Below the pieces are notes generated by a model. The model was not told the DNA's origin and did no database searches. It worked only from the letters and a program-made list of their open reading frames with translations. From Butyrivibrio sp. MC2013 (GTDB lineage: Bacteria > Bacillota > Clostridia > Lachnospirales > Lachnospiraceae): a stretch of 64,000 nt of DNA. The stretch's first letter is position 1. Each line of letters opens with the position of its first letter. Below are positions 1 through 64,000 of this stretch, in pieces. The position numbers were made by a program, and so were the translations under genes. The DNA lies in assembly GCF_000424585.1 (NCBI RefSeq), contig NZ_AUKE01000006.1:124001-188000 (forward strand), read 5' to 3'.

Positions 1-1
1 T

Positions 2-2350
2 CTGGGCGAGTACCTGAACAAGGCCCTTATAAATGCCGAGGATGAAGCCAAGGCCATGGGTGACTCCTATGTATCCGTAGAGCACCTGATCCTGTCAGTC
101 ATCGCCCATCCAAACAAAGAGGTTAAGAGCCTCTTTAATGAATTTGGCATTATCAGGAACTCATTTCTCCAGGCCTTGTACCAGGTCAGGGGCGGACAGA
201 CTGTCAACAGTGATAATCCCGAAGCCACCTATGATGCCTTGAGCAAATACGGCGATGAACTGGTAGAGAAGGCCAGGCTCCAGAAGCTGGATCCCGTAAT
301 AGGCAGGGACACCGAGATTCGCACAGTCATCCAGATCCTCTCAAGAAAGACCAAGAATAATCCCGTCCTCATAGGCGAGCCCGGTGTCGGCAAGACCGCT
401 GTAGTAGAGGCCTTGGCGCAAAGGATTGCCAATAATGACGTCCCCTCTTCTCTTAGAGACAAGAGGATCTTTAGTCTGGACATGGGATCCCTGGTGGCAG
501 GAGCCAAGTACAGAGGTGAATTTGAAGAGAGGCTTAAGGCAGTCCTGGAAGACGTAGCCAGAAGCCAGGGCGAGATCATACTCTTTATAGATGAACTGCA
601 TACAATAGTAGGCGCAGGCAAGACCGACGGCGCCCTTGATGCCGGCAATATGTTAAAGCCCCTCCTTGCAAGGGGCGAGCTCCATTGCATTGGCGCCACC
701 ACTCTCAATGAATACAGACAGTACATCGAAAAGGATGCAGCTCTTGAACGCCGTTTCCAGCCGGTAATGGTGGACGAGCCCACAGTAGAGGATTCTATCA
801 GCATTTTAAGGGGTATCAAGGAACGCTACGAAGACTTCCACAAGGTCAGGATCACGGATAATGCCCTGGTAAGCGCAGCAGTCCTTGCCAACAGGTACAT
901 CTCAGACAGATTCCTGCCTGATAAGGCTATCGACCTGGTGGATGAAGCCTGCGCCCTTGTAAAGACCGAGATGGAATCCATGCCTGCCGAGATGGATGAG
1001 ATGAACCGCAAGATCAGGCAGCTGCAGATTGAAGAGACTGCCCTTAGCAAAGAGGACGATTCCCTCTCCCTTGAGCGCCTGTCCAATGTGAGAAAAGAAC
1101 TGGCTGAGCTCAATGAGGAATTCACCCAGCGCCAGGCCAAGTGGACCAATGAAAAAGATTCTGCAGAGCGCCTGGCTGATATCAGAAAAAAGATCAGCTC
1201 TGTCAACGCAGAGATAGAGGTAGCTACCAGAAACAGCGACTTTACCAAGGTCAGCGAACTTCAATATGGCACACTTCCAAAGCTCCAGGCAGAGCTTGAG
1301 GCTGCAGAAGAAGCTGCAGACTCTTCTGATGATGCTTCCAGACTGGTGCATGACAAGGTATCAGAGGATGAGATCGCAAGGATAGTATCCAAATGGACCG
1401 GAATCCCTGTATCCAAGCTCTCCGAAAGCGAGAGGAGCAAGACTCTGCACCTGGCAGATCATCTGCACAAGAGAGTCATAGGCCAGGATGAAGCTGTAAC
1501 AAAGGTTGCAGAAGCAATCATGCGCTCCAAGGCCGGTATCAAGGATCCGGGCAAACCCATAGGCTCTTTCCTCTTCCTGGGACCTACAGGCGTGGGCAAG
1601 ACAGAGCTTGCCAAATCCCTGGCTGCATCACTATTTGATGATGAGAATAATATAGTCAGGATAGATATGAGTGAATATATGGAGAAATTCAGTGTGTCCC
1701 GCCTGATCGGCGCGCCTCCCGGATATGTGGGCTATGAGGAAGGCGGTCAGCTTACAGAAGCTGTACGCAGAAAGCCCTTCTCAGTCATCCTTTTTGACGA
1801 GATAGAAAAGGCTCATCCCGATGTATTCAATGTCATGCTGCAGATACTGGACGATGGCCGCGTAACTGATTCCCAGGGACGTACTGTAGACTTCAAGAAT
1901 ACCATACTGATCATGACTTCAAACCTTGGAGCCCCTGCCCTTCTCTCAGGCATCAGATCAGACGGTTCCATATCAGATGAAGCCCAGGCCGAAGTTACAG
2001 AAGAGCTCCACATGCATTTCAAGCCCGAATTCCTAAACAGGCTGGATGAGATCATCATGTTCCGTCCTCTGACCAAAGACAATATAACTGCTATCATAGA
2101 CCTGATAGTAACAGACCTGAACAAGCGCCTGGCAGACAGAGAGATCAGCATCAGTCTCACAGATGCAGCAAAGGCATATATCGCCGATGAGGCCTACGAT
2201 CCCAGCTATGGTGCAAGGCCCCTTAAGCGCTATATACAAAAGAACGTGGAGACCATGGCCGCAAAGCTTATCCTGTCCGGAAATATCAATCCCGGCGCTG
2301 TGATAAGCTTTGACAAAGGCGCAGACGGCCTGACTGCAAGTGCGCAGTAA
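2..2350 (+). CDS. clpB: ATP-dependent disaggregase ClpB, N-terminus outside window
   Basis: The open frame runs in from the window edge, so the start and most of the N-terminal Clp repeat domain are missing; 782 residues remain of a family that is usually about 860. Two AAA+ modules are visible: Walker A GEPGVGKT near nt 374 and GPTGVGKT near nt 1579, each followed by a Walker B ([16 protein letters not shown]). Between them, about nt 970-1330, is a long charged coiled coil ([13 protein letters not shown] onward), the M-domain that separates ClpB from ClpC. ClpB is a cytoplasmic hexamer that threads aggregated proteins out with DnaK. The C-terminal arm has the usual [11 protein letters not shown] motif. 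Its promoter lies outside the window, so heat-shock control cannot be judged. Confidence 0.95.
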
Positions 2351-2398
2351 GGTGCATAATGAACCAATTCTGTAATGGATTTTAACACGGAGGAAAAG

Positions 2399-2587
2399 AT
2401 GAACACATTACCCAAGGATCCCGTAATGCTCCTGTCCTACATCAACACACAGCTGAGAGATAATTACTCAACCCTTGATCTTCTTGCAGAAGGACTGGAC
2501 CTTGATAATGAAGCCCTGCAGGAGATCACAGACAAGCTTAGTGCAATAGGATATAATTATGATCCTTCCCGTAATCAATTCAAATAA
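2399..2587 (+). CDS. DUF4250-family small protein
   Basis: A 62-residue protein beginning MNTLPKDPVMLLSYINTQLR. This matches the DUF4250 family of small clostridial proteins as I remember it; no function is known. An in-frame ATG exists upstream at 2375, but the GGAGG at about 2390-2394 lies at good distance before the ATG at 2399, so the shorter form is chosen. It contains a helix-turn-helix-like stretch (TLDLLAEGLDLDNEALQEI) and ends YDPSRNQFK. It follows clpB by 48 bp on the same strand and may be co-transcribed. A strong hairpin follows its stop codon directly. Confidence 0.8.
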   Translation: MNTLPKDPVMLLSYINTQLRDNYSTLDLLAEGLDLDNEALQEITDKLSAIGYNYDPSRNQFK

Positions 2588-2593
2588 TCAAGC

Positions 2594-2648
2594 AATCAAG
2601 ATATTCCCACCACCTAAAGGTGGTGGGTTATCTTGATTATTTTATATA
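2594..2648. repeat. 55-bp palindromic repeat, copy 1 (bidirectional terminator)
   Basis: A near-perfect hairpin with core CCCACCACC-TAAA-GGTGGTGGG and outer arms AATCAAGATA / TATCTTGATT, followed by ATTTTATATA. The same 55 bases occur without a mismatch at 16889-16943, and the flanks differ at both ends. Here it sits between convergent genes, 6 bp after the DUF4250 stop and touching the stop of the response regulator, so it probably ends transcription from both sides. The exact duplication suggests a dispersed, possibly mobile, hairpin unit. Confidence 0.85.
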
Positions 2649-3407
2649 CTATTCAAGCCTAGCTGCAAAAAAGTCTGCTATGATTGCCTTCAGTTCATCA
2701 GGTTCCATGGTCTTAAGAAGGTATTTAACAGGCCTTAGCTCTGCAACCTTCATCACGGAATTCTTGTCGCTTCTGGCAGTAAGGAACATAACAGGTATGT
2801 CCGCTGTTTCAGGCTTTTCATGGAGCTTCATGTATACATCAGGGCCTGACATCTCCGGCATCATATAATCAAGTAGTATCAGATCCACCCTGTTATTCTC
2901 CAGAAAACCCAGGGCATTGGAGCCGGAGTTTGCTATGAAGACCTCATGATCATCCTTCAGCCAGCCCTTAATGGTCCTGAGCATTACTCCATCATCATCC
3001 ACCAAGAGGATCTTCTTTTTGGCATTTTCAGATCCTCCCTTATCCCCGCTCATGATACTGTCTATTTCAGAAGCTAGGACTTTAACATTTATAGGCCTCT
3101 CATATCTATGGATATTCTTGATATCAGGAAGACCTTCCCGGGCCTTATCCATCTCTTCCACGCTTCCTACGAGGAAGATATGGAAGAGTCCTGCGCCGGT
3201 CTCAGAGTTAAGATAATCCAACACTTCACCCGGGGGATCACCCTCCAGATAATAGATATAATAATTGGTCTTATTCTCAAAGGTCCTAAGGCCCTCCAGA
3301 TCAGGATATACCACAAGAGTAGTAAAGCCCTGTGCCTCAAGGCCTTTGACCATACCACGGACCATGAACTTGCCTGCGTCACCCAACAGGATCACTATTT
3401 TTTCCAT
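2649..3407 (-). CDS. Response regulator with N-terminal pseudo-receiver domain
   Basis: 252 residues. The C-terminal half (about 130-250) is a canonical receiver domain: acidic cluster LLVDDDG, phosphoacceptor Asp in LILLDYMMPEMSG, then FLTAR and a Lys in VKYLLKT. The N-terminal half (about 1-125) has alternating strands and helices and ends with an inter-domain Gly/Ser-rich linker, but no phosphoacceptor motif is clear. No DNA-binding or enzymatic output domain is present, so it may act through a partner. The ATG at 3407 has GAGG five bases upstream; an in-frame GTG at 3413 overlaps that site. The RBS overlaps the stop codon of the upstream HAD gene, which suggests translational coupling. 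No histidine kinase is nearby. Confidence 0.85.
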   Translation of the reverse strand: MEKIVILLGDAGKFMVRGMVKGLEAQGFTTLVVYPDLEGLRTFENKTNYYIYYLEGDPPGEVLDYLNSETGAGLFHIFLVGSVEEMDKAREGLPDIKNIHRYERPINVKVLASEIDSIMSGDKGGSENAKKKILLVDDDGVMLRTIKGWLKDDHEVFIANSGSNALGFLENNRVDLILLDYMMPEMSGPDVYMKLHEKPETADIPVMFLTARSDKNSVMKVAELRPVKYLLKTMEPDELKAIIADFFAARLE

Positions 3408-3414
3408 ACACACC

Positions 3415-4221
3415 TCACACCAGGAGTTTGCGGATATCCTCCAGTGAATCGAATATCATGTCCGGTTTCACATCACTCTCCTCCAGATCCTCCATACTGC
3501 TCTCTCCCGTCAATACCAGAATAGAGGATACATCGCTCTTATCTGCAACTGCTATATCGGTATAAAGTCTGTCTCCCACAATAGCAATCTGATCAGCTTT
3601 ATAGCCTGTTTTCTCGATTATATAATCCAGAGTATGCCTTGAGGGCTTGCCAAAAAACTGTGCTTCCACGCCTGTAGATGCCTGTATCAGCTTGGCTATT
3701 GAGCCGCAGTCAGGGATAAACTCGCCGTTTTCAACCGGGCAGTTCCAATCAGGATTGATGCCGTAGAATATACTGCCGTGACGAATGAATCTGCAGGCTT
3801 TCTCCAGCTTCTCATAATTAAGGGTGGTATCAAAGCCCAGAACCACAATATCAGGATCATCTTCCACCATCTTTGCACCGCCTTCTTCAAATTCTTTTAA
3901 TAGCGACGGCGTACCCACCACATATACTGTTTTACCCGGGTGATTTTTGGCCAGGAATCTTAGGATCACATGTGTGGAGATCATCATCTGGTCAGGGCTG
4001 ATCTCGATGCCCATAGCCCTTAGCTTCTCAATATAGGCATTCCTGCTCTTTGAGGAATTATTGGTAAAAAAGTAAAATTCTCTGCCGCTGTCCTTTACCT
4101 TATCAAGGAAGGGGAGTGTGCAGTCAAAGAGTTCATTACCCAGATAAATGGTACCATCCATATCCAGTATAAAGCATTTGATATTATTGATCTTTTCCTT
4201 TGATGCTGCATTATCAAGCAT
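3415..4221 (-). CDS. NagD-like HAD-superfamily phosphatase
   Basis: 268 residues. HAD motif I is DMDGTIYLG (Asp nucleophile and general acid), motif II is FTNNSS, motif III Lys falls in FGKPSR and motif IV is VGDRLYTD. The cap between motifs II and III is of the C2a type seen in NagD/4-nitrophenylphosphatase/AraL proteins, which hydrolyse small sugar phosphates or nucleotides. The ATG at 4221 is preceded by AAAGGA at nine bases; longer in-frame starts run into the upstream gene. It lies in a minus-strand run SNF2 helicase > HAD > response regulator with very short gaps. The substrate cannot be told from sequence. Confidence 0.85.
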   Translation of the reverse strand: MLDNAASKEKINNIKCFILDMDGTIYLGNELFDCTLPFLDKVKDSGREFYFFTNNSSKSRNAYIEKLRAMGIEISPDQMMISTHVILRFLAKNHPGKTVYVVGTPSLLKEFEEGGAKMVEDDPDIVVLGFDTTLNYEKLEKACRFIRHGSIFYGINPDWNCPVENGEFIPDCGSIAKLIQASTGVEAQFFGKPSRHTLDYIIEKTGYKADQIAIVGDRLYTDIAVADKSDVSSILVLTGESSMEDLEESDVKPDMIFDSLEDIRKLLV

Positions 4222-4259
4222 AAATCTCAATCCTTTCATATTTATCCAACAAGTCTTTT

Positions 4260-7200
4260 TCATTCAAGAAGATTCAAAAGGTCATCCCTGGAAAGCGATG
4301 ACGAAGCTACGCCTTCACTCTCCAGAATATCCTCTGCCAGAGCCTTCTTTTTCTCCTGGAGCTCCAATATCTTGTCTTCCACAGTATCACTGGCGATCAG
4401 ACGAAATACTGTCACAGGGTTTTTCTGTCCTATCCTATGCGCCCTATCCGTAGCCTGGTTCTGAGCAGCCAGATTCCACCAGGGATCATAATGTATCACA
4501 ACATCCGCACCTGTAAGGTTAAGGCCTGTGCCACCTGCCTTTAGGGATATGAGAAATACAGGGACTACGCCCTTATTAAAAGCTTTTACCAGCTCGAGCC
4601 TATGCTCTTTTGGTGTGGAGCCTGTGATCACATAATACTTTATTCCTTCATTATCCAGGCGCTTTTTTAGTATATCAAGCATGGATACAAATTGGGAGAA
4701 TACCAGTATCTTGTGCTCTCCTTCTATAGCCTGGCCAATGAGATCCATGCACAGATCTGTCTTTGCGCTGGAGCCGCGGTATTTTTCAAAGCACAGCGCC
4801 GGGTTGCAGCAGATCTGCCTGATCCTGGTCAGCTCTGAGAGCACCTCTATCTTGCTCTTTGTATAGTCTTCTTCACTCTGGCCTTCCAGACGGGCTTTCA
4901 TATAATAAACCTGGGCATCATAGAGCTTCCTCTGATCCTCATCCATCTGCGCATAGCGGATCTCTTCAAGCTTATCCGGAAGATCCTTTAACACGTCCTT
5001 CTTTTTCCTTCTCAGGATAAAAGGTGCTACCATGCTCCTTAGCCTCTCCATGGCATCTGTCTGTTCGTCCCTTACTATAGGCATTTCATATTTATCCCGG
5101 AAGTAATTGTAGCTATACAATATACCGGGCATCAGATAATCAAAAATGCTCCATAGTTCGGATAGTCTGTTTTCTATAGGTGTGCCCGTCAGTGCCAGCT
5201 TGCAGTCTGCCTTTATGAGCTTTACGCTCTTGGCCGCCTGAGACAGGTGATTCTTGATATACTGAGCTTCATCTATGATCTGCACATTAAAGCTGTGATC
5301 CTCATACTCAGCTATATCTCTCTTGATGAGATCATAGCTTGTTACAGCCACATCATAATGCTCTATGTCCCTGATCTTCCCTCTGCGCTCAGTCTTATTC
5401 CCGGTTATGAGGATGCAGTTCAGACCGGGGGCAAAGCGCCTGATTTCTTCGCCCCAGTTATAAACAAGAGAAGCCGGCACCACGATAAGGGACGTGCCTG
5501 CCTCCCCCTCTTCCCTTAGGGCTTCCAATACCGTTATAGCCTGGATAGTCTTGCCTAGGCCCATCTCATCTGCCAGTACTCCTCCAAAGCCGTATTTACC
5601 AAGGGTCCTGATCCACTGATAGCCCTCCTCCTGGTAGCTCCTGAGCTGGCCCTTAAGGCCTGCCGGCAGGTCAAATTCTGCGTCTCTTATAGTCTTGAAT
5701 TCCTGGATCAGCTTCTTGAAATGCCTGTCCCTATGCTCATACATACCACTGCCCTCTTCAAGCATCCTGTCCAGATATAGGGCCCTGTAGGCAGGTATCT
5801 GCATTTTGCCTTCCACAAAGGAGCGCAGGTCCAGATGCAGATCATCCATTATCCTGCCCAGAGTTTCAATGCTCTCACCCTCCAGACGGATAAAGTCACC
5901 GTTCTTTAACCTGTAATACCTCTTTTTCTTTCTATATGAGTCCAGTATAGCCATAAGCTCATCGGGGCTGATATCATCAGCTGACAGCTCCAGATCCAGG
6001 AGATTTGAGGATATGGACACACCCACCCTTAGCTTGGCATTCTTACGGATATTCAGCGCCAGGAAGCTGTCTGTATGACGCACCTGGCCCAATGCCTGCA
6101 TCTCATCAAGGCCATAGGAGAGAAGATCATATACCAGCTCCTCATTCTTCTTTTCATTGCAGATGAAGAGCTCATTATCTTCATCTTTATCGGGAAAGAA
6201 CCGCCCTAGCAGCTGCAGGACCTCATTTTCTATACCTGTGTCCCTAAAGCCCTCGCTGTTCATGGAGCCTGCAAACAAGGTCCCTGTATAGTCTCCATAG
6301 GAATACTCTGCCTTGCATGTCACATAGCCCTTTTCCCTGTCCAGATAAAAGCAAAAGCTTGCCTTGGGCAAGAGATAATTATTTATCCAATCTTCATCCT
6401 TTACATTGACCGTTGCTCTCTCTGTCAGTTCAGGCAGGGTGTAGTAGTAGAACCTGCTCAGATTCCTCATGCCTACGCTTATGTCCAAAAGGCCGCCCTT
6501 TGCAGCCCTCTGCAGGGGCTCTATTGTCCTGGCATCATGGCTGCTTATACGGTTTAGCTTTCCGCCTGCGACTATATAAGAATATTTCTCACCCTTAAAG
6601 ACATGGGGGATTCTGCCACTTATCCTTATTCCCACAGGCTTGTCATCACTGCCCTGCATGCGCTCTATATTGATGACTGGGGAGACCATCTCGTTTCCCA
6701 TTTCCAGCTGCCTTTTGCCTTTTCCCGGCTCCTCAGCGTCAAATCCATGAGCAGCTATGCTGTATCCTTCGCAGATATCATAAAAGGAGTCCAGATAATG
6801 ACCATATAGGAATACTTCATCCTTGTATCCAAACAGGTCCACATTCTCATCCATTCTGTTATACATTAGCGAGGAATAGCTGCTGGTCCTAAAGGAACCA
6901 TGGATGCGAGCACCTCTGTTTTCCTCAGCCAGATTATCCAGAAAATCATATACTACCCGGCCATGAGCACCCAGGAGCCCCCTGCCCAGTCTGATAACCG
7001 TAGGGCCAAATTTCATAGGCCTGTTATTCTTTACCGCCAGATAGAATTCATTTAGCTTACTGATCTTGTATTTCCTGGGAGTATATAGATAAAAGACAGC
7101 TGCCAGCTCACCGCTCCCGGTCAGACTAAGCTCAGGAACTATGTCCAGCCCATCACTTTCGGCGGCCCCATCCCACTCAGTATCAGGCAAGCCCTTGTCG

Positions 7201-8090
7201 TATGCGATAGCTCTCATGAGGCCTGCTGCCATTTCATCGGTAGCATCCACTTCAACCCCGTTATTATCCAGATAGTCTTTAAAGAGATATAGAAGAGCCG
7301 CTTCGTGCTCACAGAGCTCCTTTACGTATTTAAAGCCGTTACCGCGGCATCCAAGGACCATGCAGTTGTGGAATATCATTCTGCATGGCCCCATGGTAAT
7401 GTTCACTTTATATTGGGAGTTTCTAAGTCTTCCCTCTATAACGGCATACTTATCATGAGGAGATGAATTTGGATCTTTTTGCAGATAAGATAGCATACCT
7501 GTGGCTGACTGAAAGCTGACATCCGTAATAGTGATATCCCCGTTCCCGGCCAGGAGCACTCCCTTTTTCCAGGTAGAGGGCTCTATCTCTGCGCTCTCAA
7601 GGATCGCAGGATAATCATAATAACGGTAGCTCATGATCTCATCCACTGCAGATACCGGCGTTTGTCCCTTATCCGGCGGATCATATACCACTATACCATT
7701 ATCATTAATTTTATAACCCTCTCCGCCCATGAGGTCAGTTTCACTGACATTTTCACTAACCGCAATCTCTGCAATCTCGTTTTCTATTTCATCAAGAGCT
7801 TCGGCAAGGTTATTTTCCAGCTCATACAAAAGAGCCGCTTCATGCCTGCAGCGCTTGCCCTCTCTTGCTTCTTCACAGGTGCAGTTCTCATATATCACAG
7901 AATTGGAATTATCCGCAAGGCCCACGGTAACCAGGTAATGCACCCCTGCTTCTCCTATTACCTCGCCGGATATCACCTGCCCCTTCCTGATAATATTGCG
8001 CACTCTGTTCTTTAGATGATAATCCATGCCCCTGGCTCTGACACTCTGGTCAAACCTGGGCCTCCAGTCTATCAGTATCCTCTTTGCCAT
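4260..8090 (-). CDS. SNF2-family DNA-dependent ATPase/helicase with SWIM domains
   Basis: 1276 residues, very large. A SWIM zinc-binding motif (CTCEEAREGKRCRHE) lies near residues 66-85, and a second Cys/His-rich segment (CMVLGCRG to LCEHEAALLY) near 235-265 looks like a degenerate repeat of it. A long middle region corresponds to the bacterial SNF2-associated domain. The motor starts with DEMGLGKT (about residue 840), then DEAQ box, LTGTPIEN, and helicase C motifs LKAGGTGLNLTGAD and QATDRAHRIGQ. Such proteins translocate on duplex DNA and remodel protein-DNA complexes; the exact role in bacteria is mostly unknown. The ATG at 8090 has AGAGG eight bases upstream. It heads the operon with the HAD phosphatase and response regulator. 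Confidence 0.92.
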   Translation of the reverse strand: MAKRILIDWRPRFDQSVRARGMDYHLKNRVRNIIRKGQVISGEVIGEAGVHYLVTVGLADNSNSVIYENCTCEEAREGKRCRHEAALLYELENNLAEALDEIENEIAEIAVSENVSETDLMGGEGYKINDNGIVVYDPPDKGQTPVSAVDEIMSYRYYDYPAILESAEIEPSTWKKGVLLAGNGDITITDVSFQSATGMLSYLQKDPNSSPHDKYAVIEGRLRNSQYKVNITMGPCRMIFHNCMVLGCRGNGFKYVKELCEHEAALLYLFKDYLDNNGVEVDATDEMAAGLMRAIAYDKGLPDTEWDGAAESDGLDIVPELSLTGSGELAAVFYLYTPRKYKISKLNEFYLAVKNNRPMKFGPTVIRLGRGLLGAHGRVVYDFLDNLAEENRGARIHGSFRTSSYSSLMYNRMDENVDLFGYKDEVFLYGHYLDSFYDICEGYSIAAHGFDAEEPGKGKRQLEMGNEMVSPVINIERMQGSDDKPVGIRISGRIPHVFKGEKYSYIVAGGKLNRISSHDARTIEPLQRAAKGGLLDISVGMRNLSRFYYYTLPELTERATVNVKDEDWINNYLLPKASFCFYLDREKGYVTCKAEYSYGDYTGTLFAGSMNSEGFRDTGIENEVLQLLGRFFPDKDEDNELFICNEKKNEELVYDLLSYGLDEMQALGQVRHTDSFLALNIRKNAKLRVGVSISSNLLDLELSADDISPDELMAILDSYRKKKRYYRLKNGDFIRLEGESIETLGRIMDDLHLDLRSFVEGKMQIPAYRALYLDRMLEEGSGMYEHRDRHFKKLIQEFKTIRDAEFDLPAGLKGQLRSYQEEGYQWIRTLGKYGFGGVLADEMGLGKTIQAITVLEALREEGEAGTSLIVVPASLVYNWGEEIRRFAPGLNCILITGNKTERRGKIRDIEHYDVAVTSYDLIKRDIAEYEDHSFNVQIIDEAQYIKNHLSQAAKSVKLIKADCKLALTGTPIENRLSELWSIFDYLMPGILYSYNYFRDKYEMPIVRDEQTDAMERLRSMVAPFILRRKKKDVLKDLPDKLEEIRYAQMDEDQRKLYDAQVYYMKARLEGQSEEDYTKSKIEVLSELTRIRQICCNPALCFEKYRGSSAKTDLCMDLIGQAIEGEHKILVFSQFVSMLDILKKRLDNEGIKYYVITGSTPKEHRLELVKAFNKGVVPVFLISLKAGGTGLNLTGADVVIHYDPWWNLAAQNQATDRAHRIGQKNPVTVFRLIASDTVEDKILELQEKKKALAEDILESEGVASSSLSRDDLLNLLE

Positions 8091-8176
8091 TAATAGGTCC
8101 TCTTTAGCACAATTAACTACCACTCTTCATTATCCGATATTTATGGGCCTTAGTTCAAGTGGATATCCAAAACACA

Positions 8177-8214
8177 ACAGACTGCCGGCAAATTTATGAT
8201 TGCCGGCAGTCTGT
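8177..8214 (-). terminator. Rho-independent terminator after htrA
   Basis: A perfect 15-bp stem (8177-8191 with 8200-8214, core ACTGCCGGCAA) and 8-nt loop. On the minus strand it is followed by TGTTGTGTTTTGG, a weak T tract. It lies between the htrA 3' end and the SNF2 start. Confidence 0.75.
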
Positions 8215-8304
8215 CGTATTATCACTATTATCCAACGAGGTATGTATTCTTTGGTTTTCTTTTATAAACACGCTATCACTGTGTTTTTCCCTAGATTTTT
8301 ATTC

Positions 8305-9693
8305 TTAGTTATCTTCCTCTTCCTGAGGCATTTCACCAAGTGTGACTTCTATATCAAGGCTGCCGTACTGACCGTTGTCTTTACGAAGGACTGTTACAGT
8401 TACTGTAGAGCCTTTTTCATAATAGCTCATCATAGATGTCAGATCAGCTGCGGATGTGATACTGTTGCCATCAAAAGCTGTGATCAGGTCTCCTTCCTTG
8501 ATGCCTGCCTTGTCAGCTGCGCCGCCTTCATTAACAGCTGCCACATATGCTCCGTCGATGCCGCTGGGAGTCATTACAGAGATGCCCAGAGCTCCCCTGT
8601 CCTCATCCTTGACAGCGATCTTGGTATCCAGGTTCATTAACCTGTCAATGAGCTCTTCTACGTCTGAGATCGGGATTGCAAAGCCCATGCCTTCTACTGT
8701 TGTAGAACCGATCTTACTGGAGGTAACGCCTATGACTTCACCTGACGCATTAAGGAGAGCTCCGCCAGAATTGCCGGGATTGATTGCTGCATCTGTCTGG
8801 ATAAAGGAATTCTTTTCACCATCCTCTGTCTCTATCTCTCTGCCAAGGGCGCTGACTACGCCTGTTGTTACAGACTGGCCATATCCAAGAGCATTACCGA
8901 TAGCTATGGCAGGCTCGCCTACCTGGAGCTCATCAGAATTACCTATGGAAGCTATCTTGATGGCATCAAGGGTATCATCTGTAATGTCCTCTATTTCAAC
9001 TGCTATAACAGCGATATCCACAGAAGGATCAGTGCCTTTCAGATATGCTGTAGCTGAGTTGCCATCACTAAAGGTGGCGCTCATGCTGCTGGCGCCCTCT
9101 ACCACATGATTGTTGGTCACAATTATCAGCTCGCTGTCGCTCTTGCCTACTATGATTCCCGAACCGGAACCTGCCTGTTCCTGCTCCATGGTCTGACCAA
9201 AGAAATTCATGGTCCTGGTCTTGAAATTACAATCTATGGATACAATAGATGGCATTGCGCTCTTTACTACGCTTGTAACGTCGCTGCTGATGATGGATAC
9301 ACCGCCATGTCCAAGCTTTAAAGCTCCGCTGTCCTTTGCTTCATCTGACAGTTCTCCCAGCTTTGAGGATCTTTCAGGCTGATCAGCTCCGGCTTCTGCA
9401 GTATCAGCACCAGCTTCATCTGCAGCTGATGCCTTTTCATCCAGCCAGTTCATTATGCCTTTTTCAGCTACCGAGCTATACTCTTTGACTCCGTATACAC
9501 CTGCGCCTGCACTTAATCCAAAGACTGCTGCCAGAGCAATGGCTGCTGCAGCCCTGGCCATCTTATTTCCGCCCTTTTTGGTTTTCTTGTTATTATTATC
9601 TCTATTGCCGGGCTCTACAGGTATATTGCCGTAGCCTTCTGATATACCATTTGAATAATTACCATTCATCTGATCATAATTCTCGTTACTCAT
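8305..9693 (-). CDS. HtrA/DegP-like membrane-anchored serine protease
   Basis: 462 residues. A hydrophilic Asn-rich cytoplasmic head (1-44) is followed by one membrane segment (about 45-68), an acidic spacer, the trypsin-like domain and one C-terminal PDZ domain (about 365-450). The catalytic triad is complete: His196 in TNNHVVEG, Asp226 in DPSVDIAVI and Ser309 in NPGNSGGAL. HtrA proteases degrade or refold damaged exported proteins at the membrane-wall interface. AAGGAG precedes the ATG at good distance. It is monocistronic, with its own terminator downstream. No CssR-type operator was recognised. Confidence 0.93.
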   Translation of the reverse strand: MSNENYDQMNGNYSNGISEGYGNIPVEPGNRDNNNKKTKKGGNKMARAAAAIALAAVFGLSAGAGVYGVKEYSSVAEKGIMNWLDEKASAADEAGADTAEAGADQPERSSKLGELSDEAKDSGALKLGHGGVSIISSDVTSVVKSAMPSIVSIDCNFKTRTMNFFGQTMEQEQAGSGSGIIVGKSDSELIIVTNNHVVEGASSMSATFSDGNSATAYLKGTDPSVDIAVIAVEIEDITDDTLDAIKIASIGNSDELQVGEPAIAIGNALGYGQSVTTGVVSALGREIETEDGEKNSFIQTDAAINPGNSGGALLNASGEVIGVTSSKIGSTTVEGMGFAIPISDVEELIDRLMNLDTKIAVKDEDRGALGISVMTPSGIDGAYVAAVNEGGAADKAGIKEGDLITAFDGNSITSAADLTSMMSYYEKGSTVTVTVLRKDNGQYGSLDIEVTLGEMPQEEEDN

Positions 9694-9835
9694 GATTATC
9701 TCCTTTCGATCGGCTATATGATCAACGCTCTCAGCCGGTTCTCATCTCTTTTGATGATTCTAAGTCTAAGGAGAAGCTGTGACGGAATTGTGATTCAAAT
9801 GTGTAGCAATTGTGTTCACTTCCTAAAAAAAGATA

Positions 9836-9867
9836 AAAGCCAATCGTTTATGTAAACAATTGGCTTT
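9836..9867 (-). terminator. Rho-independent terminator of the tig-clpP-clpX-engB run
   Basis: A 15-bp stem with one mismatch (AAAGCCAATCGTTTA with TAAACAATTGGCTTT). On the minus strand it is followed by TATCTTTTTTTAGG, a good T tract. It lies about 210 bp beyond the engB stop, past a row of other hairpins. Confidence 0.8.
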
Positions 9868-9892
9868 CGTTAATGATCTTATTTTATGAGGT

Positions 9893-10068
9893 AGGTGTCA
9901 AAAGTTCCTTTTGACACCTTATGACTAACGGATTGTTCCGTTTCTTCGAAACTCTCACAATCCTAAAACATTCGCAATTCCGCACTACGTGCTACTTTGC
10001 TCATGTTTTGCGGGTCATAAATTCATATTCGATTTCGAGCAAGCTCGAATCGAAATGACTTTTGACCC
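9893..10068. repeat. Row of four hairpins downstream of engB
   Basis: Four consecutive inverted repeats fill this gap. H1 9893-9919: AGGTGTCAAAAG with CTTTTGACACCT, 3-nt loop. H2 9930-9963: GGATTGT with ACAATCC, with an inner GTTTC/GAAAC. H3 9969-10005: CAT, GCAA and GCAC paired with GTGC, TTGC and ATG. H4 10012-10068: GGGTCA with TGACCC around TTCGAGC/GCTCGAA. No coding potential is credible. It could be a structured 3' UTR of the engB operon, a small RNA, or an inserted intergenic repeat. Confidence 0.6.
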
Positions 10069-10078
10069 TTACGTCATT

Positions 10079-10684
10079 TTATTCCTGAGCCAGCTCCGGT
10101 GCCAGATCCACCAGCAGCTGATATATATCCTCGCGTCCTGCCTTGGACAGCGCCGAATAGGGGATCAGCTTCTGCTCAGAGCTCATTCCCAGAGTCTGAC
10201 GAATAAGCTTTACAGCCTTGGGAAGCTGGTTTTTGCTGAGCTTGTCAGCTTTGGTTGCAATGATAACAGGCTCATAACCCTGAGACAGTATCCATTCATA
10301 CATCTGGATGTCATTGGCTCCCGGAGCATGCCTGATATCTATGAGGAGGAATACCTGCTTCAAGGCTTTGGAAGTATGGAGATATTTCTCGATCATCTTG
10401 CCCCACTTTTCCACCTCTGTCCTTGCTCTCTTGGCATAGCCGTATCCAGGCAGATCCACCAGATAAAACTCGTTGTTCACATGATAGAAATTGATAGTCT
10501 GAGTCTTGCCGGGTTCAGAACTGGTACGAGCCAGGGATTTGCGGTTCATCAGGCCGTTGATCAGTGATGATTTGCCTACATTGGATTTGCCGGCAAAGGC
10601 AAATTCAGGCTGTGTATTCTTAGGAAGTGTTGATGTGATACCGCACACTGTTTCCAGCTCGGCTGTCTTGATCTTATATTCCAA
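10079..10684 (-). CDS. engB: Ribosome biogenesis GTPase EngB (YsxC/YihA)
   Basis: 201 residues, the normal size. G1 is GKSNVGKSS (32-40), G3 DLPGYGYA (77-84), G4 TKADK (144-148), and the switch region has EPGKTQTINFY. This essential small GTPase assists late assembly of the large ribosomal subunit. The start is a TTG at 10684: AAAAGGAG lies eight bases before it, and no ATG fits the RBS. It is the last gene after tig, clpP and clpX. In many Firmicutes lon lies between clpX and engB; here only 157 bp separate them. Confidence 0.95.
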   Translation of the reverse strand: MEYKIKTAELETVCGITSTLPKNTQPEFAFAGKSNVGKSSLINGLMNRKSLARTSSEPGKTQTINFYHVNNEFYLVDLPGYGYAKRARTEVEKWGKMIEKYLHTSKALKQVFLLIDIRHAPGANDIQMYEWILSQGYEPVIIATKADKLSKNQLPKAVKLIRQTLGMSSEQKLIPYSALSKAGREDIYQLLVDLAPELAQE

Positions 10685-10841
10685 ATCTTTTTCTCCTTTT
10701 TAGCCAAAATATCAGGCTTATCTGATCACAAGATCAGGCGGACAAATATTTGCTGCAGCTGATCGGCCCTAAACTGAGATAAAGGGCAGGAGCACCGCCC
10801 CCGCCCTTGTGTACTTAATTGTAGATATCTGTGATCAGCAC

Positions 10842-12107
10842 TTATTTTGCAGGTTTCAGCCTTGCCTGATCCTTGTAAACAAGAAGAGGCTGACTCTTAC
10901 CTTCTACTGCACTCTTGGTAATGATGCATTCCTTGATCTTGTCATCAGAAGGAATGGTGAACATTACATCCATCATAGCCTTCTCCATGATGGATCTCAG
11001 ACCTCTAGCGCCTGTCTCACGCTCGTGAGCCATATCTGCTATAGTCTTTATGGCATCATCCTCAAATGTGAGCTCTACGTCATCCAGGCCGAAGAGCTTC
11101 TTGTACTGCTTGACAAGAGCATTCTTGGGCTCCTTGAGGATACGCACCAGTGTATCTGCGCTAAGGCCTTCAAGAGTCACCACAATAGGCACACGGCCTA
11201 CAAACTCAGGAATGATACCAAACTTCACAAGATCCTGAGGGGATACCTGCTTTAACACTTCTCCCACTTCTCTCTCAGACTTGTCCAGTATCTCTGCGTT
11301 AAAGCCGATAGACTTGCGATCTACTCTGGCCTCAATGATCTTCTCCAGACCATCAAAGGCTCCTCCGCATATGAAGAGGATATTGCTGGTATCGATCTGG
11401 ATCACTTCCTGGTGAGGATGCTTACGTCCGCCCTGAGGGGGAACACTGGCAACCGTACCTTCTATGATCTTAAGAAGAGCCTGCTGTACGCCTTCACCGG
11501 ATACATCTCTGGTGATGGATACATTTTCGCCCTTCTTGCTGATCTTATCTATCTCATCGATATAGATAATACCGTACTGGGCGCGCTCAATATCATAATC
11601 TGCAGCCTGTATCAGCTTCAGCAATATATTCTCAACGTCTTCACCTACATAGCCTGCCTCAGTAAGTGTAGTGGCATCGGCTATGGCAAAAGGCACATTG
11701 ATGATCTTGGCAAGTGTCTGTGCCAGATAAGTCTTACCGGAACCTGTAGGTCCGATCATGCAGATATTACTCTTCTGCAGTTCAACATCGTCATCATTGT
11801 CCTTGGGATTCGTCACCCTCTTGTAATGATTGTATACGGCTACGGAGAGGACCTTTTTTGCCTCTTCCTGACCGATCACAAAATCATCCAGGAAGTCTTT
11901 GATCTCAGCAGGCTTTAAGAGATTGATATCATTATCAACCTTTGCCTCCATCTCATCGTCAAATTCCTCATCAATGATATCTGCACAGATGTCAACACAC
12001 TCATCACAGATATACACCCCTGCAGGGCCTGCGATCAGCTTCTTCACCTGATCCTGTGTCTTATTGCAGAATGAGCAGCGGATTTCTCCGGAATTCTTTC
12101 CTGCCAT
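10842..12107 (-). CDS. clpX: ClpX, ATP-binding subunit of ClpXP protease
   Basis: 421 residues. The N-terminal zinc-binding domain has Cys11, Cys14, Cys34 and Cys37 (CSFCNKT, YICDEC) and dimerises and binds adaptors and substrates. The AAA+ module has Walker A GPTGSGKT (119-126), Walker [11 protein letters not shown], the pore loop GYVGEDV, and a C-terminal [12 protein letters not shown] sensor-2 segment. ClpX unfolds tagged proteins and feeds them into ClpP. It lies 26 bp after clpP on the same strand. A possible weak hairpin (about 10782-10808) lies between it and engB. Confidence 0.97.
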
Positions 12108-12133
12108 TATTACTCCTTTATCAGAATCTGTTA

Positions 12134-12751
12134 TTATCTATCCTTCTTGTCCTTAGCTTCGCCGGACTCGCTCCTTGAGCTGACCACTGTATCGATCAGG
12201 CCAAACTTCAATGCTTCCTCAGCGCTCATCCAGTTATCACGCTCTGTAGCATCGGCGATCTCTTCATAGGTCCTGCCGGTGTTCTCAGCCATGATCTTGT
12301 TCATATTCTCACGGATCTTGAGGATATGCTTAGCTGCGATCTCAATCTCAGTAGCCTGACCCTGTGATCCGCCGGAAGGCTGATGGATCATGATCTCGGA
12401 ATTGGGCAGAGCCAGTCTCTTGCCCTTGGTGCCGCCTGCCAGAAGGAAGGCGCCCATGCTGGCTGCCATACCGATGCAGATAGTGGATACATCACACTTG
12501 ATATACTGCATGGTATCGTAGATAGCCATACCGGAAGTGATCTCACCACCGGGGCTGTTGATATAGAGGTGGATATCCTTGCTGGGATCCTCTGCCTCCA
12601 GGAAGAGGAGCTGTGCCACTACTACACTGGCGCTGGTCGCATTGACTTCTTCGCCCAGGAAGATGATCCTGTCTTCCAGCAGTCGTGAATAAATATCATA
12701 AGACCGCTCACCGCGGCTGGTCTGTTCTATGACGTAAGGTACTAAACTCAT
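12134..12751 (-). CDS. clpP: ClpP, proteolytic subunit of Clp protease
   Basis: 205 residues with the complete triad Ser98 (MAASMGAF), His123 (MIHQPSGG) and Asp172 (TERDNWMSA). It forms the tetradecameric chamber that degrades proteins delivered by ClpX or ClpC. Residues 59-69 ([11 protein letters not shown]) are the usual family signature. It has its own upstream promoter candidate (12828-12856) in the 198-bp gap after tig, and that gap also holds the tig terminator, so clpP-clpX-engB may be transcribed apart from tig. Confidence 0.97.
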
Positions 12752-12827
12752 TATTTATGCCTCCAGTCTTTTAGTTTAGGTTTGAGCATGCTATACCTAT
12801 ATTTTGAAATAGACATACTACATAAAC

Positions 12828-12856
12828 AGTTTACCCTTTAAAAGACTTTTAATCAA
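12828..12856 (-). promoter_or_regulatory. Sigma-A-type promoter for clpP-clpX-engB
   Basis: On the minus strand TTGATT (12856-12851), a 17-bp spacer and TAAACT (12833-12828). It lies about 77 bp upstream of the clpP start and just downstream of the tig terminator. No CtsR-like heptad repeat was recognised next to it. Confidence 0.5.
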
Positions 12857-12901
12857 TGAAATAAGTCTTAAAAATCTCAAAAGGCCATTTAAAACAAAGA
12901 A

Positions 12902-12927
12902 GCCGGCTGATATTAACTTCAGCCGGC
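12902..12927 (-). terminator. Rho-independent terminator after tig
   Basis: GCCGGCTGA (12902-12910) pairs with TCAGCCGGC (12919-12927) around an 8-nt loop. On the minus strand TTCTTTGTTTTAAATGG follows, giving the T-rich tail. Confidence 0.8.
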
Positions 12928-12949
12928 CTCATAATTATTGCATTATAGA

Positions 12950-14260
12950 TTACTCTTTGTCAGCCTTCTTAGCCTTCTTGGACTCCTTCGCATTCTCTAC
13001 GATGAAATCTGCAGCCTTTTGAACAGCAATGTCCTTCTTGAGCTGGTCAAGATCATCACCCAGAAGATCCCTAACCTTAGCTTCGTCCATTCTGTACTGC
13101 TCAGCCATCTTCTTAATCTGCTCGTTAACATCATCTTCAGAAGCTTCGATACCTTCAGCTGCAACAACTGCCTCAAGTACCAGACGGCTCTTGATACGCT
13201 CTTCAGCCTGGGGCTTAACCTGCTCCATCATCTTCTCAGCATTGGTGCCTGTGTACTGGAAGTACTGCTCCATGGTCAGGCCCTGATACTGCATTCTCTG
13301 AGCAAACTCATTTACAATCTGCTTCTGCTGAGTCTTTACCATTGCTTCAGGCAGCTCCATCTCGGAATCCTCGATAAGAGCCTTAACGCACTCATCTTCC
13401 TTGGCAGCCTTAGCCTGAGCTGTCTTACGATCAGCGATCCTCTTCTTCAGATCTTCCTTGAACTCATCAAGAGTCTCAAACTCAGATACGTTGGAAGCGA
13501 ACTCATCATTAAGCTCGGGAAGCTGCTTCTCCTTGATGCCCTTTACTGTGCACTTGAATACTGCAGCCTTACCTGCAAGGCTTGCTTCCTGATAATCTTC
13601 AGGGAATGTAACATTAACTTCTGTCTCTTTATCAATCTCAGCACCGATGAGCTGATCTTCAAATCCGGGAATGAAAGAACCGGAACCGATAGTAAGAGGA
13701 TAATCTGTGCCCTTACCGCCGTCGAAAGCAACTCCGTCTACAGAGCCTTCGAAATCAAGCTTTACAAGGTCGTCCTTCTTAACTGCACGATCTGTGATAT
13801 CAACCATTCTTGAGTTCTTGTTTCTCTCTGTCTCAAGCTCAGCATCAACATCTGCATCTGTTACCTCTGTATCCTGCTTGGATACGGAGATACCCTTGTA
13901 CTTGCCCAAGCTTACCGGGGGCTTAAGAGCAACTTCTGCTGTGAAGATGAAATCCTTGCCGGCTTCGATCTGAGTAACATCGATCTTGGGATCGGATACT
14001 ACCTCCTCACCACACTCCTTAAGAGCCTGAGGATAGTTGTTATTGATCAGGCTGTTGGCAGCGTCTTCATAGAATACGCCTGAACCATACATATTCTCGA
14101 TCATCTTACGAGGTGCCTTACCCTTACGGAAACCGGGGATCTGAATACGACCTCTCTCCCTCTTGTATGTCTCCTCGATAGCCTTCTCGAACTCCTCAGC
14201 AGGAACTTCGATAGTCAGCTTTGCCATGCTCTTCTCTAACTTCTCAACATTAACCTTCAT
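12950..14260 (-). CDS. tig: Trigger factor chaperone
   Basis: 436 residues. The ribosome-binding signature GFRKGKAP (43-50) is in the N-terminal tail domain, a FKBP-type prolyl isomerase domain lies at about 160-245 (DGVAFDGGKGTDYPLTIGS region), and the remaining residues form the helical C-terminal cradle ending in a Lys-rich tail. Trigger factor binds at the ribosomal exit tunnel next to L23 and shields nascent chains. A GGAGG-like site (GGATCCTCC on the complementary strand) precedes the ATG. It heads the quality-control block tig-clpP-clpX-engB. Confidence 0.97.
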   Translation of the reverse strand: MKVNVEKLEKSMAKLTIEVPAEEFEKAIEETYKRERGRIQIPGFRKGKAPRKMIENMYGSGVFYEDAANSLINNNYPQALKECGEEVVSDPKIDVTQIEAGKDFIFTAEVALKPPVSLGKYKGISVSKQDTEVTDADVDAELETERNKNSRMVDITDRAVKKDDLVKLDFEGSVDGVAFDGGKGTDYPLTIGSGSFIPGFEDQLIGAEIDKETEVNVTFPEDYQEASLAGKAAVFKCTVKGIKEKQLPELNDEFASNVSEFETLDEFKEDLKKRIADRKTAQAKAAKEDECVKALIEDSEMELPEAMVKTQQKQIVNEFAQRMQYQGLTMEQYFQYTGTNAEKMMEQVKPQAEERIKSRLVLEAVVAAEGIEASEDDVNEQIKKMAEQYRMDEAKVRDLLGDDLDQLKKDIAVQKAADFIVENAKESKKAKKADKE

Positions 14261-14454
14261 TTTAGATCGGATCCTCCTTAAACTACAATATACTTACCGG
14301 CTGCTCCGGTTCATCGTATCGCCGCGATGGCAGTCGGATAATAATCAATCAGACTATAATGATAAACACAGCCATTAAAGGATTGTAACACATGTGTAAA
14401 TACATTGCCAGTCTTTTTTTCGTATTTTAAAACAGGATCCCGGGGACATAAACA

Positions 14455-14480
14455 GTCCCGGAAAGGATCCTTTCCGGGAC
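14455..14480 (-). terminator. Perfect 26-bp palindrome, terminator after the CYTH gene
   Basis: GTCCCGGAAAGGA pairs directly with TCCTTTCCGGGAC. A partner arm CCCGGGGAC upstream (about 14440-14447) offers an alternative pairing. On the minus strand a T-rich stretch follows (TGTTTTAAAATACGAAAAAAA). It lies 46 bp beyond the CYTH stop. Confidence 0.6.
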
Positions 14481-14526
14481 GAGATATCACTTATATCTGC
14501 TTAAGATACAATCTGGCTGCAAGATG

Positions 14527-15045
14527 TCACGGGAGCCTGCTCATATAGGAGTTTCTGTACCTGGGGTCCTCCGTTACGTCCTCATCAAACCAGTCTGCAG
14601 CTTTGTATGCTGCGGCAGCCTCTAATGAGGGAAATTCCACTTCTGCAACAACTGTCCCTTCAAACCTGCCCATAAATACGTCCAGCTCGATGACCATCTC
14701 TTTTTTATCCAGTGCCTCTGACAGAGCCCTGTCAGCAGCAATGGCCTCCTTAGTAAAGGCATCTTCATTAAGAGGGATGAGATAGCGCTTCTTGGTGATG
14801 ATATTGCCATCAGCCTTGGAGAGCATGTGCCTGTAGGACTCCTCATCCAGCTCCAGATTATACTCTTCCTTGGCCATCACTCCTGCCGCGCCCTTATATG
14901 TCATGTAATAGATATCATCCTGCTTTCTCACTCTGATAGCAGGTCTTACATTCAGATAACCCTGCTCTATGAGATGATATGGATAGCTATCAAGTTCTTC
15001 CGGCAAGTTCTTAACAGTATACTTCTTCTCAATCTCCATTCCCAT
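14527..15045 (-). CDS. CYTH-domain protein (triphosphate tunnel family)
   Basis: 172 residues. The N-terminal EIEKKY is the ExExK signature of the CYTH superfamily, which also includes adenylate cyclase class IV and thiamine triphosphatase. Further tunnel residues appear as RVRKQ, YMTYKG, KKRYLIPL, ELDVFMG and AEVEFPS. Most bacterial members hydrolyse inorganic triphosphate, but the substrate is not settled here. CGGAG lies seven bases before the ATG. It follows malQ by 28 bp and is probably co-transcribed with it. Confidence 0.85.
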   Translation of the reverse strand: MGMEIEKKYTVKNLPEELDSYPYHLIEQGYLNVRPAIRVRKQDDIYYMTYKGAAGVMAKEEYNLELDEESYRHMLSKADGNIITKKRYLIPLNEDAFTKEAIAADRALSEALDKKEMVIELDVFMGRFEGTVVAEVEFPSLEAAAAYKAADWFDEDVTEDPRYRNSYMSRLP

Positions 15046-15073
15046 GACTTTACTCCGTATATTAAGCTTATGA

Positions 15074-16609
15074 TCAGAATCTAGCGTACATTCTGGTCAT
15101 GGTCAGCATACGCTCTGCCAGTTCATCTGTCAAATCGCCCTCAACGAGTCTCCACTCCCAGTTGCCGCCCAGAGTGGAAGGAGTATTGATCCTGGCGCTG
15201 TCATCCAGATTGAGGTAATCCTGGATGGGAATGATGCAGGTATCGGCTACAGAGCCCAGAGCGCAGCGGATAAATTTCCATGCGATATCCTTTCTGCTAT
15301 GGATATCCAGATACTGCTTTGCAAAAGTCCTGTCCTTTGAGGGACATGTCTCAAACCAGCCGCGTGTAGTCTCATTATCATGTGTGCCTGTATATACTAC
15401 GCAGTTCTGGGTATAGTTGTGAGGCAGATAATCGCTGTCCTCTCTTGAATCAAAGGCAAACTGCAGCACCTTCATTCCCGGGAAGCCAGTTCTCTGCACT
15501 AGTTTTATAACAGAAGGTGTAAGATAGCCCAGGTCCTCTGCGATGACTCTCAGGCTGTCTCCAAACTTCTCTTTCATAGCCCTAAACAGGTCGTATCCGG
15601 GTCCCTTCTTCCACTTACCAAACTCTGCGGTCTCATCACCATAAGGAATAGCATAATACTCATCAAAGCCTCTGAAGTGATCAATCCTGACCACGTCATA
15701 GAGCTTGAAGCAATGAGCTATCCTCTTCATCCACCAGTCATAGCCTGTCTTCTTGTGATAATCCCAGTCATAGAGAGGATTGCCCCAGAGCTGGCCTGTA
15801 GCGCTGAATGCATCGGGAGGACATCCTGCCACGCCTGTAGGTTGGTTATTGTCATCCAGCTGGAAGAGGGCGGGATTAGCCCACATATCGGAGCTGTCCG
15901 CAGATACATAGATCGGGATATCTCCTATTATCTCTATTCCTTCCCTGTTGGCATATGCCTTGAGCTCTGTCCACTCTACGATAAACTCGAACTGAATGAA
16001 TCTTACATAATCTATCTCATCAGCATACTTGTCCCTAAGCTTGTCCAGAGTAGCCTCATCCCTGTTCTTCTCGCCCTCAGGCCACTTATCAAAGCTGACA
16101 CCACCATGTGAATCCTTGAGAGCCATAAAGAGTGCATAATCATCAAGCCACCAGGCATTCTCTTTGCAAAATGCCGCAAAAGCCTTTACATACTTTGGAT
16201 CAGGGCTCTTTGAAGAAGAAGCACTGATGCCGCTGTTCTTATATGCAAGCTTGAGAAGAGCCATTCTCTTCTTATAGAGCTCACTGTAATCCACATAGTG
16301 ATCTGATCTGCAGGCATATTTCTTTGCATCCTTTTCAGTAAGAAAGCCTCTGCCGATGAGTGTATCTATATCTACAAAATAAGGATTACCGGCAAAAGTA
16401 CTAAATGACTGGTAAGGAGAATCACCGTAACTGGTAGGTCCCAAAGGCAATATCTGCCAATAGCTCTGTCCTGCTTTCTTCAGGAAATCCACAAAATCCC
16501 TGGCGCTCTTTCCAAATCCTCCGATACCGTAAGGTGACGGAAGTGAAGACACAGGCATCAGGACACCGCTTCTTCTCTTTGCTTTTTTCATCTCTTCTTT
16601 CTTTGCCAT
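15074..16609 (-). CDS. malQ: 4-alpha-glucanotransferase (amylomaltase)
   Basis: 511 residues, GH77. The start of the barrel is MPVSSLPSPYGIGGFG. Catalytic segments are visible: nucleophile Asp in VRIDHFRGF, acid/base Glu in VIAEDLG and the third Asp in GTHDNETTRG. The enzyme disproportionates malto-oligosaccharides and glycogen fragments in the cytoplasm. The ATG at 16609 has GAGAGG eight bases upstream; an in-frame GTG five codons earlier overlaps that site. A LacI/CcpA-like operator overlaps the -35 of its promoter, so it is likely under carbon control. The CYTH gene follows. Confidence 0.95.
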   Translation of the reverse strand: MAKKEEMKKAKRRSGVLMPVSSLPSPYGIGGFGKSARDFVDFLKKAGQSYWQILPLGPTSYGDSPYQSFSTFAGNPYFVDIDTLIGRGFLTEKDAKKYACRSDHYVDYSELYKKRMALLKLAYKNSGISASSSKSPDPKYVKAFAAFCKENAWWLDDYALFMALKDSHGGVSFDKWPEGEKNRDEATLDKLRDKYADEIDYVRFIQFEFIVEWTELKAYANREGIEIIGDIPIYVSADSSDMWANPALFQLDDNNQPTGVAGCPPDAFSATGQLWGNPLYDWDYHKKTGYDWWMKRIAHCFKLYDVVRIDHFRGFDEYYAIPYGDETAEFGKWKKGPGYDLFRAMKEKFGDSLRVIAEDLGYLTPSVIKLVQRTGFPGMKVLQFAFDSREDSDYLPHNYTQNCVVYTGTHDNETTRGWFETCPSKDRTFAKQYLDIHSRKDIAWKFIRCALGSVADTCIIPIQDYLNLDDSARINTPSTLGGNWEWRLVEGDLTDELAERMLTMTRMYARF

Positions 16610-16717
16610 AACAATCCCTCTCACTTATTATTACTAAAACACTGATCATGCTGCATTTTGCAGCGTTTACATATAAGGGCAGATCCTATTTATCACATAG
16701 TTGTGCCCCTATTTTTC

Positions 16718-16746
16718 ATCATAGCATTCTCGGAAAACGTTTTCAA
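16718..16746 (-). promoter_or_regulatory. malQ promoter with overlapping LacI/CcpA-type operator
   Basis: On the minus strand TTGAAA (16746-16741), 17-bp spacer, TATGAT (16723-16718). The perfect 12-bp palindrome GAAAACGTTTTC (16733-16744) covers most of the -35 and part of the spacer. TTGAAAACGTTTTCC fits the catabolite-responsive element consensus at all but the last position and also fits MalR-type LacI operators. Binding would block RNA polymerase. A small hairpin (GCTGCAAAATGCAGC) is in the leader. Confidence 0.7.
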
Positions 16747-16808
16747 ACATTTTTTTATAAAAAGATTTATCGCTTAACCTCCAGTAATAAAACAGCTTGT
16801 TAAACTCG

Positions 16809-16888
16809 CAAACGCTTCGCTTTTTGCTCGTTATAAAATCACTGCTGACGCAGTTCTACGGGTACGGGGCTTATAACCCCGCACCCGT
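16809..16888. repeat. Cluster of small hairpins upstream of the 55-bp repeat
   Basis: Three inverted repeats in a row: around GCAAACGCTTCGCTTTTTGC (about 16808-16827), ACTGC-TGAC-GCAGT (about 16841-16854) and ACGGGTACGGGG with CCCCGCACCCGT (16858-16869 with 16877-16888). The last abuts the 55-bp hairpin repeat, so four hairpins stand in line in this 444-bp gap between malQ and the PfkB gene. No coding frame is supported. Confidence 0.5.
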
Positions 16889-16943
16889 AATCAAGATATT
16901 CCCACCACCTAAAGGTGGTGGGTTATCTTGATTATTTTATATA
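16889..16943. repeat. 55-bp palindromic repeat, copy 2
   Basis: Identical over all 55 bases to 2594-2648, again hairpin plus ATTTTATATA. Unlike copy 1 it is not placed directly after a gene: the nearest 3' end (PfkB gene, 17054) already has its own terminator at 17002-17031. This supports a dispersed repeat unit rather than a terminator that belongs to each gene. Confidence 0.85.
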
Positions 16944-17001
16944 TAACCGGGTATACACACCTGTCACAATAAAGCATCTCAGCAATCCGGATGTCCTGAA
17001 A

Positions 17002-17031
17002 AAGGGCAGCCTGCAACTACAGACTGCCCTT
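17002..17031 (-). terminator. Rho-independent terminator after the PfkB gene
   Basis: AAGGGCAG (17002-17009) pairs with CTGCCCTT (17024-17031), extended by CTG/CAG around a short loop. On the minus strand the stem is followed by TTTTTCAGG. Confidence 0.8.
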
Positions 17032-17053
17032 ATATCACATATTTAAATATACT

Positions 17054-17998
17054 TTACTGCTCAGATACACCGTACTTGTCCGTAACCTTCTCTTCATTCC
17101 AGATAAGGTTGTGCCACTGATCTACCTGTTCGGGAGTCATATAACCTTCTCTGGTCCTCTCAAATCCTGTCTTGTAGGATGCACACAAAAGGCCCTTCTT
17201 GATAGCCCTTACGCTGTCTCCCGTTTCCAGGAAGTAATGCAGGAAGGTAGCAATAAGTGCATTACCCGCGCCAAGTGTGTTCTTTACCTTGTTGGTAGCC
17301 ACGGAATTATAATGCACGCAGATATTCCTTCTCTTGTCGTAGAGTATCAGACCGTCCTTACCCTGTCCCAGGATGATGATCTCAGGATCAAAGCGGGCCG
17401 CCATATCCCTTACAAAATCGTAAGGATCCATATCAATAGAGTCATCGGAGAAATACATGATATTGGCATTCTCCAGGAAATCCATATTGTAGATCTCCTT
17501 TTCCTTCCTGTAGTAACGAAGGTTCAGGCATATCTTCTTATTCTGGGCAACAGCCTCTTTGACAAAGGGTCTGCAGAAATTGGCATTGGATACCAGAAGA
17601 CAGTCTGCACATGACATGATAGGACGCAGCATTGACAGATCATATCCCACATCTCTGATACCTTTTAGATCTTCAAAGATCATCTGCCTCTGATCGTCAT
17701 CATAGAATATCACTTCATTGGGAGTATAATCCATGTTTTGAAGGATATAGGTAGTATCAAAATCTATGCCTGTTCCCGGAGGATTGAAGATATTGATATT
17801 AACATCTCTTCCTGCCATGGACATAAAATACACTTCATCACCCAGCCAGGTAAGCGCCAGTGCCTCATTATAGGCATCACCACCACCACCTATAAAAACA
17901 GGCCTCTGATAAATCTTTTCAGAGCTGTCAAAGGGGATCTTGTCCACATGTACCACAGTTTCTAGCTGGGTAATACCTGCTACAACGATCTTGTTCAT
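17054..17998 (-). CDS. PfkB-family carbohydrate kinase-like protein with altered catalytic motif
   Basis: 314 residues, size and fold of the ribokinase/PfkB family. The N-terminal glycine motif is present (VFIGGGGDAYNEALALTWLG). The C-terminal signature, normally DTxGAGD with the last Asp as catalytic base, reads NTLGAGN (residues 240-246): both Asp are Asn, from AAC and AAT codons. It may therefore be a weak enzyme or a sensor. GGAGG precedes the ATG and overlaps the end of the TetR gene, whose stop codon is two bases upstream, so the two are probably co-transcribed. That makes the regulator a likely partner. Substrate unknown. Confidence 0.8.
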   Translation of the reverse strand: MNKIVVAGITQLETVVHVDKIPFDSSEKIYQRPVFIGGGGDAYNEALALTWLGDEVYFMSMAGRDVNINIFNPPGTGIDFDTTYILQNMDYTPNEVIFYDDDQRQMIFEDLKGIRDVGYDLSMLRPIMSCADCLLVSNANFCRPFVKEAVAQNKKICLNLRYYRKEKEIYNMDFLENANIMYFSDDSIDMDPYDFVRDMAARFDPEIIILGQGKDGLILYDKRRNICVHYNSVATNKVKNTLGAGNALIATFLHYFLETGDSVRAIKKGLLCASYKTGFERTREGYMTPEQVDQWHNLIWNEEKVTDKYGVSEQ

Positions 17999-18000
17999 GG

Positions 18001-18717
18001 CTACCTCCTGGACGCGTATTTAACTTGCACGGATGCACTTCTATGTAATCTGATACAGGATGTATCATTTACATGATCAGAAGTGCATGGATGCACTTCT
18101 ATGTAATAAGATACACGACATATCCTGGAAAGTTTAACCAGCATGTCCAAATACCTGCTTATGCCTGCCTTGTATGCTATGGGCTCCAGCATCCCCTTCT
18201 CCCCAAGTCTCCTCCTGACTTCGCAGATAGCCACATGTACCAGACGTTTTAAGGCGATAAGGTCCACCTCAGGCCTTAAATTTTCTATATCTGCCTTTTC
18301 CAGATAGTCTGACAAAAGCTTTCTGTAATCAGCGTACATATCCTGCATCTTATCCAGTTCAGGATCTTTTACCTCAGCCCCCTTCTCCAGAAAAGCTATC
18401 ATATAGGGATAATGCCCCATGATCGTGGTCTCTATATCCACAAGCCTGTATACCAGGTCAAAATAGTCTTCGCCTGTAGCCGGAGAGCTGCTTCGTACCT
18501 CAAGCTGTAATACTCTGAAGCAGTAATCATAGAGGAAATAATACAGCTCTTTCTTGGTCTCAAAATAATGAAACAAAAGTCCCTTACTGATCCCCGCCTT
18601 CTTTACTATTTCCTGGGTTGAGCCATTGTCATATCCATTTACCGCAAAGATTTCCATGGCAGCGTTGAAGATCCTGTCCTGCTTCTCTTTTTTCAGATCA
18701 AAAAATTTCTCCTCCAT
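18001..18717 (-). CDS. TetR/AcrR-family regulator with repeat-derived C-terminus
   Basis: 238 residues. The N-terminal helix-turn-helix (about 10-57) reads RIFNAAMEIFAVNGYDNGS, then the recognition part ISKGLLFHYFETKKELYYF, typical of TetR regulators. Residues 60-200 are a helical ligand domain. Residues about 201-231 are encoded inside a palindromic repeat (18027-18118), so the tail is not expected in relatives; the usual TetR length is about 190-200. The frame stays open through the repeat and stops with TAG two bases before the PfkB start. It likely controls itself, the PfkB gene and perhaps the divergent acidic membrane protein. Confidence 0.85.
   Translation of the reverse strand: MEEKFFDLKKEKQDRIFNAAMEIFAVNGYDNGSTQEIVKKAGISKGLLFHYFETKKELYYFLYDYCFRVLQLEVRSSSPATGEDYFDLVYRLVDIETTIMGHYPYMIAFLEKGAEVKDPELDKMQDMYADYRKLLSDYLEKADIENLRPEVDLIALKRLVHVAICEVRRRLGEKGMLEPIAYKAGISRYLDMLVKLSRICRVSYYIEVHPCTSDHVNDTSCIRLHRSASVQVKYASRR
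18027..18118. repeat. Three-segment palindromic repeat, copy 1, inside the TetR gene
   Basis: Half-sites ATGCACTTCT (18033-18042), AGAAGTGCAT (18079-18088) and ATGCACTTCT (18091-18100), each upstream unit preceded by GCAYGG. The first and second can form a long hairpin with inner stems ATGTAA/TTACAT and GATACA/TGTATC. The third is a direct repeat of the first, including ATGTAA, so the middle segment can pair with either neighbour. The same layout with different inner stems is at 25363-25442. Confidence 0.85.
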
Positions 18718-18735
18718 TACAGTTAACTCCTTTTT

Positions 18736-18745
18736 GACTTTTGTC
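18736..18745. promoter_or_regulatory. Possible TetR operator in divergent intergenic region
   Basis: GAC-TTTT-GTC, extendable to TTGAC/GTCGA with one mismatch, lies 18 bp upstream of the TetR start in the 117-bp gap to the divergent acidic protein gene. Autoregulation through such a site is common in the family. The dyad is short and may be chance. Confidence 0.3.
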
Positions 18746-18834
18746 GACTATATCATTACAATATAAGTATTGCGGGGCATTGATTAAAAAATTAGCTAAT
18801 GCATAGCGCATTTTGCGCGGGAAGGTGGTTATAC

Positions 18835-19152
18835 ATGTCTGGTTCCAAGAATGGTTTTGGTAAGTTTCTATTCCTGTGTGGTTTGGTTGCTGCTGCAGGT
18901 GCAGGCGCTTATTACTATATGAACAAGTCATCAGGAAGTCTTGATACAGATCCCGAGGATGATGACTTTGATGATTTCGACGACTTCGACGATGAAGATG
19001 CAGAGGCTGCTTCAGGAAGAGGTTATGTCAATATCACAAGCCCTTCCAAGGATGCTGATGACAGCAGCTCTGATGATGAGGCCGATGAGAGCAGCGACGA
19101 TGACAGTGAAGAGTTCTTTGATGATGAGACAGACGAAACCAGCGATAAGTGA
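18835..19152 (+). CDS. Small membrane-anchored protein with acidic tail
   Basis: 105 residues. A short Gly/Ser/Lys head is followed by one membrane segment (about 9-27, FLFLCGLVAAAGAGAYYYM), then a strongly acidic tail rich in Asp, Glu and Ser with a DDFDDFDDFDDED run. By the positive-inside rule the tail would be outside. I do not recognise a family. The ATG at 18835 has GAAGGTGG upstream and is preferred over an upstream ATG at 18799. It is divergent from the TetR gene and has its own terminator. The acidic runs could bind cations or basic partners, which is speculation. Confidence 0.75.
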   Translation: MSGSKNGFGKFLFLCGLVAAAGAGAYYYMNKSSGSLDTDPEDDDFDDFDDFDDEDAEAASGRGYVNITSPSKDADDSSSDDEADESSDDDSEEFFDDETDETSDK

Positions 19153-19194
19153 TAAGCTGCTTCTATAAGCTCTCATATTTTACGTTTGCTTCTT

Positions 19195-19225
19195 AAAAGG
19201 CATCCGCATAAAGCGGATGCCTTTT
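19195..19225 (+). terminator. Rho-independent terminator of the acidic membrane protein gene
   Basis: A 13-bp perfect stem AAAAGGCATCCGC / GCGGATGCCTTTT with loop ATAAA, followed by TTGTTTG. Confidence 0.9.
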
Positions 19226-19301
19226 TGTTTGTTTCATATTTTCACAAAAGCCGCAATAAATAAATTACATGCATTTTCATTGTGCTCCAAAAGACATGGG
19301 A

Positions 19302-20198
19302 TCATGCATCATCATAATCATCTTCTTCAATCTGATTACGACCTTCCTTTTGGGCAATGAGATCTTTGATATCTCTGGCCCTTTCCTTGATGCTGCTGGG
19401 AGCTGACCTTGATACCAACAGCTCACCTATCAGCCTCTTAGAACTGCTGTAATCACCATTCTCATAAAAGAGAGCTGCAAGCAAATAATCAAAGGTAATG
19501 GTATTCATACCTGCAATAGGGAAGCTCTCCTTTTGCTTGGCATCCACGAAACCGTCCAGAGCCAGCTTAAGGAGTTCCTTGGATTCAGATTCAAGCTCCT
19601 CCAGTTTCTCTTTGGTATAGCTCTCATCTCTCTCGCTGGGATCCTGCTTAAGGATACCTCTCAGCAGCCAGGAATACCTAAGACACAGATATGCCTTTTC
19701 GGAAGCCTTTGCATCCTTGACTATGGCATTAGCCAGAGCCAGCTGGTATCTGTCTACAGCATCCTGATAGGTATATTTCTCATAATAATTATTATTGGGC
19801 TTATAATTCATGCAGACCTTCTGCCTGATATTATCAATCTGCCTCCTGGTAACGCTTGCGAAATATCTGGCAAGGGCCGCATATCCGCAATCAGGGCATG
19901 CAACAATGTCATACTTTAGTTCATCCATCAGATCATATATAGGATGTAGATCGATCTCTATTTCCTTGACATGGACCTTGCCGGTCCTGACAGTCAGGGA
20001 AGTAAACTCCGTCTCGCAAACAGGACAAATATATTTCTTCTCAAATACCAGGCTCTTCTCATCAACCACCTGAGCCGAAGCAGATACTACCTTTGGTTTC
20101 TCAACTTCCTTAGGCTTTTCCTGGGGCTTTTCTTCGAACACCTTCTCGCTTTTGAGATTACCTAAGCCAAACTTATCTAGTCCTGAAAGAAATGACAT
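19302..20198 (-). CDS. DUF2225 zinc-ribbon protein
   Basis: 298 residues. Two Cys pairs form a zinc-binding site: CPVCE (about residue 49) and CPDCG (about 97). The rest is helical and TPR-like. This fits DUF2225, common in Firmicutes, of unknown function. A Pro/Glu/Lys-rich linker precedes the zinc region. The ATG at 20198 is chosen because GGAGG sits eight bases before it; two upstream ATGs lie at or before that RBS. It follows glnS so closely that the RBS overlaps the glnS stop region, which suggests co-translation. Confidence 0.8.
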   Translation of the reverse strand: MSFLSGLDKFGLGNLKSEKVFEEKPQEKPKEVEKPKVVSASAQVVDEKSLVFEKKYICPVCETEFTSLTVRTGKVHVKEIEIDLHPIYDLMDELKYDIVACPDCGYAALARYFASVTRRQIDNIRQKVCMNYKPNNNYYEKYTYQDAVDRYQLALANAIVKDAKASEKAYLCLRYSWLLRGILKQDPSERDESYTKEKLEELESESKELLKLALDGFVDAKQKESFPIAGMNTITFDYLLAALFYENGDYSSSKRLIGELLVSRSAPSSIKERARDIKDLIAQKEGRNQIEEDDYDDA

Positions 20199-20212
20199 GT
20201 GTTTGTCCTCCA

Positions 20213-21889
20213 TCATGAGAGCTTGAATGAACTCTTAAGGGATACTATTCTGTTGAATACCGGTGCACCGTCTTTGGAGTCTTTGCTGTCTACACAGAAG
20301 AATCCATTTCTTACAAACTGGAATCTGTCAGGATACTTTGCTTCTGCCAGCTCTTTCTCAACCCTTGCATTCTTTAACACAGTGATGGAATTAGGGTTCA
20401 GATTAAGAGATCCGTCCTCTTCATTATATACCCCTTTTTCCTCATCTGTAAGGTTTTCGTAGAGTCTTACTTCCACTTCTTTGGAATCTGCAGCGCTGAC
20501 CCAGTGGATAGTACCCTTGACCTTACGTCCGTCAGCAGAATCTCCGCCCTTGGTAGCAGGATCATATGTTGCATGGACGCAGGTAATATTGCCATTTTCA
20601 TCCTTGTCACAGCCTGTACATGTCACATAATATGCATTCATCAGGCGGACCTCATTACCTGGGAACATACGGAAATACTTCTTGGGGGGCTCTTCCATAA
20701 AGTCTTCGGCTTCGATAAAGAGCTCTTTTCCAAATGTAACCTTTCTGCTTCCCAGCTCAGGATTCTCTTTGTTATTCTCAATGACTACATCCTCAGTCTC
20801 GCCCTCGGGATAGTTGTCTATGATGAGCTTTACAGGATTGAGCACTGCCATCATCCTCTTGGCGGAGGGCTTGAGATCCTCACGGATACAATACTCCAGC
20901 ATAGCCATCTCTGCAGAAGAGTTGGCCTTACTGATTCCCAGAAGCTCTACAAACTTCCTGATAGACTCAGGTGTGTAGCCTCTGCGGCGAAGAGCTGCGA
21001 TAGTGACAAGGCGGGGATCATCCCAGCCGTCTACCACGCCGTCTTCTACCAGCTTCTTGATATATCTCTTACCTGTTACCACATTGGTCAGGTACATCTT
21101 GGCAAACTCGATCTGACGGGGAGGAGCAGCAAATTCGCATTCCTTTACAACCCAGTCATAGAGGGGTCTGTGGTCCTCAAACTCCAGAGTGCAAAGAGAA
21201 TGAGTGATACCCTCAATAGCATCCTCAATGGGATGAGCAAAATCGTACATAGGATAGATGCACCACTTGTCTCCTGTCCTGGCATGAGTCATATGAGCAA
21301 CTCTGTATATAATGGGATCACGCATGTTGATATTAGGGGATGACATATCGATCCTGGCTCTGAGAGTCATGGCGCCGTCAGCTACGCTGCCGCTCTTCAT
21401 CTCTTCAAACATACGCAGATTATCTTCTACGCTTCTGTCCCTGTTTGGATCATCCTTGCCGGGCTCAGTGAGTGAACCGCGGTATTCTCTCATCTCCTCG
21501 GCAGTCAGCTCTGATACATAAGCCTTGCCCTTCTTTATCAGCTTGACAGCACACTCATACATCTGATCAAAATAATCAGATGCGTAAAAGAGTCTGTCCT
21601 CATAATCGGCACCCAGCCAGTTCACATCACGGATAATGGAATCCATGAACTCGCTTCTCTCCTTGGTAGGATTGGTATCATCAAATCTCATGTTAAACTT
21701 GCCGCCATATTCCTGAGCAATACCATAGTTGAGGAGTATGCTCTTGGCATGTCCTATATGAAGGAAACCATTGGGTTCAGGAGGGAACCTCGTCTGCACA
21801 TGATCGTAGACGCCCTCCTTCAGGTCCTTGTCAATCTCGTTTTCGATAAAGTTCCTACTTTCTGTAGGATTCAGCTCTTTCTCTGCCAT
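20213..21889 (-). CDS. glnS: Glutaminyl-tRNA synthetase
   Basis: 558 residues, class I. The HIGH motif is in [17 protein letters not shown], and [18 protein letters not shown] marks the GlxRS catalytic core. The loop that carries KMSKS in most class I enzymes reads [15 protein letters not shown] here. The C-terminal half is the beta-barrel anticodon-binding domain. The enzyme charges tRNA-Gln directly. The ATG at 21889 is preceded by AAAGG at about 12 bases; a TTG upstream overlaps that site. It is followed directly by the DUF2225 gene. Confidence 0.95.
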
Positions 21890-22001
21890 TTTATAAACCA
21901 ACCTTTTGTATTTTACTGACTCCTCATATCCATAAACCCAGGATACAGATGGTCATTTTTAATCATATCATGAATAAAGCTTTTGTAAAAGTGGGATAAA
22001 A

Positions 22002-22028
22002 AAGCTCCCTCTTTGCAAGAGGGAGCTT
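22002..22028 (-). terminator. Rho-independent terminator after guaB
   Basis: AAGCTCCCTCTT pairs with AAGAGGGAGCTT around a 3-nt loop; on the minus strand TTTTTTATCCC follows. It lies 13 bp after the guaB stop. Confidence 0.9.
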
Positions 22029-22041
22029 GGGAAATGCCATA

Positions 22042-23511
<1,470 letters not shown>

Positions 23512-23543
23512 TTATATATAAAAAGTGTTAATTAGTACCTGCA

Positions 23544-24077
23544 TCAAGCCTTAACGGTCTTGCTGGGTGCAGCGGCATAAACAGCTGCGATCAGCTTCTC
23601 ATCGGGATTAAAGGTAACCTTTTCTTTGCCGTCATAATACATGATAAAACGGCTGTCGGGGCTCTCAATAACTCCGCTTCCAAAGTCCACTTCCTTGTAA
23701 TTCCTATTCTTAAAAGCATCAAGTCTTGAGGAAGATACGGGAGCGAATACCTCCATCTTGCTAAGCTCATAGGTAGCTGCCCTCTTTCTGGAAGACTTGT
23801 TATAGATTCTGTCTACTGTGATCTCCTTATCGCAGTACTGATATTCATATTCGATATTGGAATTAAGATTGGCAAAATAGCAGCCGGCGCCGGATGCTGC
23901 AGTCAGTATCAAAAATACCACTGCGCCTACTATGCCTCCCAGATTAAGGAGAGCACCGCCTGTCATGAACATAAGAAAAAATACTACAGTGAAAAAACCA
24001 AGAATATATTTCAAAGCAATAAAAAGTGGCTGAGGTTTTCTTTTTACCAGTGTTTCTACATAATCGAGTTCGTACAT
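23544..24077 (-). CDS. DUF6106-like membrane protein
   Basis: 177 residues. Two hydrophobic segments (about 20-42 and 45-67, LGFFTVVFFLMFMTGG and VGAVVFLILTAASGAG) are followed by a soluble beta-rich domain ending SKTVKA. It resembles the DUF6106 proteins of Lachnospiraceae as I recall them; function unknown. The ATG at 24077 has AAGGA five bases upstream and is preferred over an ATG at 24092 without an RBS. It lies upstream of guaB on the same strand. A short dyad (24096-24107) lies just before it. Confidence 0.65.
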   Translation of the reverse strand: MYELDYVETLVKRKPQPLFIALKYILGFFTVVFFLMFMTGGALLNLGGIVGAVVFLILTAASGAGCYFANLNSNIEYEYQYCDKEITVDRIYNKSSRKRAATYELSKMEVFAPVSSSRLDAFKNRNYKEVDFGSGVIESPDSRFIMYYDGKEKVTFNPDEKLIAAVYAAAPSKTVKA

Positions 24078-24095
24078 TTCGATCCTTTCCATTTA

Positions 24096-24107
24096 GACCA
24101 TTTGGTC
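24096..24107. promoter_or_regulatory. Short dyad upstream of the DUF6106-like gene
   Basis: GACCA-TT-TGGTC, 19 bp before the start codon, within TTGACCAAATGGTC on the minus strand. It could be an operator for this gene and guaB. No regulator is linked. Confidence 0.3.
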
Positions 24108-24256
24108 AAAATTTTAATTAGCGTTTATGTTATCTTACTTTTAAAAAAGATGCAAGACCTTTTCTCATGATTTTTATGTTGTTTTTATAGTTCAAATAAA
24201 AACTTTTCGCCTGGGCTTTTTGTTATCTTTTATAGTTATCGATTTTTTATCTATTT

Positions 24257-25201
24257 TTAGTTATCTTTATAGAGAAATTCCAAAAACTCATTTGCCATGG
24301 CAGGCCTTGAACAGTTAGCCAGTACGCCGTATATAGGCACTGTCCCGCTGTAGGCTCCTGTCTCTTCCAGATACTGCGCATCAGTGATCACGATACCTAC
24401 AGGCACAGGCTTCTCCATAAGAGAAGGATCAGGAAGTTCAAATTCATCTCTGGCAGTAAGGACTATCTGTCCGCCTTCCATGAGCTGCTGCATTGACTTT
24501 ATAGGACCCTGTCCATCAGAGTTTTCAGTCCCGTCAGTATTATCCTCACCAGCAGGCTCTGCGTCATCGCCGTTTGCTCCGTCCTGACTGTCCGCTGCAG
24601 CATCATCATCATACCATTCGTATCTGCCCTCTGATTCCTCTGCCGCGACATCGTATACATCTTCCTGGGCCTTATCTATAGCTGCCTGGTCCACATAATA
24701 GATCTGGTCCTTGTATTTCTCCAGGCCATCCTGCCCTATCACATCAGCCAGATCCATAAAATAACCGGCCATGGAATACATCTCAAATACCGTAGGATCT
24801 GCAATAAGTGAGTCCAGCTCAGCAGTCGCGGTGATAGCCGCTATCTTTTGCCTGGTGGCCACTGTGATCTCATCATATCCTGTCACATTGAGCATAGCAG
24901 TAGTATCTATGTAGCAGGTATACTTAGTCTCATCCAGACTGGAATACTCTGTAAATTCCTCTTCCATCCGCTCTCCGATATTACCGCTTTCCAGAGAGCT
25001 CTGTACATTAAACATGGTGCAATAAAATCCGTAAGGCTTGGAATTGAGCATATCTCTCACAAGAGAGACTACCAGGATCACCACAAATAGCACTACGGCT
25101 GTAGGTATCTTGTAATAATCCCAAAAATACTTCACTCCTGCCTTAAAGCCTTTCTTTCTGACTTTCTCATGTTGTTTTCTTATGTCGTCCGATACTGCCA
25201 T
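24257..25201 (-). CDS. Single-pass membrane protein of unknown function
   Basis: 314 residues. A basic cytoplasmic head (1-30) precedes one membrane segment (about 36-54, TAVVLFVVILVVSLV). The outer part has a folded domain, an acidic Asp/Glu/Gly/Asn-rich linker (about 205-240), and a conserved-looking end GIVITDAQYLEETGAYSG. I do not recognise the family. The second of two adjacent ATGs (25201) sits five bases from GGAGG and is chosen. It appears monocistronic; the 150-bp gap downstream is very AT-rich with repeated TAGTTATC but no clear terminator. Confidence 0.7.
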   Translation of the reverse strand: MAVSDDIRKQHEKVRKKGFKAGVKYFWDYYKIPTAVVLFVVILVVSLVRDMLNSKPYGFYCTMFNVQSSLESGNIGERMEEEFTEYSSLDETKYTCYIDTTAMLNVTGYDEITVATRQKIAAITATAELDSLIADPTVFEMYSMAGYFMDLADVIGQDGLEKYKDQIYYVDQAAIDKAQEDVYDVAAEESEGRYEWYDDDAAADSQDGANGDDAEPAGEDNTDGTENSDGQGPIKSMQQLMEGGQIVLTARDEFELPDPSLMEKPVPVGIVITDAQYLEETGAYSGTVPIYGVLANCSRPAMANEFLEFLYKDN

Positions 25202-25320
25202 CATAACCTCCAGATCATGCATTATATCTTTTTACTAATTTCGCATATCTGTAATGATAAAACAAAAGAAGATTAACAGCAATTAAATATCTGTGAATTA
25301 TGATATCCTCCATGTAAAAA

Positions 25321-25342
25321 ACCCGCGACTTATGTCGCGGGT
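25321..25342 (-). terminator. Rho-independent terminator after the hom-aspartokinase operon
   Basis: ACCCGCGAC pairs with GTCGCGGGT around loop TTAT; on the minus strand TTTTTTAC follows. It lies about 100 bp beyond the aspartokinase stop, on the far side of the palindromic repeat 25363-25442. Confidence 0.9.
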
Positions 25343-25362
25343 AGCTTTAAAGTTATATATAA

Positions 25363-25442
25363 GCATGGATGCACTTCTATGTCGTGTTTACACGGATGTA
25401 TTACGACATGCTTAGAAGTGCATGGATGCACTTCTATGTCGT
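25363..25442. repeat. Three-segment palindromic repeat, copy 2, abutting the aspartokinase stop
   Basis: Half-sites ATGCACTTCT (25369-25378), AGAAGTGCAT (25414-25423) and ATGCACTTCT (25426-25435), as in copy 1. Inner stem here is ATGTCGT (25379-25385) with ACGACAT (25403-25409), and ATGTCGT is repeated after the third half-site (25436-25442). The outer bases match copy 1; the inner stems differ but keep pairing. The last base touches the aspartokinase stop codon at 25443, so it forms the start of that 3' UTR. Confidence 0.85.
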
Positions 25443-26762
25443 TCATAGTTGTGTCTCTACGAAGATGTCGTAGATAGCTCTGATAGCCTTCTCAAAATCT
25501 CTGTTTTCAACGCCGATGATGATATTCAGCTCGGAAGAGCCCTGATCGATCATCCTGACATTGACATTGGCATGAGCAAGAGCTGAGAAGATACGGCCTG
25601 CAGTACCTCTCGTGGACTTCATACCACGTCCCACTACAGCGATAAGGCCCAGGTCAGACTCAATCTCCAGCATGTCGGGCTTAGCCAATCTGTGGATCTC
25701 ACTTACAACAGCCTGTTCCTTGCTGATAAATTCATCCTCATGGACGAATACTGTCATGGTATCGATACCTGAAGGAACATGCTCAATAGATATCTGGTGA
25801 TCTTCAAAGGCCTGAAGGACCTTTCTTACAAAGCCTACCTCAGAGTTCATCATGTCCTTGCTGATATTCACGCAGCAAAATCCCTTCTTGCCTGCGATAC
25901 CGGTGATGGTATATTTGGACTTGCGGGCTGTGGATTCTACGATCCATGTACCCTCATCCTCAGGCTTGTTGGTGTTCCTGATATTGATCGGGATACCTTC
26001 CTTGCGGACAGGGAAGATAGAATCCTCATGGAGTACGGAAGCACCCATGTAAGCCAGCTCCCTGAGCTCTGTGTATGTGATCATGCTGATTGACTGAGGA
26101 TGGCTGATGATGCGGGGATCCGCGATCATAAAGCCGCTGACATCTGTCCAGTTCTCATATACATCAGCTTTTACAGCTCTGGACACGATAGAGCCTGTGA
26201 TATCGGAGCCGCCTCTTGAGAAGGTCACGATATTGCCCTTATCATCTGCTCCAAAGAAGCCGGGAACTACTGCAGTCTCAATATCAGCAAGCCTTGCTGC
26301 CATGAGCTTGTTGGTAGTCTCGCTGTCAAAATCGCCGTTTTCCTTGAATCTGACAACCTCTGCAGAATCTACAAATGTAAATCCCAGATACTCTGCCATG
26401 ATCTTGCCGTTTAAGTACTCACCTCTGGAAGCTGCGTACATGCTTCCTGCCTTATTCTTAAAGTTCTCTTCGATCTCTTTAAAATCATCTGCCAGGCTGA
26501 AATCAAGTCCCAGGCCGTGTATGATCTCGTCATATCTGGCCTTTATATCAGCCAGAGCCACGTCAAAGTTTCTGTCTTTCTCAGCAAGTGCATAACATGC
26601 ATAGAGCATGTCGGTTACTTTCTTGTCTCCGGAATTACGCTTACCCGGTGCGGAGGGTATCACATATCTTCTGTCGGCATCGCTGCGTACGATGTCTGCG
26701 GCCTTTTTAAACTGCTCTGCGCTGGCAAGTGAACTGCCTCCGAATTTTACTACCTTTTTCAT
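25443..26762 (-). CDS. Aspartate kinase
   Basis: 439 residues, monofunctional. It begins MKKVVKFGGSSLA, the amino-acid kinase signature, with the catalytic region FSRGGSDITGSIV. Two ACT domains fill the C-terminal 150 residues (VGRGMKSTRGTAGRIFSAL and following), which bind lysine or threonine for feedback control. It phosphorylates aspartate, the first step to Lys, Thr and Met. It is the third gene of the ACT protein > hom > aspartokinase run, which suggests a threonine-directed isozyme. Its 3' end touches a palindromic repeat. Confidence 0.93.
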   Translation of the reverse strand: MKKVVKFGGSSLASAEQFKKAADIVRSDADRRYVIPSAPGKRNSGDKKVTDMLYACYALAEKDRNFDVALADIKARYDEIIHGLGLDFSLADDFKEIEENFKNKAGSMYAASRGEYLNGKIMAEYLGFTFVDSAEVVRFKENGDFDSETTNKLMAARLADIETAVVPGFFGADDKGNIVTFSRGGSDITGSIVSRAVKADVYENWTDVSGFMIADPRIISHPQSISMITYTELRELAYMGASVLHEDSIFPVRKEGIPINIRNTNKPEDEGTWIVESTARKSKYTITGIAGKKGFCCVNISKDMMNSEVGFVRKVLQAFEDHQISIEHVPSGIDTMTVFVHEDEFISKEQAVVSEIHRLAKPDMLEIESDLGLIAVVGRGMKSTRGTAGRIFSALAHANVNVRMIDQGSSELNIIIGVENRDFEKAIRAIYDIFVETQL

Positions 26763-26800
26763 TTCCCCTTTTCCTCTCCATCAGATGCTTATTAATGCTA

Positions 26801-28009
26801 TCACAGCTCCCTGAGGAAGCCCTTTTTGACTGACAGCTTTTCGTATTTATCCCTAAAATCCTTTTCGGATATCAGATCTGTAACAAATGCAAACTCACCA
26901 AATACTTCATCTGTTGTAACCTGCTCAACAGACTCGCCAAAGATCTCTCTGGCCTCTTCTGCGCACTCATCAGATGTGCGGACAAAGAATCTGTGTACAT
27001 AGCTTCCATTGTCAGAAAGGGATGCAGGCTTGTCTGTCAGATTGACATTTATGTGCTGACCCTTGTGAGCTACCAGGTCGATCATATCAGCTACTACTGC
27101 AGATGCTGTTGCATCCTTGCCTGCTCCCTTGCCGTAGTACATTGTATTGCCCAGCATGTTGCCATGTACCACGATAGCATTGAATACCTCATTGACTGAT
27201 GCCAGCGGATGCTCAGCAGGCAAAAGGAAAGGAGATACCATGGTAAAGAAGCCTGTATCATTTCTCTTGACCATTCCCAGAAGCTTGATGGACATGTTCA
27301 GCGCTCTGGCATAGGCAAAATCCTCCTGACTGACAGCTGTGATTCCTGTAGTTTCTATATCTTCATAGGATACATACTCGCCGCTTACCAGTGAAGCCAG
27401 GATAGCAGTCTTTCTGCAGGCATCATAGCCTTCGATATCAGCTTCGGGATTTCTCTCTGCGTAACCCTTGTCCTGAGCCTCCTTCAGAGTCTCTGCAAAG
27501 CCTGCCTTCTCCTTGTCCATCTTGGTCAGGATATAGTTGGTAGTACCATTTAATATACCTGTGATCTGATCGATCTTCTCGTGACGAAGGCTGGTATTAA
27601 GTGTACGAAGGATAGGAATACCACCGCCTACAGATGCTTCAAAAAGATAAGAGCAGTTATTGGCCTTAGCGATAGCTACAAGCTCAGGACCGTGAGCCGC
27701 TACCAGTTCTTTATTGGATGTGCACACGCTGATGCCCTTCATCAGAGCCTTCTTTTCAAATGTATATGCAGGCTCCAGACCTCCCATGGTCTCGCAGATA
27801 ACATCTATCTCAGGGTCGTTTAAGATAATGTCATAATCATGTACTACCTGAGCCTCATGAGGATCTCCGGGAAAATCTCTCAAATCCAGGATGTACTTGA
27901 TCTCCACATCCTGTCCGGCACTCTCTGCCACCAGCTCCTTATTAACATCCACAACGTGTACCACGCCGCTTCCCACTGTTCCGTACCCTAATACTGCTAC
28001 CTTAGCCAT
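26801..28009 (-). CDS. hom: Homoserine dehydrogenase
   Basis: 402 residues. The NAD(P) site is GYGTVGSGV at the N-terminus; the catalytic core has GILNGTTNYILTKM and YAERNPEADIEGYDACRKTAILASL, including the conserved Lys. The C-terminus is short and lacks a full ACT domain, consistent with the separate ACT protein encoded upstream. It reduces aspartate semialdehyde to homoserine for Thr and Met. The spacing to the aspartokinase gene is 38 bp. Confidence 0.95.
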   Translation of the reverse strand: MAKVAVLGYGTVGSGVVHVVDVNKELVAESAGQDVEIKYILDLRDFPGDPHEAQVVHDYDIILNDPEIDVICETMGGLEPAYTFEKKALMKGISVCTSNKELVAAHGPELVAIAKANNCSYLFEASVGGGIPILRTLNTSLRHEKIDQITGILNGTTNYILTKMDKEKAGFAETLKEAQDKGYAERNPEADIEGYDACRKTAILASLVSGEYVSYEDIETTGITAVSQEDFAYARALNMSIKLLGMVKRNDTGFFTMVSPFLLPAEHPLASVNEVFNAIVVHGNMLGNTMYYGKGAGKDATASAVVADMIDLVAHKGQHINVNLTDKPASLSDNGSYVHRFFVRTSDECAEEAREIFGESVEQVTTDEVFGEFAFVTDLISEKDFRDKYEKLSVKKGFLREL

Positions 28010-28088
28010 ATATTCCTCCTAAACAAGCTCTTAATATGATCATGATCGTAAGATCTGATAAATAATATTACTACAATAAATATCTTTC

Positions 28089-28544
28089 TCAGGATATATC
28101 GGCGCCTCGTCCACTTATCTGGACCTTATGCACGCCCCTTTTCCTCTCAATGGCCGCAGCAAGGTCTGTAGCGCTCGCCGATTCATTAAGTACCTGCAAG
28201 GATACAGAAAGATTGGCCACTCCGTTAATCGGGATTGACTGATGGATAGTCAGGATATTAGCACCTGAATCCGCTATGATAGACAGGACATCCGACAATA
28301 CTCCGGGCTCGTCATTCATCTGAAGAGTCAGGGTAAAAGTGGTTCCCTGAAGAGTATCATGAAATTCATATATATCATCTTTGTATTTGTAAAATGAGCT
28401 GCGACTGATACCCTGCTCTTCCACAGCTTCATTTACCGTTCTCACCTTGCCTGATTCAAGAAGCTTCTTGGCTTCCACTACTTTGATCAGGACTTCCGGT
28501 ACTGCCTGGCGGCGTACCACATAATAACCTGTGTGCTCTCCCAT
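28089..28544 (-). CDS. ACT-domain protein of the PheB/UPF0735 type
   Basis: 151 residues. An N-terminal helical part (YYVVRRQAVPEVLIKVVEA, then a helix-turn-helix-like SRSSFYKYKD) precedes a C-terminal ACT domain (about 75-148, MNDEPGVLSDVLSIIAD). Proteins of this type are regularly found next to hom and are thought to sense amino acids, but their role is unproven. The ATG at 28544 has AGGG seven bases upstream; a TTG six codons earlier is less likely. First gene of the hom operon. Confidence 0.85.
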   Translation of the reverse strand: MGEHTGYYVVRRQAVPEVLIKVVEAKKLLESGKVRTVNEAVEEQGISRSSFYKYKDDIYEFHDTLQGTTFTLTLQMNDEPGVLSDVLSIIADSGANILTIHQSIPINGVANLSVSLQVLNESASATDLAAAIERKRGVHKVQISGRGADIS

Positions 28545-28631
28545 GATAATCCCTGATATCAATACTTCCTACAAAAAACTATTCCGAAACAATGTACGCG
28601 CCATGCGGACATTTGTACGCTGACAAAAGAT

Positions 28632-28660
28632 AGTTTAGCACATCAAAGTAACAGAGACAA
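28632..28660 (-). promoter_or_regulatory. Promoter of the ACT-hom-aspartokinase operon
   Basis: On the minus strand TTGTCT (28660-28655), 17-bp spacer, TAAACT (28637-28632). The leader of about 80 nt contains two GTACGC-like boxes (about 28595-28620) in inverted and direct arrangement, which might be regulatory. No T-box or known riboswitch core was seen. Confidence 0.5.
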
Positions 28661-28817
28661 TCAAATATTAGCCAAAATTTATTCTTTTTTCATGGAATGA
28701 ATGTAAAATATGCACACAAAGAGCCTATTACTGTATATTTATATATTTACTGACCAAAGCTCAAAGAATGTATATGCCATGTCATCCGGATAAATGATCA
28801 CGCCTAAATAAAGGGGC

Positions 28818-29993
28818 CTATTTTAGCAAACGTGGCAGGAGCTTCATATAATCAAAGTCCGCCAGAGCTTTAATGCAGCCTCTTTGAGCAATGGCAGCCC
28901 GGCTCTCTTCCTCTTTTAGATAATAGGCCGCCTTGTCCCTTAGCTCATCGGCATTTCTGAATATGACAAGCTCGCTCCCATCTTCAAAATACTCTGCAAG
29001 CTCGGATGTATAGCTGGACAGGAGAAAACCGCCTGCGCCCAGTATATCCAGGACTCTCAGGGACATACCGCTTCTGATGGACCTCATCATGATATTCAGA
29101 TTGATCCTGGATCTGTGGAATATACGAGGCATCCGCTCCAGGTAATCAGCTTCTCCCATATCGCATACATTATCAAGGCTGGGGCCGTCATGCTTGGTAT
29201 ACAGATCCACCTTGTGCTCCATGCCCAGCATCTGAAGGTAAACTGCGCGGTCCAGCTGGGTCACCTTCTTCTTTAATATGTCCCTTAGGAGTATATCTTC
29301 ATCAAATATATATCTGCCTCCGGATACATCTATCCTGAGATATCCACTCAGCTCCCTCACCATAGAGGCAGGCAGGAGCTTATCATCTCCCAGATAATCC
29401 CTGTCAAAATATGGGAGCTGCTTATCCATAAGTTCATCCAGGTATTCTCCCAGCTTGTCAGGCATCAGCTCTCTGGCCAGATCATAAAAATTGTACTCAT
29501 TATTATAGAGATTACCCACAAAGGATATCTCATGTTCATACACCCTACTTCCCCCATCAAGAGCAGCCATCTGCCTGCGCAGCCTCTCAGAATTGACTCC
29601 CAGGGGAGCATAAGAGACAGTAGTCACATTCTTTTCTCTATATAGGTCCACCAGAGCCCTGTCGAAGAGGTATATCCTGTTACAATCATTTATCACATCT
29701 ACCGATGCAAGGGGAAAATGAGGAGAATCAAATACCCATGAGACATAAGGAACCCCTTCCCTTTGACAGACCCTGGAGATTATAGGAAAGAAATTCCAGC
29801 TAAATACCATATCAAAAGAAGGCGTGGCAGTTCCCTCTCTTAGGGCTTCCTCCAGCCTTCCTTCAAAATGTTCATCCTGATCTGACAGATTCCAAGGGCA
29901 GCGAAAGATTACCAGCTCGTGCCCAAGTCTTGTCATGCAATCTATGGTATCTTCAGCAGTAAACTCGTTCCAGTGATAGTACAGTATACGCAT
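28818..29993 (-). CDS. CgeB-like glycosyltransferase (DUF3880 family)
   Basis: 391 residues. The N-terminal half resembles DUF3880 (MRILYYHWNEFT, SWNFFPIISRVCQREGVPYVSW) and the C-terminal half the Glyco_trans_1_2 domain (RINLNIMMRSIRSGMSLRVLDILGAGGF and SYTSELAEYFEDG). Such proteins are named after the Bacillus spore-coat protein CgeB but occur widely in surface glycosylation. GGGAG precedes the ATG. It is alone between the hom operon and dapF, 51 bp after dapF on the same strand, so the two may be co-transcribed. Acceptor unknown. Confidence 0.75.
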   Translation of the reverse strand: MRILYYHWNEFTAEDTIDCMTRLGHELVIFRCPWNLSDQDEHFEGRLEEALREGTATPSFDMVFSWNFFPIISRVCQREGVPYVSWVFDSPHFPLASVDVINDCNRIYLFDRALVDLYREKNVTTVSYAPLGVNSERLRRQMAALDGGSRVYEHEISFVGNLYNNEYNFYDLARELMPDKLGEYLDELMDKQLPYFDRDYLGDDKLLPASMVRELSGYLRIDVSGGRYIFDEDILLRDILKKKVTQLDRAVYLQMLGMEHKVDLYTKHDGPSLDNVCDMGEADYLERMPRIFHRSRINLNIMMRSIRSGMSLRVLDILGAGGFLLSSYTSELAEYFEDGSELVIFRNADELRDKAAYYLKEEESRAAIAQRGCIKALADFDYMKLLPRLLK

Positions 29994-30044
29994 AATAGCT
30001 CCCGCCTGTCATCCGGTATACAGCTCTTTGCAGCTCATAAACTG

Positions 30045-30929
30045 TCAAAACTTTATCTCACCCTCAAATACTGTCTCTGCAGGCCCTGTCATATACACAG
30101 TATTTTCTTCCCTGTCCCAGCTGCAGATTATCTTGCCTCCAAGTACATTGACCGTGATCTCATCATCAGTCAGCCCGTTTAATATGCAGGCTACAGCAGT
30201 AGCACAGCAGCCGGTACCACAAGCAAGAGTCTCGCCGGTGCCTCTCTCCCATACTCTCATATGAACGCTCTTCTTACTGTCTACATGCACAAATTCTGTA
30301 TTGGTCCTCTGAGGGAAATAAGGATGATTCTCAAAATCCGGACCGTACTTCTCTATATCAAAGTTCTCCAGACTCTCATTCTCGCCCAAAAAGACCACAG
30401 CATGAGGGTTACCCATGGATACACAGGTCATGTAGAAATTCCTGTCCTTTACAGGGATAGGTACATTTACAATCTTGTCCATAGAGCCAAACTTTTGTGT
30501 GCTGACCGGTATAGATGCCGGAATAAGTTCAGGCGCTCCCATATTCACACGTACTCTTGTGACCAGTCCCCCTGATGTCTGAAGGTCCAGAAATCTTACT
30601 CTGCCAAAAGAACTGATAGCCAGCCCCTTTGTCTTATCAGTCATCTTGTGATCATACACATACTTGGCAACGCATCTGATACCATTGCCGCACATCTCAG
30701 ACCTGGAGCCATCTGCATTGTACATCTCCATCTCAAAATCAGCATTGGGATCTGGATTGATAAAGATCAGTCCATCACTTCCTATCCCAAAATGCCTGTC
30801 TGATACACGTCTGGCCAGCTCAGCCTTATCTTCATCAGGGATATTTTCAGCTTCTCCGTTTATATATACATAATCGTTGCCGGCTCCCTGCATCTTGGTA
30901 AACCTGATAGTCCTACCCTCTAAACTCAT
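30045..30929 (-). CDS. dapF: Diaminopimelate epimerase
   Basis: 294 residues. The two catalytic cysteines are in EMCGNGIRCVAKY and TLACGTGCCATA, and the N-terminus FTKMQGAGNDYVYIN is typical. It converts LL- to meso-diaminopimelate for lysine and peptidoglycan. GGAGG lies seven bases upstream of the ATG. It is followed by the CgeB-like gene on the same strand; no other dap gene is in the window. Confidence 0.96.
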   Translation of the reverse strand: MSLEGRTIRFTKMQGAGNDYVYINGEAENIPDEDKAELARRVSDRHFGIGSDGLIFINPDPNADFEMEMYNADGSRSEMCGNGIRCVAKYVYDHKMTDKTKGLAISSFGRVRFLDLQTSGGLVTRVRVNMGAPELIPASIPVSTQKFGSMDKIVNVPIPVKDRNFYMTCVSMGNPHAVVFLGENESLENFDIEKYGPDFENHPYFPQRTNTEFVHVDSKKSVHMRVWERGTGETLACGTGCCATAVACILNGLTDDEITVNVLGGKIICSWDREENTVYMTGPAETVFEGEIKF

Positions 30930-30991
30930 AATTATTCCTCCCTGCCAAAGCAGATTATTTGCTCATATCTTACCACAGTCAAATCCATAGA

Positions 30992-31033
30992 AAAAGAGGC
31001 TTCGCTGTAGTATAACCAGCAAAAGCCTCTTTT
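30992..31033 (-). terminator. Rho-independent terminator of the S41-lipoprotein run
   Basis: AAAAGAGGCTT (30992-31002) pairs with AAGCCTCTTTT (31023-31033), with inner GCTG/CAGC. On the minus strand TTTTTCTATGG follows. It starts three bases beyond the lipoprotein stop. Confidence 0.85.
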
Positions 31034-31036
31034 TTG

Positions 31037-31786
31037 TTAATCTTCAATATTCTCTTTCCATGAATCTAATACCACAAATGCTTTTTGATCCCTATCATAT
31101 CCAATTAACGACACCAGATCTCCAGTATAATCTGAATGCCCATCCATATATGTGTATTGATAAGTCTGCATCTTGGAAGCATCACCCTCTACCCGCTGAA
31201 TCTGATAAAGGGTATCCAGGCCGCCTTCTGAATCTGTACCTTCACCCTCCTCATAATAATCAAGAAGATCAAAGAGTTCAAAGCGCGGCATATCACTTAC
31301 CCACAACACCCAGGCATCATGTGTACCATTTCCTCCGGCACCATGAGTATCAAATAGAAATACATACTCAGGATTTGAATCCCGGTCAAAATCAAAAGCC
31401 AAAATATCTTCTAATGATCTATCTTCCAGTTCTTCCTGTGACAGCCTATCATCATCTGAAATACTCACTGTAGTATTTCCATTAAGAAGCACGTAAAAGT
31501 CTTGAATCCTCTGACTCCCCTCTACGTCCTTATAAGATAAAACAATCTTATCCTCCTGCTCATTGAAATCCAGATCCTGGAGAGTTTCTCCTTCATTAGC
31601 TAACTGCTTTGTCCATGAAGATGTATCTGGTAAAATAATATCTCTAACAGTCTCTATCGTAGAATCAGTCTGAACATCTGCAGCTTGTGCAGTATGTTGT
31701 ACTGTATCTGCTTGTTGTGAGCATGCGGCACACATACCCATTACCAATAATATACTTGCTCCTAAAAATAGTCGTCTCATCTTCAT
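31037..31786 (-). CDS. Lipoprotein of unknown function with FG-GAP-like segment
   Basis: 249 residues. The signal peptide ends in the lipobox MCAAC (Cys at about residue 21-22), so it is lipid-anchored outside. The middle reads DFDRDSNPEYVFLFDTHG then GAGGNGTHDAW, like the calcium-binding FG-GAP/VCBS-type repeats, and a second strand-rich segment with YTYMDGHSDYTG follows. No enzyme motif seen. GAAGGAAGG precedes the ATG, and the start overlaps the stop of the upstream S41-like gene (ATGA), so translation is probably coupled. Last gene of a three-gene exported set. Confidence 0.75.
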   Translation of the reverse strand: MKMRRLFLGASILLVMGMCAACSQQADTVQHTAQAADVQTDSTIETVRDIILPDTSSWTKQLANEGETLQDLDFNEQEDKIVLSYKDVEGSQRIQDFYVLLNGNTTVSISDDDRLSQEELEDRSLEDILAFDFDRDSNPEYVFLFDTHGAGGNGTHDAWVLWVSDMPRFELFDLLDYYEEGEGTDSEGGLDTLYQIQRVEGDASKMQTYQYTYMDGHSDYTGDLVSLIGYDRDQKAFVVLDSWKENIED

Positions 31787-33021
31787 TTCCTTCCTTCTTT
31801 TATCAACCTAAGCACCGTATCCAGCGGTTTTTCGTTCTTTTTAGATATAATGTCAGGTACAGTGCCATAGAGATTATTGACCAAACCTTTATCATTCAAT
31901 CTGACTGCAAGTGTAAAGCGTATGCATATTCCTGTATTATCCAGCATCACTACAACCGGATCACATACCCCGTCTCCGCCTGTTCGTCTTCCTACAACTG
32001 TTGCCCAGCCGGTTTGCTTGCAAAAATCCGTAAACATATCAGCCGAAGAATACGTATCTTCACTTACAAGCAGCCACTTTTTTGCGTGATTTTCTATTAT
32101 ATCATTCCCATAGTTCTCACCATAGAATTTGAAATCAACATTGCTTTTTATAGACAAGTCATCAATCCCTGTTATTTCCTCTATTTTTTTCCTTTCACTA
32201 TAATCCATATTTAAATGCTCAAAAGAGCCACTCCCATTATCATAGAACTCCCTGTACAACGGAGAATCAATAAAATATAATTCCTGGTGATAACTGTATT
32301 CACCTCCCAAAGGAGCAACTATATTATCAAACCAGTAGCTTGCATCGCCGCCTCCATTACTTGTTATATCAAAAATGATATTCTCACAATCTTCATGCCC
32401 TTTAAGGCAATACTCCATTAGACAGCTGTCCGACATAACGGATGAATGCGTAAATGAATCAATCCGAATATATACAGCATCATAATCGTCAAGATATTTA
32501 TGGCTTACAAAGCGAAAATTTGAAGAGCCGTTTTTATCTATAGGCTCTTCAGACTCAGATTCATCTTTAAATAATGCCAATGTCTTCTCATTAAGCAGTA
32601 CTTCACACCATCTTTTAGAACTGAAATCTCCCTCCTCTTCCAGCCCTTGATATAGTTTTATATCATCATAATTAACAAGGCGAAGATGTGCATAGTTACC
32701 AAGCTGTCTGGTTACCTGATCAAGGATTACCTTCAACCCTTCGGCGCTATCTATCTTTGTTACCTGTTCCCTATACGATTTCTTTATATCTTCAACATCT
32801 ATATCCATATTTCGTAGCAAAGGAAGAAATGGATAATAATCTTCAAGCACTTGCCAAAATTGATCATAATCTTCTAAGTATATAGAGGTATTTTCAAAAT
32901 CCGCAGATTCGCTTATAAAAGCGTTTTTCCGAGCAAAATCCTCTGTATAACCGGCATTTGCGCAAGCAAAGATACCCAAAGCGCTAAGTAATAAACAGAG
33001 TATAAAGATTTTTCTTCTCAA
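31783..33021 (-). CDS. S41-protease-like exported protein, downstream paralog
   Basis: 412 residues starting at a TTG with GAGG eight bases upstream. The signal peptide ends near FACAN, which could be a lipobox. The N-terminal part (LEDYDQFWQVLEDYYPF, then YAHLRLV) and the C-terminal S41 domain (IIFDITSNGGGDASYW, SEDTYSSADMF, GRRTGGDG) match the neighbouring paralog, and both end with the block PDIISKKNEKPLDTVLR. Ser in TYSSA is the likely nucleophile. The Lys of the CtpA Ser-Lys dyad is not visible in the usual place. Substrate unknown. It lies between its paralog and a coupled lipoprotein gene. Confidence 0.8.
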   Translation of the reverse strand: MRRKIFILCLLLSALGIFACANAGYTEDFARKNAFISESADFENTSIYLEDYDQFWQVLEDYYPFLPLLRNMDIDVEDIKKSYREQVTKIDSAEGLKVILDQVTRQLGNYAHLRLVNYDDIKLYQGLEEEGDFSSKRWCEVLLNEKTLALFKDESESEEPIDKNGSSNFRFVSHKYLDDYDAVYIRIDSFTHSSVMSDSCLMEYCLKGHEDCENIIFDITSNGGGDASYWFDNIVAPLGGEYSYHQELYFIDSPLYREFYDNGSGSFEHLNMDYSERKKIEEITGIDDLSIKSNVDFKFYGENYGNDIIENHAKKWLLVSEDTYSSADMFTDFCKQTGWATVVGRRTGGDGVCDPVVVMLDNTGICIRFTLAVRLNDKGLVNNLYGTVPDIISKKNEKPLDTVLRLIKEGRK

Positions 33022-33045
33022 CTCACAAACCTCATTTAATAAAAA

Positions 33046-34374
33046 CTACTGGTCTTCGCTTTTTAACACTCGCAAAACTGTATCCAACGGTTTTTCATTC
33101 TTTTTGGATATAATATCCGGCATCGTACCATATATATTGTTTACTCGTCCGTCCTCTTCTATCTTTACAGCGTTTGTATATTTAAAACACACACCAGTAT
33201 TATCAAGGCGTACAAAAACAGGAGGCAAGCTCCCACATCCACCTGTACGTGTGCCCACAACTGTAGCCCACCCCGTCTTTTTGCAAAAAGATGCAAAAGA
33301 ATCCGCTGAAGAGTATGTTATATCACCGACTAGTAACCAACGCTTAGCTTCTGTATTTAATGATCTTTCTACAGAATCTGTGAAATCGCATACCTGCTTA
33401 TACTCTTGTTTGATTGAGATATTATCTATACCTGTTTTGCTCTTTATGTCTTCTTGCTCTTTAGGAGTTAAATGTATAATTTCTGCATCATTGCCTTTAG
33501 AGAAGAAATTCCAAAATAGGGGTGAATCAGCAAAATAATATTGCTCGCTATAATCATATTTTCCGCCAAAAGGAGCAACAATATTTTCCATCCAATATGT
33601 ATCATCTCCCCCCGGATTATCAGAGATATCTATGATTATATTGCTATAATCTTTATATTTTCCAAGGTAATCCTTCATAACATTTCGATCAGCATCAACG
33701 GTGAAGTGCTCAAAACTCCCAAAGTGAATATATACTATGTCATCATCAATCACTCTACTTCTAACAAATGCGTATTTTGAGTTTTCTGTTTGGACAGTGT
33801 CTTCATCAACGGTAGATTCACTCTCTACATCTTCCATTCCATATAGTTTCAAAGTCTTATCATCTGATAATACTTCATACCATGGATTGTATAAATCTTT
33901 TCTGGCTTCATATGCATCTTTGTATACCAAAAAAGTATGCTTATCGACTACAGACAAATGCGCATATCCGCCTAATTGCCTGCATACCTGATTCAAAATA
34001 ACCATTAGACCTTCCGGCCCTTCAACTTTATATACATTTTCGCGATATGTATCTTTTATGCCTTGAACATCTATCCCCAGATCATCCAGCATAGTATAAA
34101 AAGGATAGTTTGTTTCAATTTCATCCCAAAACTGATCATAATCCTCTAAATACTGCGCCACAGCACTGTCTTCATAAATATAACTTGAGGATTCAAAACA
34201 ATCATCTTTTTGGTCCGGCTCTGATGCTTCCTTATTTGATGAATCAACGGTATTTATAGATGAGTTACTGACGGCATTGTCATTTTCCCCAGTACAAGAA
34301 GTCATAAGCACCATAATTAATAAGCACCACATACCAATTACTATTATTCTTCTCATAGACTCAAGTGTATCCAA
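33046..34374 (-). CDS. S41-protease-like lipoprotein, upstream paralog
   Basis: 442 residues. The start is a TTG at 34374 with GGAG six bases before it; the next ATG (six codons in) has no RBS. The signal ends in lipobox LMTSC. It shares the layout of its neighbour: EDYDQFWDEIETNYPF, then GGYAHLSVV, IIIDISDNPGGDDTYW, ITYSSADSFASFCKKTGW and GTRTGGCG. The two genes are 24 bp apart, a tandem duplication that has diverged. Base composition is more AT-rich than the flanking housekeeping genes. A divergent toxin-antitoxin operon starts about 110 bp away. Confidence 0.8.
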   Translation of the reverse strand: MDTLESMRRIIVIGMWCLLIMVLMTSCTGENDNAVSNSSINTVDSSNKEASEPDQKDDCFESSSYIYEDSAVAQYLEDYDQFWDEIETNYPFYTMLDDLGIDVQGIKDTYRENVYKVEGPEGLMVILNQVCRQLGGYAHLSVVDKHTFLVYKDAYEARKDLYNPWYEVLSDDKTLKLYGMEDVESESTVDEDTVQTENSKYAFVRSRVIDDDIVYIHFGSFEHFTVDADRNVMKDYLGKYKDYSNIIIDISDNPGGDDTYWMENIVAPFGGKYDYSEQYYFADSPLFWNFFSKGNDAEIIHLTPKEQEDIKSKTGIDNISIKQEYKQVCDFTDSVERSLNTEAKRWLLVGDITYSSADSFASFCKKTGWATVVGTRTGGCGSLPPVFVRLDNTGVCFKYTNAVKIEEDGRVNNIYGTMPDIISKKNEKPLDTVLRVLKSEDQ

Positions 34375-34487
34375 GGGCGTCTCCGGCTTTTAAGTATACC
34401 AATACATTTATCAATATATATTAAGTATAATAGTTTGAGCTTGCATTTTCCACCCAAGATTATCACGATAATTATACAACTTGAGCA

Positions 34488-34527
34488 TTGTTTTGTGGCT
34501 ATATTTGGTATATAATTTAGCCACAAA
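34488..34527 (+). promoter_or_regulatory. Toxin-antitoxin promoter and autoregulatory operator
   Basis: TTGTTT (34488-34493), 17-bp spacer and consensus TATAAT (34511-34516). The perfect 10-bp inverted repeat TTTGTGGCTA (34492-34501) and TAGCCACAAA (34518-34527) brackets the -10 box. This is the expected layout for repression by an antitoxin or the toxin-antitoxin complex. The AAGGAG RBS follows within 12 bases. Confidence 0.8.
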
Positions 34528-34540
34528 GGAGAAAAATATT

Positions 34541-34798
34541 ATGCAGATAATTCCAATGAGAGATTTAAAGAACACAGTAGAAATCGAACGCAGATGCACC
34601 GAATCCAATGAGCCTGTTTTTGTCACCAAAAACGGATACGGAAAGCTTGTTGTAATGGATATAGATTATTATGAGCGTACCATGAGAAAGATTGACGAGG
34701 CAACTCTTATCAATAGAGGTATTTCTGATTATGAGAATGACAGGACCGTTGATGGAAGAAAAGCCATAAAAAAGCTGAGGGAAAGACATGGCCTCTAA
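34541..34798 (+). CDS. Phd/YefM-family antitoxin
   Basis: 85 residues. The N-terminus MQIIPMRDLKNT and VFVTKNGYGKLVVMDIDYYE are typical of Phd/YefM antitoxins, which dimerise to bind DNA and use the C-terminal tail to block the toxin. AAGGAG lies ten bases before the ATG at 34541; an in-frame ATG at 34481 lies upstream of the promoter. It overlaps the toxin gene by 11 bp. Confidence 0.9.
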   Translation: MQIIPMRDLKNTVEIERRCTESNEPVFVTKNGYGKLVVMDIDYYERTMRKIDEATLINRGISDYENDRTVDGRKAIKKLRERHGL

Positions 34799-35117
34799 AA
34801 GATATTATTATGAATTAACCGAAATAGCAGAAGCAGATATCGACGAGACCCTCTCATATATTTCAAATGATCTATCCAATCCTGATGCAGCGGCTGCTTT
34901 TTTGAATGCTTTTGAAGATAAACTTGAAGAAATATGCAAGAGTCCAAAAACCGGGCACATTGTCGAGAATCAATTCTTAAATAATTACGATGTCCGCAGA
35001 TTTCTTGTTGATAATTATATAGCGTATTACATTATTGACGATGATAATAACCGAATTGTCATCCTGAGAGTAGCATATGGAAAACGAAATCAGAACAAAA
35101 TATTAAAGGATTTATAG
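34788..35117 (+). CDS. RelE/ParE-family toxin
   Basis: 109 residues. YYYELTEIAEADIDETLSYI at the start and a C-terminal strand pair NYIAYYIIDDDNNRIVILR, then VAYGKRNQ, are the ParE/RelE fold. ParE poisons gyrase while RelE cleaves ribosome-bound mRNA; I cannot tell which applies. The ATG lies inside the antitoxin gene, so translation is coupled and the antitoxin is made first. A strong terminator follows. Confidence 0.88.
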   Translation: MASKRYYYELTEIAEADIDETLSYISNDLSNPDAAAAFLNAFEDKLEEICKSPKTGHIVENQFLNNYDVRRFLVDNYIAYYIIDDDNNRIVILRVAYGKRNQNKILKDL

Positions 35118-35124
35118 ACAAAAA

Positions 35125-35157
35125 CCGCGCCTGACTAATCATTCCAGTCAGGCGCGG
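35125..35157. terminator. Bidirectional terminator between toxin and chitinase genes
   Basis: CCGCGCCTGACT pairs with AGTCAGGCGCGG, 9-nt loop. On plus it is followed by CATTTATTT, on minus by TTTTTGTC. It serves the convergent toxin (+) and GH18 (-) genes. Confidence 0.85.
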
Positions 35158-35267
35158 CATTTATTTGCCAATACAATCATCCCAGGGGGTAATAGTGACC
35201 TGTCACTTCTACCTCTATCTTATTGTTTTTGTAATTAATGCTCATTTTGCCATAGACAAGCGCATGA

Positions 35268-37010
35268 TCAATCGATCAGTTCCATCTTCCACTGCTGATT
35301 GGCATTGCCAAAGTATTCCCACATATGAACATTGCCGCCCGCTGTAGTGCTCTGGCCTTCTGCATCTATACATCTGTCGTTGTATTTGCTGGTGATATAT
35401 ACATATCCGTTACCGGCATCGTTAATATACCATTTCTGGTTATCACTGCCTGCACGGTCCCATATCTGCAGATTGCCGCCATCTCCCCAGGCCCAATCAG
35501 CAATATCCAGGGCTTTGCCGTGCATAATGCTGGTGATCACATAGCTGCCATCTGATTCTTTGTTTATTTCAAAGCCCTGGGCAGCTGTTCCGTTGATCGT
35601 CCACTGCTGAACATTCGCACCGTTATCCAGACTGGCGCCATTAATATCAAGAGCAAGGCCGCTATTGCGATTAACAAAACGAAATCTGGCCCTTTCCACC
35701 TTAATGGATGAAGTCTTGTCATTAAAGTCGCTTCCTATCCAGTTGCTGTCTGAGGTCAGCACCCTTGTGGCACCACTATAGTTATCATCTGCATAAAGAG
35801 TAACCTTGTAGCCAAAAGGTACCTTAAGGGATGACAGGTCGTCATTCTTAAAGCCCTTTGCCTGGAGTGCTGCCAATGTATAGCTTCCAATTCCAAGGCT
35901 GGCAGATCTGCCGCCATAGTTGATATCCTGGTAGATATAGACATCTCCGGAAGCAGTCTCGATACCTCCGCCATTATTGCCACCATTATTTCCGCCGTTG
36001 TTGCCGCCGTTGTTACCACCATTATTACCGCCTTCATTACCGGCGCCTGCAGACATCTCATTCTTGATGATAGCCAGGAGTGAATTCTGATCAAAGGAGT
36101 CCTGTGCGATCTCCCAGATCATGATACCGCCAAATCCCTTGGCATACTCAGCCTTTGCCTTGATAGTAGCAGCTCCGTTATAGGCGATGCCGTTATATTT
36201 GTCCTGATTAGCTGCAGCAGGGCTCATAGCGATGATCTGTGAGTATGTATAAGAAGCACCTGTAGAATCATAACCATAGAAGGGAACGCCGATGGTCATC
36301 CTGTCATTAGATACTCCTCTTGAAGAGTAGTAATTGACATTGTCATAGATCTGACTCCAGGGAGCCACATCTCCGCCGTTCTGGCTATAGTCATAGGTCA
36401 TCAGGTTCAGGAAATCAAAATAATTGTAGGTGCTGTTTGCAATAGAACCTGTAAACCAGGGTGAAACAGCCATAGTCAATAACTTGCCCTGAGGCTTTAA
36501 CCTGCCTGAGAGCTCTGAGATAAATGCGTCAAAATTGTTCCAGATATCAGCATCATTGAGCTCGATATCAATATCGACACCATCCAGACCGTATGTATTC
36601 ACATAGTTCATGATCTGGTTTACGACAGAGCTTCTCTTAGCTGCTGTAGTAAAAGCGCCATCGTTGATAAAGCCGCCCCATCCGCCAAGAGCTATAACAG
36701 CCTTAACGTTGTTATCGTGACATTTATTTACGATTCTTGTAACATCTGATCCTGAGAATCCCAAAGATACTGTTCCATTTGCGTATGTCATGAATGACAG
36801 ATTGCAATGGGTTAGTGCTGAAAAATCGATGGAGTCAATTGCATAGGTCCTGTAGGAAGGCATATATCCTACCACTCTCCTGCCTGCTGTCTCCGGTGAA
36901 TAGCTTGCCGCCTGCACATTAGCTGCTCCTACGGAGCATACTCCTCCCAGTGCAAGGCTTAGCGTGAGTGCCCCCATAAGCACTACCTTCTTGATAGATT
37001 TTAATAACAT
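35268..37010 (-). CDS. Secreted GH18 chitinase with beta/gamma-crystallin and ricin-type lectin modules
   Basis: 580 residues. A Sec signal peptide ends near VGAANVQA (1-34). The GH18 barrel (about 40-345) has the catalytic DGVDIDIE motif (about 142-149), with SLALGG-, MTYDYSQNGG and MIWEIAQD segments. A Gly/Asn linker of NNGG repeats leads to a beta/gamma-crystallin-like module (about 370-450, YQDINYGGRSASLGIGSY) and a ricin-type beta-trefoil lectin (about 455-580, three QxW-like repeats). It should cut chitin or peptidoglycan-related glycans outside the cell. The ATG at 37010 has AAGGG eight bases upstream. Confidence 0.92.
   Translation of the reverse strand: MLLKSIKKVVLMGALTLSLALGGVCSVGAANVQAASYSPETAGRRVVGYMPSYRTYAIDSIDFSALTHCNLSFMTYANGTVSLGFSGSDVTRIVNKCHDNNVKAVIALGGWGGFINDGAFTTAAKRSSVVNQIMNYVNTYGLDGVDIDIELNDADIWNNFDAFISELSGRLKPQGKLLTMAVSPWFTGSIANSTYNYFDFLNLMTYDYSQNGGDVAPWSQIYDNVNYYSSRGVSNDRMTIGVPFYGYDSTGASYTYSQIIAMSPAAANQDKYNGIAYNGAATIKAKAEYAKGFGGIMIWEIAQDSFDQNSLLAIIKNEMSAGAGNEGGNNGGNNGGNNGGNNGGNNGGGIETASGDVYIYQDINYGGRSASLGIGSYTLAALQAKGFKNDDLSSLKVPFGYKVTLYADDNYSGATRVLTSDSNWIGSDFNDKTSSIKVERARFRFVNRNSGLALDINGASLDNGANVQQWTINGTAAQGFEINKESDGSYVITSIMHGKALDIADWAWGDGGNLQIWDRAGSDNQKWYINDAGNGYVYITSKYNDRCIDAEGQSTTAGGNVHMWEYFGNANQQWKMELID
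35966..36032. repeat. Minisatellite encoding the NNGG linker of the chitinase
   Basis: About five imperfect 12-bp units encode (NNGG)n between the GH18 and crystallin modules. Because units are multiples of three, slippage would change linker length without a frameshift. Confidence 0.75.
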
Positions 37011-37104
37011 GTAATAACCCTTTCCGCACTTTTCGTGCTTTATTATTTTACCCCGCTGATTATTGTACATAATATTTGTGAAAAAATCCCGTAATATTTT
37101 GACT

Positions 37105-37118
37105 TTTTTGGCCAAAAA
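37105..37118. promoter_or_regulatory. 14-bp palindrome upstream of the chitinase gene
   Basis: TTTTTGGCCAAAAA, a perfect palindrome about 95 bp upstream of the chitinase start, at the upstream edge of its probable promoter region. It could be an operator. A second inverted repeat AATAAT/ATTATT lies next to it (about 37130-37145). No linked regulator. Confidence 0.35.
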
Positions 37119-37181
37119 GGAAAATCAGCAATAATAAAGCATTATTTTACAAAAAAGTGTTTACTCAGGAATGCACGTCAT

Positions 37182-38264
37182 TTATTTGTAAAAGGAAGCA
37201 TACCAGCGTGCAAAAGCCCTAAGACCGGTCCTAAGATCTGTGGAAGGACGATAATCCATATCTCTCTCAAGAGCCTCAGTGTCTGCATAGGTGACCGGTA
37301 CGTCGCCCCTTTGCATAGGCACCAGTTCCATATGTGCCTCCATGTCAAAATCCGTGGGAAGCACGCCTGCCCCCATGAGCTCCTCTCCCAATATGCTGAC
37401 AAAGTCCAGAAGGTTCACAGGTCTGCCGCCGCCAATATTGTAGAGCGCATAAGGCGGAACAGGCAGTCCATCTTCACCGTCATGCTTATCAGGCGCCTTT
37501 ACCATGACTCTGACAAGGCCCTCTACTATGTCATCCACATATGTGAAATCCCTCTGACAATTGCCATAGTTGAAGATCTTGATATTCTCTCCGCGCTTTA
37601 ACTTATCTGCAAAGCCAAAGTATGCCATATCAGGCCTTCCAATAGGACCATATACTGTAAAGAAGCGAAGTCCCGTACTGGGAATGTTATAAAGCTTGCT
37701 ATAGGAATGAGCCAAAAGCTCATTGGATTTCTTGGTAGCAGCATAGAGGCTTACAGGCTCGTCTACCTTGTCCTCTGTGCTAAAGGGTATCTTGGCATTC
37801 TGGCCATATACAGATGAAGAGGATGCATAGACCAGATGACGTACTCCCATGTATTGTCCATCTGCTCGATCATAGCTGTGCCTTGTGGCTTCCAATATGT
37901 TGTAGAAGCCTATGATATTAGAGGCTATATATACATCAGGGTGATCTATACTGTAGCGCACTCCCGCCTGAGCAGCCAGGTTCACTACAATATCAGGCTT
38001 ATATTCTTCAAATATACTATCTACAGCCGCCTTATCGGATATATCTCCTTTTACAAAAGTAAAAGAGCCCTCAGTCTCTCCGGAAGCTTTATCTTCCAGA
38101 ATCCTGAGTCTCTCTTCTTTAAGGGACACATCATAGTAGTCATTCATATTGTCAATGCCGATAACGATAGCTCCCATGTCCAGCAGCCTCATAGACAGAT
38201 TATAGCCTATAAAGCCTGCCGCTCCTGTTATCAGACATACACTATTTTCCAATGATAAATCCAT
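37182..38264 (-). CDS. NAD-dependent sugar-nucleotide epimerase/dehydratase (UDP-glucuronate 4-epimerase-like)
   Basis: 360 residues, extended SDR. The Rossmann motif is GAAGFIG, the catalytic Tyr/Lys are in YAATKKSNE, and GLRFFTVYGPIGRPDMAYF is characteristic of UDP-glucuronate/UDP-galacturonate 4-epimerases. It would supply a galacturonate-type sugar nucleotide. The ATG at 38264 has AAAGG seven bases upstream; another ATG two codons earlier is too close to it. Third gene of the run FAD protein > GT2 > epimerase. Confidence 0.85.
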   Translation of the reverse strand: MDLSLENSVCLITGAAGFIGYNLSMRLLDMGAIVIGIDNMNDYYDVSLKEERLRILEDKASGETEGSFTFVKGDISDKAAVDSIFEEYKPDIVVNLAAQAGVRYSIDHPDVYIASNIIGFYNILEATRHSYDRADGQYMGVRHLVYASSSSVYGQNAKIPFSTEDKVDEPVSLYAATKKSNELLAHSYSKLYNIPSTGLRFFTVYGPIGRPDMAYFGFADKLKRGENIKIFNYGNCQRDFTYVDDIVEGLVRVMVKAPDKHDGEDGLPVPPYALYNIGGGRPVNLLDFVSILGEELMGAGVLPTDFDMEAHMELVPMQRGDVPVTYADTEALERDMDYRPSTDLRTGLRAFARWYASFYK

Positions 38265-38335
38265 TTTCATTCCTTTCAAAACTGTATTCACAACGCCAAA
38301 GCACATCCCTGCAATTCAAAGAATGTCCATAGTCT

Positions 38336-39322
38336 TTATCCCTTGTAATGCCTCTCATAAGGCTGCCAGGTCCTCTCGCTGATGATATAGCGGGGACGAT
38401 GCTTGCTCTCCAGGTATATCTTGCCAATATAGGTGCCGATCACACCCATAGATAAGAGCTGTATACCTCCGATAAATAATACTATACAAAGAGTAGATGC
38501 CCATCCATCCACCTTATAGCCGTTAAAATATACCAGAAATACCCAGATGATACCTATAAAGCCCATCAAACTTGTCATCATACCTATACTGGTGATGATG
38601 GATATGGGCCTGACAGACAGTGATGTAATGCCGTCAAAGGCCAGCTGTAGCATTTTGGATATAGGATAATGACTCTTACCGGCCATCCTCTCATGACGCT
38701 CATAATAGACTGATGAAGATTTAAAGCCCACAAGGGGGATCATTCCTCTCAGATACAGATTGACCTCTTTGAAATTCTCAAATTCCTCCAGGACCCTGCT
38801 GCTGATAAGTCTGTAATCAGAATGATTAAATACCACCTCAGCTCCCATGGAGTTGAGAAGCTTATAAAAGGATTCTGCAGTAAAGCGCTTTAGGAAAGAA
38901 TCGCTCTTCCTGGATGCCCTGACACCGTATACCACCTCAGCGCCCAGAAGGTATTCATCCACCATCCTGTCCATGGCAGTAATATCATCCTGCCCATCAC
39001 AATCTATGGATATGGTGATATCACAATACTCCTTGGCTTCCATAAGTCCTGCCAGTACGGCATTTTGATGGCCTCTGTTCCTGCTCTGGCTGATACCTAT
39101 GTAATGGGGATCACTATCTGAAAGATCCTCTATCAGCTGCCAGGTCCTGTCCGAAGAACCGTCATTCACAAATAGGATCCTGCTCTTATCCGATATCTTG
39201 CCGGAGGCAGTCATTTCTTCTACCATATGCAGGAAAAGAGGAGCTGTCACAGGCAGCACCTCTTCTTCGTTATAGCATGGAATTACGATCCACAGGACCG
39301 GTCTGGATGTATTTTCAGACAT
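38336..39322 (-). CDS. GT2 polyprenyl-phosphate glycosyltransferase with C-terminal membrane segments
   Basis: 328 residues. The GT-A domain begins VIPCYNEEEVLP, with FVNDGSSD and the metal-binding SIDCDGQDD. Two membrane segments lie near residues 235-262 and 268-295 (ITSIGMMTSLMGFIGIIWVF, LCIVLFIGGIQLL). Such GtrB/DPM1-type enzymes load a hexose from a nucleotide sugar onto polyprenyl phosphate at the inner membrane face. It is 31 bp after the flavoprotein gene and 71 bp before the epimerase gene. Confidence 0.88.
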   Translation of the reverse strand: MSENTSRPVLWIVIPCYNEEEVLPVTAPLFLHMVEEMTASGKISDKSRILFVNDGSSDRTWQLIEDLSDSDPHYIGISQSRNRGHQNAVLAGLMEAKEYCDITISIDCDGQDDITAMDRMVDEYLLGAEVVYGVRASRKSDSFLKRFTAESFYKLLNSMGAEVVFNHSDYRLISSRVLEEFENFKEVNLYLRGMIPLVGFKSSSVYYERHERMAGKSHYPISKMLQLAFDGITSLSVRPISIITSIGMMTSLMGFIGIIWVFLVYFNGYKVDGWASTLCIVLFIGGIQLLSMGVIGTYIGKIYLESKHRPRYIISERTWQPYERHYKG

Positions 39323-39353
39323 TGTTTTTTCCTTACTGATCTATATTCGGAGT

Positions 39354-40946
39354 TTAGTCTACTTCGTTCTCTCCGTCTTTCTCATCAACTGTTTCGTGAT
39401 AGCCCTCTTCGGTATTGACCTTCCACATAGCGGTCTTATCCTTGGAGCCTGTCATGATACATTTAACAGCTTCAAAAGAAGTGATCATGGAATGATCGAT
39501 ATTGTTATAACGGTGCTGACCGTTACGTCCTACGCAGTAAAGGTTATCAATAGTATCCAGCCACTCTATGAGAGTATCGATCTCATCATAGGTATCAAAG
39601 TATGCAGGATATGCCTTCTTGACCTTCTCCATATGAGTATCCAGAACACAGTCTGCTGAATCGATGAGTCCCAGCCTGACCATCTCTGATACGCCAAGGT
39701 CAGAGAACTCTTTCTCAGTCATATTCCAGTATTCGTCACCTTCGTTGACAAAATACTCAAGTCCCAGCCATACAGTATTCTTCAGATCCTTGATCAGATA
39801 AGGAGACCAGTTATTATAGATCTGGAGTCTGCCCATCTTGACATTTCTGTCCTGTACGTAGATCCAGCAGTCAGGCACTATATTGGATACAGTGGTCAGC
39901 TTGGTCTCATTCTTAAGGTTGATCCTGGGAACCAGAACGCCCAGAGTCATATAATCACGATAAGGCAGGCCCTCTGCTATACGAGCAGGCTCTGCAGGTA
40001 CGTCATTCATACCTCCTACCAGGTCCTTGATAGGCATGGAAGAGATGAAATAGTCACCTTCCATTGTCATCTCCCTGCCATCCTGTTCATAGGTCAGGGA
40101 TGTGAGAAGGCCCTTCTCATCCTTGTGGAAAGATTTAACACGGGCATGCTTCAAGATAGTGCCGCCCAGCTCTTCAACCTTCTGTGCCGTGACATCCCAC
40201 ATCTGGCCCGGGCCATATTTGGGATATTTAAACTCTTCTATAAGGGAAGTATTGACCTTGCGGTTCTTAACCTTAAATAGCTTGCCCAAATAGTCCTTGA
40301 TGATACCAAATATAGACAGGCCCTTGGTCCTCTGCTTTCCCCAGGAAGCATCGATCTCACTGGGATGCCTGCCCCAGAGGTTCTCTGTATAATACTCAAA
40401 GAACATGGAATAAAGCTTCCTGCCGAAATTATTGATATAGAGGTTTTCCAGATTATCTTCAGGTCTCTTATGAAAAACTGCAGCCAGATATGAGAATCCC
40501 ACTCTCATAGTGGTAGCAAATCCCATAGTCTTAATAGTATTCCATTTCAGACTGATAGGATAATCAAAGAACTTGCCATCAAAGAGGATCCTGCTGACAC
40601 GGCGGCGCCTTAGCATTACATTGTCTTCCTTTTCAGGATCGGGTCCGCCAATTGCAGTCTCTACTTCTCTGTTCAGAATAATATCATCCATTGCAGGTGC
40701 GCCCTGAGCCGGAAGCATATTACTCCACCACGCGTTAACCTCAGGCACCTTGGAGAAGAGACGATGTCCGCCCATATCCATCCTGTTGCCCTTGTAATTA
40801 ACTGTCTTGGCAATACCACCAAAGTCGCCTGACTCTTCAAATACCACTACATCGATCTTCTCTCCCGACTGGGATGACTGCTTTAACAGCTCGTATGCCG
40901 CTGTGAGTCCCGCAGGACCAGCGCCAATGATAAGTGCTTTTTTCAT
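39354..40946 (-). CDS. FAD-dependent oxidoreductase related to UDP-galactopyranose mutase
   Basis: 530 residues. The FAD-binding motif is [16 protein letters not shown], followed by [11 protein letters not shown] and [16 protein letters not shown] as in the amine-oxidase/UGM-like flavoproteins. The C-terminal [19 protein letters not shown] is the second FAD-contact region. Related proteins in polysaccharide clusters act on nucleotide sugars or polyprenyl-linked sugars, but true UGM is shorter (about 370-400). First gene in an operon with a GtrB-type transferase and a sugar epimerase, which supports a glycan role. It is divergent from an SGNH lipoprotein gene. Confidence 0.8.
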
Positions 40947-41014
40947 TCTAGGCCTCTCATTTCATAATATTACAACTAGTTTATTATAAAGGGTAATGCC
41001 ATAAATTGCCACAT

Positions 41015-41038
41015 CTAAATACATATGTTAGTATTTAG
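41015..41038. promoter_or_regulatory. Inverted repeat in divergent intergenic region
   Basis: CTAAATAC (41015-41022) and GTATTTAG (41031-41038), a perfect 8-bp dyad with 8-bp spacer, centred between the flavoprotein and SGNH lipoprotein genes. It could be an operator shared by both promoters. Confidence 0.4.
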
Positions 41039-41073
41039 TTACTGTTTTTGGGCAGTATAATTGGAGGAGAAAT

Positions 41074-42252
41074 ATGAAAAATAAGATATATAAAGCCTTG
41101 TCAATAGTCCTGATGACAGCCTTTATGGCAGGCTGCACATCTCCCAGGCTGGACATGCCACAGGACGAAGTACCTGGCGAAATAGTCCGGGAAGAATCAG
41201 ACGATAACGATATCACTAATGAAGATAATACAGATCCCCTTCCTGACGAAGATAAGACAGGTGCAGAGGACAACTCAGAAGAAAATGTCCCGGATGAAGC
41301 CAAAAGCGAAGCAGGCGATGGCACAGACCAGGAAGCTGACGCAGCCCCTGAGAATACCTCGCCAGAGTCTGAGGGCGATGATGTGACAGAAGCTGAACCG
41401 GAAGATGAAGCACCGCCATTTGACTTTGGATATAACGAGCCTGTGCTGGACGGTTATATGAACATCGTATTCATCGGCGACAGCCAGTTTGACAGGCACC
41501 GCAACGAATACAACTCCATCCCTGAGGTTGTTGGAGCCATGTTTAATTCCCCCTATGCCAATATGTACAATCTGGGAATCGGTGGCACCACTTGCGCCAT
41601 AGAGAGGAGCCAGACTGATACCACCTACGGCAGTGATTATGAAGAGCCCAATTTCACGGCGATCTGCCGCATGCTAAAGGGTGATATCTCACCTGATCAG
41701 TACAGCCAGTTATCAGATAGATGGCTTGAAGACTTTAAGAAGGTCAGAGTGACCGCCGTTGACTACTTTGTCATAGAGTATGGATGGAATGATTATTACA
41801 ACGGTCTGGATATGAAATACGATGATGATCCCTACAGCGAGCATACTTTTGCAGGAGCTCTCAGGACCGGTATCATGATCCTAAGAGAGCTCAACCCTCA
41901 TGCCAAGCTCATTATCTGTACCCCCTGCTACTGCCGCTTCTACAATGGATCAGGAGCAGACATGGGCGATGCCTTTACTGTATCCAAGGGAATAGGGAGC
42001 CTTGCCCAATATGCCAATGAAGCCACTCTCATAGCTGATGATACAGAGAACTGCATCAAGTTCAATTCCATGAGCGGCACAGTCCTGGACCTGGACAAGA
42101 ATACCTACAAGGACTATCTGGAGGACAATGTCCACCTATCAATATATGGCCGCCGCGCCTATGCAGCAGCCCTGATGCGTTATATCAAGTATGACCTGGG
42201 GCTTGCAAATAGCGACGATTCCATTATCCACATCAAGGATTACATTTGGTAA
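41074..42252 (+). CDS. SGNH/GDSL-hydrolase lipoprotein
   Basis: 392 residues. Lipobox MAGC follows the signal peptide (Cys at about residue 21), then an acidic linker to about residue 115. The SGNH domain has all blocks: VFIGDSQFD (Ser), NLGIGGTT (Gly), EYGWNDYYNG (Asn) and DNVHLSIYGRR (Asp/His). Such domains deacylate or transfer acetyl groups on carbohydrates or lipids outside the cell. GGAGGAG precedes the ATG. The gene is divergent from a surface-glycan operon and has a relative at 50237-51343 that has lost these residues. Confidence 0.85.
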   Translation: MKNKIYKALSIVLMTAFMAGCTSPRLDMPQDEVPGEIVREESDDNDITNEDNTDPLPDEDKTGAEDNSEENVPDEAKSEAGDGTDQEADAAPENTSPESEGDDVTEAEPEDEAPPFDFGYNEPVLDGYMNIVFIGDSQFDRHRNEYNSIPEVVGAMFNSPYANMYNLGIGGTTCAIERSQTDTTYGSDYEEPNFTAICRMLKGDISPDQYSQLSDRWLEDFKKVRVTAVDYFVIEYGWNDYYNGLDMKYDDDPYSEHTFAGALRTGIMILRELNPHAKLIICTPCYCRFYNGSGADMGDAFTVSKGIGSLAQYANEATLIADDTENCIKFNSMSGTVLDLDKNTYKDYLEDNVHLSIYGRRAYAAALMRYIKYDLGLANSDDSIIHIKDYIW

Positions 42253-42273
42253 AGAACATATAATTACTTAACT

Positions 42274-42368
42274 CCGATATCTAACTATGATACAGATCCG
42301 CCTCTCAGGAATACACAAAAGCGCTTCTATTCCGCGGCCCGTATCACATGGAGATATCGGGGTTTTTC
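42274..42368 (+). terminator. Long branched hairpin ending in a T tract
   Basis: CCGATATCT (42274-42282) pairs with AGATATCGG (42352-42360), then TGATAC (42288-42293) with GTATCA (42341-42346), and GGAAT with ATTCC inside. GGTTTTTCTATTT follows. It would end the SGNH transcript. The 95-nt size and branching exceed a plain terminator. The rest of the 319-bp gap also has TATACCTG/CAGGTTATA (about 42406-42429), a possible operator upstream of the chemoreceptor gene. Confidence 0.6.
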
Positions 42369-42571
42369 TATTTATCCGATCATCTATTATCTTTCTATTT
42401 CAGGATATACCTGACAAAAACAGGTTATACTCCTGCCATTAAATTATTTTAATTTATAAAATTCTCTAATCCAATCCTCTTTTTCTCCGAAATATAGTAA
42501 AGGAGCGTTACATTTGCCCCTGTCAAAAAGTCAGACAAAGACATTAATAATATATACAGGAGATCATGATT

Positions 42572-44596
42572 ATGAGTTCAAAAAAGGAGAAAAAAACAAA
42601 GTCTGTGATCACTTCTCTAAAGAAAAAGAACAAAAAGATCAGCAGAAAGCTCCTCATCTACATCATCCCCGTTATCATCGTAACGGTGCTGGTACTGGTC
42701 AATATTTCCGCATCCATAGCCAAAAACAAGATGCGTCAGATGGCAAGGGAGACCCTGGAATCCTCCATTTCCAATCAGGCTGATAATATCGAAGCCTGGC
42801 TGACGGAGAATCTGACCTACTTCCAGACAGCCAAGCATACCGTGGAAAGCGTAGGAGCTGATGAAGAACTGCTGGTACCTATTCTGGACTCCTTCTATGG
42901 CTATAACAGCAATGCCCCTGAGGGCTTCTATATCGGCACTACAGAGGGCAAGCTCTACAAAGCCACTGAGTCTACTATGGATGAGACCGATATCACAGGC
43001 AGTACCTGGTTCAAGCAGGGTCTCTCCCGTATAGCCATGGCTTACGGTACAGCTTATACCAACGATCAGGGCGAGACCGTTATAAGCGCCACAGGTATCC
43101 TGAATGACGGATCAGATGTCATCAAGGTCATGGGCGCTGATGTGACACTTAATAAGATCACTATCATCGTCAATTCCGGTGTCAAGATGTCAGGAGCAAG
43201 CTCATTTCTCGTAGATACCAACGATTACAGGATCCTGGCCCACAGAGATTCAGGCCTTGTTGGAACCACTCTGTCTGAAAGCAGTAGTGATGCCCTCCTT
43301 GCCGGCGCAGCTTCCTCCATCATAGGTGAGGATCTCAGCAGCAAAGAGATCAGCAGCAACATGGTAGCCTTTAAGGAAGTACCGGGCACAGACTGGGTGC
43401 TGGTATCTTATATCCCTACAGCTGTGATATTACAGGTAGTAACTCAGATGGGCGTCCTCCTCTTTATGGTAGGCGGCATTGCTATTATCCTGATCGTGAT
43501 CATCGTACTGTTCGTGATCAGGAAGGTCATAGCTCCTCTGGGCAATATCTCAGGCAATATCTCTTCTATGACTGCCGGAGACTTCACTATCGAAGTAGAT
43601 TCTTCCAGTGATGATGAGATAGGCATCATGGGCAGCAAGCTTTCGGAATTCGTAGCTTCCATGCGCAGCATGCTCTCCCACATCAGCGAGGAATCCGATA
43701 AGCTGGGCGGTGAATCCGACAACAGTGCCAGAGTATCCAAGATCATGTTTGATGCATCACAGGCCCAGTCAGAAGCCATGGATCAGCTCAATCAGACCGT
43801 TGACCAGCTGGCTACAGCTGTTAACGACATAGCTGCCAATGCTACCACCCTGGCTCAGGTTGTGGCTGATACCAGGGATAACAGTGACAAGGCTGGTGCC
43901 AGCATGAAGGAGACCGTAGAGATCTCCCAAAAGGGCCGTGAAGACATGGAGAAGGTAAGCCTTGCCATGAACGACATATCAAAGGCAAATGAGGAGCTGG
44001 TAGAATCCATCAACAAGGTAGGTCAGGCATCCGAAGAGATCACCAACATCGTAGGCATGATCGGTGAGATCGCTGAAGAGACCAACCTCCTGTCCCTGAA
44101 CGCCAGCATTGAAGCTGCAAGGGCCGGAGATGCCGGCAAGGGCTTTGCTGTAGTTGCTACAGAGATAGGCAAGCTGGCACAGACTTCTGCAGATAGCGCC
44201 CAGAATATCTCGGCACTGATCAATGATGTCAGAGAGCTTATAGACAAGGTTGTAGGTGAGGCCAATGACAGTGCAGAGAGTATCAAAGCCAATTCTTCGC
44301 TGATCAACATAGCAGTGGAAACCTTTGACAAGATCTATGTCAACATCCAGGAATCCAATGGCCTCATAGATGCCATGCTGGAAGATGTTCAAAAGGTTGA
44401 TGATGTAGCTACAAACGTAGCAGCCATATCAGAGGAACAGGCAGCCAGTGCTGATGAGATCCTGGCTACCAGCGAGAATATGGTCGAAATGGCCAAGAAT
44501 ATCACTCAGAGCAGCCAGGATGTAGCTGACAACTCTCACGAGCTGGCACAGACATCCCAGACTCTCACATCCTACGTTCAGAAATTCAAGATCTAA
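42572..44596 (+). CDS. Methyl-accepting chemotaxis protein
   Basis: 674 residues. A Lys-rich head precedes membrane segment 1 (about 30-52), an extracellular dCache-type sensor (about 60-285, with [17 protein letters not shown]), segment 2 (about 290-325) and a HAMP domain ([19 protein letters not shown]). The cytoplasmic signalling tip has [20 protein letters not shown], then [12 protein letters not shown]. It passes ligand signals to CheA/CheW. AGGAG lies nine bases before the ATG at 42572; another ATG two codons earlier is too close. The next gene encodes a sugar-binding lipoprotein, a possible ligand donor. Confidence 0.93.
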
Positions 44597-44654
44597 AGCT
44601 GGTAGCTGTGAGCCATTAAAAGTGATCATCTGTTCTATATAGGAGATATATACC

Positions 44655-45653
44655 ATGTCGCACAATAATAATATCAAAAGAATACTAGCATTATTGACAG
44701 CTTCAAGCCTACTGCTCCTCTCCCTTTATGGCTGCGGAGCTTCATCCTCAGGAGGCACTGCTGACGGCTCAGGTGTCAAGGTCTTCTTCTCTACCCTGAC
44801 CCTGGATGACTTCAAGGAACTGGTCATGAACTCAGTTGCAGATGCAGGAGCAAAGACCGGAGTCAAGGTCGATATCGGAGCGCCCTGTGCCACAGTTGAT
44901 GAACAGGTAGCTCAAATAAAGGATGCGGTGAGCAAGGGCTACGATGCCATTATATGCAATCCTGTGGACACAGATACTGCCCTGCAGCTTGAGGTCACAG
45001 CAGGTGATACGCCTATCATCTTTACCAACTCCCAGCCTTCCAAGGAACACCTGACTCCCGATAAATACATCTATGTGGGAAGCTATGAGATAGATGCAGG
45101 TACCATGCAGGCCGAATATGTCTGGAACAAACTGGGAAATCCCGGAAGCCTCAACGTAGTGCTCTTCCAGGGCCAGCCCGGACACCCTGCTGCCATCAAC
45201 AGGACCAAGGCTGTAAAGAATTATTTCAAAAAGAACGGAGTAAATGCCAACTTCGTATTCAACGATACTGCCTACTGGGATACCCAGAAGGCAGCCGACG
45301 AATTCAAGATATTCCTAAAGACAGGGCAGGATTATGACTGCGTCATTTGCAATAACGACTCTATGGCTCTGGGCGTAGTAGAAGCCATGAAGGATATGGG
45401 AATAGATCCTGCAGCGGTGCCTGTAGTAGGCATTGATGCAACAGTAGACGGATGTCAGTCCATCCTGGACGGCGAAATGCAGTTTAGCGTATATCAGTCA
45501 GCTATTGGCCAGGGAGCTGCCTGCATCGAAGCAGCAATAGCCCTTGCCAAAAAGGGAACTGTTAAGGACGTGGAATACGTCACAGACGATCTTACGTATG
45601 TATGGGTGCCCTTCTCTCCAGTTGATAAAGCAAATGCCGGCTCCATACACTGA
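44655..45653 (+). CDS. RbsB-like sugar-binding lipoprotein without a linked ABC transporter
   Basis: 332 residues. Lipobox LYGC (Cys at about 27) follows the signal peptide. The remainder is a periplasmic-binding-protein type 1 fold of the RbsB/Peripl_BP_4 class: DAIICNPVDTDT, IIFTNSQPS, CVICNNDSMALGVVEAMKD, GIDATVDG. It normally delivers sugars to an ABC permease, but no permease or ATPase is nearby. It follows the chemoreceptor gene by 58 bp with its own RBS (AGGAG), so a chemosensory role is plausible. Ligand unknown. Confidence 0.88.
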   Translation: MSHNNNIKRILALLTASSLLLLSLYGCGASSSGGTADGSGVKVFFSTLTLDDFKELVMNSVADAGAKTGVKVDIGAPCATVDEQVAQIKDAVSKGYDAIICNPVDTDTALQLEVTAGDTPIIFTNSQPSKEHLTPDKYIYVGSYEIDAGTMQAEYVWNKLGNPGSLNVVLFQGQPGHPAAINRTKAVKNYFKKNGVNANFVFNDTAYWDTQKAADEFKIFLKTGQDYDCVICNNDSMALGVVEAMKDMGIDPAAVPVVGIDATVDGCQSILDGEMQFSVYQSAIGQGAACIEAAIALAKKGTVKDVEYVTDDLTYVWVPFSPVDKANAGSIH

Positions 45654-45675
45654 TAATTATCTGTTAATATGAAAA

Positions 45676-45717
45676 AGCGTTTCGGATGGCTTCTTATCAT
45701 AGCTCATCCGAAACGCT
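45676..45717. terminator. Bidirectional terminator between binding protein and membrane protein genes
   Basis: AGCGTTTCGGATG pairs with CATCCGAAACGCT. On plus ATTTTTTAG follows; on minus TTTTTCAT follows. It sits between convergent genes. Confidence 0.9.
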
Positions 45718-45722
45718 ATTTT

Positions 45723-47615
45723 TTAGTCTTCAGACTCTTTTGGCATATCCAGCCTCGAAAGCTCATATACATAGAGCTTATATGCAAGACCCTCATAATC
45801 TCCAACAAGTGTCAGTCCCACATCCTCTGTATTCGTGATCTCTATCCTGGAAAATACATATTTGCAGCCCAGATCGCACAGGGCATTATTATCAATATAG
45901 AGAGGCTCTGCACTGATACCTCCAAGGCTCCTGGTATACATAGGAATGGCTGCCTCAGTCCCGGAGTATAGGTAGCACCTGATACCCGAGTTGTCAAAGT
46001 AGGCTGCAGACTCAGGCATAAGCTCCAGTGCCGGTGCTATTACCTTTCTCCACTTATCCTTGTATTCCTGAGAATAAAAGCCCAGATAACCATCAAGAGT
46101 AGATATATCATTATATTCCAGCTGAGCAGGATAGAGGCCGTATGCCACTGCCTGCTCGCCTTCTGTATAATGGATATCGCTCTTTATCTTGTCAAAGAGC
46201 TCTGTATCATAGAATTCCCTGTAGCTAAGACTATCCGGTCCCTGTCCGTCATGACGACTGCGGTAATAGAGAGAGTGGAGCGTATAGTAGATATCGTTAT
46301 ACCTGGCCCCGGATCCAAAGGGGAGCATAGGCTCTGCAAGGACTGCAAACAAAGCGGCCACACCAAGAACAGCTGCAAGGAGTCTCATCCTGAGCTTCTC
46401 ACTGCCTGATCTGTCCCTGCTGCCCGAGCTCATGGCGATCCTGCAAAGGACTATGCCAAAGGCCATATACCAGAGGAAGGGGTTGAAGAATACAGTCCTA
46501 TTCCACTGCCATCCTGCAAGGGGTGGTATAAGGCGGTCAAAGAAAGCTCTAACAGGTCCCACGTAATAGAGACCATATACCGCGCTGTTAAATACCAGTC
46601 CCAGGATACTGAGATTGAAATAATCATGGAATATGCCCTTGGGATTACCATCTCTCATATATCCAATATTCAGTACAAAGAAATATATGATGCATACAGG
46701 CAGGATGATATACATATGTGCATCATCAGCATGCATCATGCCCCCTGCAAACACCTTAAGGCCTTCAAGAGTCGCCTGGAGAGGAGTCATGGTCGCTATC
46801 TTTATAGTAGACCTGATAGTCACCTCATCAGAAAAGAGCATCATACCAAAGAGCCTGTATTCACACAGAGCATAACCAATGGCGAGGATTATCATCGCCA
46901 GGAGATTAGTCCATGGAAACTCCTTACTGGATATCCAGAGGAAAAATATGGATAGAAAAATATATCCTATTATAAAAAGTCCAAAATATGAAAAATAAGA
47001 TAAAACAGGGTAAAAGAAAATAAGAATAAACCAAACAAAATGCGGCTCTCTTCTCACTTTCCTGAGATAGAATATAAGGAGCGGCATTGATGCAAAGGCT
47101 ATGCCAAATGTAGGAAAGAGATTTACTATCCCATATCCAAACGCTGCAAGGGCAGATGCTGCCATAAAAGCATGAGGGTCCTTGGGCTGGGGCCTGACGT
47201 AATAAACATGCTTTTTGGTCCATTTATCCAGGCCTTCATGCTCATATACATCATAGGCAAGGAGAAGACCTGAGCCTGTAGCTATCACTACCTTTAGAAT
47301 ATAACAGACAATATAGGCCTTGTAGGCGGGGAAGATCATATATACTATGCTGCCAAGGTAAAATTCCGAAGGCAGCACATTCCTGCTGATCCCATTTAGA
47401 AAATCCGTACCCGATTCCATGAGGAAGAAGGAATTATCATTCTTCATCATCATAAACTGGGGTATAAAGAGGTCAAGATTGTCATGAATGGCAATCATAC
47501 TGTCCTCTCCCACCAGTAAAAAGAAAATGATCACAGCTATCAGAAATACAGCTATTAGAATGAGATACCAAAACTTCTTCAGAAAATCAATTATATTCTC
47601 TAATACGTAGGGCAT
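45723..47615 (-). CDS. Large polytopic membrane protein, DUF6044-like
   Basis: 630 residues with about 11-13 membrane segments spread over 1-450 and a soluble extracellular C-terminus of about 190 residues (YNDIYYTLHSLYYRSR onward). An early loop has EDSMIAIHDNLDLFIPQF, an acidic motif like those of GT-C glycosyltransferases. I match it to DUF6044 from memory, with moderate certainty. The ATG at 47615 has GGAG six bases before it; an upstream TTG is less likely. It is last in the run GT2 > radical SAM > this gene, so it may transfer or modify a polyprenyl-linked sugar. Confidence 0.7.
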   Translation of the reverse strand: MPYVLENIIDFLKKFWYLILIAVFLIAVIIFFLLVGEDSMIAIHDNLDLFIPQFMMMKNDNSFFLMESGTDFLNGISRNVLPSEFYLGSIVYMIFPAYKAYIVCYILKVVIATGSGLLLAYDVYEHEGLDKWTKKHVYYVRPQPKDPHAFMAASALAAFGYGIVNLFPTFGIAFASMPLLIFYLRKVRREPHFVWFILIFFYPVLSYFSYFGLFIIGYIFLSIFFLWISSKEFPWTNLLAMIILAIGYALCEYRLFGMMLFSDEVTIRSTIKIATMTPLQATLEGLKVFAGGMMHADDAHMYIILPVCIIYFFVLNIGYMRDGNPKGIFHDYFNLSILGLVFNSAVYGLYYVGPVRAFFDRLIPPLAGWQWNRTVFFNPFLWYMAFGIVLCRIAMSSGSRDRSGSEKLRMRLLAAVLGVAALFAVLAEPMLPFGSGARYNDIYYTLHSLYYRSRHDGQGPDSLSYREFYDTELFDKIKSDIHYTEGEQAVAYGLYPAQLEYNDISTLDGYLGFYSQEYKDKWRKVIAPALELMPESAAYFDNSGIRCYLYSGTEAAIPMYTRSLGGISAEPLYIDNNALCDLGCKYVFSRIEITNTEDVGLTLVGDYEGLAYKLYVYELSRLDMPKESED

Positions 47616-47680
47616 AGCCTTCTCCGCCCCCCATTGGGCCAAATATCATATATATAGTTTATCTTGCTATCAGTAACCTT

Positions 47681-48682
47681 TTATTTTTCCTGGCCAAAGA
47701 CCTTCATACGTTCCTGGCCTCCGATCCTGTGTGCGGCATCTTCGCCGTTTTCCAGGATAGCCTTGACCAGCTGCATTCTAAAGCCGGCATCTATAAAGTC
47801 ACAGTGCTGACAGAACTTGTAATTCTGCCTGCCATCTGCGATCATACGTCTGACTTCCATGAGACGAGGATCCTCCCAGGCCTCCTTGACGCTGATCTTG
47901 TGAAGATCACCAAAGTCAGTCACTTCATAATTGTCACAGCAGCACAGGCCGGCCTTGCCGTTGGGCATGATCCACATATCTGTGAAGGGAAGAAGACAAG
48001 TCTCTTTGATCACCTTCTCAGTAGCCTTCTTATTGGGTGCGCTTCCTGCTCTGTTGGTCAATACCTCCTGCAGATATCTCATCTGTATCTGGATATCCAG
48101 ATCTTCAAATTCTTCAGGATGTGCCTTTACATACCTAACTATCTTTTCAAGATTGGGATGAAGCTTCATCTCAAGGCTGTAATTGTTGATAATGAGCTGG
48201 TTTATATAAGGCTTTATCTCTTTGACCTTATCAATGGTCAGGAGCAGGCCATTGGTGGACATGAATATAAATGACTCAGGAAGCTTTTCCCTGGCATACT
48301 TGTGAAAGTCCACGATCCTTGTATCAAGCCAGGGCTCATTGTTGCCATAAAGTGTGAGATGTCCCTTATAGCCCCAGTCAGCCAGCTGATCGATGATGCT
48401 GTAATAAAGGTCATCTTCGATCTTCATAAGTGGCCTCTTCTCTGCATTTACATTGGCTGTACAGAAGGCACATGTGGAATTGCATCTGTTGATAGTCTCT
48501 ATATTTACCACATTTGGCATAGGTATCTTATCGCCGCCCAGGAAATAATCCACATACTTCTTCTGAGCCCTGGACCTAGTCAGAAACTGGAGCTTCAGAT
48601 AAGCACCGCTGGCAAGGTTAGGCATATATTTTCTGGCATTCCATCCAAGCTTTCCCATAAAACAATTGATCTTGATAGGCAT
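47681..48682 (-). CDS. Radical SAM protein with SPASM-like C-terminus
   Basis: 333 residues. The 4Fe-4S/SAM motif is NRCNSTCAFCTAN (CxxxCxxC). GLCCCDNYEVTDFGDLHKI and FCQHCDF near the C-terminus look like the Cys set of a SPASM domain that holds an extra cluster. Radical SAM/SPASM enzymes modify peptides, sugars or alcohols by radical chemistry. No small precursor peptide gene was found close by, and its neighbours are a GT2 glycosyltransferase and a GT-C-like membrane protein, so a sugar or glycolipid substrate is more likely. The RBS-like AAGGAAGG is rather far (14 bases) from the ATG. Confidence 0.85.
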   Translation of the reverse strand: MPIKINCFMGKLGWNARKYMPNLASGAYLKLQFLTRSRAQKKYVDYFLGGDKIPMPNVVNIETINRCNSTCAFCTANVNAEKRPLMKIEDDLYYSIIDQLADWGYKGHLTLYGNNEPWLDTRIVDFHKYAREKLPESFIFMSTNGLLLTIDKVKEIKPYINQLIINNYSLEMKLHPNLEKIVRYVKAHPEEFEDLDIQIQMRYLQEVLTNRAGSAPNKKATEKVIKETCLLPFTDMWIMPNGKAGLCCCDNYEVTDFGDLHKISVKEAWEDPRLMEVRRMIADGRQNYKFCQHCDFIDAGFRMQLVKAILENGEDAAHRIGGQERMKVFGQEK

Positions 48683-48761
48683 GATAATTATTACTTCCTT
48701 CCTTTATTACATCAATGAATTATATATATCATTAAACAATATACGCTGGATACACAAGGCT

Positions 48762-49718
48762 TCAGCCTTTGGCTTCAGGCTCTTCCTGCATCCTGGTCTT
48801 CTTTCTCTGAAGAGAATTGAGATCCATTTCAAACTGCCTTCTTTTACCCAGTGCTATATTCTCCAGCACCAGACCGTTAAAAAAAGCCTGTACAGCTGAC
48901 AGCATGGTGAAGCCGCATACCATCAGAGTAGGAAATCTGTTAACCATTCCGGTCTCCCAGTAATCTATAAAAACAGGAATGATAAATATAATCGCTAGAG
49001 CCGCCAAAGCCACAGCCAGGATGGTAAAGCACTGCAGCGGCCTGTAATCCCTATACAGCCTGAAAATGGTACGAAGCACCTTGAAACCATCGGAAAAGGT
49101 ATTGAGCTTGGAAGTGGATCCTTCAGGTCTGTCCCTATACTGCACCACCACATTCTCGATCTGCATATTATTGGATACCGCATGAATGGTCATCTCGGTC
49201 TCGATCTCAAAGCCCTTGGACAGAACAGGAAAGGTCTTGACGAATTCATAACTGAATGCCCTAAAGCCTGTCATGATATCATTGACATTGCAATGAAACA
49301 TAGCATTGATGGCTTTTCTGGTCATGGAATTGCCAAAGTTATGAAAGGGTCTCTTATTCTCCGTAAAATAGGTGGATGAAAGTCTGTCTCCCACTACCAT
49401 ATCAGCATTATGGCTTAACACCCTCTCTACCATCTCAGGAGCAGAACTCATGGGATAAGTATCATCTCCGTCCACCATCACATAGCAGGCAGCATCTATC
49501 TCGCGGAACATCCTGCGGATAACATTGCCCTTGCCCTGCATGTATTCGTTGCGAACTATGGCTCCCTCTGCCTCTGCTATCTCAGCCGTACGGTCAGATG
49601 AATTATTGTTATATACATATATGACCGCCTCAGGCAGTGCCTCCCTGGCCAGTCTGATAACACTGGCAATAGTCTTCTCTTCGTTATAGCAGGGTATCAG
49701 CACCGCTATCTTGTCCAT
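48762..49718 (-). CDS. GT2 dolichol/polyprenyl-phosphate mannosyltransferase-like protein
   Basis: 318 residues. GT-A motifs: VLIPCYNEEKTI at the start, YVYNNNSSDRTAE, and DGDDTYP for metal binding. Two membrane segments lie near 225-290 (FTILAVALAALAIIFIIPVFI, LMVCGFTMLSAVQAFFNG). It would place a sugar on polyprenyl phosphate. The ATG at 49718 follows AAAGGAAG at eight bases; an in-frame ATG ten codons upstream lacks an RBS. First gene of the GT2 > radical SAM > DUF6044-like run. Confidence 0.87.
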   Translation of the reverse strand: MDKIAVLIPCYNEEKTIASVIRLAREALPEAVIYVYNNNSSDRTAEIAEAEGAIVRNEYMQGKGNVIRRMFREIDAACYVMVDGDDTYPMSSAPEMVERVLSHNADMVVGDRLSSTYFTENKRPFHNFGNSMTRKAINAMFHCNVNDIMTGFRAFSYEFVKTFPVLSKGFEIETEMTIHAVSNNMQIENVVVQYRDRPEGSTSKLNTFSDGFKVLRTIFRLYRDYRPLQCFTILAVALAALAIIFIIPVFIDYWETGMVNRFPTLMVCGFTMLSAVQAFFNGLVLENIALGKRRQFEMDLNSLQRKKTRMQEEPEAKG

Positions 49719-49798
49719 AGACGCTTCCTTTCGCTGTTTTTGGTCCATAAGCCATATTATCTTACCACAATTGTCAACTTTTTCATAGTTTTGATAAA

Positions 49799-50057
49799 GC
49801 TGCTGCAGAAGGTTATTTTCCTCGTTCGCTGCACTACAAATGGTGTTTTACTATTATTCTTCCGCAGCCTTCCTTTCAATACGCCACACTCGAAAGAACT
49901 CACCGGGCTTTCAGCCCGGTTCAAACAGCTTTCTCGTGGGCGTTTTGAAGGCTGCGTATGAAGAATAAGTAAAAATCTCAATTCTTGGACAATGAATCCA
50001 AGAATTGAGACCATTTGTAGTGAATGCTCACTGCGGAAAATAACCTTCTGCAGCAGC
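49799..50057. repeat. 259-bp foldback element with perfect 22-bp outer stem
   Basis: Outer arms 49799-49820 and 50036-50057 are perfect inverted repeats (GCTGCTGCAGAAGGTTATTTTC). Inside, ACTACAAATGGT (49833-49844) pairs with 50010-50021; TTACTATTATTCTTC and CGCAGCCTTC pair with the right arm near 49947-49976; CTTTCAATACGCC pairs with GGCGTTTTGAAGG; the tip is CCGGGC-TTTCA-GCCCGG-like. A side hairpin CTCAATTCTTGGA / TCCAAGAATTGAG lies at 49977-50009. Almost all bases can pair. It could be a non-autonomous mobile element or a structured RNA. Open frames on both strands here are by-products of the palindrome. Confidence 0.8.
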
Positions 50058-50169
50058 GCATCATTTAATCATGGCAACAAAAATACAAAACACTATTTAT
50101 AAATTAGAGTTACGCAAACAGCGCATTTGCAGTTAAGGCCAACAAACAATAACGCAAGAGCCCCTCGGT

Positions 50170-50198
50170 TTGCCCATTAACTGTATATGCGTTAGAAT
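50170..50198 (+). promoter_or_regulatory. Promoter of the SGNH-like lipoprotein and DegT genes
   Basis: TTGCCC (50170-50175), 17-bp spacer, TAGAAT (50193-50198), 38 bp before the start codon of the lipoprotein gene and outside the foldback element. Confidence 0.5.
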
Positions 50199-50236
50199 AT
50201 GACGAAAGATTTATATACAGGGAGGACAATCACAGC

Positions 50237-51343
50237 ATGAATAAACATATACTAAAGCCCCTCGCCCTGCTTCTAACAGGAGTCCTATTCCTTGGAGGAT
50301 GTGCATCAGATACAGTAGTGACCATATCCAGGGAAGATACATCTGATAGCTCTATATCTGATAAAGGTCAGAATAACGAAGCTCCCAAAGATGGGAACGA
50401 ACAATCTGCAGGTAATGAAGCCAACGCAAACAAGGACAATAATAGTGAGGGCGAGACCCAGACCGGTAGTGATGGCAATCCCGGAGAGTCCACTCCGGAA
50501 GCAGGAGAAGCAGCAAAAAGCGACTTATCAGAAATAGACAAAGATGATCTCCTCATAGTATTTCTAGGTGATGACCAGTTTGCTAATAAATCCGGCGAGG
50601 CCACTTCTGTTGCTGCCTATACCGCGGAGATGACAGGTGCTTATGTCCTAAATCTCTCATCCCCCGCAGCCAGGAGTGCAGAGCTGACAGATCCGGATCC
50701 TGCACTTCCGGGCAGTCTTTTTATCAATATCAGTGAGTATCTATCAGGTGATAAGGATGCATCTATATTTGAAGGGATGCCCGCGCAGGCTGCTGTTGCC
50801 GCTTCAATAGACCCTGCCCTGGTAGACTATTATGTGATCCAATACGGGACTGAAGACTTTATTTCCAATATCCCTCTTAGCGATGAACGAAGCTCATCCA
50901 GGACTGCCTTTCTAAATACCATAGAAAGCGGTATGGCAAATCTTCATAAGGCCAGTCCCGATGCACAGATCCTTGTATGCTCACCTGTTTTTGCTTATTT
51001 CTTTGATGATGACCAAAATGCACTGGGAAGCAGCAACGTCTATTGCAATAATTACGGCAGCCTTAGAGACTATGCCAATAGCGAGGTAGGTGCCACGAGC
51101 AGACTGGGCTATCTGTCAGCCAACTTTGCAGACAGCAGCTATATGGATATCAGCGATCTCACAGCCTCCAAATACCTGGAAGCTGACGGCAGACTCCTGA
51201 CCAGGGCAGGGCGTCAGACCATGGCAGCTGTCATATCTCATATGATCCGTAAAGACATGGGCCTGGAAGGTGCTATAATAGACAAGGATGGACCATTCCT
51301 CATAGAAGACTATATGACAGATGAGGAAAAAGCTCTTAAATAA
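50237..51343 (+). CDS. SGNH-fold lipoprotein with lost catalytic residues
   Basis: 368 residues. Lipobox LGGC (Cys at about 22) is followed by an acidic, Asn-rich linker (to about 95). The folded part aligns with the SGNH lipoprotein at 41074: VFLGDDQFAN for VFIGDSQFD, IQYGTEDF for IEYGWNDY, and DGRLLTRAGRQ for DNVHLSIYGRR. Thus Ser, Asn and His of the SGNH set are replaced (Ser to Asp, Asn to Glu, His to Leu). It is probably not a hydrolase and could bind the same ligand. GGAGG lies ahead of the ATG. It is followed by a DegT aminotransferase gene. Confidence 0.75.
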   Translation: MNKHILKPLALLLTGVLFLGGCASDTVVTISREDTSDSSISDKGQNNEAPKDGNEQSAGNEANANKDNNSEGETQTGSDGNPGESTPEAGEAAKSDLSEIDKDDLLIVFLGDDQFANKSGEATSVAAYTAEMTGAYVLNLSSPAARSAELTDPDPALPGSLFINISEYLSGDKDASIFEGMPAQAAVAASIDPALVDYYVIQYGTEDFISNIPLSDERSSSRTAFLNTIESGMANLHKASPDAQILVCSPVFAYFFDDDQNALGSSNVYCNNYGSLRDYANSEVGATSRLGYLSANFADSSYMDISDLTASKYLEADGRLLTRAGRQTMAAVISHMIRKDMGLEGAIIDKDGPFLIEDYMTDEEKALK

Positions 51344-51435
51344 TCCCATAATGTGACGCTGCCCCAAAAGTCTCATTAGACAATAGACAAGCAGATCATT
51401 ATTAGAGATCAATATGACGATTCCGGAGGTTAATT

Positions 51436-52632
51436 ATGGAAAAACCAGCAATTGCAGGCGGAAGTCCCGTCCGCGAACAGAAGATCTATTACGGAAGACA
51501 ATGGGTAAGTCAGGAAGATGTGGATGAAGTTGACAAGACTCTCCTTAGCCCCTATCTCACCTGCGGCCCCAAAGTAGAAGAAGCCGAGAAGAAGCTTTGC
51601 GAATATACAGGTGCCAAATATGCAGTACTGGTCAACAGCTGTACTTCAGCCCTGCACATAGCAGCCCTTGCAGCAGGCATGGGAGAAGGAGACGAGCTTA
51701 TCACCACACCTCTTACCTTTATGGCATCAGCCAACTGCGCGCTCTACTGCGGCGGACGCCCTGTATTTGCAGATGTAGATCCGGAGACTTACAACATCGA
51801 TCCTGATTCTATCAAGGCCCATATCACCGACAAAACAAAGGCCGTAGTAGCCGTAGACTATACAGGTCAGGTTGTGGATGTAGATCGCATCAGTGCCATC
51901 TGTAAGGAGCATGGCCTTGTATTTATCGAGGATGCAGCCCATTCCATCGGCTCTAGCTTTAAAGGCAGGATGGTAGGCTCTCTGGCAGATATGACCTGCC
52001 TCTCCTTCCACCCCGTCAAGACCATCACCAGCGGCGAAGGCGGCGCTGTCCTTACTAACAGCAAGGAATACTATGAAAAGCTCCTCCTCCTTCGTTCCCA
52101 CGGAATGGAGCACGATCCGGACAAGATGCTGGAAGGCCCTCACGAAGGCCCCTGGTACTACGAGCAGCAGCTCCTGGGCTTTAACTATCGTATCACAGAT
52201 ATCCAGGCATCTCTCCTTATCAGCCAGCTGGGCAAGATTGACAACTTTGTCTCCAGAAGAAAAGAGATCGTAGCCCGTTATGACAAGGCCTTCTCACAGA
52301 TCCCTGAACTCATCGTACAAAAGAACGATCCCAGATCTGACACTTCCAGGCACCTCTATCTGCTGAGACTAAATCTCGATAAGCTGACCTGCACAAGGCG
52401 CCAGTTCTACGATGCAATGAGTGCAGAAGGCATCCAGTGCCAGATCCACTATGTTCCTGTATATTGGTTCCCTTATTACAAGAGCCTGGGCTATACAGAG
52501 GGTCTGTGTCCAAATGCCGAAGCCATATACAAGGGCATCATGAGCATCCCGCTCTATCCTGCTATGACAGACAGCGATGTGGATGATGTCATTGCAGCGG
52601 TGAGAAAGCTTGTAGACTATTACAGGAAATAA
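51436..52632 (+). CDS. DegT/DnrJ/EryC1/StrS-family sugar aminotransferase
   Basis: 398 residues. PLP-binding Lys is in CLSFHPVKTITSGEGG; SCTSALHIAALA binds phosphate and EDAAHSIGSS contains the PLP-contacting Asp. The family transfers an amino group to 4-keto (or 3-keto) nucleotide sugars such as UDP-4-keto-6-deoxy-AltNAc or GlcNAc. The ending SIPLYPAMTD is typical. GGAGG precedes the ATG. It is linked to the SGNH-like lipoprotein gene and ends at a strong bidirectional terminator. A dehydratase partner is not obvious nearby. Confidence 0.9.
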   Translation: MEKPAIAGGSPVREQKIYYGRQWVSQEDVDEVDKTLLSPYLTCGPKVEEAEKKLCEYTGAKYAVLVNSCTSALHIAALAAGMGEGDELITTPLTFMASANCALYCGGRPVFADVDPETYNIDPDSIKAHITDKTKAVVAVDYTGQVVDVDRISAICKEHGLVFIEDAAHSIGSSFKGRMVGSLADMTCLSFHPVKTITSGEGGAVLTNSKEYYEKLLLLRSHGMEHDPDKMLEGPHEGPWYYEQQLLGFNYRITDIQASLLISQLGKIDNFVSRRKEIVARYDKAFSQIPELIVQKNDPRSDTSRHLYLLRLNLDKLTCTRRQFYDAMSAEGIQCQIHYVPVYWFPYYKSLGYTEGLCPNAEAIYKGIMSIPLYPAMTDSDVDDVIAAVRKLVDYYRK

Positions 52633-52718
52633 GCTCAATCTCTTGCTGTTACTAACTAAACACATAGAATTTTGGACAAAGATCCCGAAATCAAATATAA
52701 ATAAATCCATTATAAAAC

Positions 52719-52783
52719 CCCGGCCGGCAATTTATCAGATAGTCACTGCCTAGCAGTAGAGACCTAATAAATTGCCGGCCGGG
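52719..52783. terminator. Bidirectional terminator with 17-bp perfect stem
   Basis: CCCGGCCGGCAATTTAT (52719-52735) pairs with ATAAATTGCCGGCCGGG (52767-52783); the 31-nt loop holds CACTGCCTAGCAGTAG. Plus strand tail TTTTAAATC; minus strand tail TTTTATAATGG. It separates the convergent DegT (+) and DUF2142 (-) genes. Confidence 0.85.
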
Positions 52784-52793
52784 TTTTAAATCA

Positions 52794-54908
52794 CTACAGG
52801 ATCACAAAGGAATAAATATCCACTATAGCCAGCAGTGCTATAAAGACGCGCACCATATCCGCCAGTACCATCATCCCTTTCCTCTTTTCCATGCGTACTG
52901 CATCCATAAGGGGCAGGGGGTGATCAGTAAACTGTGCCGCAAATATACCAAGGGGAACTACAAAGGGTATCAGATACCTTCCCTGTACTCCTCTGATAAT
53001 ATATTCTCCTGTCTCGGTCCAGCTGGCATATATAGAGCCTTCAACCAATAGGAAGCCTGCCAGGATGACCAGGCCGCTCACCAGGAGCACTCTCATATTC
53101 TTAAGCCCTGCAGGGAGCCTTAGTGCTCCTATAGCAAATCCCAGCATCAGAGCTATCGTCACAGTGATAAAGGGAAGTGTCCTGATATCCAGCGCTCCAA
53201 GATAATCCCCCGACATAGCCATAAACCAGCCGCCCAGGTACTCAACTGTGGTTCTGATCACAGTCATGATAGTATCCGGTACATGTGTCAGTACGTATTT
53301 TACCTGGTCTGCAGGATTCATATTTTCCCCAAATGCCACATAAGCTCTGCCAAAGAGGACATTGGCGATCATAGATATAGTTAGAGGCAGTACATATAGC
53401 AGTGAAATATCTATGAGCTTGTCCTTATAATATGCCTTACGAGCCTCCTTAGATGAGCTTGCCAAAGTCTTATTTCCCGGTATCATGAGGATCAGGAATA
53501 TAAAGACAAAATATACCAGCTTGCACAGGCTGATCATGATGCCCATAATAGACAGCCTGATCACTCTCTTTCTGTCAAGAGAAGCACCCTCAGCCGCCAG
53601 TCTGAATATATAAGCCATAAAGAGAAAGGAAAGTGAATTGGTAAGGCTGTCACCGGTGATACATGCCGCTTCCTGCAATGCCATAGGCATAAGCATCACG
53701 GTAAATAACAGCTCTCTGCCTGCAGGAATTATCCTAAGAGCCAGCATGCTCAGCACCGTAGCTGTAATAAAGCCTGCAACCCTGCATGCATAGAAGATGA
53801 CCATGACCCTGTCTGTAAAGAGAGCGGTCAGCCTGATAGCGATCATATATGGCAGATAGCAGGCAGGAGAATAAATGGCTGTATTTTGGAAATAAACCTC
53901 TGCCACATTATCAAAATCTATCCTGGCTCCGGGATCTGCAAACTGAGTGACCGCAAAAGGAAGCACTCCTCCCGAATTAGGAGGATTGTCAAAGACAGCA
54001 GAGAATATCTGCCCATAGGAAGCCTGATATGCCCTGTAGAAATGGCTGGCTTCGTCTGCTGCAGCACCTGCAGGCACTGCAATGATAAAGGCTATGCCCA
54101 GACTGATAAATATAAATGCCCTTATAAAGCCTCTGTATGAAGCAGCAAAGGTATCCAGCATTGCTGCGATAAAATATGCAGCGATCAGAAAAGCTCCAAG
54201 ATAAAGAGCACCTGATGATTCTATATTATGATCTGTAAGATACTGTACATAAGCCAGAAGCAGTATAAAGAATACTGCCAGCATGGATATCTGCCTGGTA
54301 AATACAGGTCCTTCTTTGCCTCTGATAAGGAGCCAAATCACAACTGCTCCAAGAAGGACTATTAGGATTTTCTCAAGACCAATGACGAGAGGTAGCTGAT
54401 CCGCATAGGGCTCTACTCCCTCATAATGCAGGCTCACTGCAGGCTCCGCAGTGTCCCTCAGGCAATAAATGCCCAGCATAGCGTCAGGCTCTGTGATATT
54501 CTCGGGAGCTATGATCAGCTGATAGGACGCTCCCTTTGTCAGAGCTGTATCCACAGGGATCTCATAGATATTATGAGCTTTCTCTCCCTTCTTTACAGGG
54601 ATATGCTCATCCAGGATGATCTCTCCATTTGTATCAAAGATATATGCCCTGAAGGAAGCATTATCCCCCAGCTCATTTCTGATGATCAGACGCAGGTGTA
54701 TGGACTTCGTTTCCTCACGGACAGGACTGATCACTCGGCTGGCATAGTCACCTTCTTCCATGTAGTAATAGCTATATGCATCATCCTCCATGAGAAGCCG
54801 GTTGTCCTTATCGACATATGCCGTCTTCCAGACACCTGTTACTATCAAAAGTGCTGCTATGGCTACCAATACTACAGCTATTATGCGTCCTATACCTATT
54901 TTCTTCAT
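52794..54908 (-). CDS. DUF2142-family polytopic membrane protein
   Basis: 704 residues. Membrane segment 1 (about 8-25) is followed by an extracellular beta-rich region (about 30-170), then about ten more membrane segments. The conserved AAADEASHFYRAYQASYGQIF matches DUF2142, a GT-C-like family whose members are found in surface-glycan regions. The acidic DEASH loop could be catalytic, as in GT-C enzymes that use polyprenyl-phosphate sugars. It starts a minus-strand glycan block shared with the GtrII gene only in direction; a 91-bp gap separates them. Confidence 0.8.
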   Translation of the reverse strand: MKKIGIGRIIAVVLVAIAALLIVTGVWKTAYVDKDNRLLMEDDAYSYYYMEEGDYASRVISPVREETKSIHLRLIIRNELGDNASFRAYIFDTNGEIILDEHIPVKKGEKAHNIYEIPVDTALTKGASYQLIIAPENITEPDAMLGIYCLRDTAEPAVSLHYEGVEPYADQLPLVIGLEKILIVLLGAVVIWLLIRGKEGPVFTRQISMLAVFFILLLAYVQYLTDHNIESSGALYLGAFLIAAYFIAAMLDTFAASYRGFIRAFIFISLGIAFIIAVPAGAAADEASHFYRAYQASYGQIFSAVFDNPPNSGGVLPFAVTQFADPGARIDFDNVAEVYFQNTAIYSPACYLPYMIAIRLTALFTDRVMVIFYACRVAGFITATVLSMLALRIIPAGRELLFTVMLMPMALQEAACITGDSLTNSLSFLFMAYIFRLAAEGASLDRKRVIRLSIMGIMISLCKLVYFVFIFLILMIPGNKTLASSSKEARKAYYKDKLIDISLLYVLPLTISMIANVLFGRAYVAFGENMNPADQVKYVLTHVPDTIMTVIRTTVEYLGGWFMAMSGDYLGALDIRTLPFITVTIALMLGFAIGALRLPAGLKNMRVLLVSGLVILAGFLLVEGSIYASWTETGEYIIRGVQGRYLIPFVVPLGIFAAQFTDHPLPLMDAVRMEKRKGMMVLADMVRVFIALLAIVDIYSFVIL

Positions 54909-54999
54909 GGTCCCCCCGTAATATATAAGTCCCCTGTTTTACATATCTCCCATTTATATAGATCATTCATTCGCCGGATTCACCCAGCAGATATCTGCC

Positions 55000-56601
55000 T
55001 TAGTCACCTACCTTGATGACCCAGATGTCGTCTATCTTGCCCACGCAGTTGGCTCCGGGATAAATGTCCAGTGCCTTAAAGCTCTCACTAGCCTTGATAG
55101 CCTCTGTCTCATCCTTGGTCACTGTATTGCCTCCCGATGTCACTCCCAGATATATCCTGAGGAAGTTGGTCCTGACGCCTTCTGTCATCAGGCCCTTCTC
55201 ATCAGTGACGCCATCCACGCTTACCATGCGGTAATAGTCCATACCATCAAAATCGATCCCCTTTAGATCCTCGGGTATGGAGCCTGCCACAACTACGCGT
55301 TCTCCCAGCGTGTAGCCGGCCTCCTCCAGTCTCACCACCAGCCTGTCATAATATGCATACACTCTCTCATAGGCTATATGCATACGAAAATAGCTCTCAT
55401 TATCAATCTTGTAGCTACACAAACTGACTACTGTCATCACTATTGCAACAGCTGCTGCAAGTATCCTGGTCATCTTGTCACCTGCTACAGATGATAGCTG
55501 CTCAATAAGTGCAAGGAGCATCACATATACCAGCACATAGCTGTAAGTCATGACTGTGGAAGCATCCTCCACTGTATATGCCATGACATAGAAGAGGCCA
55601 AGTGCCAGAGGAAGTATAGCCACAGACAGGATATTGAGAAGCATATGACCTTTGCATTTTCTGACGCAGATCAGATAGACCACTATGAGAAGCAGTATCA
55701 CTGCTATATTTGCTATATGATAGAGGCTGCTCATAAAGGGCAGGGGCCTGGTAACAAAATACTGCAATATCCTGTGATATGCCCTTGCTACCACGATAGG
55801 TATCTGGCTAAGAGGCAGCTCTCCCATCTTGTCAGAGCCTCTGTAGTCTTCCAGCTCCCAGCCTGAGAGCTTTACCAGAATCAGATATGATAACACGCCC
55901 AGTCCCAGAGCCAAAAGATGCCTGACTCCTATTATGATATATCTGCCTGCAGGGCTAGTATGCTTTTCTTTATGTGCCTGGAATTTAGAAGTTTCTGTCC
56001 CGGACAGATCTGAAAAGCTCCCAATACCAAAGAGAGAGTCCACTATCATGCTCATCAGCATAAGGCTGGCAGCAAATGCAAAGAATGCCTGGTAGATACC
56101 CATGGCAAAAAAGATAAGCACTGCGCCCATCAGCCATCCAAAGCGGTATTTCCTGCTAAAATACACTGCCAGTACTACAAGAAGCAGAGCCACTCCCGTA
56201 TTGGCCGCCATGAACATATAAGTCATAAAGCTGGCCACAGAGGGAAATACCACCATCAGTATCCCCGTAAAGGCAGAAGCAGTAGCCGAACGGATACTAA
56301 GTATATTCACCACCAGGGCTGCACTGACTGCCAAAAGTATGATACAGAACATACCATGTACATATGGAGCACTGTACTCTGCAAAGAAATTGTGTACAGG
56401 AGTGACCAGCCACCTGCCCATGGTAGTACTGGTGCCGCCGCTGTTAAAGGCAGCGCAGTCATCCCAGTTAGGGTACTTATTGGTCAGCATATACAGGTGA
56501 GTCACTATGCCGCTTATGATCCCTGCCAAAAATGCAATCCATGCATTACGGGGAATCCTTTTAAAAATCATGGGTAACAGATCGTATTCTTTTGTTTTCA
56601 T
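55000..56601 (-). CDS. GtrII-type glucosyltransferase (Glucos_trans_II)
   Basis: 533 residues, multi-pass with about 10-11 membrane segments (1-385), then a soluble tail (about 400-533) ending CVGKIDDIWVIKVGD. The early loop YPNWDDCAAFNSGGTSTTMG and the size match the Glucos_trans_II family, related to Shigella GtrII, which glucosylates O-antigen from polyprenyl-phosphate glucose. Its start codon overlaps the stop of the flippase gene by 4 bp (ATGA), so translation is coupled. Together with the GtrB-like GT2 upstream it forms a GtrB-flippase-Gtr set. Confidence 0.85.
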   Translation of the reverse strand: MKTKEYDLLPMIFKRIPRNAWIAFLAGIISGIVTHLYMLTNKYPNWDDCAAFNSGGTSTTMGRWLVTPVHNFFAEYSAPYVHGMFCIILLAVSAALVVNILSIRSATASAFTGILMVVFPSVASFMTYMFMAANTGVALLLVVLAVYFSRKYRFGWLMGAVLIFFAMGIYQAFFAFAASLMLMSMIVDSLFGIGSFSDLSGTETSKFQAHKEKHTSPAGRYIIIGVRHLLALGLGVLSYLILVKLSGWELEDYRGSDKMGELPLSQIPIVVARAYHRILQYFVTRPLPFMSSLYHIANIAVILLLIVVYLICVRKCKGHMLLNILSVAILPLALGLFYVMAYTVEDASTVMTYSYVLVYVMLLALIEQLSSVAGDKMTRILAAAVAIVMTVVSLCSYKIDNESYFRMHIAYERVYAYYDRLVVRLEEAGYTLGERVVVAGSIPEDLKGIDFDGMDYYRMVSVDGVTDEKGLMTEGVRTNFLRIYLGVTSGGNTVTKDETEAIKASESFKALDIYPGANCVGKIDDIWVIKVGD

Positions 56602-57863
56602 AAATGCCTCTTAATAAATATGTTCAAAACTATAGCTCCCATGAGCATAAGAGCCAGGAGAAGGTTGCATACAAGATACTGATACACAGCACCGTCAAGG
56701 CCAAGTGCAGGGACCAGAATGCCGCCTGATAATACGCATATAATAGCAGCCAAGCCATATGATACAGCAATGGCCGTAGTCTTTGTCATGGAAGTGAGTA
56801 CAGCGCTCCCAAAGCTGGCCAGGGCATAAAATGAACCGCCCATAAGCAGCAGGATAAACTCTCTTCTATAAGGACCAAGGTCTGTATGATAAAAAACAGA
56901 GAGCACCGGTATCCCTATAAGGCTTCCTGCCAGTACGATCACAACTCCCATGGCTATGACCATTAGGACAAGCCTGAACACGAGAGAGCCAAAGGCCCTT
57001 CGGTCATCTATGTACAAGCCCGCAAGCCTGCCAAGAACCGGCCTGTAGACTGAATTCGCCAGTATCAGTATCACAAAGGAAGGCATGATCAGATATCCGA
57101 ATATGGCCTGGGATGCATCGTCCATATATAGGTCTATGCTGTATTTGGGAGCATTGCCCACATAATTGCCCACGACTCCCGCCAGGGCAAGAGGAGCACA
57201 TGCTATGAGTATCCCCCTGATGCCTGATAGGCCCGGCATGGATATCTTCTCTCCCATAAAGGGATAGGTCAGTCCCAGGAAGATGGCCGTTGCCAGATAA
57301 CTGAATATGGTCACAACAAGGAGTATTGTAACAAGTCTCATGCCAGTGAAGGTCAGAATGCAGAATAATGCTGTAGAAAGAGACAGACGCAGGGCATATA
57401 TACCTGCAGCCAGTGTGAGATAGCCCTTTTTCTGGTACATACCAAAAAAGACATCCTCCAGCATGCTGTCATTCTTCCACAGACAGATAAGGATTATAGC
57501 CACCATCTTGTACGGGCCGTAATCCCCGCTCCTGAATATTAGGTAAAGGGCCAAAAGGAGAAAGCTTACTGCCATGGTCAGGAGCCTTGTATGAAAGTAA
57601 TCATTAAAGCTATATCTGTCTTTGCTGTCACTGACCTGGTAATTTCTCACGCCGTACATGGTCATGACGCCGATTATGGTAGAGAGTGCATAACCTATAG
57701 AGAATATCCCTGCATCCGTCCCTGACATGGAAGCAGATATGAAGATCAGAATAAGCGCAGACTGAGCAGCACTGATGCCCTCAGCAATGAGATTGGTCAT
57801 AAAATCCCTGCGCAGGCTATGTTTCTTTACTATTCGCCCCAGCAGGGCAGTATTTCCACTCAT
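56598..57863 (-). CDS. Wzx-like oligosaccharide flippase (polysaccharide biosynthesis protein)
   Basis: 421 residues with 12-14 hydrophobic segments, as in the MOP-superfamily polysaccharide exporters. The N-terminal part ISAAQSALILIFISASMSG and the mid-protein GNAPKYSIDLYMDDASQAIFGYL are typical of Wzx-type flippases. It would move lipid-linked sugars to the outer face. It touches the GT2 gene upstream (start directly after that stop codon) and overlaps the GtrII gene downstream by 4 bp. Confidence 0.85.
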   Translation of the reverse strand: MSGNTALLGRIVKKHSLRRDFMTNLIAEGISAAQSALILIFISASMSGTDAGIFSIGYALSTIIGVMTMYGVRNYQVSDSKDRYSFNDYFHTRLLTMAVSFLLLALYLIFRSGDYGPYKMVAIILICLWKNDSMLEDVFFGMYQKKGYLTLAAGIYALRLSLSTALFCILTFTGMRLVTILLVVTIFSYLATAIFLGLTYPFMGEKISMPGLSGIRGILIACAPLALAGVVGNYVGNAPKYSIDLYMDDASQAIFGYLIMPSFVILILANSVYRPVLGRLAGLYIDDRRAFGSLVFRLVLMVIAMGVVIVLAGSLIGIPVLSVFYHTDLGPYRREFILLLMGGSFYALASFGSAVLTSMTKTTAIAVSYGLAAIICVLSGGILVPALGLDGAVYQYLVCNLLLALMLMGAIVLNIFIKRHL

Positions 57864-58805
57864 TTATCTGTCTTCCTCAAATCCTTTTTTCTCCCTGACT
57901 ATATACTGGGGCTTCTTGCTGGTACACATATACTGCCTGCCGATATACTCTCCAACTTCGCCTATGCAAAAGAGTATGATGCCACCAATAAAGGCGATAA
58001 AGGCTATAGTGGAGCTGTAGCCCGCTTGTATAGCGGGATTGAGGATCTTTCTGATGATAGTCACTATTGCAAAGAGTATGCCAAGTGCCGCAAATATAAA
58101 TCCGCTGGCTGTGGCAAATCTAAGAGGCAATATGGAAAAAGAGGTAAAGCCGTTAAACCATAGTCCCAAAAGCTTTTTAAGAGTATAGCCGCTGGATCCT
58201 GCTGCCCTCTTTCTCTGCTCTGCAGGGAGATTTACAGCATTGTGTGTGATACGGAATATCAGCCCTGAAATATATGGATAAGGACCATCGTATCTGACCA
58301 TATTCTCAGCCACATAAGCCCTCATGCAAAAGAAGCTGGCTGTCTCCACACCCTTGGGCTTTTCTGTGAGTATCCTGGCCATATGGGCATTGATCCTGGA
58401 GGTAAAATTCCTAAAGCCGTTTTGCTGTACCTTATTGTACTTGGCAAATACAACATCTGCTCCGTCATCTATAGCCCTGATAAAATTAGGGATTTCTTCA
58501 ACAGGAGCCTGCCCGTCATCATCCATGCAAAAGACGTAATCTCCGCTTATCTCCTTAAGACCTGCCAGTATAGCAGATGCCTGGCCAAAGTTTTTGGAAA
58601 AGCCTATAGCTTTTACCTTGGGATCTTCAGCTGCAAGGTTGCTGATAGTCTGCCAGGTGCCATCTCCGGAACCGTCATCTACCAGGATGACCTCATGATC
58701 CATTTCAAGGCTGCTCTCTGATACTACTTTAGATATTTCATTTACTACATTACCTATGGTATCTACGCATTTATAACAGGGTATTACAAATGATATCTTC
58801 TTCAT
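57864..58805 (-). CDS. GtrB-like GT2 glycosyltransferase
   Basis: 313 residues. FVIPCYKCVDTIGN at the start, VDDGSGDGTW, and FCMDDDGQAP for the metal site, then two membrane segments (about 228-255 and 262-290). It resembles GtrB/DPM1-type polyprenyl-phosphate hexose synthases. It is followed with no gap by the flippase and GtrII genes: a three-gene surface-glucosylation cassette analogous to, but not the same as, phage gtrABC. The RBS before its ATG is weak. The NeuD-like gene lies 135 bp upstream. Confidence 0.88.
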   Translation of the reverse strand: MKKISFVIPCYKCVDTIGNVVNEISKVVSESSLEMDHEVILVDDGSGDGTWQTISNLAAEDPKVKAIGFSKNFGQASAILAGLKEISGDYVFCMDDDGQAPVEEIPNFIRAIDDGADVVFAKYNKVQQNGFRNFTSRINAHMARILTEKPKGVETASFFCMRAYVAENMVRYDGPYPYISGLIFRITHNAVNLPAEQRKRAAGSSGYTLKKLLGLWFNGFTSFSILPLRFATASGFIFAALGILFAIVTIIRKILNPAIQAGYSSTIAFIAFIGGIILFCIGEVGEYIGRQYMCTSKKPQYIVREKKGFEEDR

Positions 58806-58903
58806 AATCTATGTCTATCTACTTTCTGTATATTATTAATACTGCCAGCTAAATGCTTACAGCTTATGAGCTACGCTTGCAAACAGTAATGTCACCCCAG
58901 GAA

Positions 58904-58964
58904 AAAATCATCTCTCCTGTATGTACGACCTAGGCGAAAATCATCTCTCCAATATGTACGACCT
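58904..58964. repeat. Tandem duplication at the end of the NeuD-like gene
   Basis: AAAATCATCTCTCC-NN-TATGTACGACCT occurs at 58904 and again 33 bp later at 58937, with differences only in the two N positions. The second copy encodes the last residues and stop of the acyltransferase (SYILER), the first copy is an extra 3' copy outside the gene. A period divisible by three means the duplication would keep the reading frame if the stop were lost. Confidence 0.75.
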
Positions 58965-59609
58965 GGGAGGTACTATAGTCTGACCCGACTCTGTATCATG
59001 CCTGACATATGCAGCTGCTCCCACAAAGGTCCTGTCAGCCACTGTTATCCTGTTCTTTAGCACGCTTCCGGCTCCGATATAGCAATGGTCACCTATGGAA
59101 GCATAACCGCAAAAGGTGGCATTGGGTGCAATATTGCTAAAACTACCAATGTGATTATTGTGAGGAAATACCGCCCCCGGCCATACTATATTGCAATCTC
59201 CGATATGGCTGTCATAGCCTATGGAAACATTCTGCATGATGATATTGCCATGTCCTATCTCTTCGAGATAATCTGTATCACAGTCAATTATATTGGGAAA
59301 TTCATAGCCCATTTCCAAAAGATGACTAAACTTCTCCCTCCTGATATCAAACATAGGGCTTCCGATAAAGCCCAAAACAGCACCGCATTCTCCCTGGGGA
59401 CATATCTCTATCATCCTGGAAGTAGGTATAACCCTCTCTCCCATAAAGAGCGGTGCCTTGGGATCATAGTACTCGTCGTCCACGCAAAACGCCCTGACTG
59501 CCCCATTATTCCTTTGGATCATCTGATATACTATAGCGGCAAAATCACCTGTACCGACTATTACAAGTTCTTTGCCATATGCAGAATCTTTAGCAAATCC
59601 TTTAGACAT
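58941..59609 (-). CDS. PglD/NeuD-like sugar O/N-acyltransferase
   Basis: 222 residues. The N-terminus has a Rossmann-like GTGDFAAIVYQMI motif, as in PglD/NeuD proteins, and the C-terminus is a left-handed beta-helix of hexapeptide repeats (IGYDSHIGDCN, IAPNATFCGYASIGDHCYIGAGSVLKN). The expected His of the active site may be in FPHNNHIG. Enzymes of this type acetylate amino sugars such as UDP-bacillosamine precursors or sialic acid. The ATG at 59609 has GGGGAG just before it. It sits next to a DegT-like aminotransferase, which fits amination followed by acylation. Its 3' end is duplicated. Confidence 0.85.
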   Translation of the reverse strand: MSKGFAKDSAYGKELVIVGTGDFAAIVYQMIQRNNGAVRAFCVDDEYYDPKAPLFMGERVIPTSRMIEICPQGECGAVLGFIGSPMFDIRREKFSHLLEMGYEFPNIIDCDTDYLEEIGHGNIIMQNVSIGYDSHIGDCNIVWPGAVFPHNNHIGSFSNIAPNATFCGYASIGDHCYIGAGSVLKNRITVADRTFVGAAAYVRHDTESGQTIVPPRSYILER

Positions 59610-59730
59610 TTTCTCTCCCCATAAAAGCCCATCCACTCCACTTTTGCATTATCTCATTCTTTAAGATAAATGTCATCTGCGAAGCTTGTCCAACCAGTTT
59701 CACATAAGAAAGCAGGGGACTGTATCTATC

Positions 59731-60696
59731 CTATATAAGCTCCCGTATGATTGAAATGATACTATGCATATCCTCTTCATCATATCTCTGGTCCACAGGA
59801 AGATTCAGAGTATATTTGGACAGGAAGTATTCATCCGTACCCTCATATGCCTTATCCAGGGTATCCTCCCACAGGGTAGGTACAAATACTCCTTTGGACA
59901 CAAGCTCTTTTTTTATATCCTTTCCGATATTTAGTGGATAAAGATAGGGAACGGCCTTATCATCCATTGTCAGCTTTAGGAGGTTATCGTTCCCAAAAGC
60001 CTCATCAAGGATGCGATAATTATTCCTTCGCGCATCCCTTATCCTCTCGTAATCAATTGCCTTTACCAGCTGCCTGGTGAGTGCAGATGCGGATAATCTG
60101 TCTGATGCTATTATCTCATCCACTTCTTTCTTGCGTTGATACCATGGACCTGTCCCGGAAGTCCTGCTTCCTATCAGGTAATCCGCTATATCCAGCCCCG
60201 GATGACAGGGAAGATCATAAGCCTCCAGCTTCCACCCCAGGACAAAAGCTCCATCGGGCACGCCAAAGAACTTCTTATAAGCATAGAAGTTAAGTACATT
60301 ATCCTTAAACACAGGCTCTTCATAAAAGGCCTGACAGTTATCTATAATAAGCTTCATCCCGCTGTCCTTATACTCATCAATGTTACGTCTGCACAGGCCG
60401 TAATAATTGACGATAAGAGCAGCATCCTCATCTCCTATTTCTGATACCGGCAGCTCTATAGTCAGGTCTTTTCTCACGTGATAATAAGATACCTGAACAC
60501 CGCTTCTCTCAATATATGCCTTGGTTGATGGACAAAAGAACCTTGGAAGAAACAGCCTCTTTATCCCAAGCTGCTGTATACAATAATAAACTGCAGTCTT
60601 ACCGCTATTGTAATACTGCTTCTGATCACTGCTATAATCATGGTATTCATTTCCCGTCAATTCTTCAAAGGGAAGAAATCCACCAAATGTTTTCAT
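59731..60696 (-). CDS. DegT-like PLP-dependent aminotransferase, divergent and short
   Basis: 321 residues, shorter than the 370-400 usual for DegT proteins. YNSGKTAVYYCIQQL corresponds to the phosphate-binding start, LIIDNCQAFYEE to the Asp that contacts PLP, and YAYKKFFGVPDGAFVLG to the Schiff-base Lys region. It is distantly related to the DegT gene at 51436. It likely aminates a sugar or a carbonyl precursor for the acyltransferase encoded 121 bp downstream. The Lys position is less certain because two Lys stand side by side. Confidence 0.75.
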   Translation of the reverse strand: MKTFGGFLPFEELTGNEYHDYSSDQKQYYNSGKTAVYYCIQQLGIKRLFLPRFFCPSTKAYIERSGVQVSYYHVRKDLTIELPVSEIGDEDAALIVNYYGLCRRNIDEYKDSGMKLIIDNCQAFYEEPVFKDNVLNFYAYKKFFGVPDGAFVLGWKLEAYDLPCHPGLDIADYLIGSRTSGTGPWYQRKKEVDEIIASDRLSASALTRQLVKAIDYERIRDARRNNYRILDEAFGNDNLLKLTMDDKAVPYLYPLNIGKDIKKELVSKGVFVPTLWEDTLDKAYEGTDEYFLSKYTLNLPVDQRYDEEDMHSIISIIRELI

Positions 60697-60821
60697 AACT
60701 TCTCCGATTAACTAAATATGGTATATATGACATAAAATTATGAAATCAAAGTCCTTACAAATCAAACAATATGATTGTAGCACAGATTGTGCAGTATCCA
60801 AAGACGCCACACAAAATAATA

Positions 60822-60860
60822 AGGTCTAACGAATTGATTCCTAGCCAATTCATTAGACCT
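60822..60860 (-). terminator. Terminator of the small membrane protein gene
   Basis: AGGTCTAACGAATTG (60822-60836) pairs with CAATTCATTAGACCT (60846-60860), one mismatch. On the minus strand TATTATTTTGTG follows. Confidence 0.75.
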
Positions 60861-60877
60861 GCTTTTAACACTATGAT

Positions 60878-61255
60878 CTATCGCTCTATACCATTAATGA
60901 TCAAAGAATAACTACCATATCCGTTATAAAGAATACTCTTATAGTATTCAATCTTTTCCGAAGAAGGCTCCTCTGTGGTCTCTAGGCTTAAAACGACCTC
61001 ATACTCATCATTTTCTTCATTATAATTTACATCTGCTTCAGCAAAAGAAACAAGTTCATCTGACTCAAACATCTCTTTCACACTCTTTGCTGTATAGCTT
61101 GCAAATTGCTGCGTATGCTCTGTAGAATCATTGGCCGATTCTGAAATATTATAATTCTCAGCAACAAGACGACTCTTAAACATATAAACAGTAATTCCCA
61201 GAACAGCTAATAGCACTACAATACAGAGTATTCCATATCGTTTTTTAATTTTCAT
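60878..61255 (-). CDS. Small membrane-anchored protein of unknown function
   Basis: 125 residues. A Lys-rich head and a membrane segment (about 8-26, GILCIVVLLAVLGITVYMF) precede an outer domain rich in Glu, Ser and Asn (DVNYNEENDEYEVVLSLETT). Not recognised. The minus-strand leader has an extended -10 TGTTATAAT (about 61302-61294) and the ATG is preceded by GGGGG. It is monocistronic with its own terminator and AT-rich compared with its neighbours. Confidence 0.65.
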   Translation of the reverse strand: MKIKKRYGILCIVVLLAVLGITVYMFKSRLVAENYNISESANDSTEHTQQFASYTAKSVKEMFESDELVSFAEADVNYNEENDEYEVVLSLETTEEPSSEKIEYYKSILYNGYGSYSLIINGIER

Positions 61256-61314
61256 AATACCCCCTGGTATATTAATAATATACTATTAGTAGTATTATAA
61301 CACACAATTGGTAT

Positions 61315-62445
61315 TTATCGGATAGAAAACACCATACTGAGAATCACTAAAGCTGCCAAGAATACTATGTTTATCACAGTAAAGACCAAAAGATATCTGC
61401 CTGTCTTGTCCTTATAAGCCTTACTATATGCCTTAAAGGAGATGAGGCTGGCCATGGATGCTATTAAACTACCCAGCCCGCCAACATTTACTCCCACTAA
61501 AAGTGCCTTGTAATTCTCAGTAAATCCTGACAGCATCAGGGTAGCAGGCACGTTACTGATAAACTGGCTGGCCACTATGGAAATAGCAAACTCCCTGCCA
61601 GATACAATGCTTTTTAAGAAGTCGCTCACAAAAGCAATCTTTCCCATATTGCCGGTAAAGATAAAGAATCCAACAAAGGTCAAAAGCAGGATATAATCTG
61701 CCTGCAAGAGGATCTTATAATCCATGCCTCCTACAATAACCAGGACTATGAGGGCCATGACTTGCCAGGGCACCACCCTTATAACAGAAAGCAGCGCAAT
61801 TAAAAACAAAAGCGCATATATAGCTATCTGAACAGGACTGCCAAAGCGGACTGTAAGTTCAGATCTACCCGCCCTGCTAAGAGCCCTAGTGCGTCCAGGG
61901 ATCAGAAGCAGTGCTGCTGCAAGGAGAAGTGCGGATACGACACTGTATGGGAGCATGGTCATGATAAACTCAGCTATACCCATACCCGTTACTCCGTACA
62001 GATAGAGATTCTGGGGATTGCCAATGGGAGTAAGCATACTGCCCAGATTGGCTGCAACAGTCTGTAATACTACCACAGGGATCATCATATCCTCTCTGCC
62101 GCAGTCTCTCAGTATCATAAGTGCAAAGGGGACAAATGTGATAAGAGCCACATCGTTGGTGATAAACATACTGCCTATAAAGCAGATAAAAACAAGCACC
62201 GCCGCCAGCTGCCCGCCGCTATGCACCTTACTCATCAGATAGCTTCCTATCTTCTCAAATACGCTATTTTCTTTAAAGCCCTGTATGATCACCATTAGGC
62301 CCCAGAGTATACCCAGCGACCTGAAATCTATATAATCCATATATGCACTGCCGGGCTTTACCCAAAAGGCAGAAATGACAGCCAGTATCCAGGCTATAAG
62401 GAGTACCTTGTCAGCCTTGATGATCTTTTTAATTATATTATTCAT
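61315..62445 (-). CDS. SLC13/ArsB-type anion permease
   Basis: 376 residues, 10-11 membrane segments. Two conserved hairpin motifs are visible, SMFITNDVALITFVPFALM and ANLGSMLTPIGNPQNLYLY, as in the SLC13/CitMHS/ArsB group (ion transporter superfamily). Substrate could be a dicarboxylate, sulfate or another anion; it cannot be told here. RBS is weak. It lies between the small membrane protein and the aldolase gene, 125 bp from the latter, and may move a precursor or product of that pathway, which is a guess. Confidence 0.85.
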   Translation of the reverse strand: MNNIIKKIIKADKVLLIAWILAVISAFWVKPGSAYMDYIDFRSLGILWGLMVIIQGFKENSVFEKIGSYLMSKVHSGGQLAAVLVFICFIGSMFITNDVALITFVPFALMILRDCGREDMMIPVVVLQTVAANLGSMLTPIGNPQNLYLYGVTGMGIAEFIMTMLPYSVVSALLLAAALLLIPGRTRALSRAGRSELTVRFGSPVQIAIYALLFLIALLSVIRVVPWQVMALIVLVIVGGMDYKILLQADYILLLTFVGFFIFTGNMGKIAFVSDFLKSIVSGREFAISIVASQFISNVPATLMLSGFTENYKALLVGVNVGGLGSLIASMASLISFKAYSKAYKDKTGRYLLVFTVINIVFLAALVILSMVFSIR

Positions 62446-62570
62446 TATCTTTTAAATCTTAATTTGCTTAATATTATGTTACTGCTGATACTATCCTAAA
62501 TTCATTCAAGGATAGTATTTCGCATATATTGGAGTTATATATTCCAAATATATATCTACATATAGGTATC

Positions 62571-63608
62571 TCAAATATATGTCTTTTTGAAATACTGCCT
62601 GAAGCTATAAGGATTGATATCCTTGTCCACAGGAAGTGTATCTGCTACAGCACCCAGAAGCTCGTAGTCCATAGACTTGCGATTCCTTTCAGCATATGCC
62701 AGGATCAGACGAAGGGGATCTACGTGCTTCTCCTCGCTGCATCTGTAGATGGCAGTCAGATAGCCTGAATGGAATCCCGCATAACCGCATATGAGATCCA
62801 AAGGATTCTGCGGCACCCTGTCTGTAGCATTTCTGATAAAGGTAAAGCCTGACTCCAGGAGCCTGGGGATATCTATGTCTATATCTATGCCCTCTCTTAG
62901 AGCTGTCATCACGAACATCTCTGTAGGTGTATTGCCTATGCTCCTGCCCAGTCCCTGGAAAGAGCAGTCAATAAGGTCAAAGCCTGCCTTGGCACATGCT
63001 ATGGAACTGCTGACTGCAAGGCCCAGATTATTATGTCCATGGAAGCCTATCTTGATATCACTGCGCTTCCTGATAGCCTCTCCATATGCCAATATCTCCT
63101 CTGTGAGCATACTGCCTGCAGAATCCACGATATATACACAGTCAGCACCTTCTTTGGCCAGGACCTCTCCTGCCTGTCCAAATTCTTCAGGACTGATGAT
63201 ATAGGTCTTCATAAAGTTTACAGCTACCATGAGGCTTCTCTCTTTGGCCCTCTTCACATAAGGCAGTGCCTCCATGATATCATCTGCATTCTGACCTATC
63301 CTGATAAAGGAGCCTCCATTGTCAGCCAAAAGGTCTATATCCTCAAGAGATGCAATACCGGGGATGCAAAAGAATCCAAACTTGGTCCCTGATAGTATCT
63401 CCCTTGCAGCATGCATATATTCAATATCCGTATTCAGTGACAGACCGTTCTCAGGGCTTGAAGCACCCAGTCCCTTGCCGTGTCCGATCTCCAGATAAGG
63501 GATACCCAGTCTCTCAATGGACTTGGCAGCCAGTCTCACATCATCACAGGAGAACTTAAAATCCACAGCATAGGATCCGTCTCTTATGGTAGTATCTAAT
63601 ATCTTCAT
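62571..63608 (-). CDS. HMGL-like aldolase (4-hydroxy-2-oxovalerate aldolase family)
   Basis: 345 residues. The N-terminus MKILDTTIRDGSYAVDFKFS holds the metal-binding Asp and catalytic Arg, and GFHGHNNLGLAVSSSIACA the two metal-binding His. IVDSAGSM and the C-terminal helical part fit the DmpG-type aldolases that cleave or form 4-hydroxy-2-oxo acids. No catechol-pathway genes are present; in surface-glycan loci such enzymes probably build unusual sugar acids or side chains. The ATG at 63608 has GAGAGG eight bases upstream; longer in-frame starts lack an RBS. Confidence 0.85.
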   Translation of the reverse strand: MKILDTTIRDGSYAVDFKFSCDDVRLAAKSIERLGIPYLEIGHGKGLGASSPENGLSLNTDIEYMHAAREILSGTKFGFFCIPGIASLEDIDLLADNGGSFIRIGQNADDIMEALPYVKRAKERSLMVAVNFMKTYIISPEEFGQAGEVLAKEGADCVYIVDSAGSMLTEEILAYGEAIRKRSDIKIGFHGHNNLGLAVSSSIACAKAGFDLIDCSFQGLGRSIGNTPTEMFVMTALREGIDIDIDIPRLLESGFTFIRNATDRVPQNPLDLICGYAGFHSGYLTAIYRCSEEKHVDPLRLILAYAERNRKSMDYELLGAVADTLPVDKDINPYSFRQYFKKTYI

Positions 63609-63796
63609 AGTCTTCCTCTCGTTAACAAGCATCATGTTCACCCATAAAAACAGGGTCTGTGACCATCGAAGCCTTTTATGCCACTCCACAGGATTATACC
63701 ATAATCTGCAATATGTGTTTAGCTACGTTGATGCAGAAGATTTTCCAGCATTTTCAATAAGTGCACGATGCTTGCTTCAATGATTTTTATATCCAA

Positions 63797-63842
63797 ATAA
63801 CTCCTAAGTAGGCTTTGCTTATTAAACCTACTTAGGAGTTAT
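63797..63842 (-). terminator. Terminator after the gene entering from the right edge
   Basis: ATAACTCCTAAGTAGG (63797-63812) pairs perfectly with CCTACTTAGGAGTTAT (63827-63842), 14-nt loop. On the minus strand TTGGATATAAAAATC follows, a weak T tail. Confidence 0.7.
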
Positions 63843-63884
63843 CATATCAAGATCATCAAAGACGGAGTTTTCCCCGTAATATAT

Positions 63885-64000
63885 TTAGTTTGGAGATATA
63901 CTCAGTTCTTCTACGACAGGCGATGCACCAAGGCTTCTTATACCTGCCATGCCGTTCATAAATGGGCGGTCATTATCTATGTAGCTGATAAGCTTATCAC
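63885..64000 (-). CDS. C-terminal fragment of an unidentified protein
   Basis: The last 37 codons of a minus-strand gene cut by the window edge; reading frame from 63998 to a TAA at 63885. The tail contains DNDRPFMNGMAGIRSLGASP and ends SISPN. I do not recognise it. A terminator follows. Its position upstream of the aldolase gene suggests it belongs to the same surface-glycan region. Confidence 0.55.
   Translation of the reverse strand, partial: DKLISYIDNDRPFMNGMAGIRSLGASPVVEELSISPN

Follow-up and report, generated by a model that had tools for sequence, protein, structure and literature searches.

The palindrome at 49799-50057 of the window (the whole stretch of 64,000 nucleotides of Butyrivibrio sp. 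MC2013 DNA analysed here) is, with a probability of about 0.78, an old copy of a non-autonomous palindromic DNA transposon of the MITE or foldback type, the core of which is probably a site read in DNA. Related copies are dispersed through the genome and mostly intergenic, carry terminal repeats where better preserved, occur in nested and deleted forms and show compensatory change in their arms, and one of them is bounded by an 8-bp duplication. The motif pattern, its control and the pairing of its flanks show the core to be a structural module conserved across otherwise unrelated hairpins.

The region forms a single long hairpin with nearly all bases in stems. Compared with dinucleotide shuffles, the RNA fold of 49780-50080 reaches -145.1 kcal/mol on the + strand (z -15.35) and -151.2 kcal/mol on the - strand (z -14.76), in each case with 0 of 100 shuffles as low. 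The fold of 49799-50057 with DNA parameters reaches -89.3 (z -16.62; 0 of 200 shuffles as low). The sequence-only reading had described a perfect outer stem of 22 bp, a 12-bp inner stem, a GC-rich tip, a 13-bp side hairpin and near-complete pairing. All are found in the sequence and in the folds, the outer stem with 23 perfect pairs (49799-49821 with 50035-50057). The inner stem of this copy is CACTACAAATGGT/ACCATTTGTAGTG and the arms of its tip are ACCGGGCT/AGCCCGGT. The parts are as follows:

49763-49798, strand not applicable: left flank, the expected place of the left terminal repeat, which is not convincingly recognisable.
49799-49821, + strand: 5' arm of the outer stem, 23 bp, from the fold; helix 1, which covaries in other copies (both-side change in 10 of 22 pairs).
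49832-49871, + strand: 5' arm of the middle stem (CACTACAAATGG...GCAGCCTT), from the fold; helix 3 (both-side change in 7 of 27 pairs).
49892-49901, + strand: 5' side of the core, with GAAAG as its stem and AACTC as its loop (the loop is AAACTC in other copies and species).
49902-49920, + strand: GC-rich tip hairpin, from the fold; variable, with other hairpins in its place in other copies.
49921-49933, + strand: 3' side of the core, loop TCAAACA, one base, then stem CTTTC.
49947-49956, + strand: 3' arm of the middle stem, inner portion (GAAGGCTGCG), from the fold.
49977-50009, + strand: optional side hairpin (13 bp, 49977-49989 with 49997-50009), found in 8 of 31 core-bearing copies.
50011-50022, + strand: 3' arm of the middle stem, outer portion (CCATTTGTAGTG), from the fold.
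50035-50057, + strand: 3' arm of the outer stem, 23 bp, exact reverse complement of 49799-49821.
50058-50093, strand not applicable: right flank, the expected place of the right terminal repeat, resembling the flank of other copies only weakly.

This copy lies between divergent genes, a family-2 glycosyltransferase gene (48762-49748, - strand) and a gene at 50237-51343 (+ strand) that has a GDSL-lipase match below the Pfam cut-off. Its neighbours in the window include glycosyltransferase and aminotransferase genes. The element was first read as having no coding sense, and the two short ORFs overlapping 49799-50057 indeed match nothing in Pfam at E<=0.001. Over the feature, every Rfam family stays below its gathering score. 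The matches at E<=10 are all sub-threshold and mostly to eukaryotic microRNA or snoRNA models. Elsewhere in the window, a Clostridiales-1 RNA (RF01699) is found at 9922-10076 on the - strand with 110.7 bits.

A blastn search of the element against its own genome (3.81 Mb, 48 contigs) gave at least 86 matches grouped as at least about 40 places, with 40 of the 67 candidates scored, so that the copy number may be higher. The sequence is therefore not unique. A fuzzy search for the core identified 31 core-bearing copies in 38 fetched loci, and a covariance model of the inner 157 positions recovered 26 places at E<=0.1, opposite-strand matches at one place being counted once. Of 29 copies, 26 overlap no other ORF of at least 110 amino acids; 20 of the 29 lie between tandem genes, 4 between convergent and 3 between divergent genes, and the context of the remaining 2 could not be assigned. 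The family thus consists of short, non-coding elements in many dispersed copies, as expected of a MITE.

From the outside inwards, members carry a terminal repeat, the outer stem, an asymmetric loop, the middle stem, the core and a variable tip. The terminal repeat AACTGTTCACTCGC starts about 30 nt outside the stem. It is perfect on both sides in the best-preserved copy, L023, and altered elsewhere. Since the better-preserved copies carry these repeats so far outside the stem, the original element was longer than 259 bp. The stem proposed for a 259-bp element therefore stands, its full original size does not, and the 22-bp stem that had been taken for the terminal inverted repeat lies inside the actual one.

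The window copy has a GC-rich tip, and some copies carry GGAACTATAGTTCC in theirs. In 9 of 31 copies more than 60 nt separate the two sides of the core, and in 8 of those 9 the tip contains a nested ATGGTCAT..ATGACCAT hairpin or one like it. A hairpin element distinct from the main one, about 120 nt long (CAATGGTCAT..ATGACCATTG and variants), is nested in the tips of L024, L027, L028, L030, L031, L036 and L039, and L029 has a 38-nt mini form of the nested hairpin element. At the end of contig C3, copy L026 is truncated by the contig end and its tip contains the start of an ORF that is transposase-like by eye. Deletion forms that retain the outer palindrome are also present (L038, L040 and L043), and L046 is barely more than two terminal repeats. 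The side hairpin of the window copy, terminator-like on the - strand in a terminator scan, is apparently a separate small palindrome inserted into the element. This palindrome (TTCTTGGAT..ATCCAAGAA) forms a small family of its own that also occurs outside the element: stray examples lie at L216 9998-10022 and L229 12101-12125, in the flanks of L032 and in L035. The one beside L032 is followed by a T run and is terminator-like.

L023 is nested inside another copy of the element. An 8-bp direct repeat, TCCGCGTT, lies on both sides of it, immediately outside GTAACTG..CAGTTAC. Many dispersed copies, terminal repeats and this target duplication bear out the foldback or MITE-like nature suggested from the sequence. 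Both ends could be placed at no more than 5 edits in 20 of 30 copies, some surely by chance and the window copy not among them. A direct repeat of at least 6 bp was found in 1 of these 20, L023 only, compared with 1% for re-paired flanks. The target-site duplications that had been called for are thus found at L023 and are missing from the other 19 copies, which suggests that most copies are old. Comparison with other copies likewise detects no right terminal repeat in 50058-50093. The window copy, lacking convincingly recognisable ends, is an old one and does not fit the recent insertion that had been considered for it.

The terminal-repeat pattern alone, allowing up to 2 mismatches, is mildly enriched in the own genome (19 matches against 11 for the reversed pattern), and no autonomous element was found there by this end pattern. 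The genome contains one IS66-type transposase gene (contig C36, 851-1741); no ends of the hairpin family were found near it. Phages searched with the window element gave no match, and plasmids searched with two hairpins from other species gave one match of 15% for one and none for the other.

Pairing in the arms is maintained by compensatory change. In an alignment of 11 copies, both sides have changed in 22 of 72 pairs, compared with 8.3 in shuffles, none of 500 shuffles reaching 22. Slid versions of the structure gave both-side change in 1-6 pairs, and the true structure pairs in 94.0% of cells; as it was derived from the same 11-copy alignment, it is favoured over the slid versions. The 11-copy alignments (A2 and A3) comprise copies without the side hairpin or a long nested tip. 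In L039, the outer stem has a different sequence and is still paired. Copying between arms could be the source of part of this compensatory change.

A very stable fold, covariation and a core loop of conserved sequence would also suit a mobile structured RNA, that is, a folded transcript whose conserved loop binds a protein or is processed. However, selection on one RNA strand should favour G.U pairs, and the arm mismatches over 29 own copies comprise 83.5 G.T and 84.5 A.C. The isolated arm mismatches in 75 hairpins of distant groups comprise 16 G.T, 26 A.C and 100 of other kinds. G.T is therefore no commoner than A.C in either data set, an outcome that speaks for a DNA structure rather than for one RNA strand, and the single test available for the large structured RNA once proposed does not support it. 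Equal counts may be compatible with RNA made from both strands. The copies also lie between tandem, convergent and divergent genes with no strand preference, which argues against an RNA.

The core is a mismatched loop, A(A)ACTC opposite TCARACA, near the hairpin tip. A blastn search of 98 other genomes, of which 60 belong to the same genus, found no copy of the element at E<=0.001, with at most 7 candidates scored per genome. A first covariance model (R1) gave matches in two further species of the genus (E 2.4e-5 and 0.0025), both of them giant hairpins with unrelated arms and the same loop. A core model (R2) then matched 8 of 79 genomes of the genus at E<=1: the own genome and G014, G027 (3 loci), G028, G046, G047, G051 and G107. 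Since R2 was built including the two foreign R1 loci (L052 and L053), their R2 matches arise by construction. The other 5 of the 7 foreign species are not in the R2 alignment, and in these species 7 further giant hairpins were found. One of the loci, L078 (E 0.144), was retained on the strength of its fold, a giant hairpin containing both loops. A search of more than 40 genomes uses stricter filters, so that absence elsewhere in the genus is not firm. The search of relatives thus failed by blastn and succeeded with covariance models, which revealed the same core in seven other species of the genus. The outcome named at the start as pointing to a chance or degraded palindrome, a unique sequence whose relatives lack pairing, did not occur.

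The nine foreign hairpins measure 494-664 nt, and their flanking ORFs, judged by translation only, differ by locus. Further out in the stem they carry the loop a second time as its reverse complement (TGTYTGA / GAGTT), exact in 8 of 9 and with a mismatch in L052. Direct repeats of at least 7 bp occur at 2 of the 9, in a wide search with a control rate of 7.4%. Of these two repeats only that of L080, TGCTTTA, abuts both ends, weak evidence when taken alone. No Rfam family reaches its gathering score over the hairpins of 14 related loci, nor over the window feature. This lack of Rfam matches, the complementary second loop and the mismatch counts fit recognition at the DNA level, and they leave the structured RNA quite unlikely as an account of the element. 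Most likely, the loop is a DNA site read by shape.

A second family with the same core provides information on the respective roles of ends and core. In G285 (one contig of 4.46 Mb), the core lies within elements of about 235 bp with ends CTCAACTTTCGACTTTCAT. Among long copies, the count being restricted to those with both ends, direct repeats of at least 7 bp occur at the ends in 11 of 21, compared with 1.7% in re-paired controls. As in L023, the ends are accompanied by the target-site duplication expected of a MITE. Core-less short forms with the same ends (59-153 bp) show repeats of at least 6 bp in 18 of 25, compared with 4% in the control, and certain sizes recur among them (59 bp five times, 63 bp three times, 66 bp three times and 76 bp six times). 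Insertion needs nothing more than the ends, or else these forms became shorter after it; the recurring sizes favour the first alternative. At C1:889287-890650, four hairpin cores are arranged in tandem with spacings of 380, 584 and 380 bp.

Three pairs of G285 ends 1.6-2.3 kb apart were considered as autonomous candidates, and none of their ORFs is a fitting transposase: they encode a flavodoxin-type and an unmatched protein, NifU and an aminotransferase, and an IS110 transposase. The IS110 element was rejected as the source of mobility, being a passenger inserted in one arm of a hairpin copy (L267 199-2126).

It is conceivable that the transposase itself recognises the module as a DNA hairpin, much as integron sites are recognised. 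Across species the loop is steadier than ends or arms, and by hand tally 31 of 43 cores on C1 of G285 share one orientation relative to the replichore, as might result from a single-strand route, a lean not taken as proof. However, the own genome shows no such lean (13 of 25, also by hand tally), and target duplications border the core-less short forms with the same ends. The core is for that reason probably not the insertion signal, and its use by the transposase seems unlikely.

The loop also recurs in distant bacteria. The exact pattern with GAAA/TTTC stems was found at 29 loci in genome contigs, records near the own genome possibly being left out. Most of these are chance-like by fold; three loci of Caenimonas koreensis form strong hairpins. 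Also convincing are loci in a Desulfuromusa MAG, a Desulfuromonadales MAG, a deltaproteobacterial MAG and Sphingobacterium corticibacterium. The pattern AAACTCGC-N(2-30)-GCTCARACA occurs in 37 of 297 genomes of the phylum of the Desulfuromusa MAG (up to 138 per genome; 5 matches for the reversed pattern) and in 26 of 398 genomes of the phylum of Caenimonas (up to 30 per genome; 1 reversed match). Both samples include the seed genome and together give 63 of 695 genomes and 6 reversed matches. The own genome may belong to a further phylum, to judge from the Lachnospiraceae affiliation of the first reading, the Clostridiales-1 RNA in the window and weak protein matches: tblastn of two window proteins against plasmids had best hits of 24.8% (Priestia) and 51.9% (Peribacillus), which point to no particular genus. 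With one representative site per fetched locus, at least 5 Watson-Crick pairs lie directly beside the loop in 31 of 53 sites, compared with 1.4% for re-paired flanks.

Convergence or composition might account for the shared loop if hairpins with GC-rich tips matched the pattern by chance. Chance matches do exist: in viral contigs both the pattern and its reverse are matched (at least 122 and at least 119 matches listed). Moreover, 22 of the 53 sites lack a stem of 5 pairs, which suggests that part of the pattern matches are chance or degraded. Such an origin can hardly be reconciled with the few reversed matches in the two phyla, the frequency of flanking stems or the recovery by the covariance model of the 7 giant hairpins in 5 genomes outside its alignment, and as an explanation of the loop as a whole it is very improbable. 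Among the viral matches listed, 6 of 122 have a flanking stem, as does 1 of 119 in the reversed control; this scarcity suggests no special link with phages.

The preferred reading, a MITE-like element with a core read in DNA, may be extended. The arrangement stem - AAACTC - tip - TCARACA - stem could define a superfamily of mobile hairpins across several phyla, conserved as the folded DNA site, hairpin or cruciform, of a widespread putative factor. This extension is tentative, and it includes the supposition that members have no further sequence in common, carry different terminal repeats and measure up to 660 nt.

The following sequence of events would account for these elements. The element would have been moved by a transposase that was supplied in trans, acted on the terminal repeats and made a staggered cut of about 8 bp. 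In the extruded hairpin or cruciform, the loop would be read in DNA by its shape and a few bases, and such reading would keep the arms paired while their sequence drifts. The module might bind a host or replication factor, or aid the persistence of the element. No binding partner of the loop was found. If this is correct, a loop that outlasts arms, ends and species boundaries represents a folded DNA site under selection inside MITEs. It would offer a handle for finding the binding partner and for grouping many unannotated intergenic hairpins, as well as a route to test the tolerance of long palindromes in bacterial chromosomes.

Several known systems share part of these features. According to the sections of a 2024 review drawn on here, prokaryotic MITEs have stable folds, direct repeats and size variation (PMC10969869), and their likeness to the parent element extends along much of the sequence or is confined to the terminal repeats (section 2.2). 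The same source describes Chunjie, a MITE of Geobacter uraniireducens of 178-235 bp with terminal and direct repeats, mostly intergenic and present in tens of copies plus many partial ones (PMC10969869). By that description, the G285 family resembles Chunjie, both reaching about 235 bp, whereas the window element differs from it in sequence and organism. QMITE2 is palindromic with a very stable fold, direct repeats of 7-11 nt and tens of copies, mainly intergenic or in 3' untranslated regions; compared by description with the window element, it has a GTAG palindrome, and the parts of the source used here do not mention the AAACTC/TCARACA loop (PMC5896051). More generally, no description of this loop was recognised in the portions of the literature on hairpin elements and MITEs that were searched. 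REP and REPIN sequences, like the window element, are multi-copy intergenic palindromes, as far as their descriptions used here extend. However, the window element is far longer, occurs in nested form and belongs to a family whose ends show target duplication. Integron attC sites are DNA hairpins recognised by their structure and unpaired bases, with variable arms. By analogy, their recognition offers a model for how the core may work.
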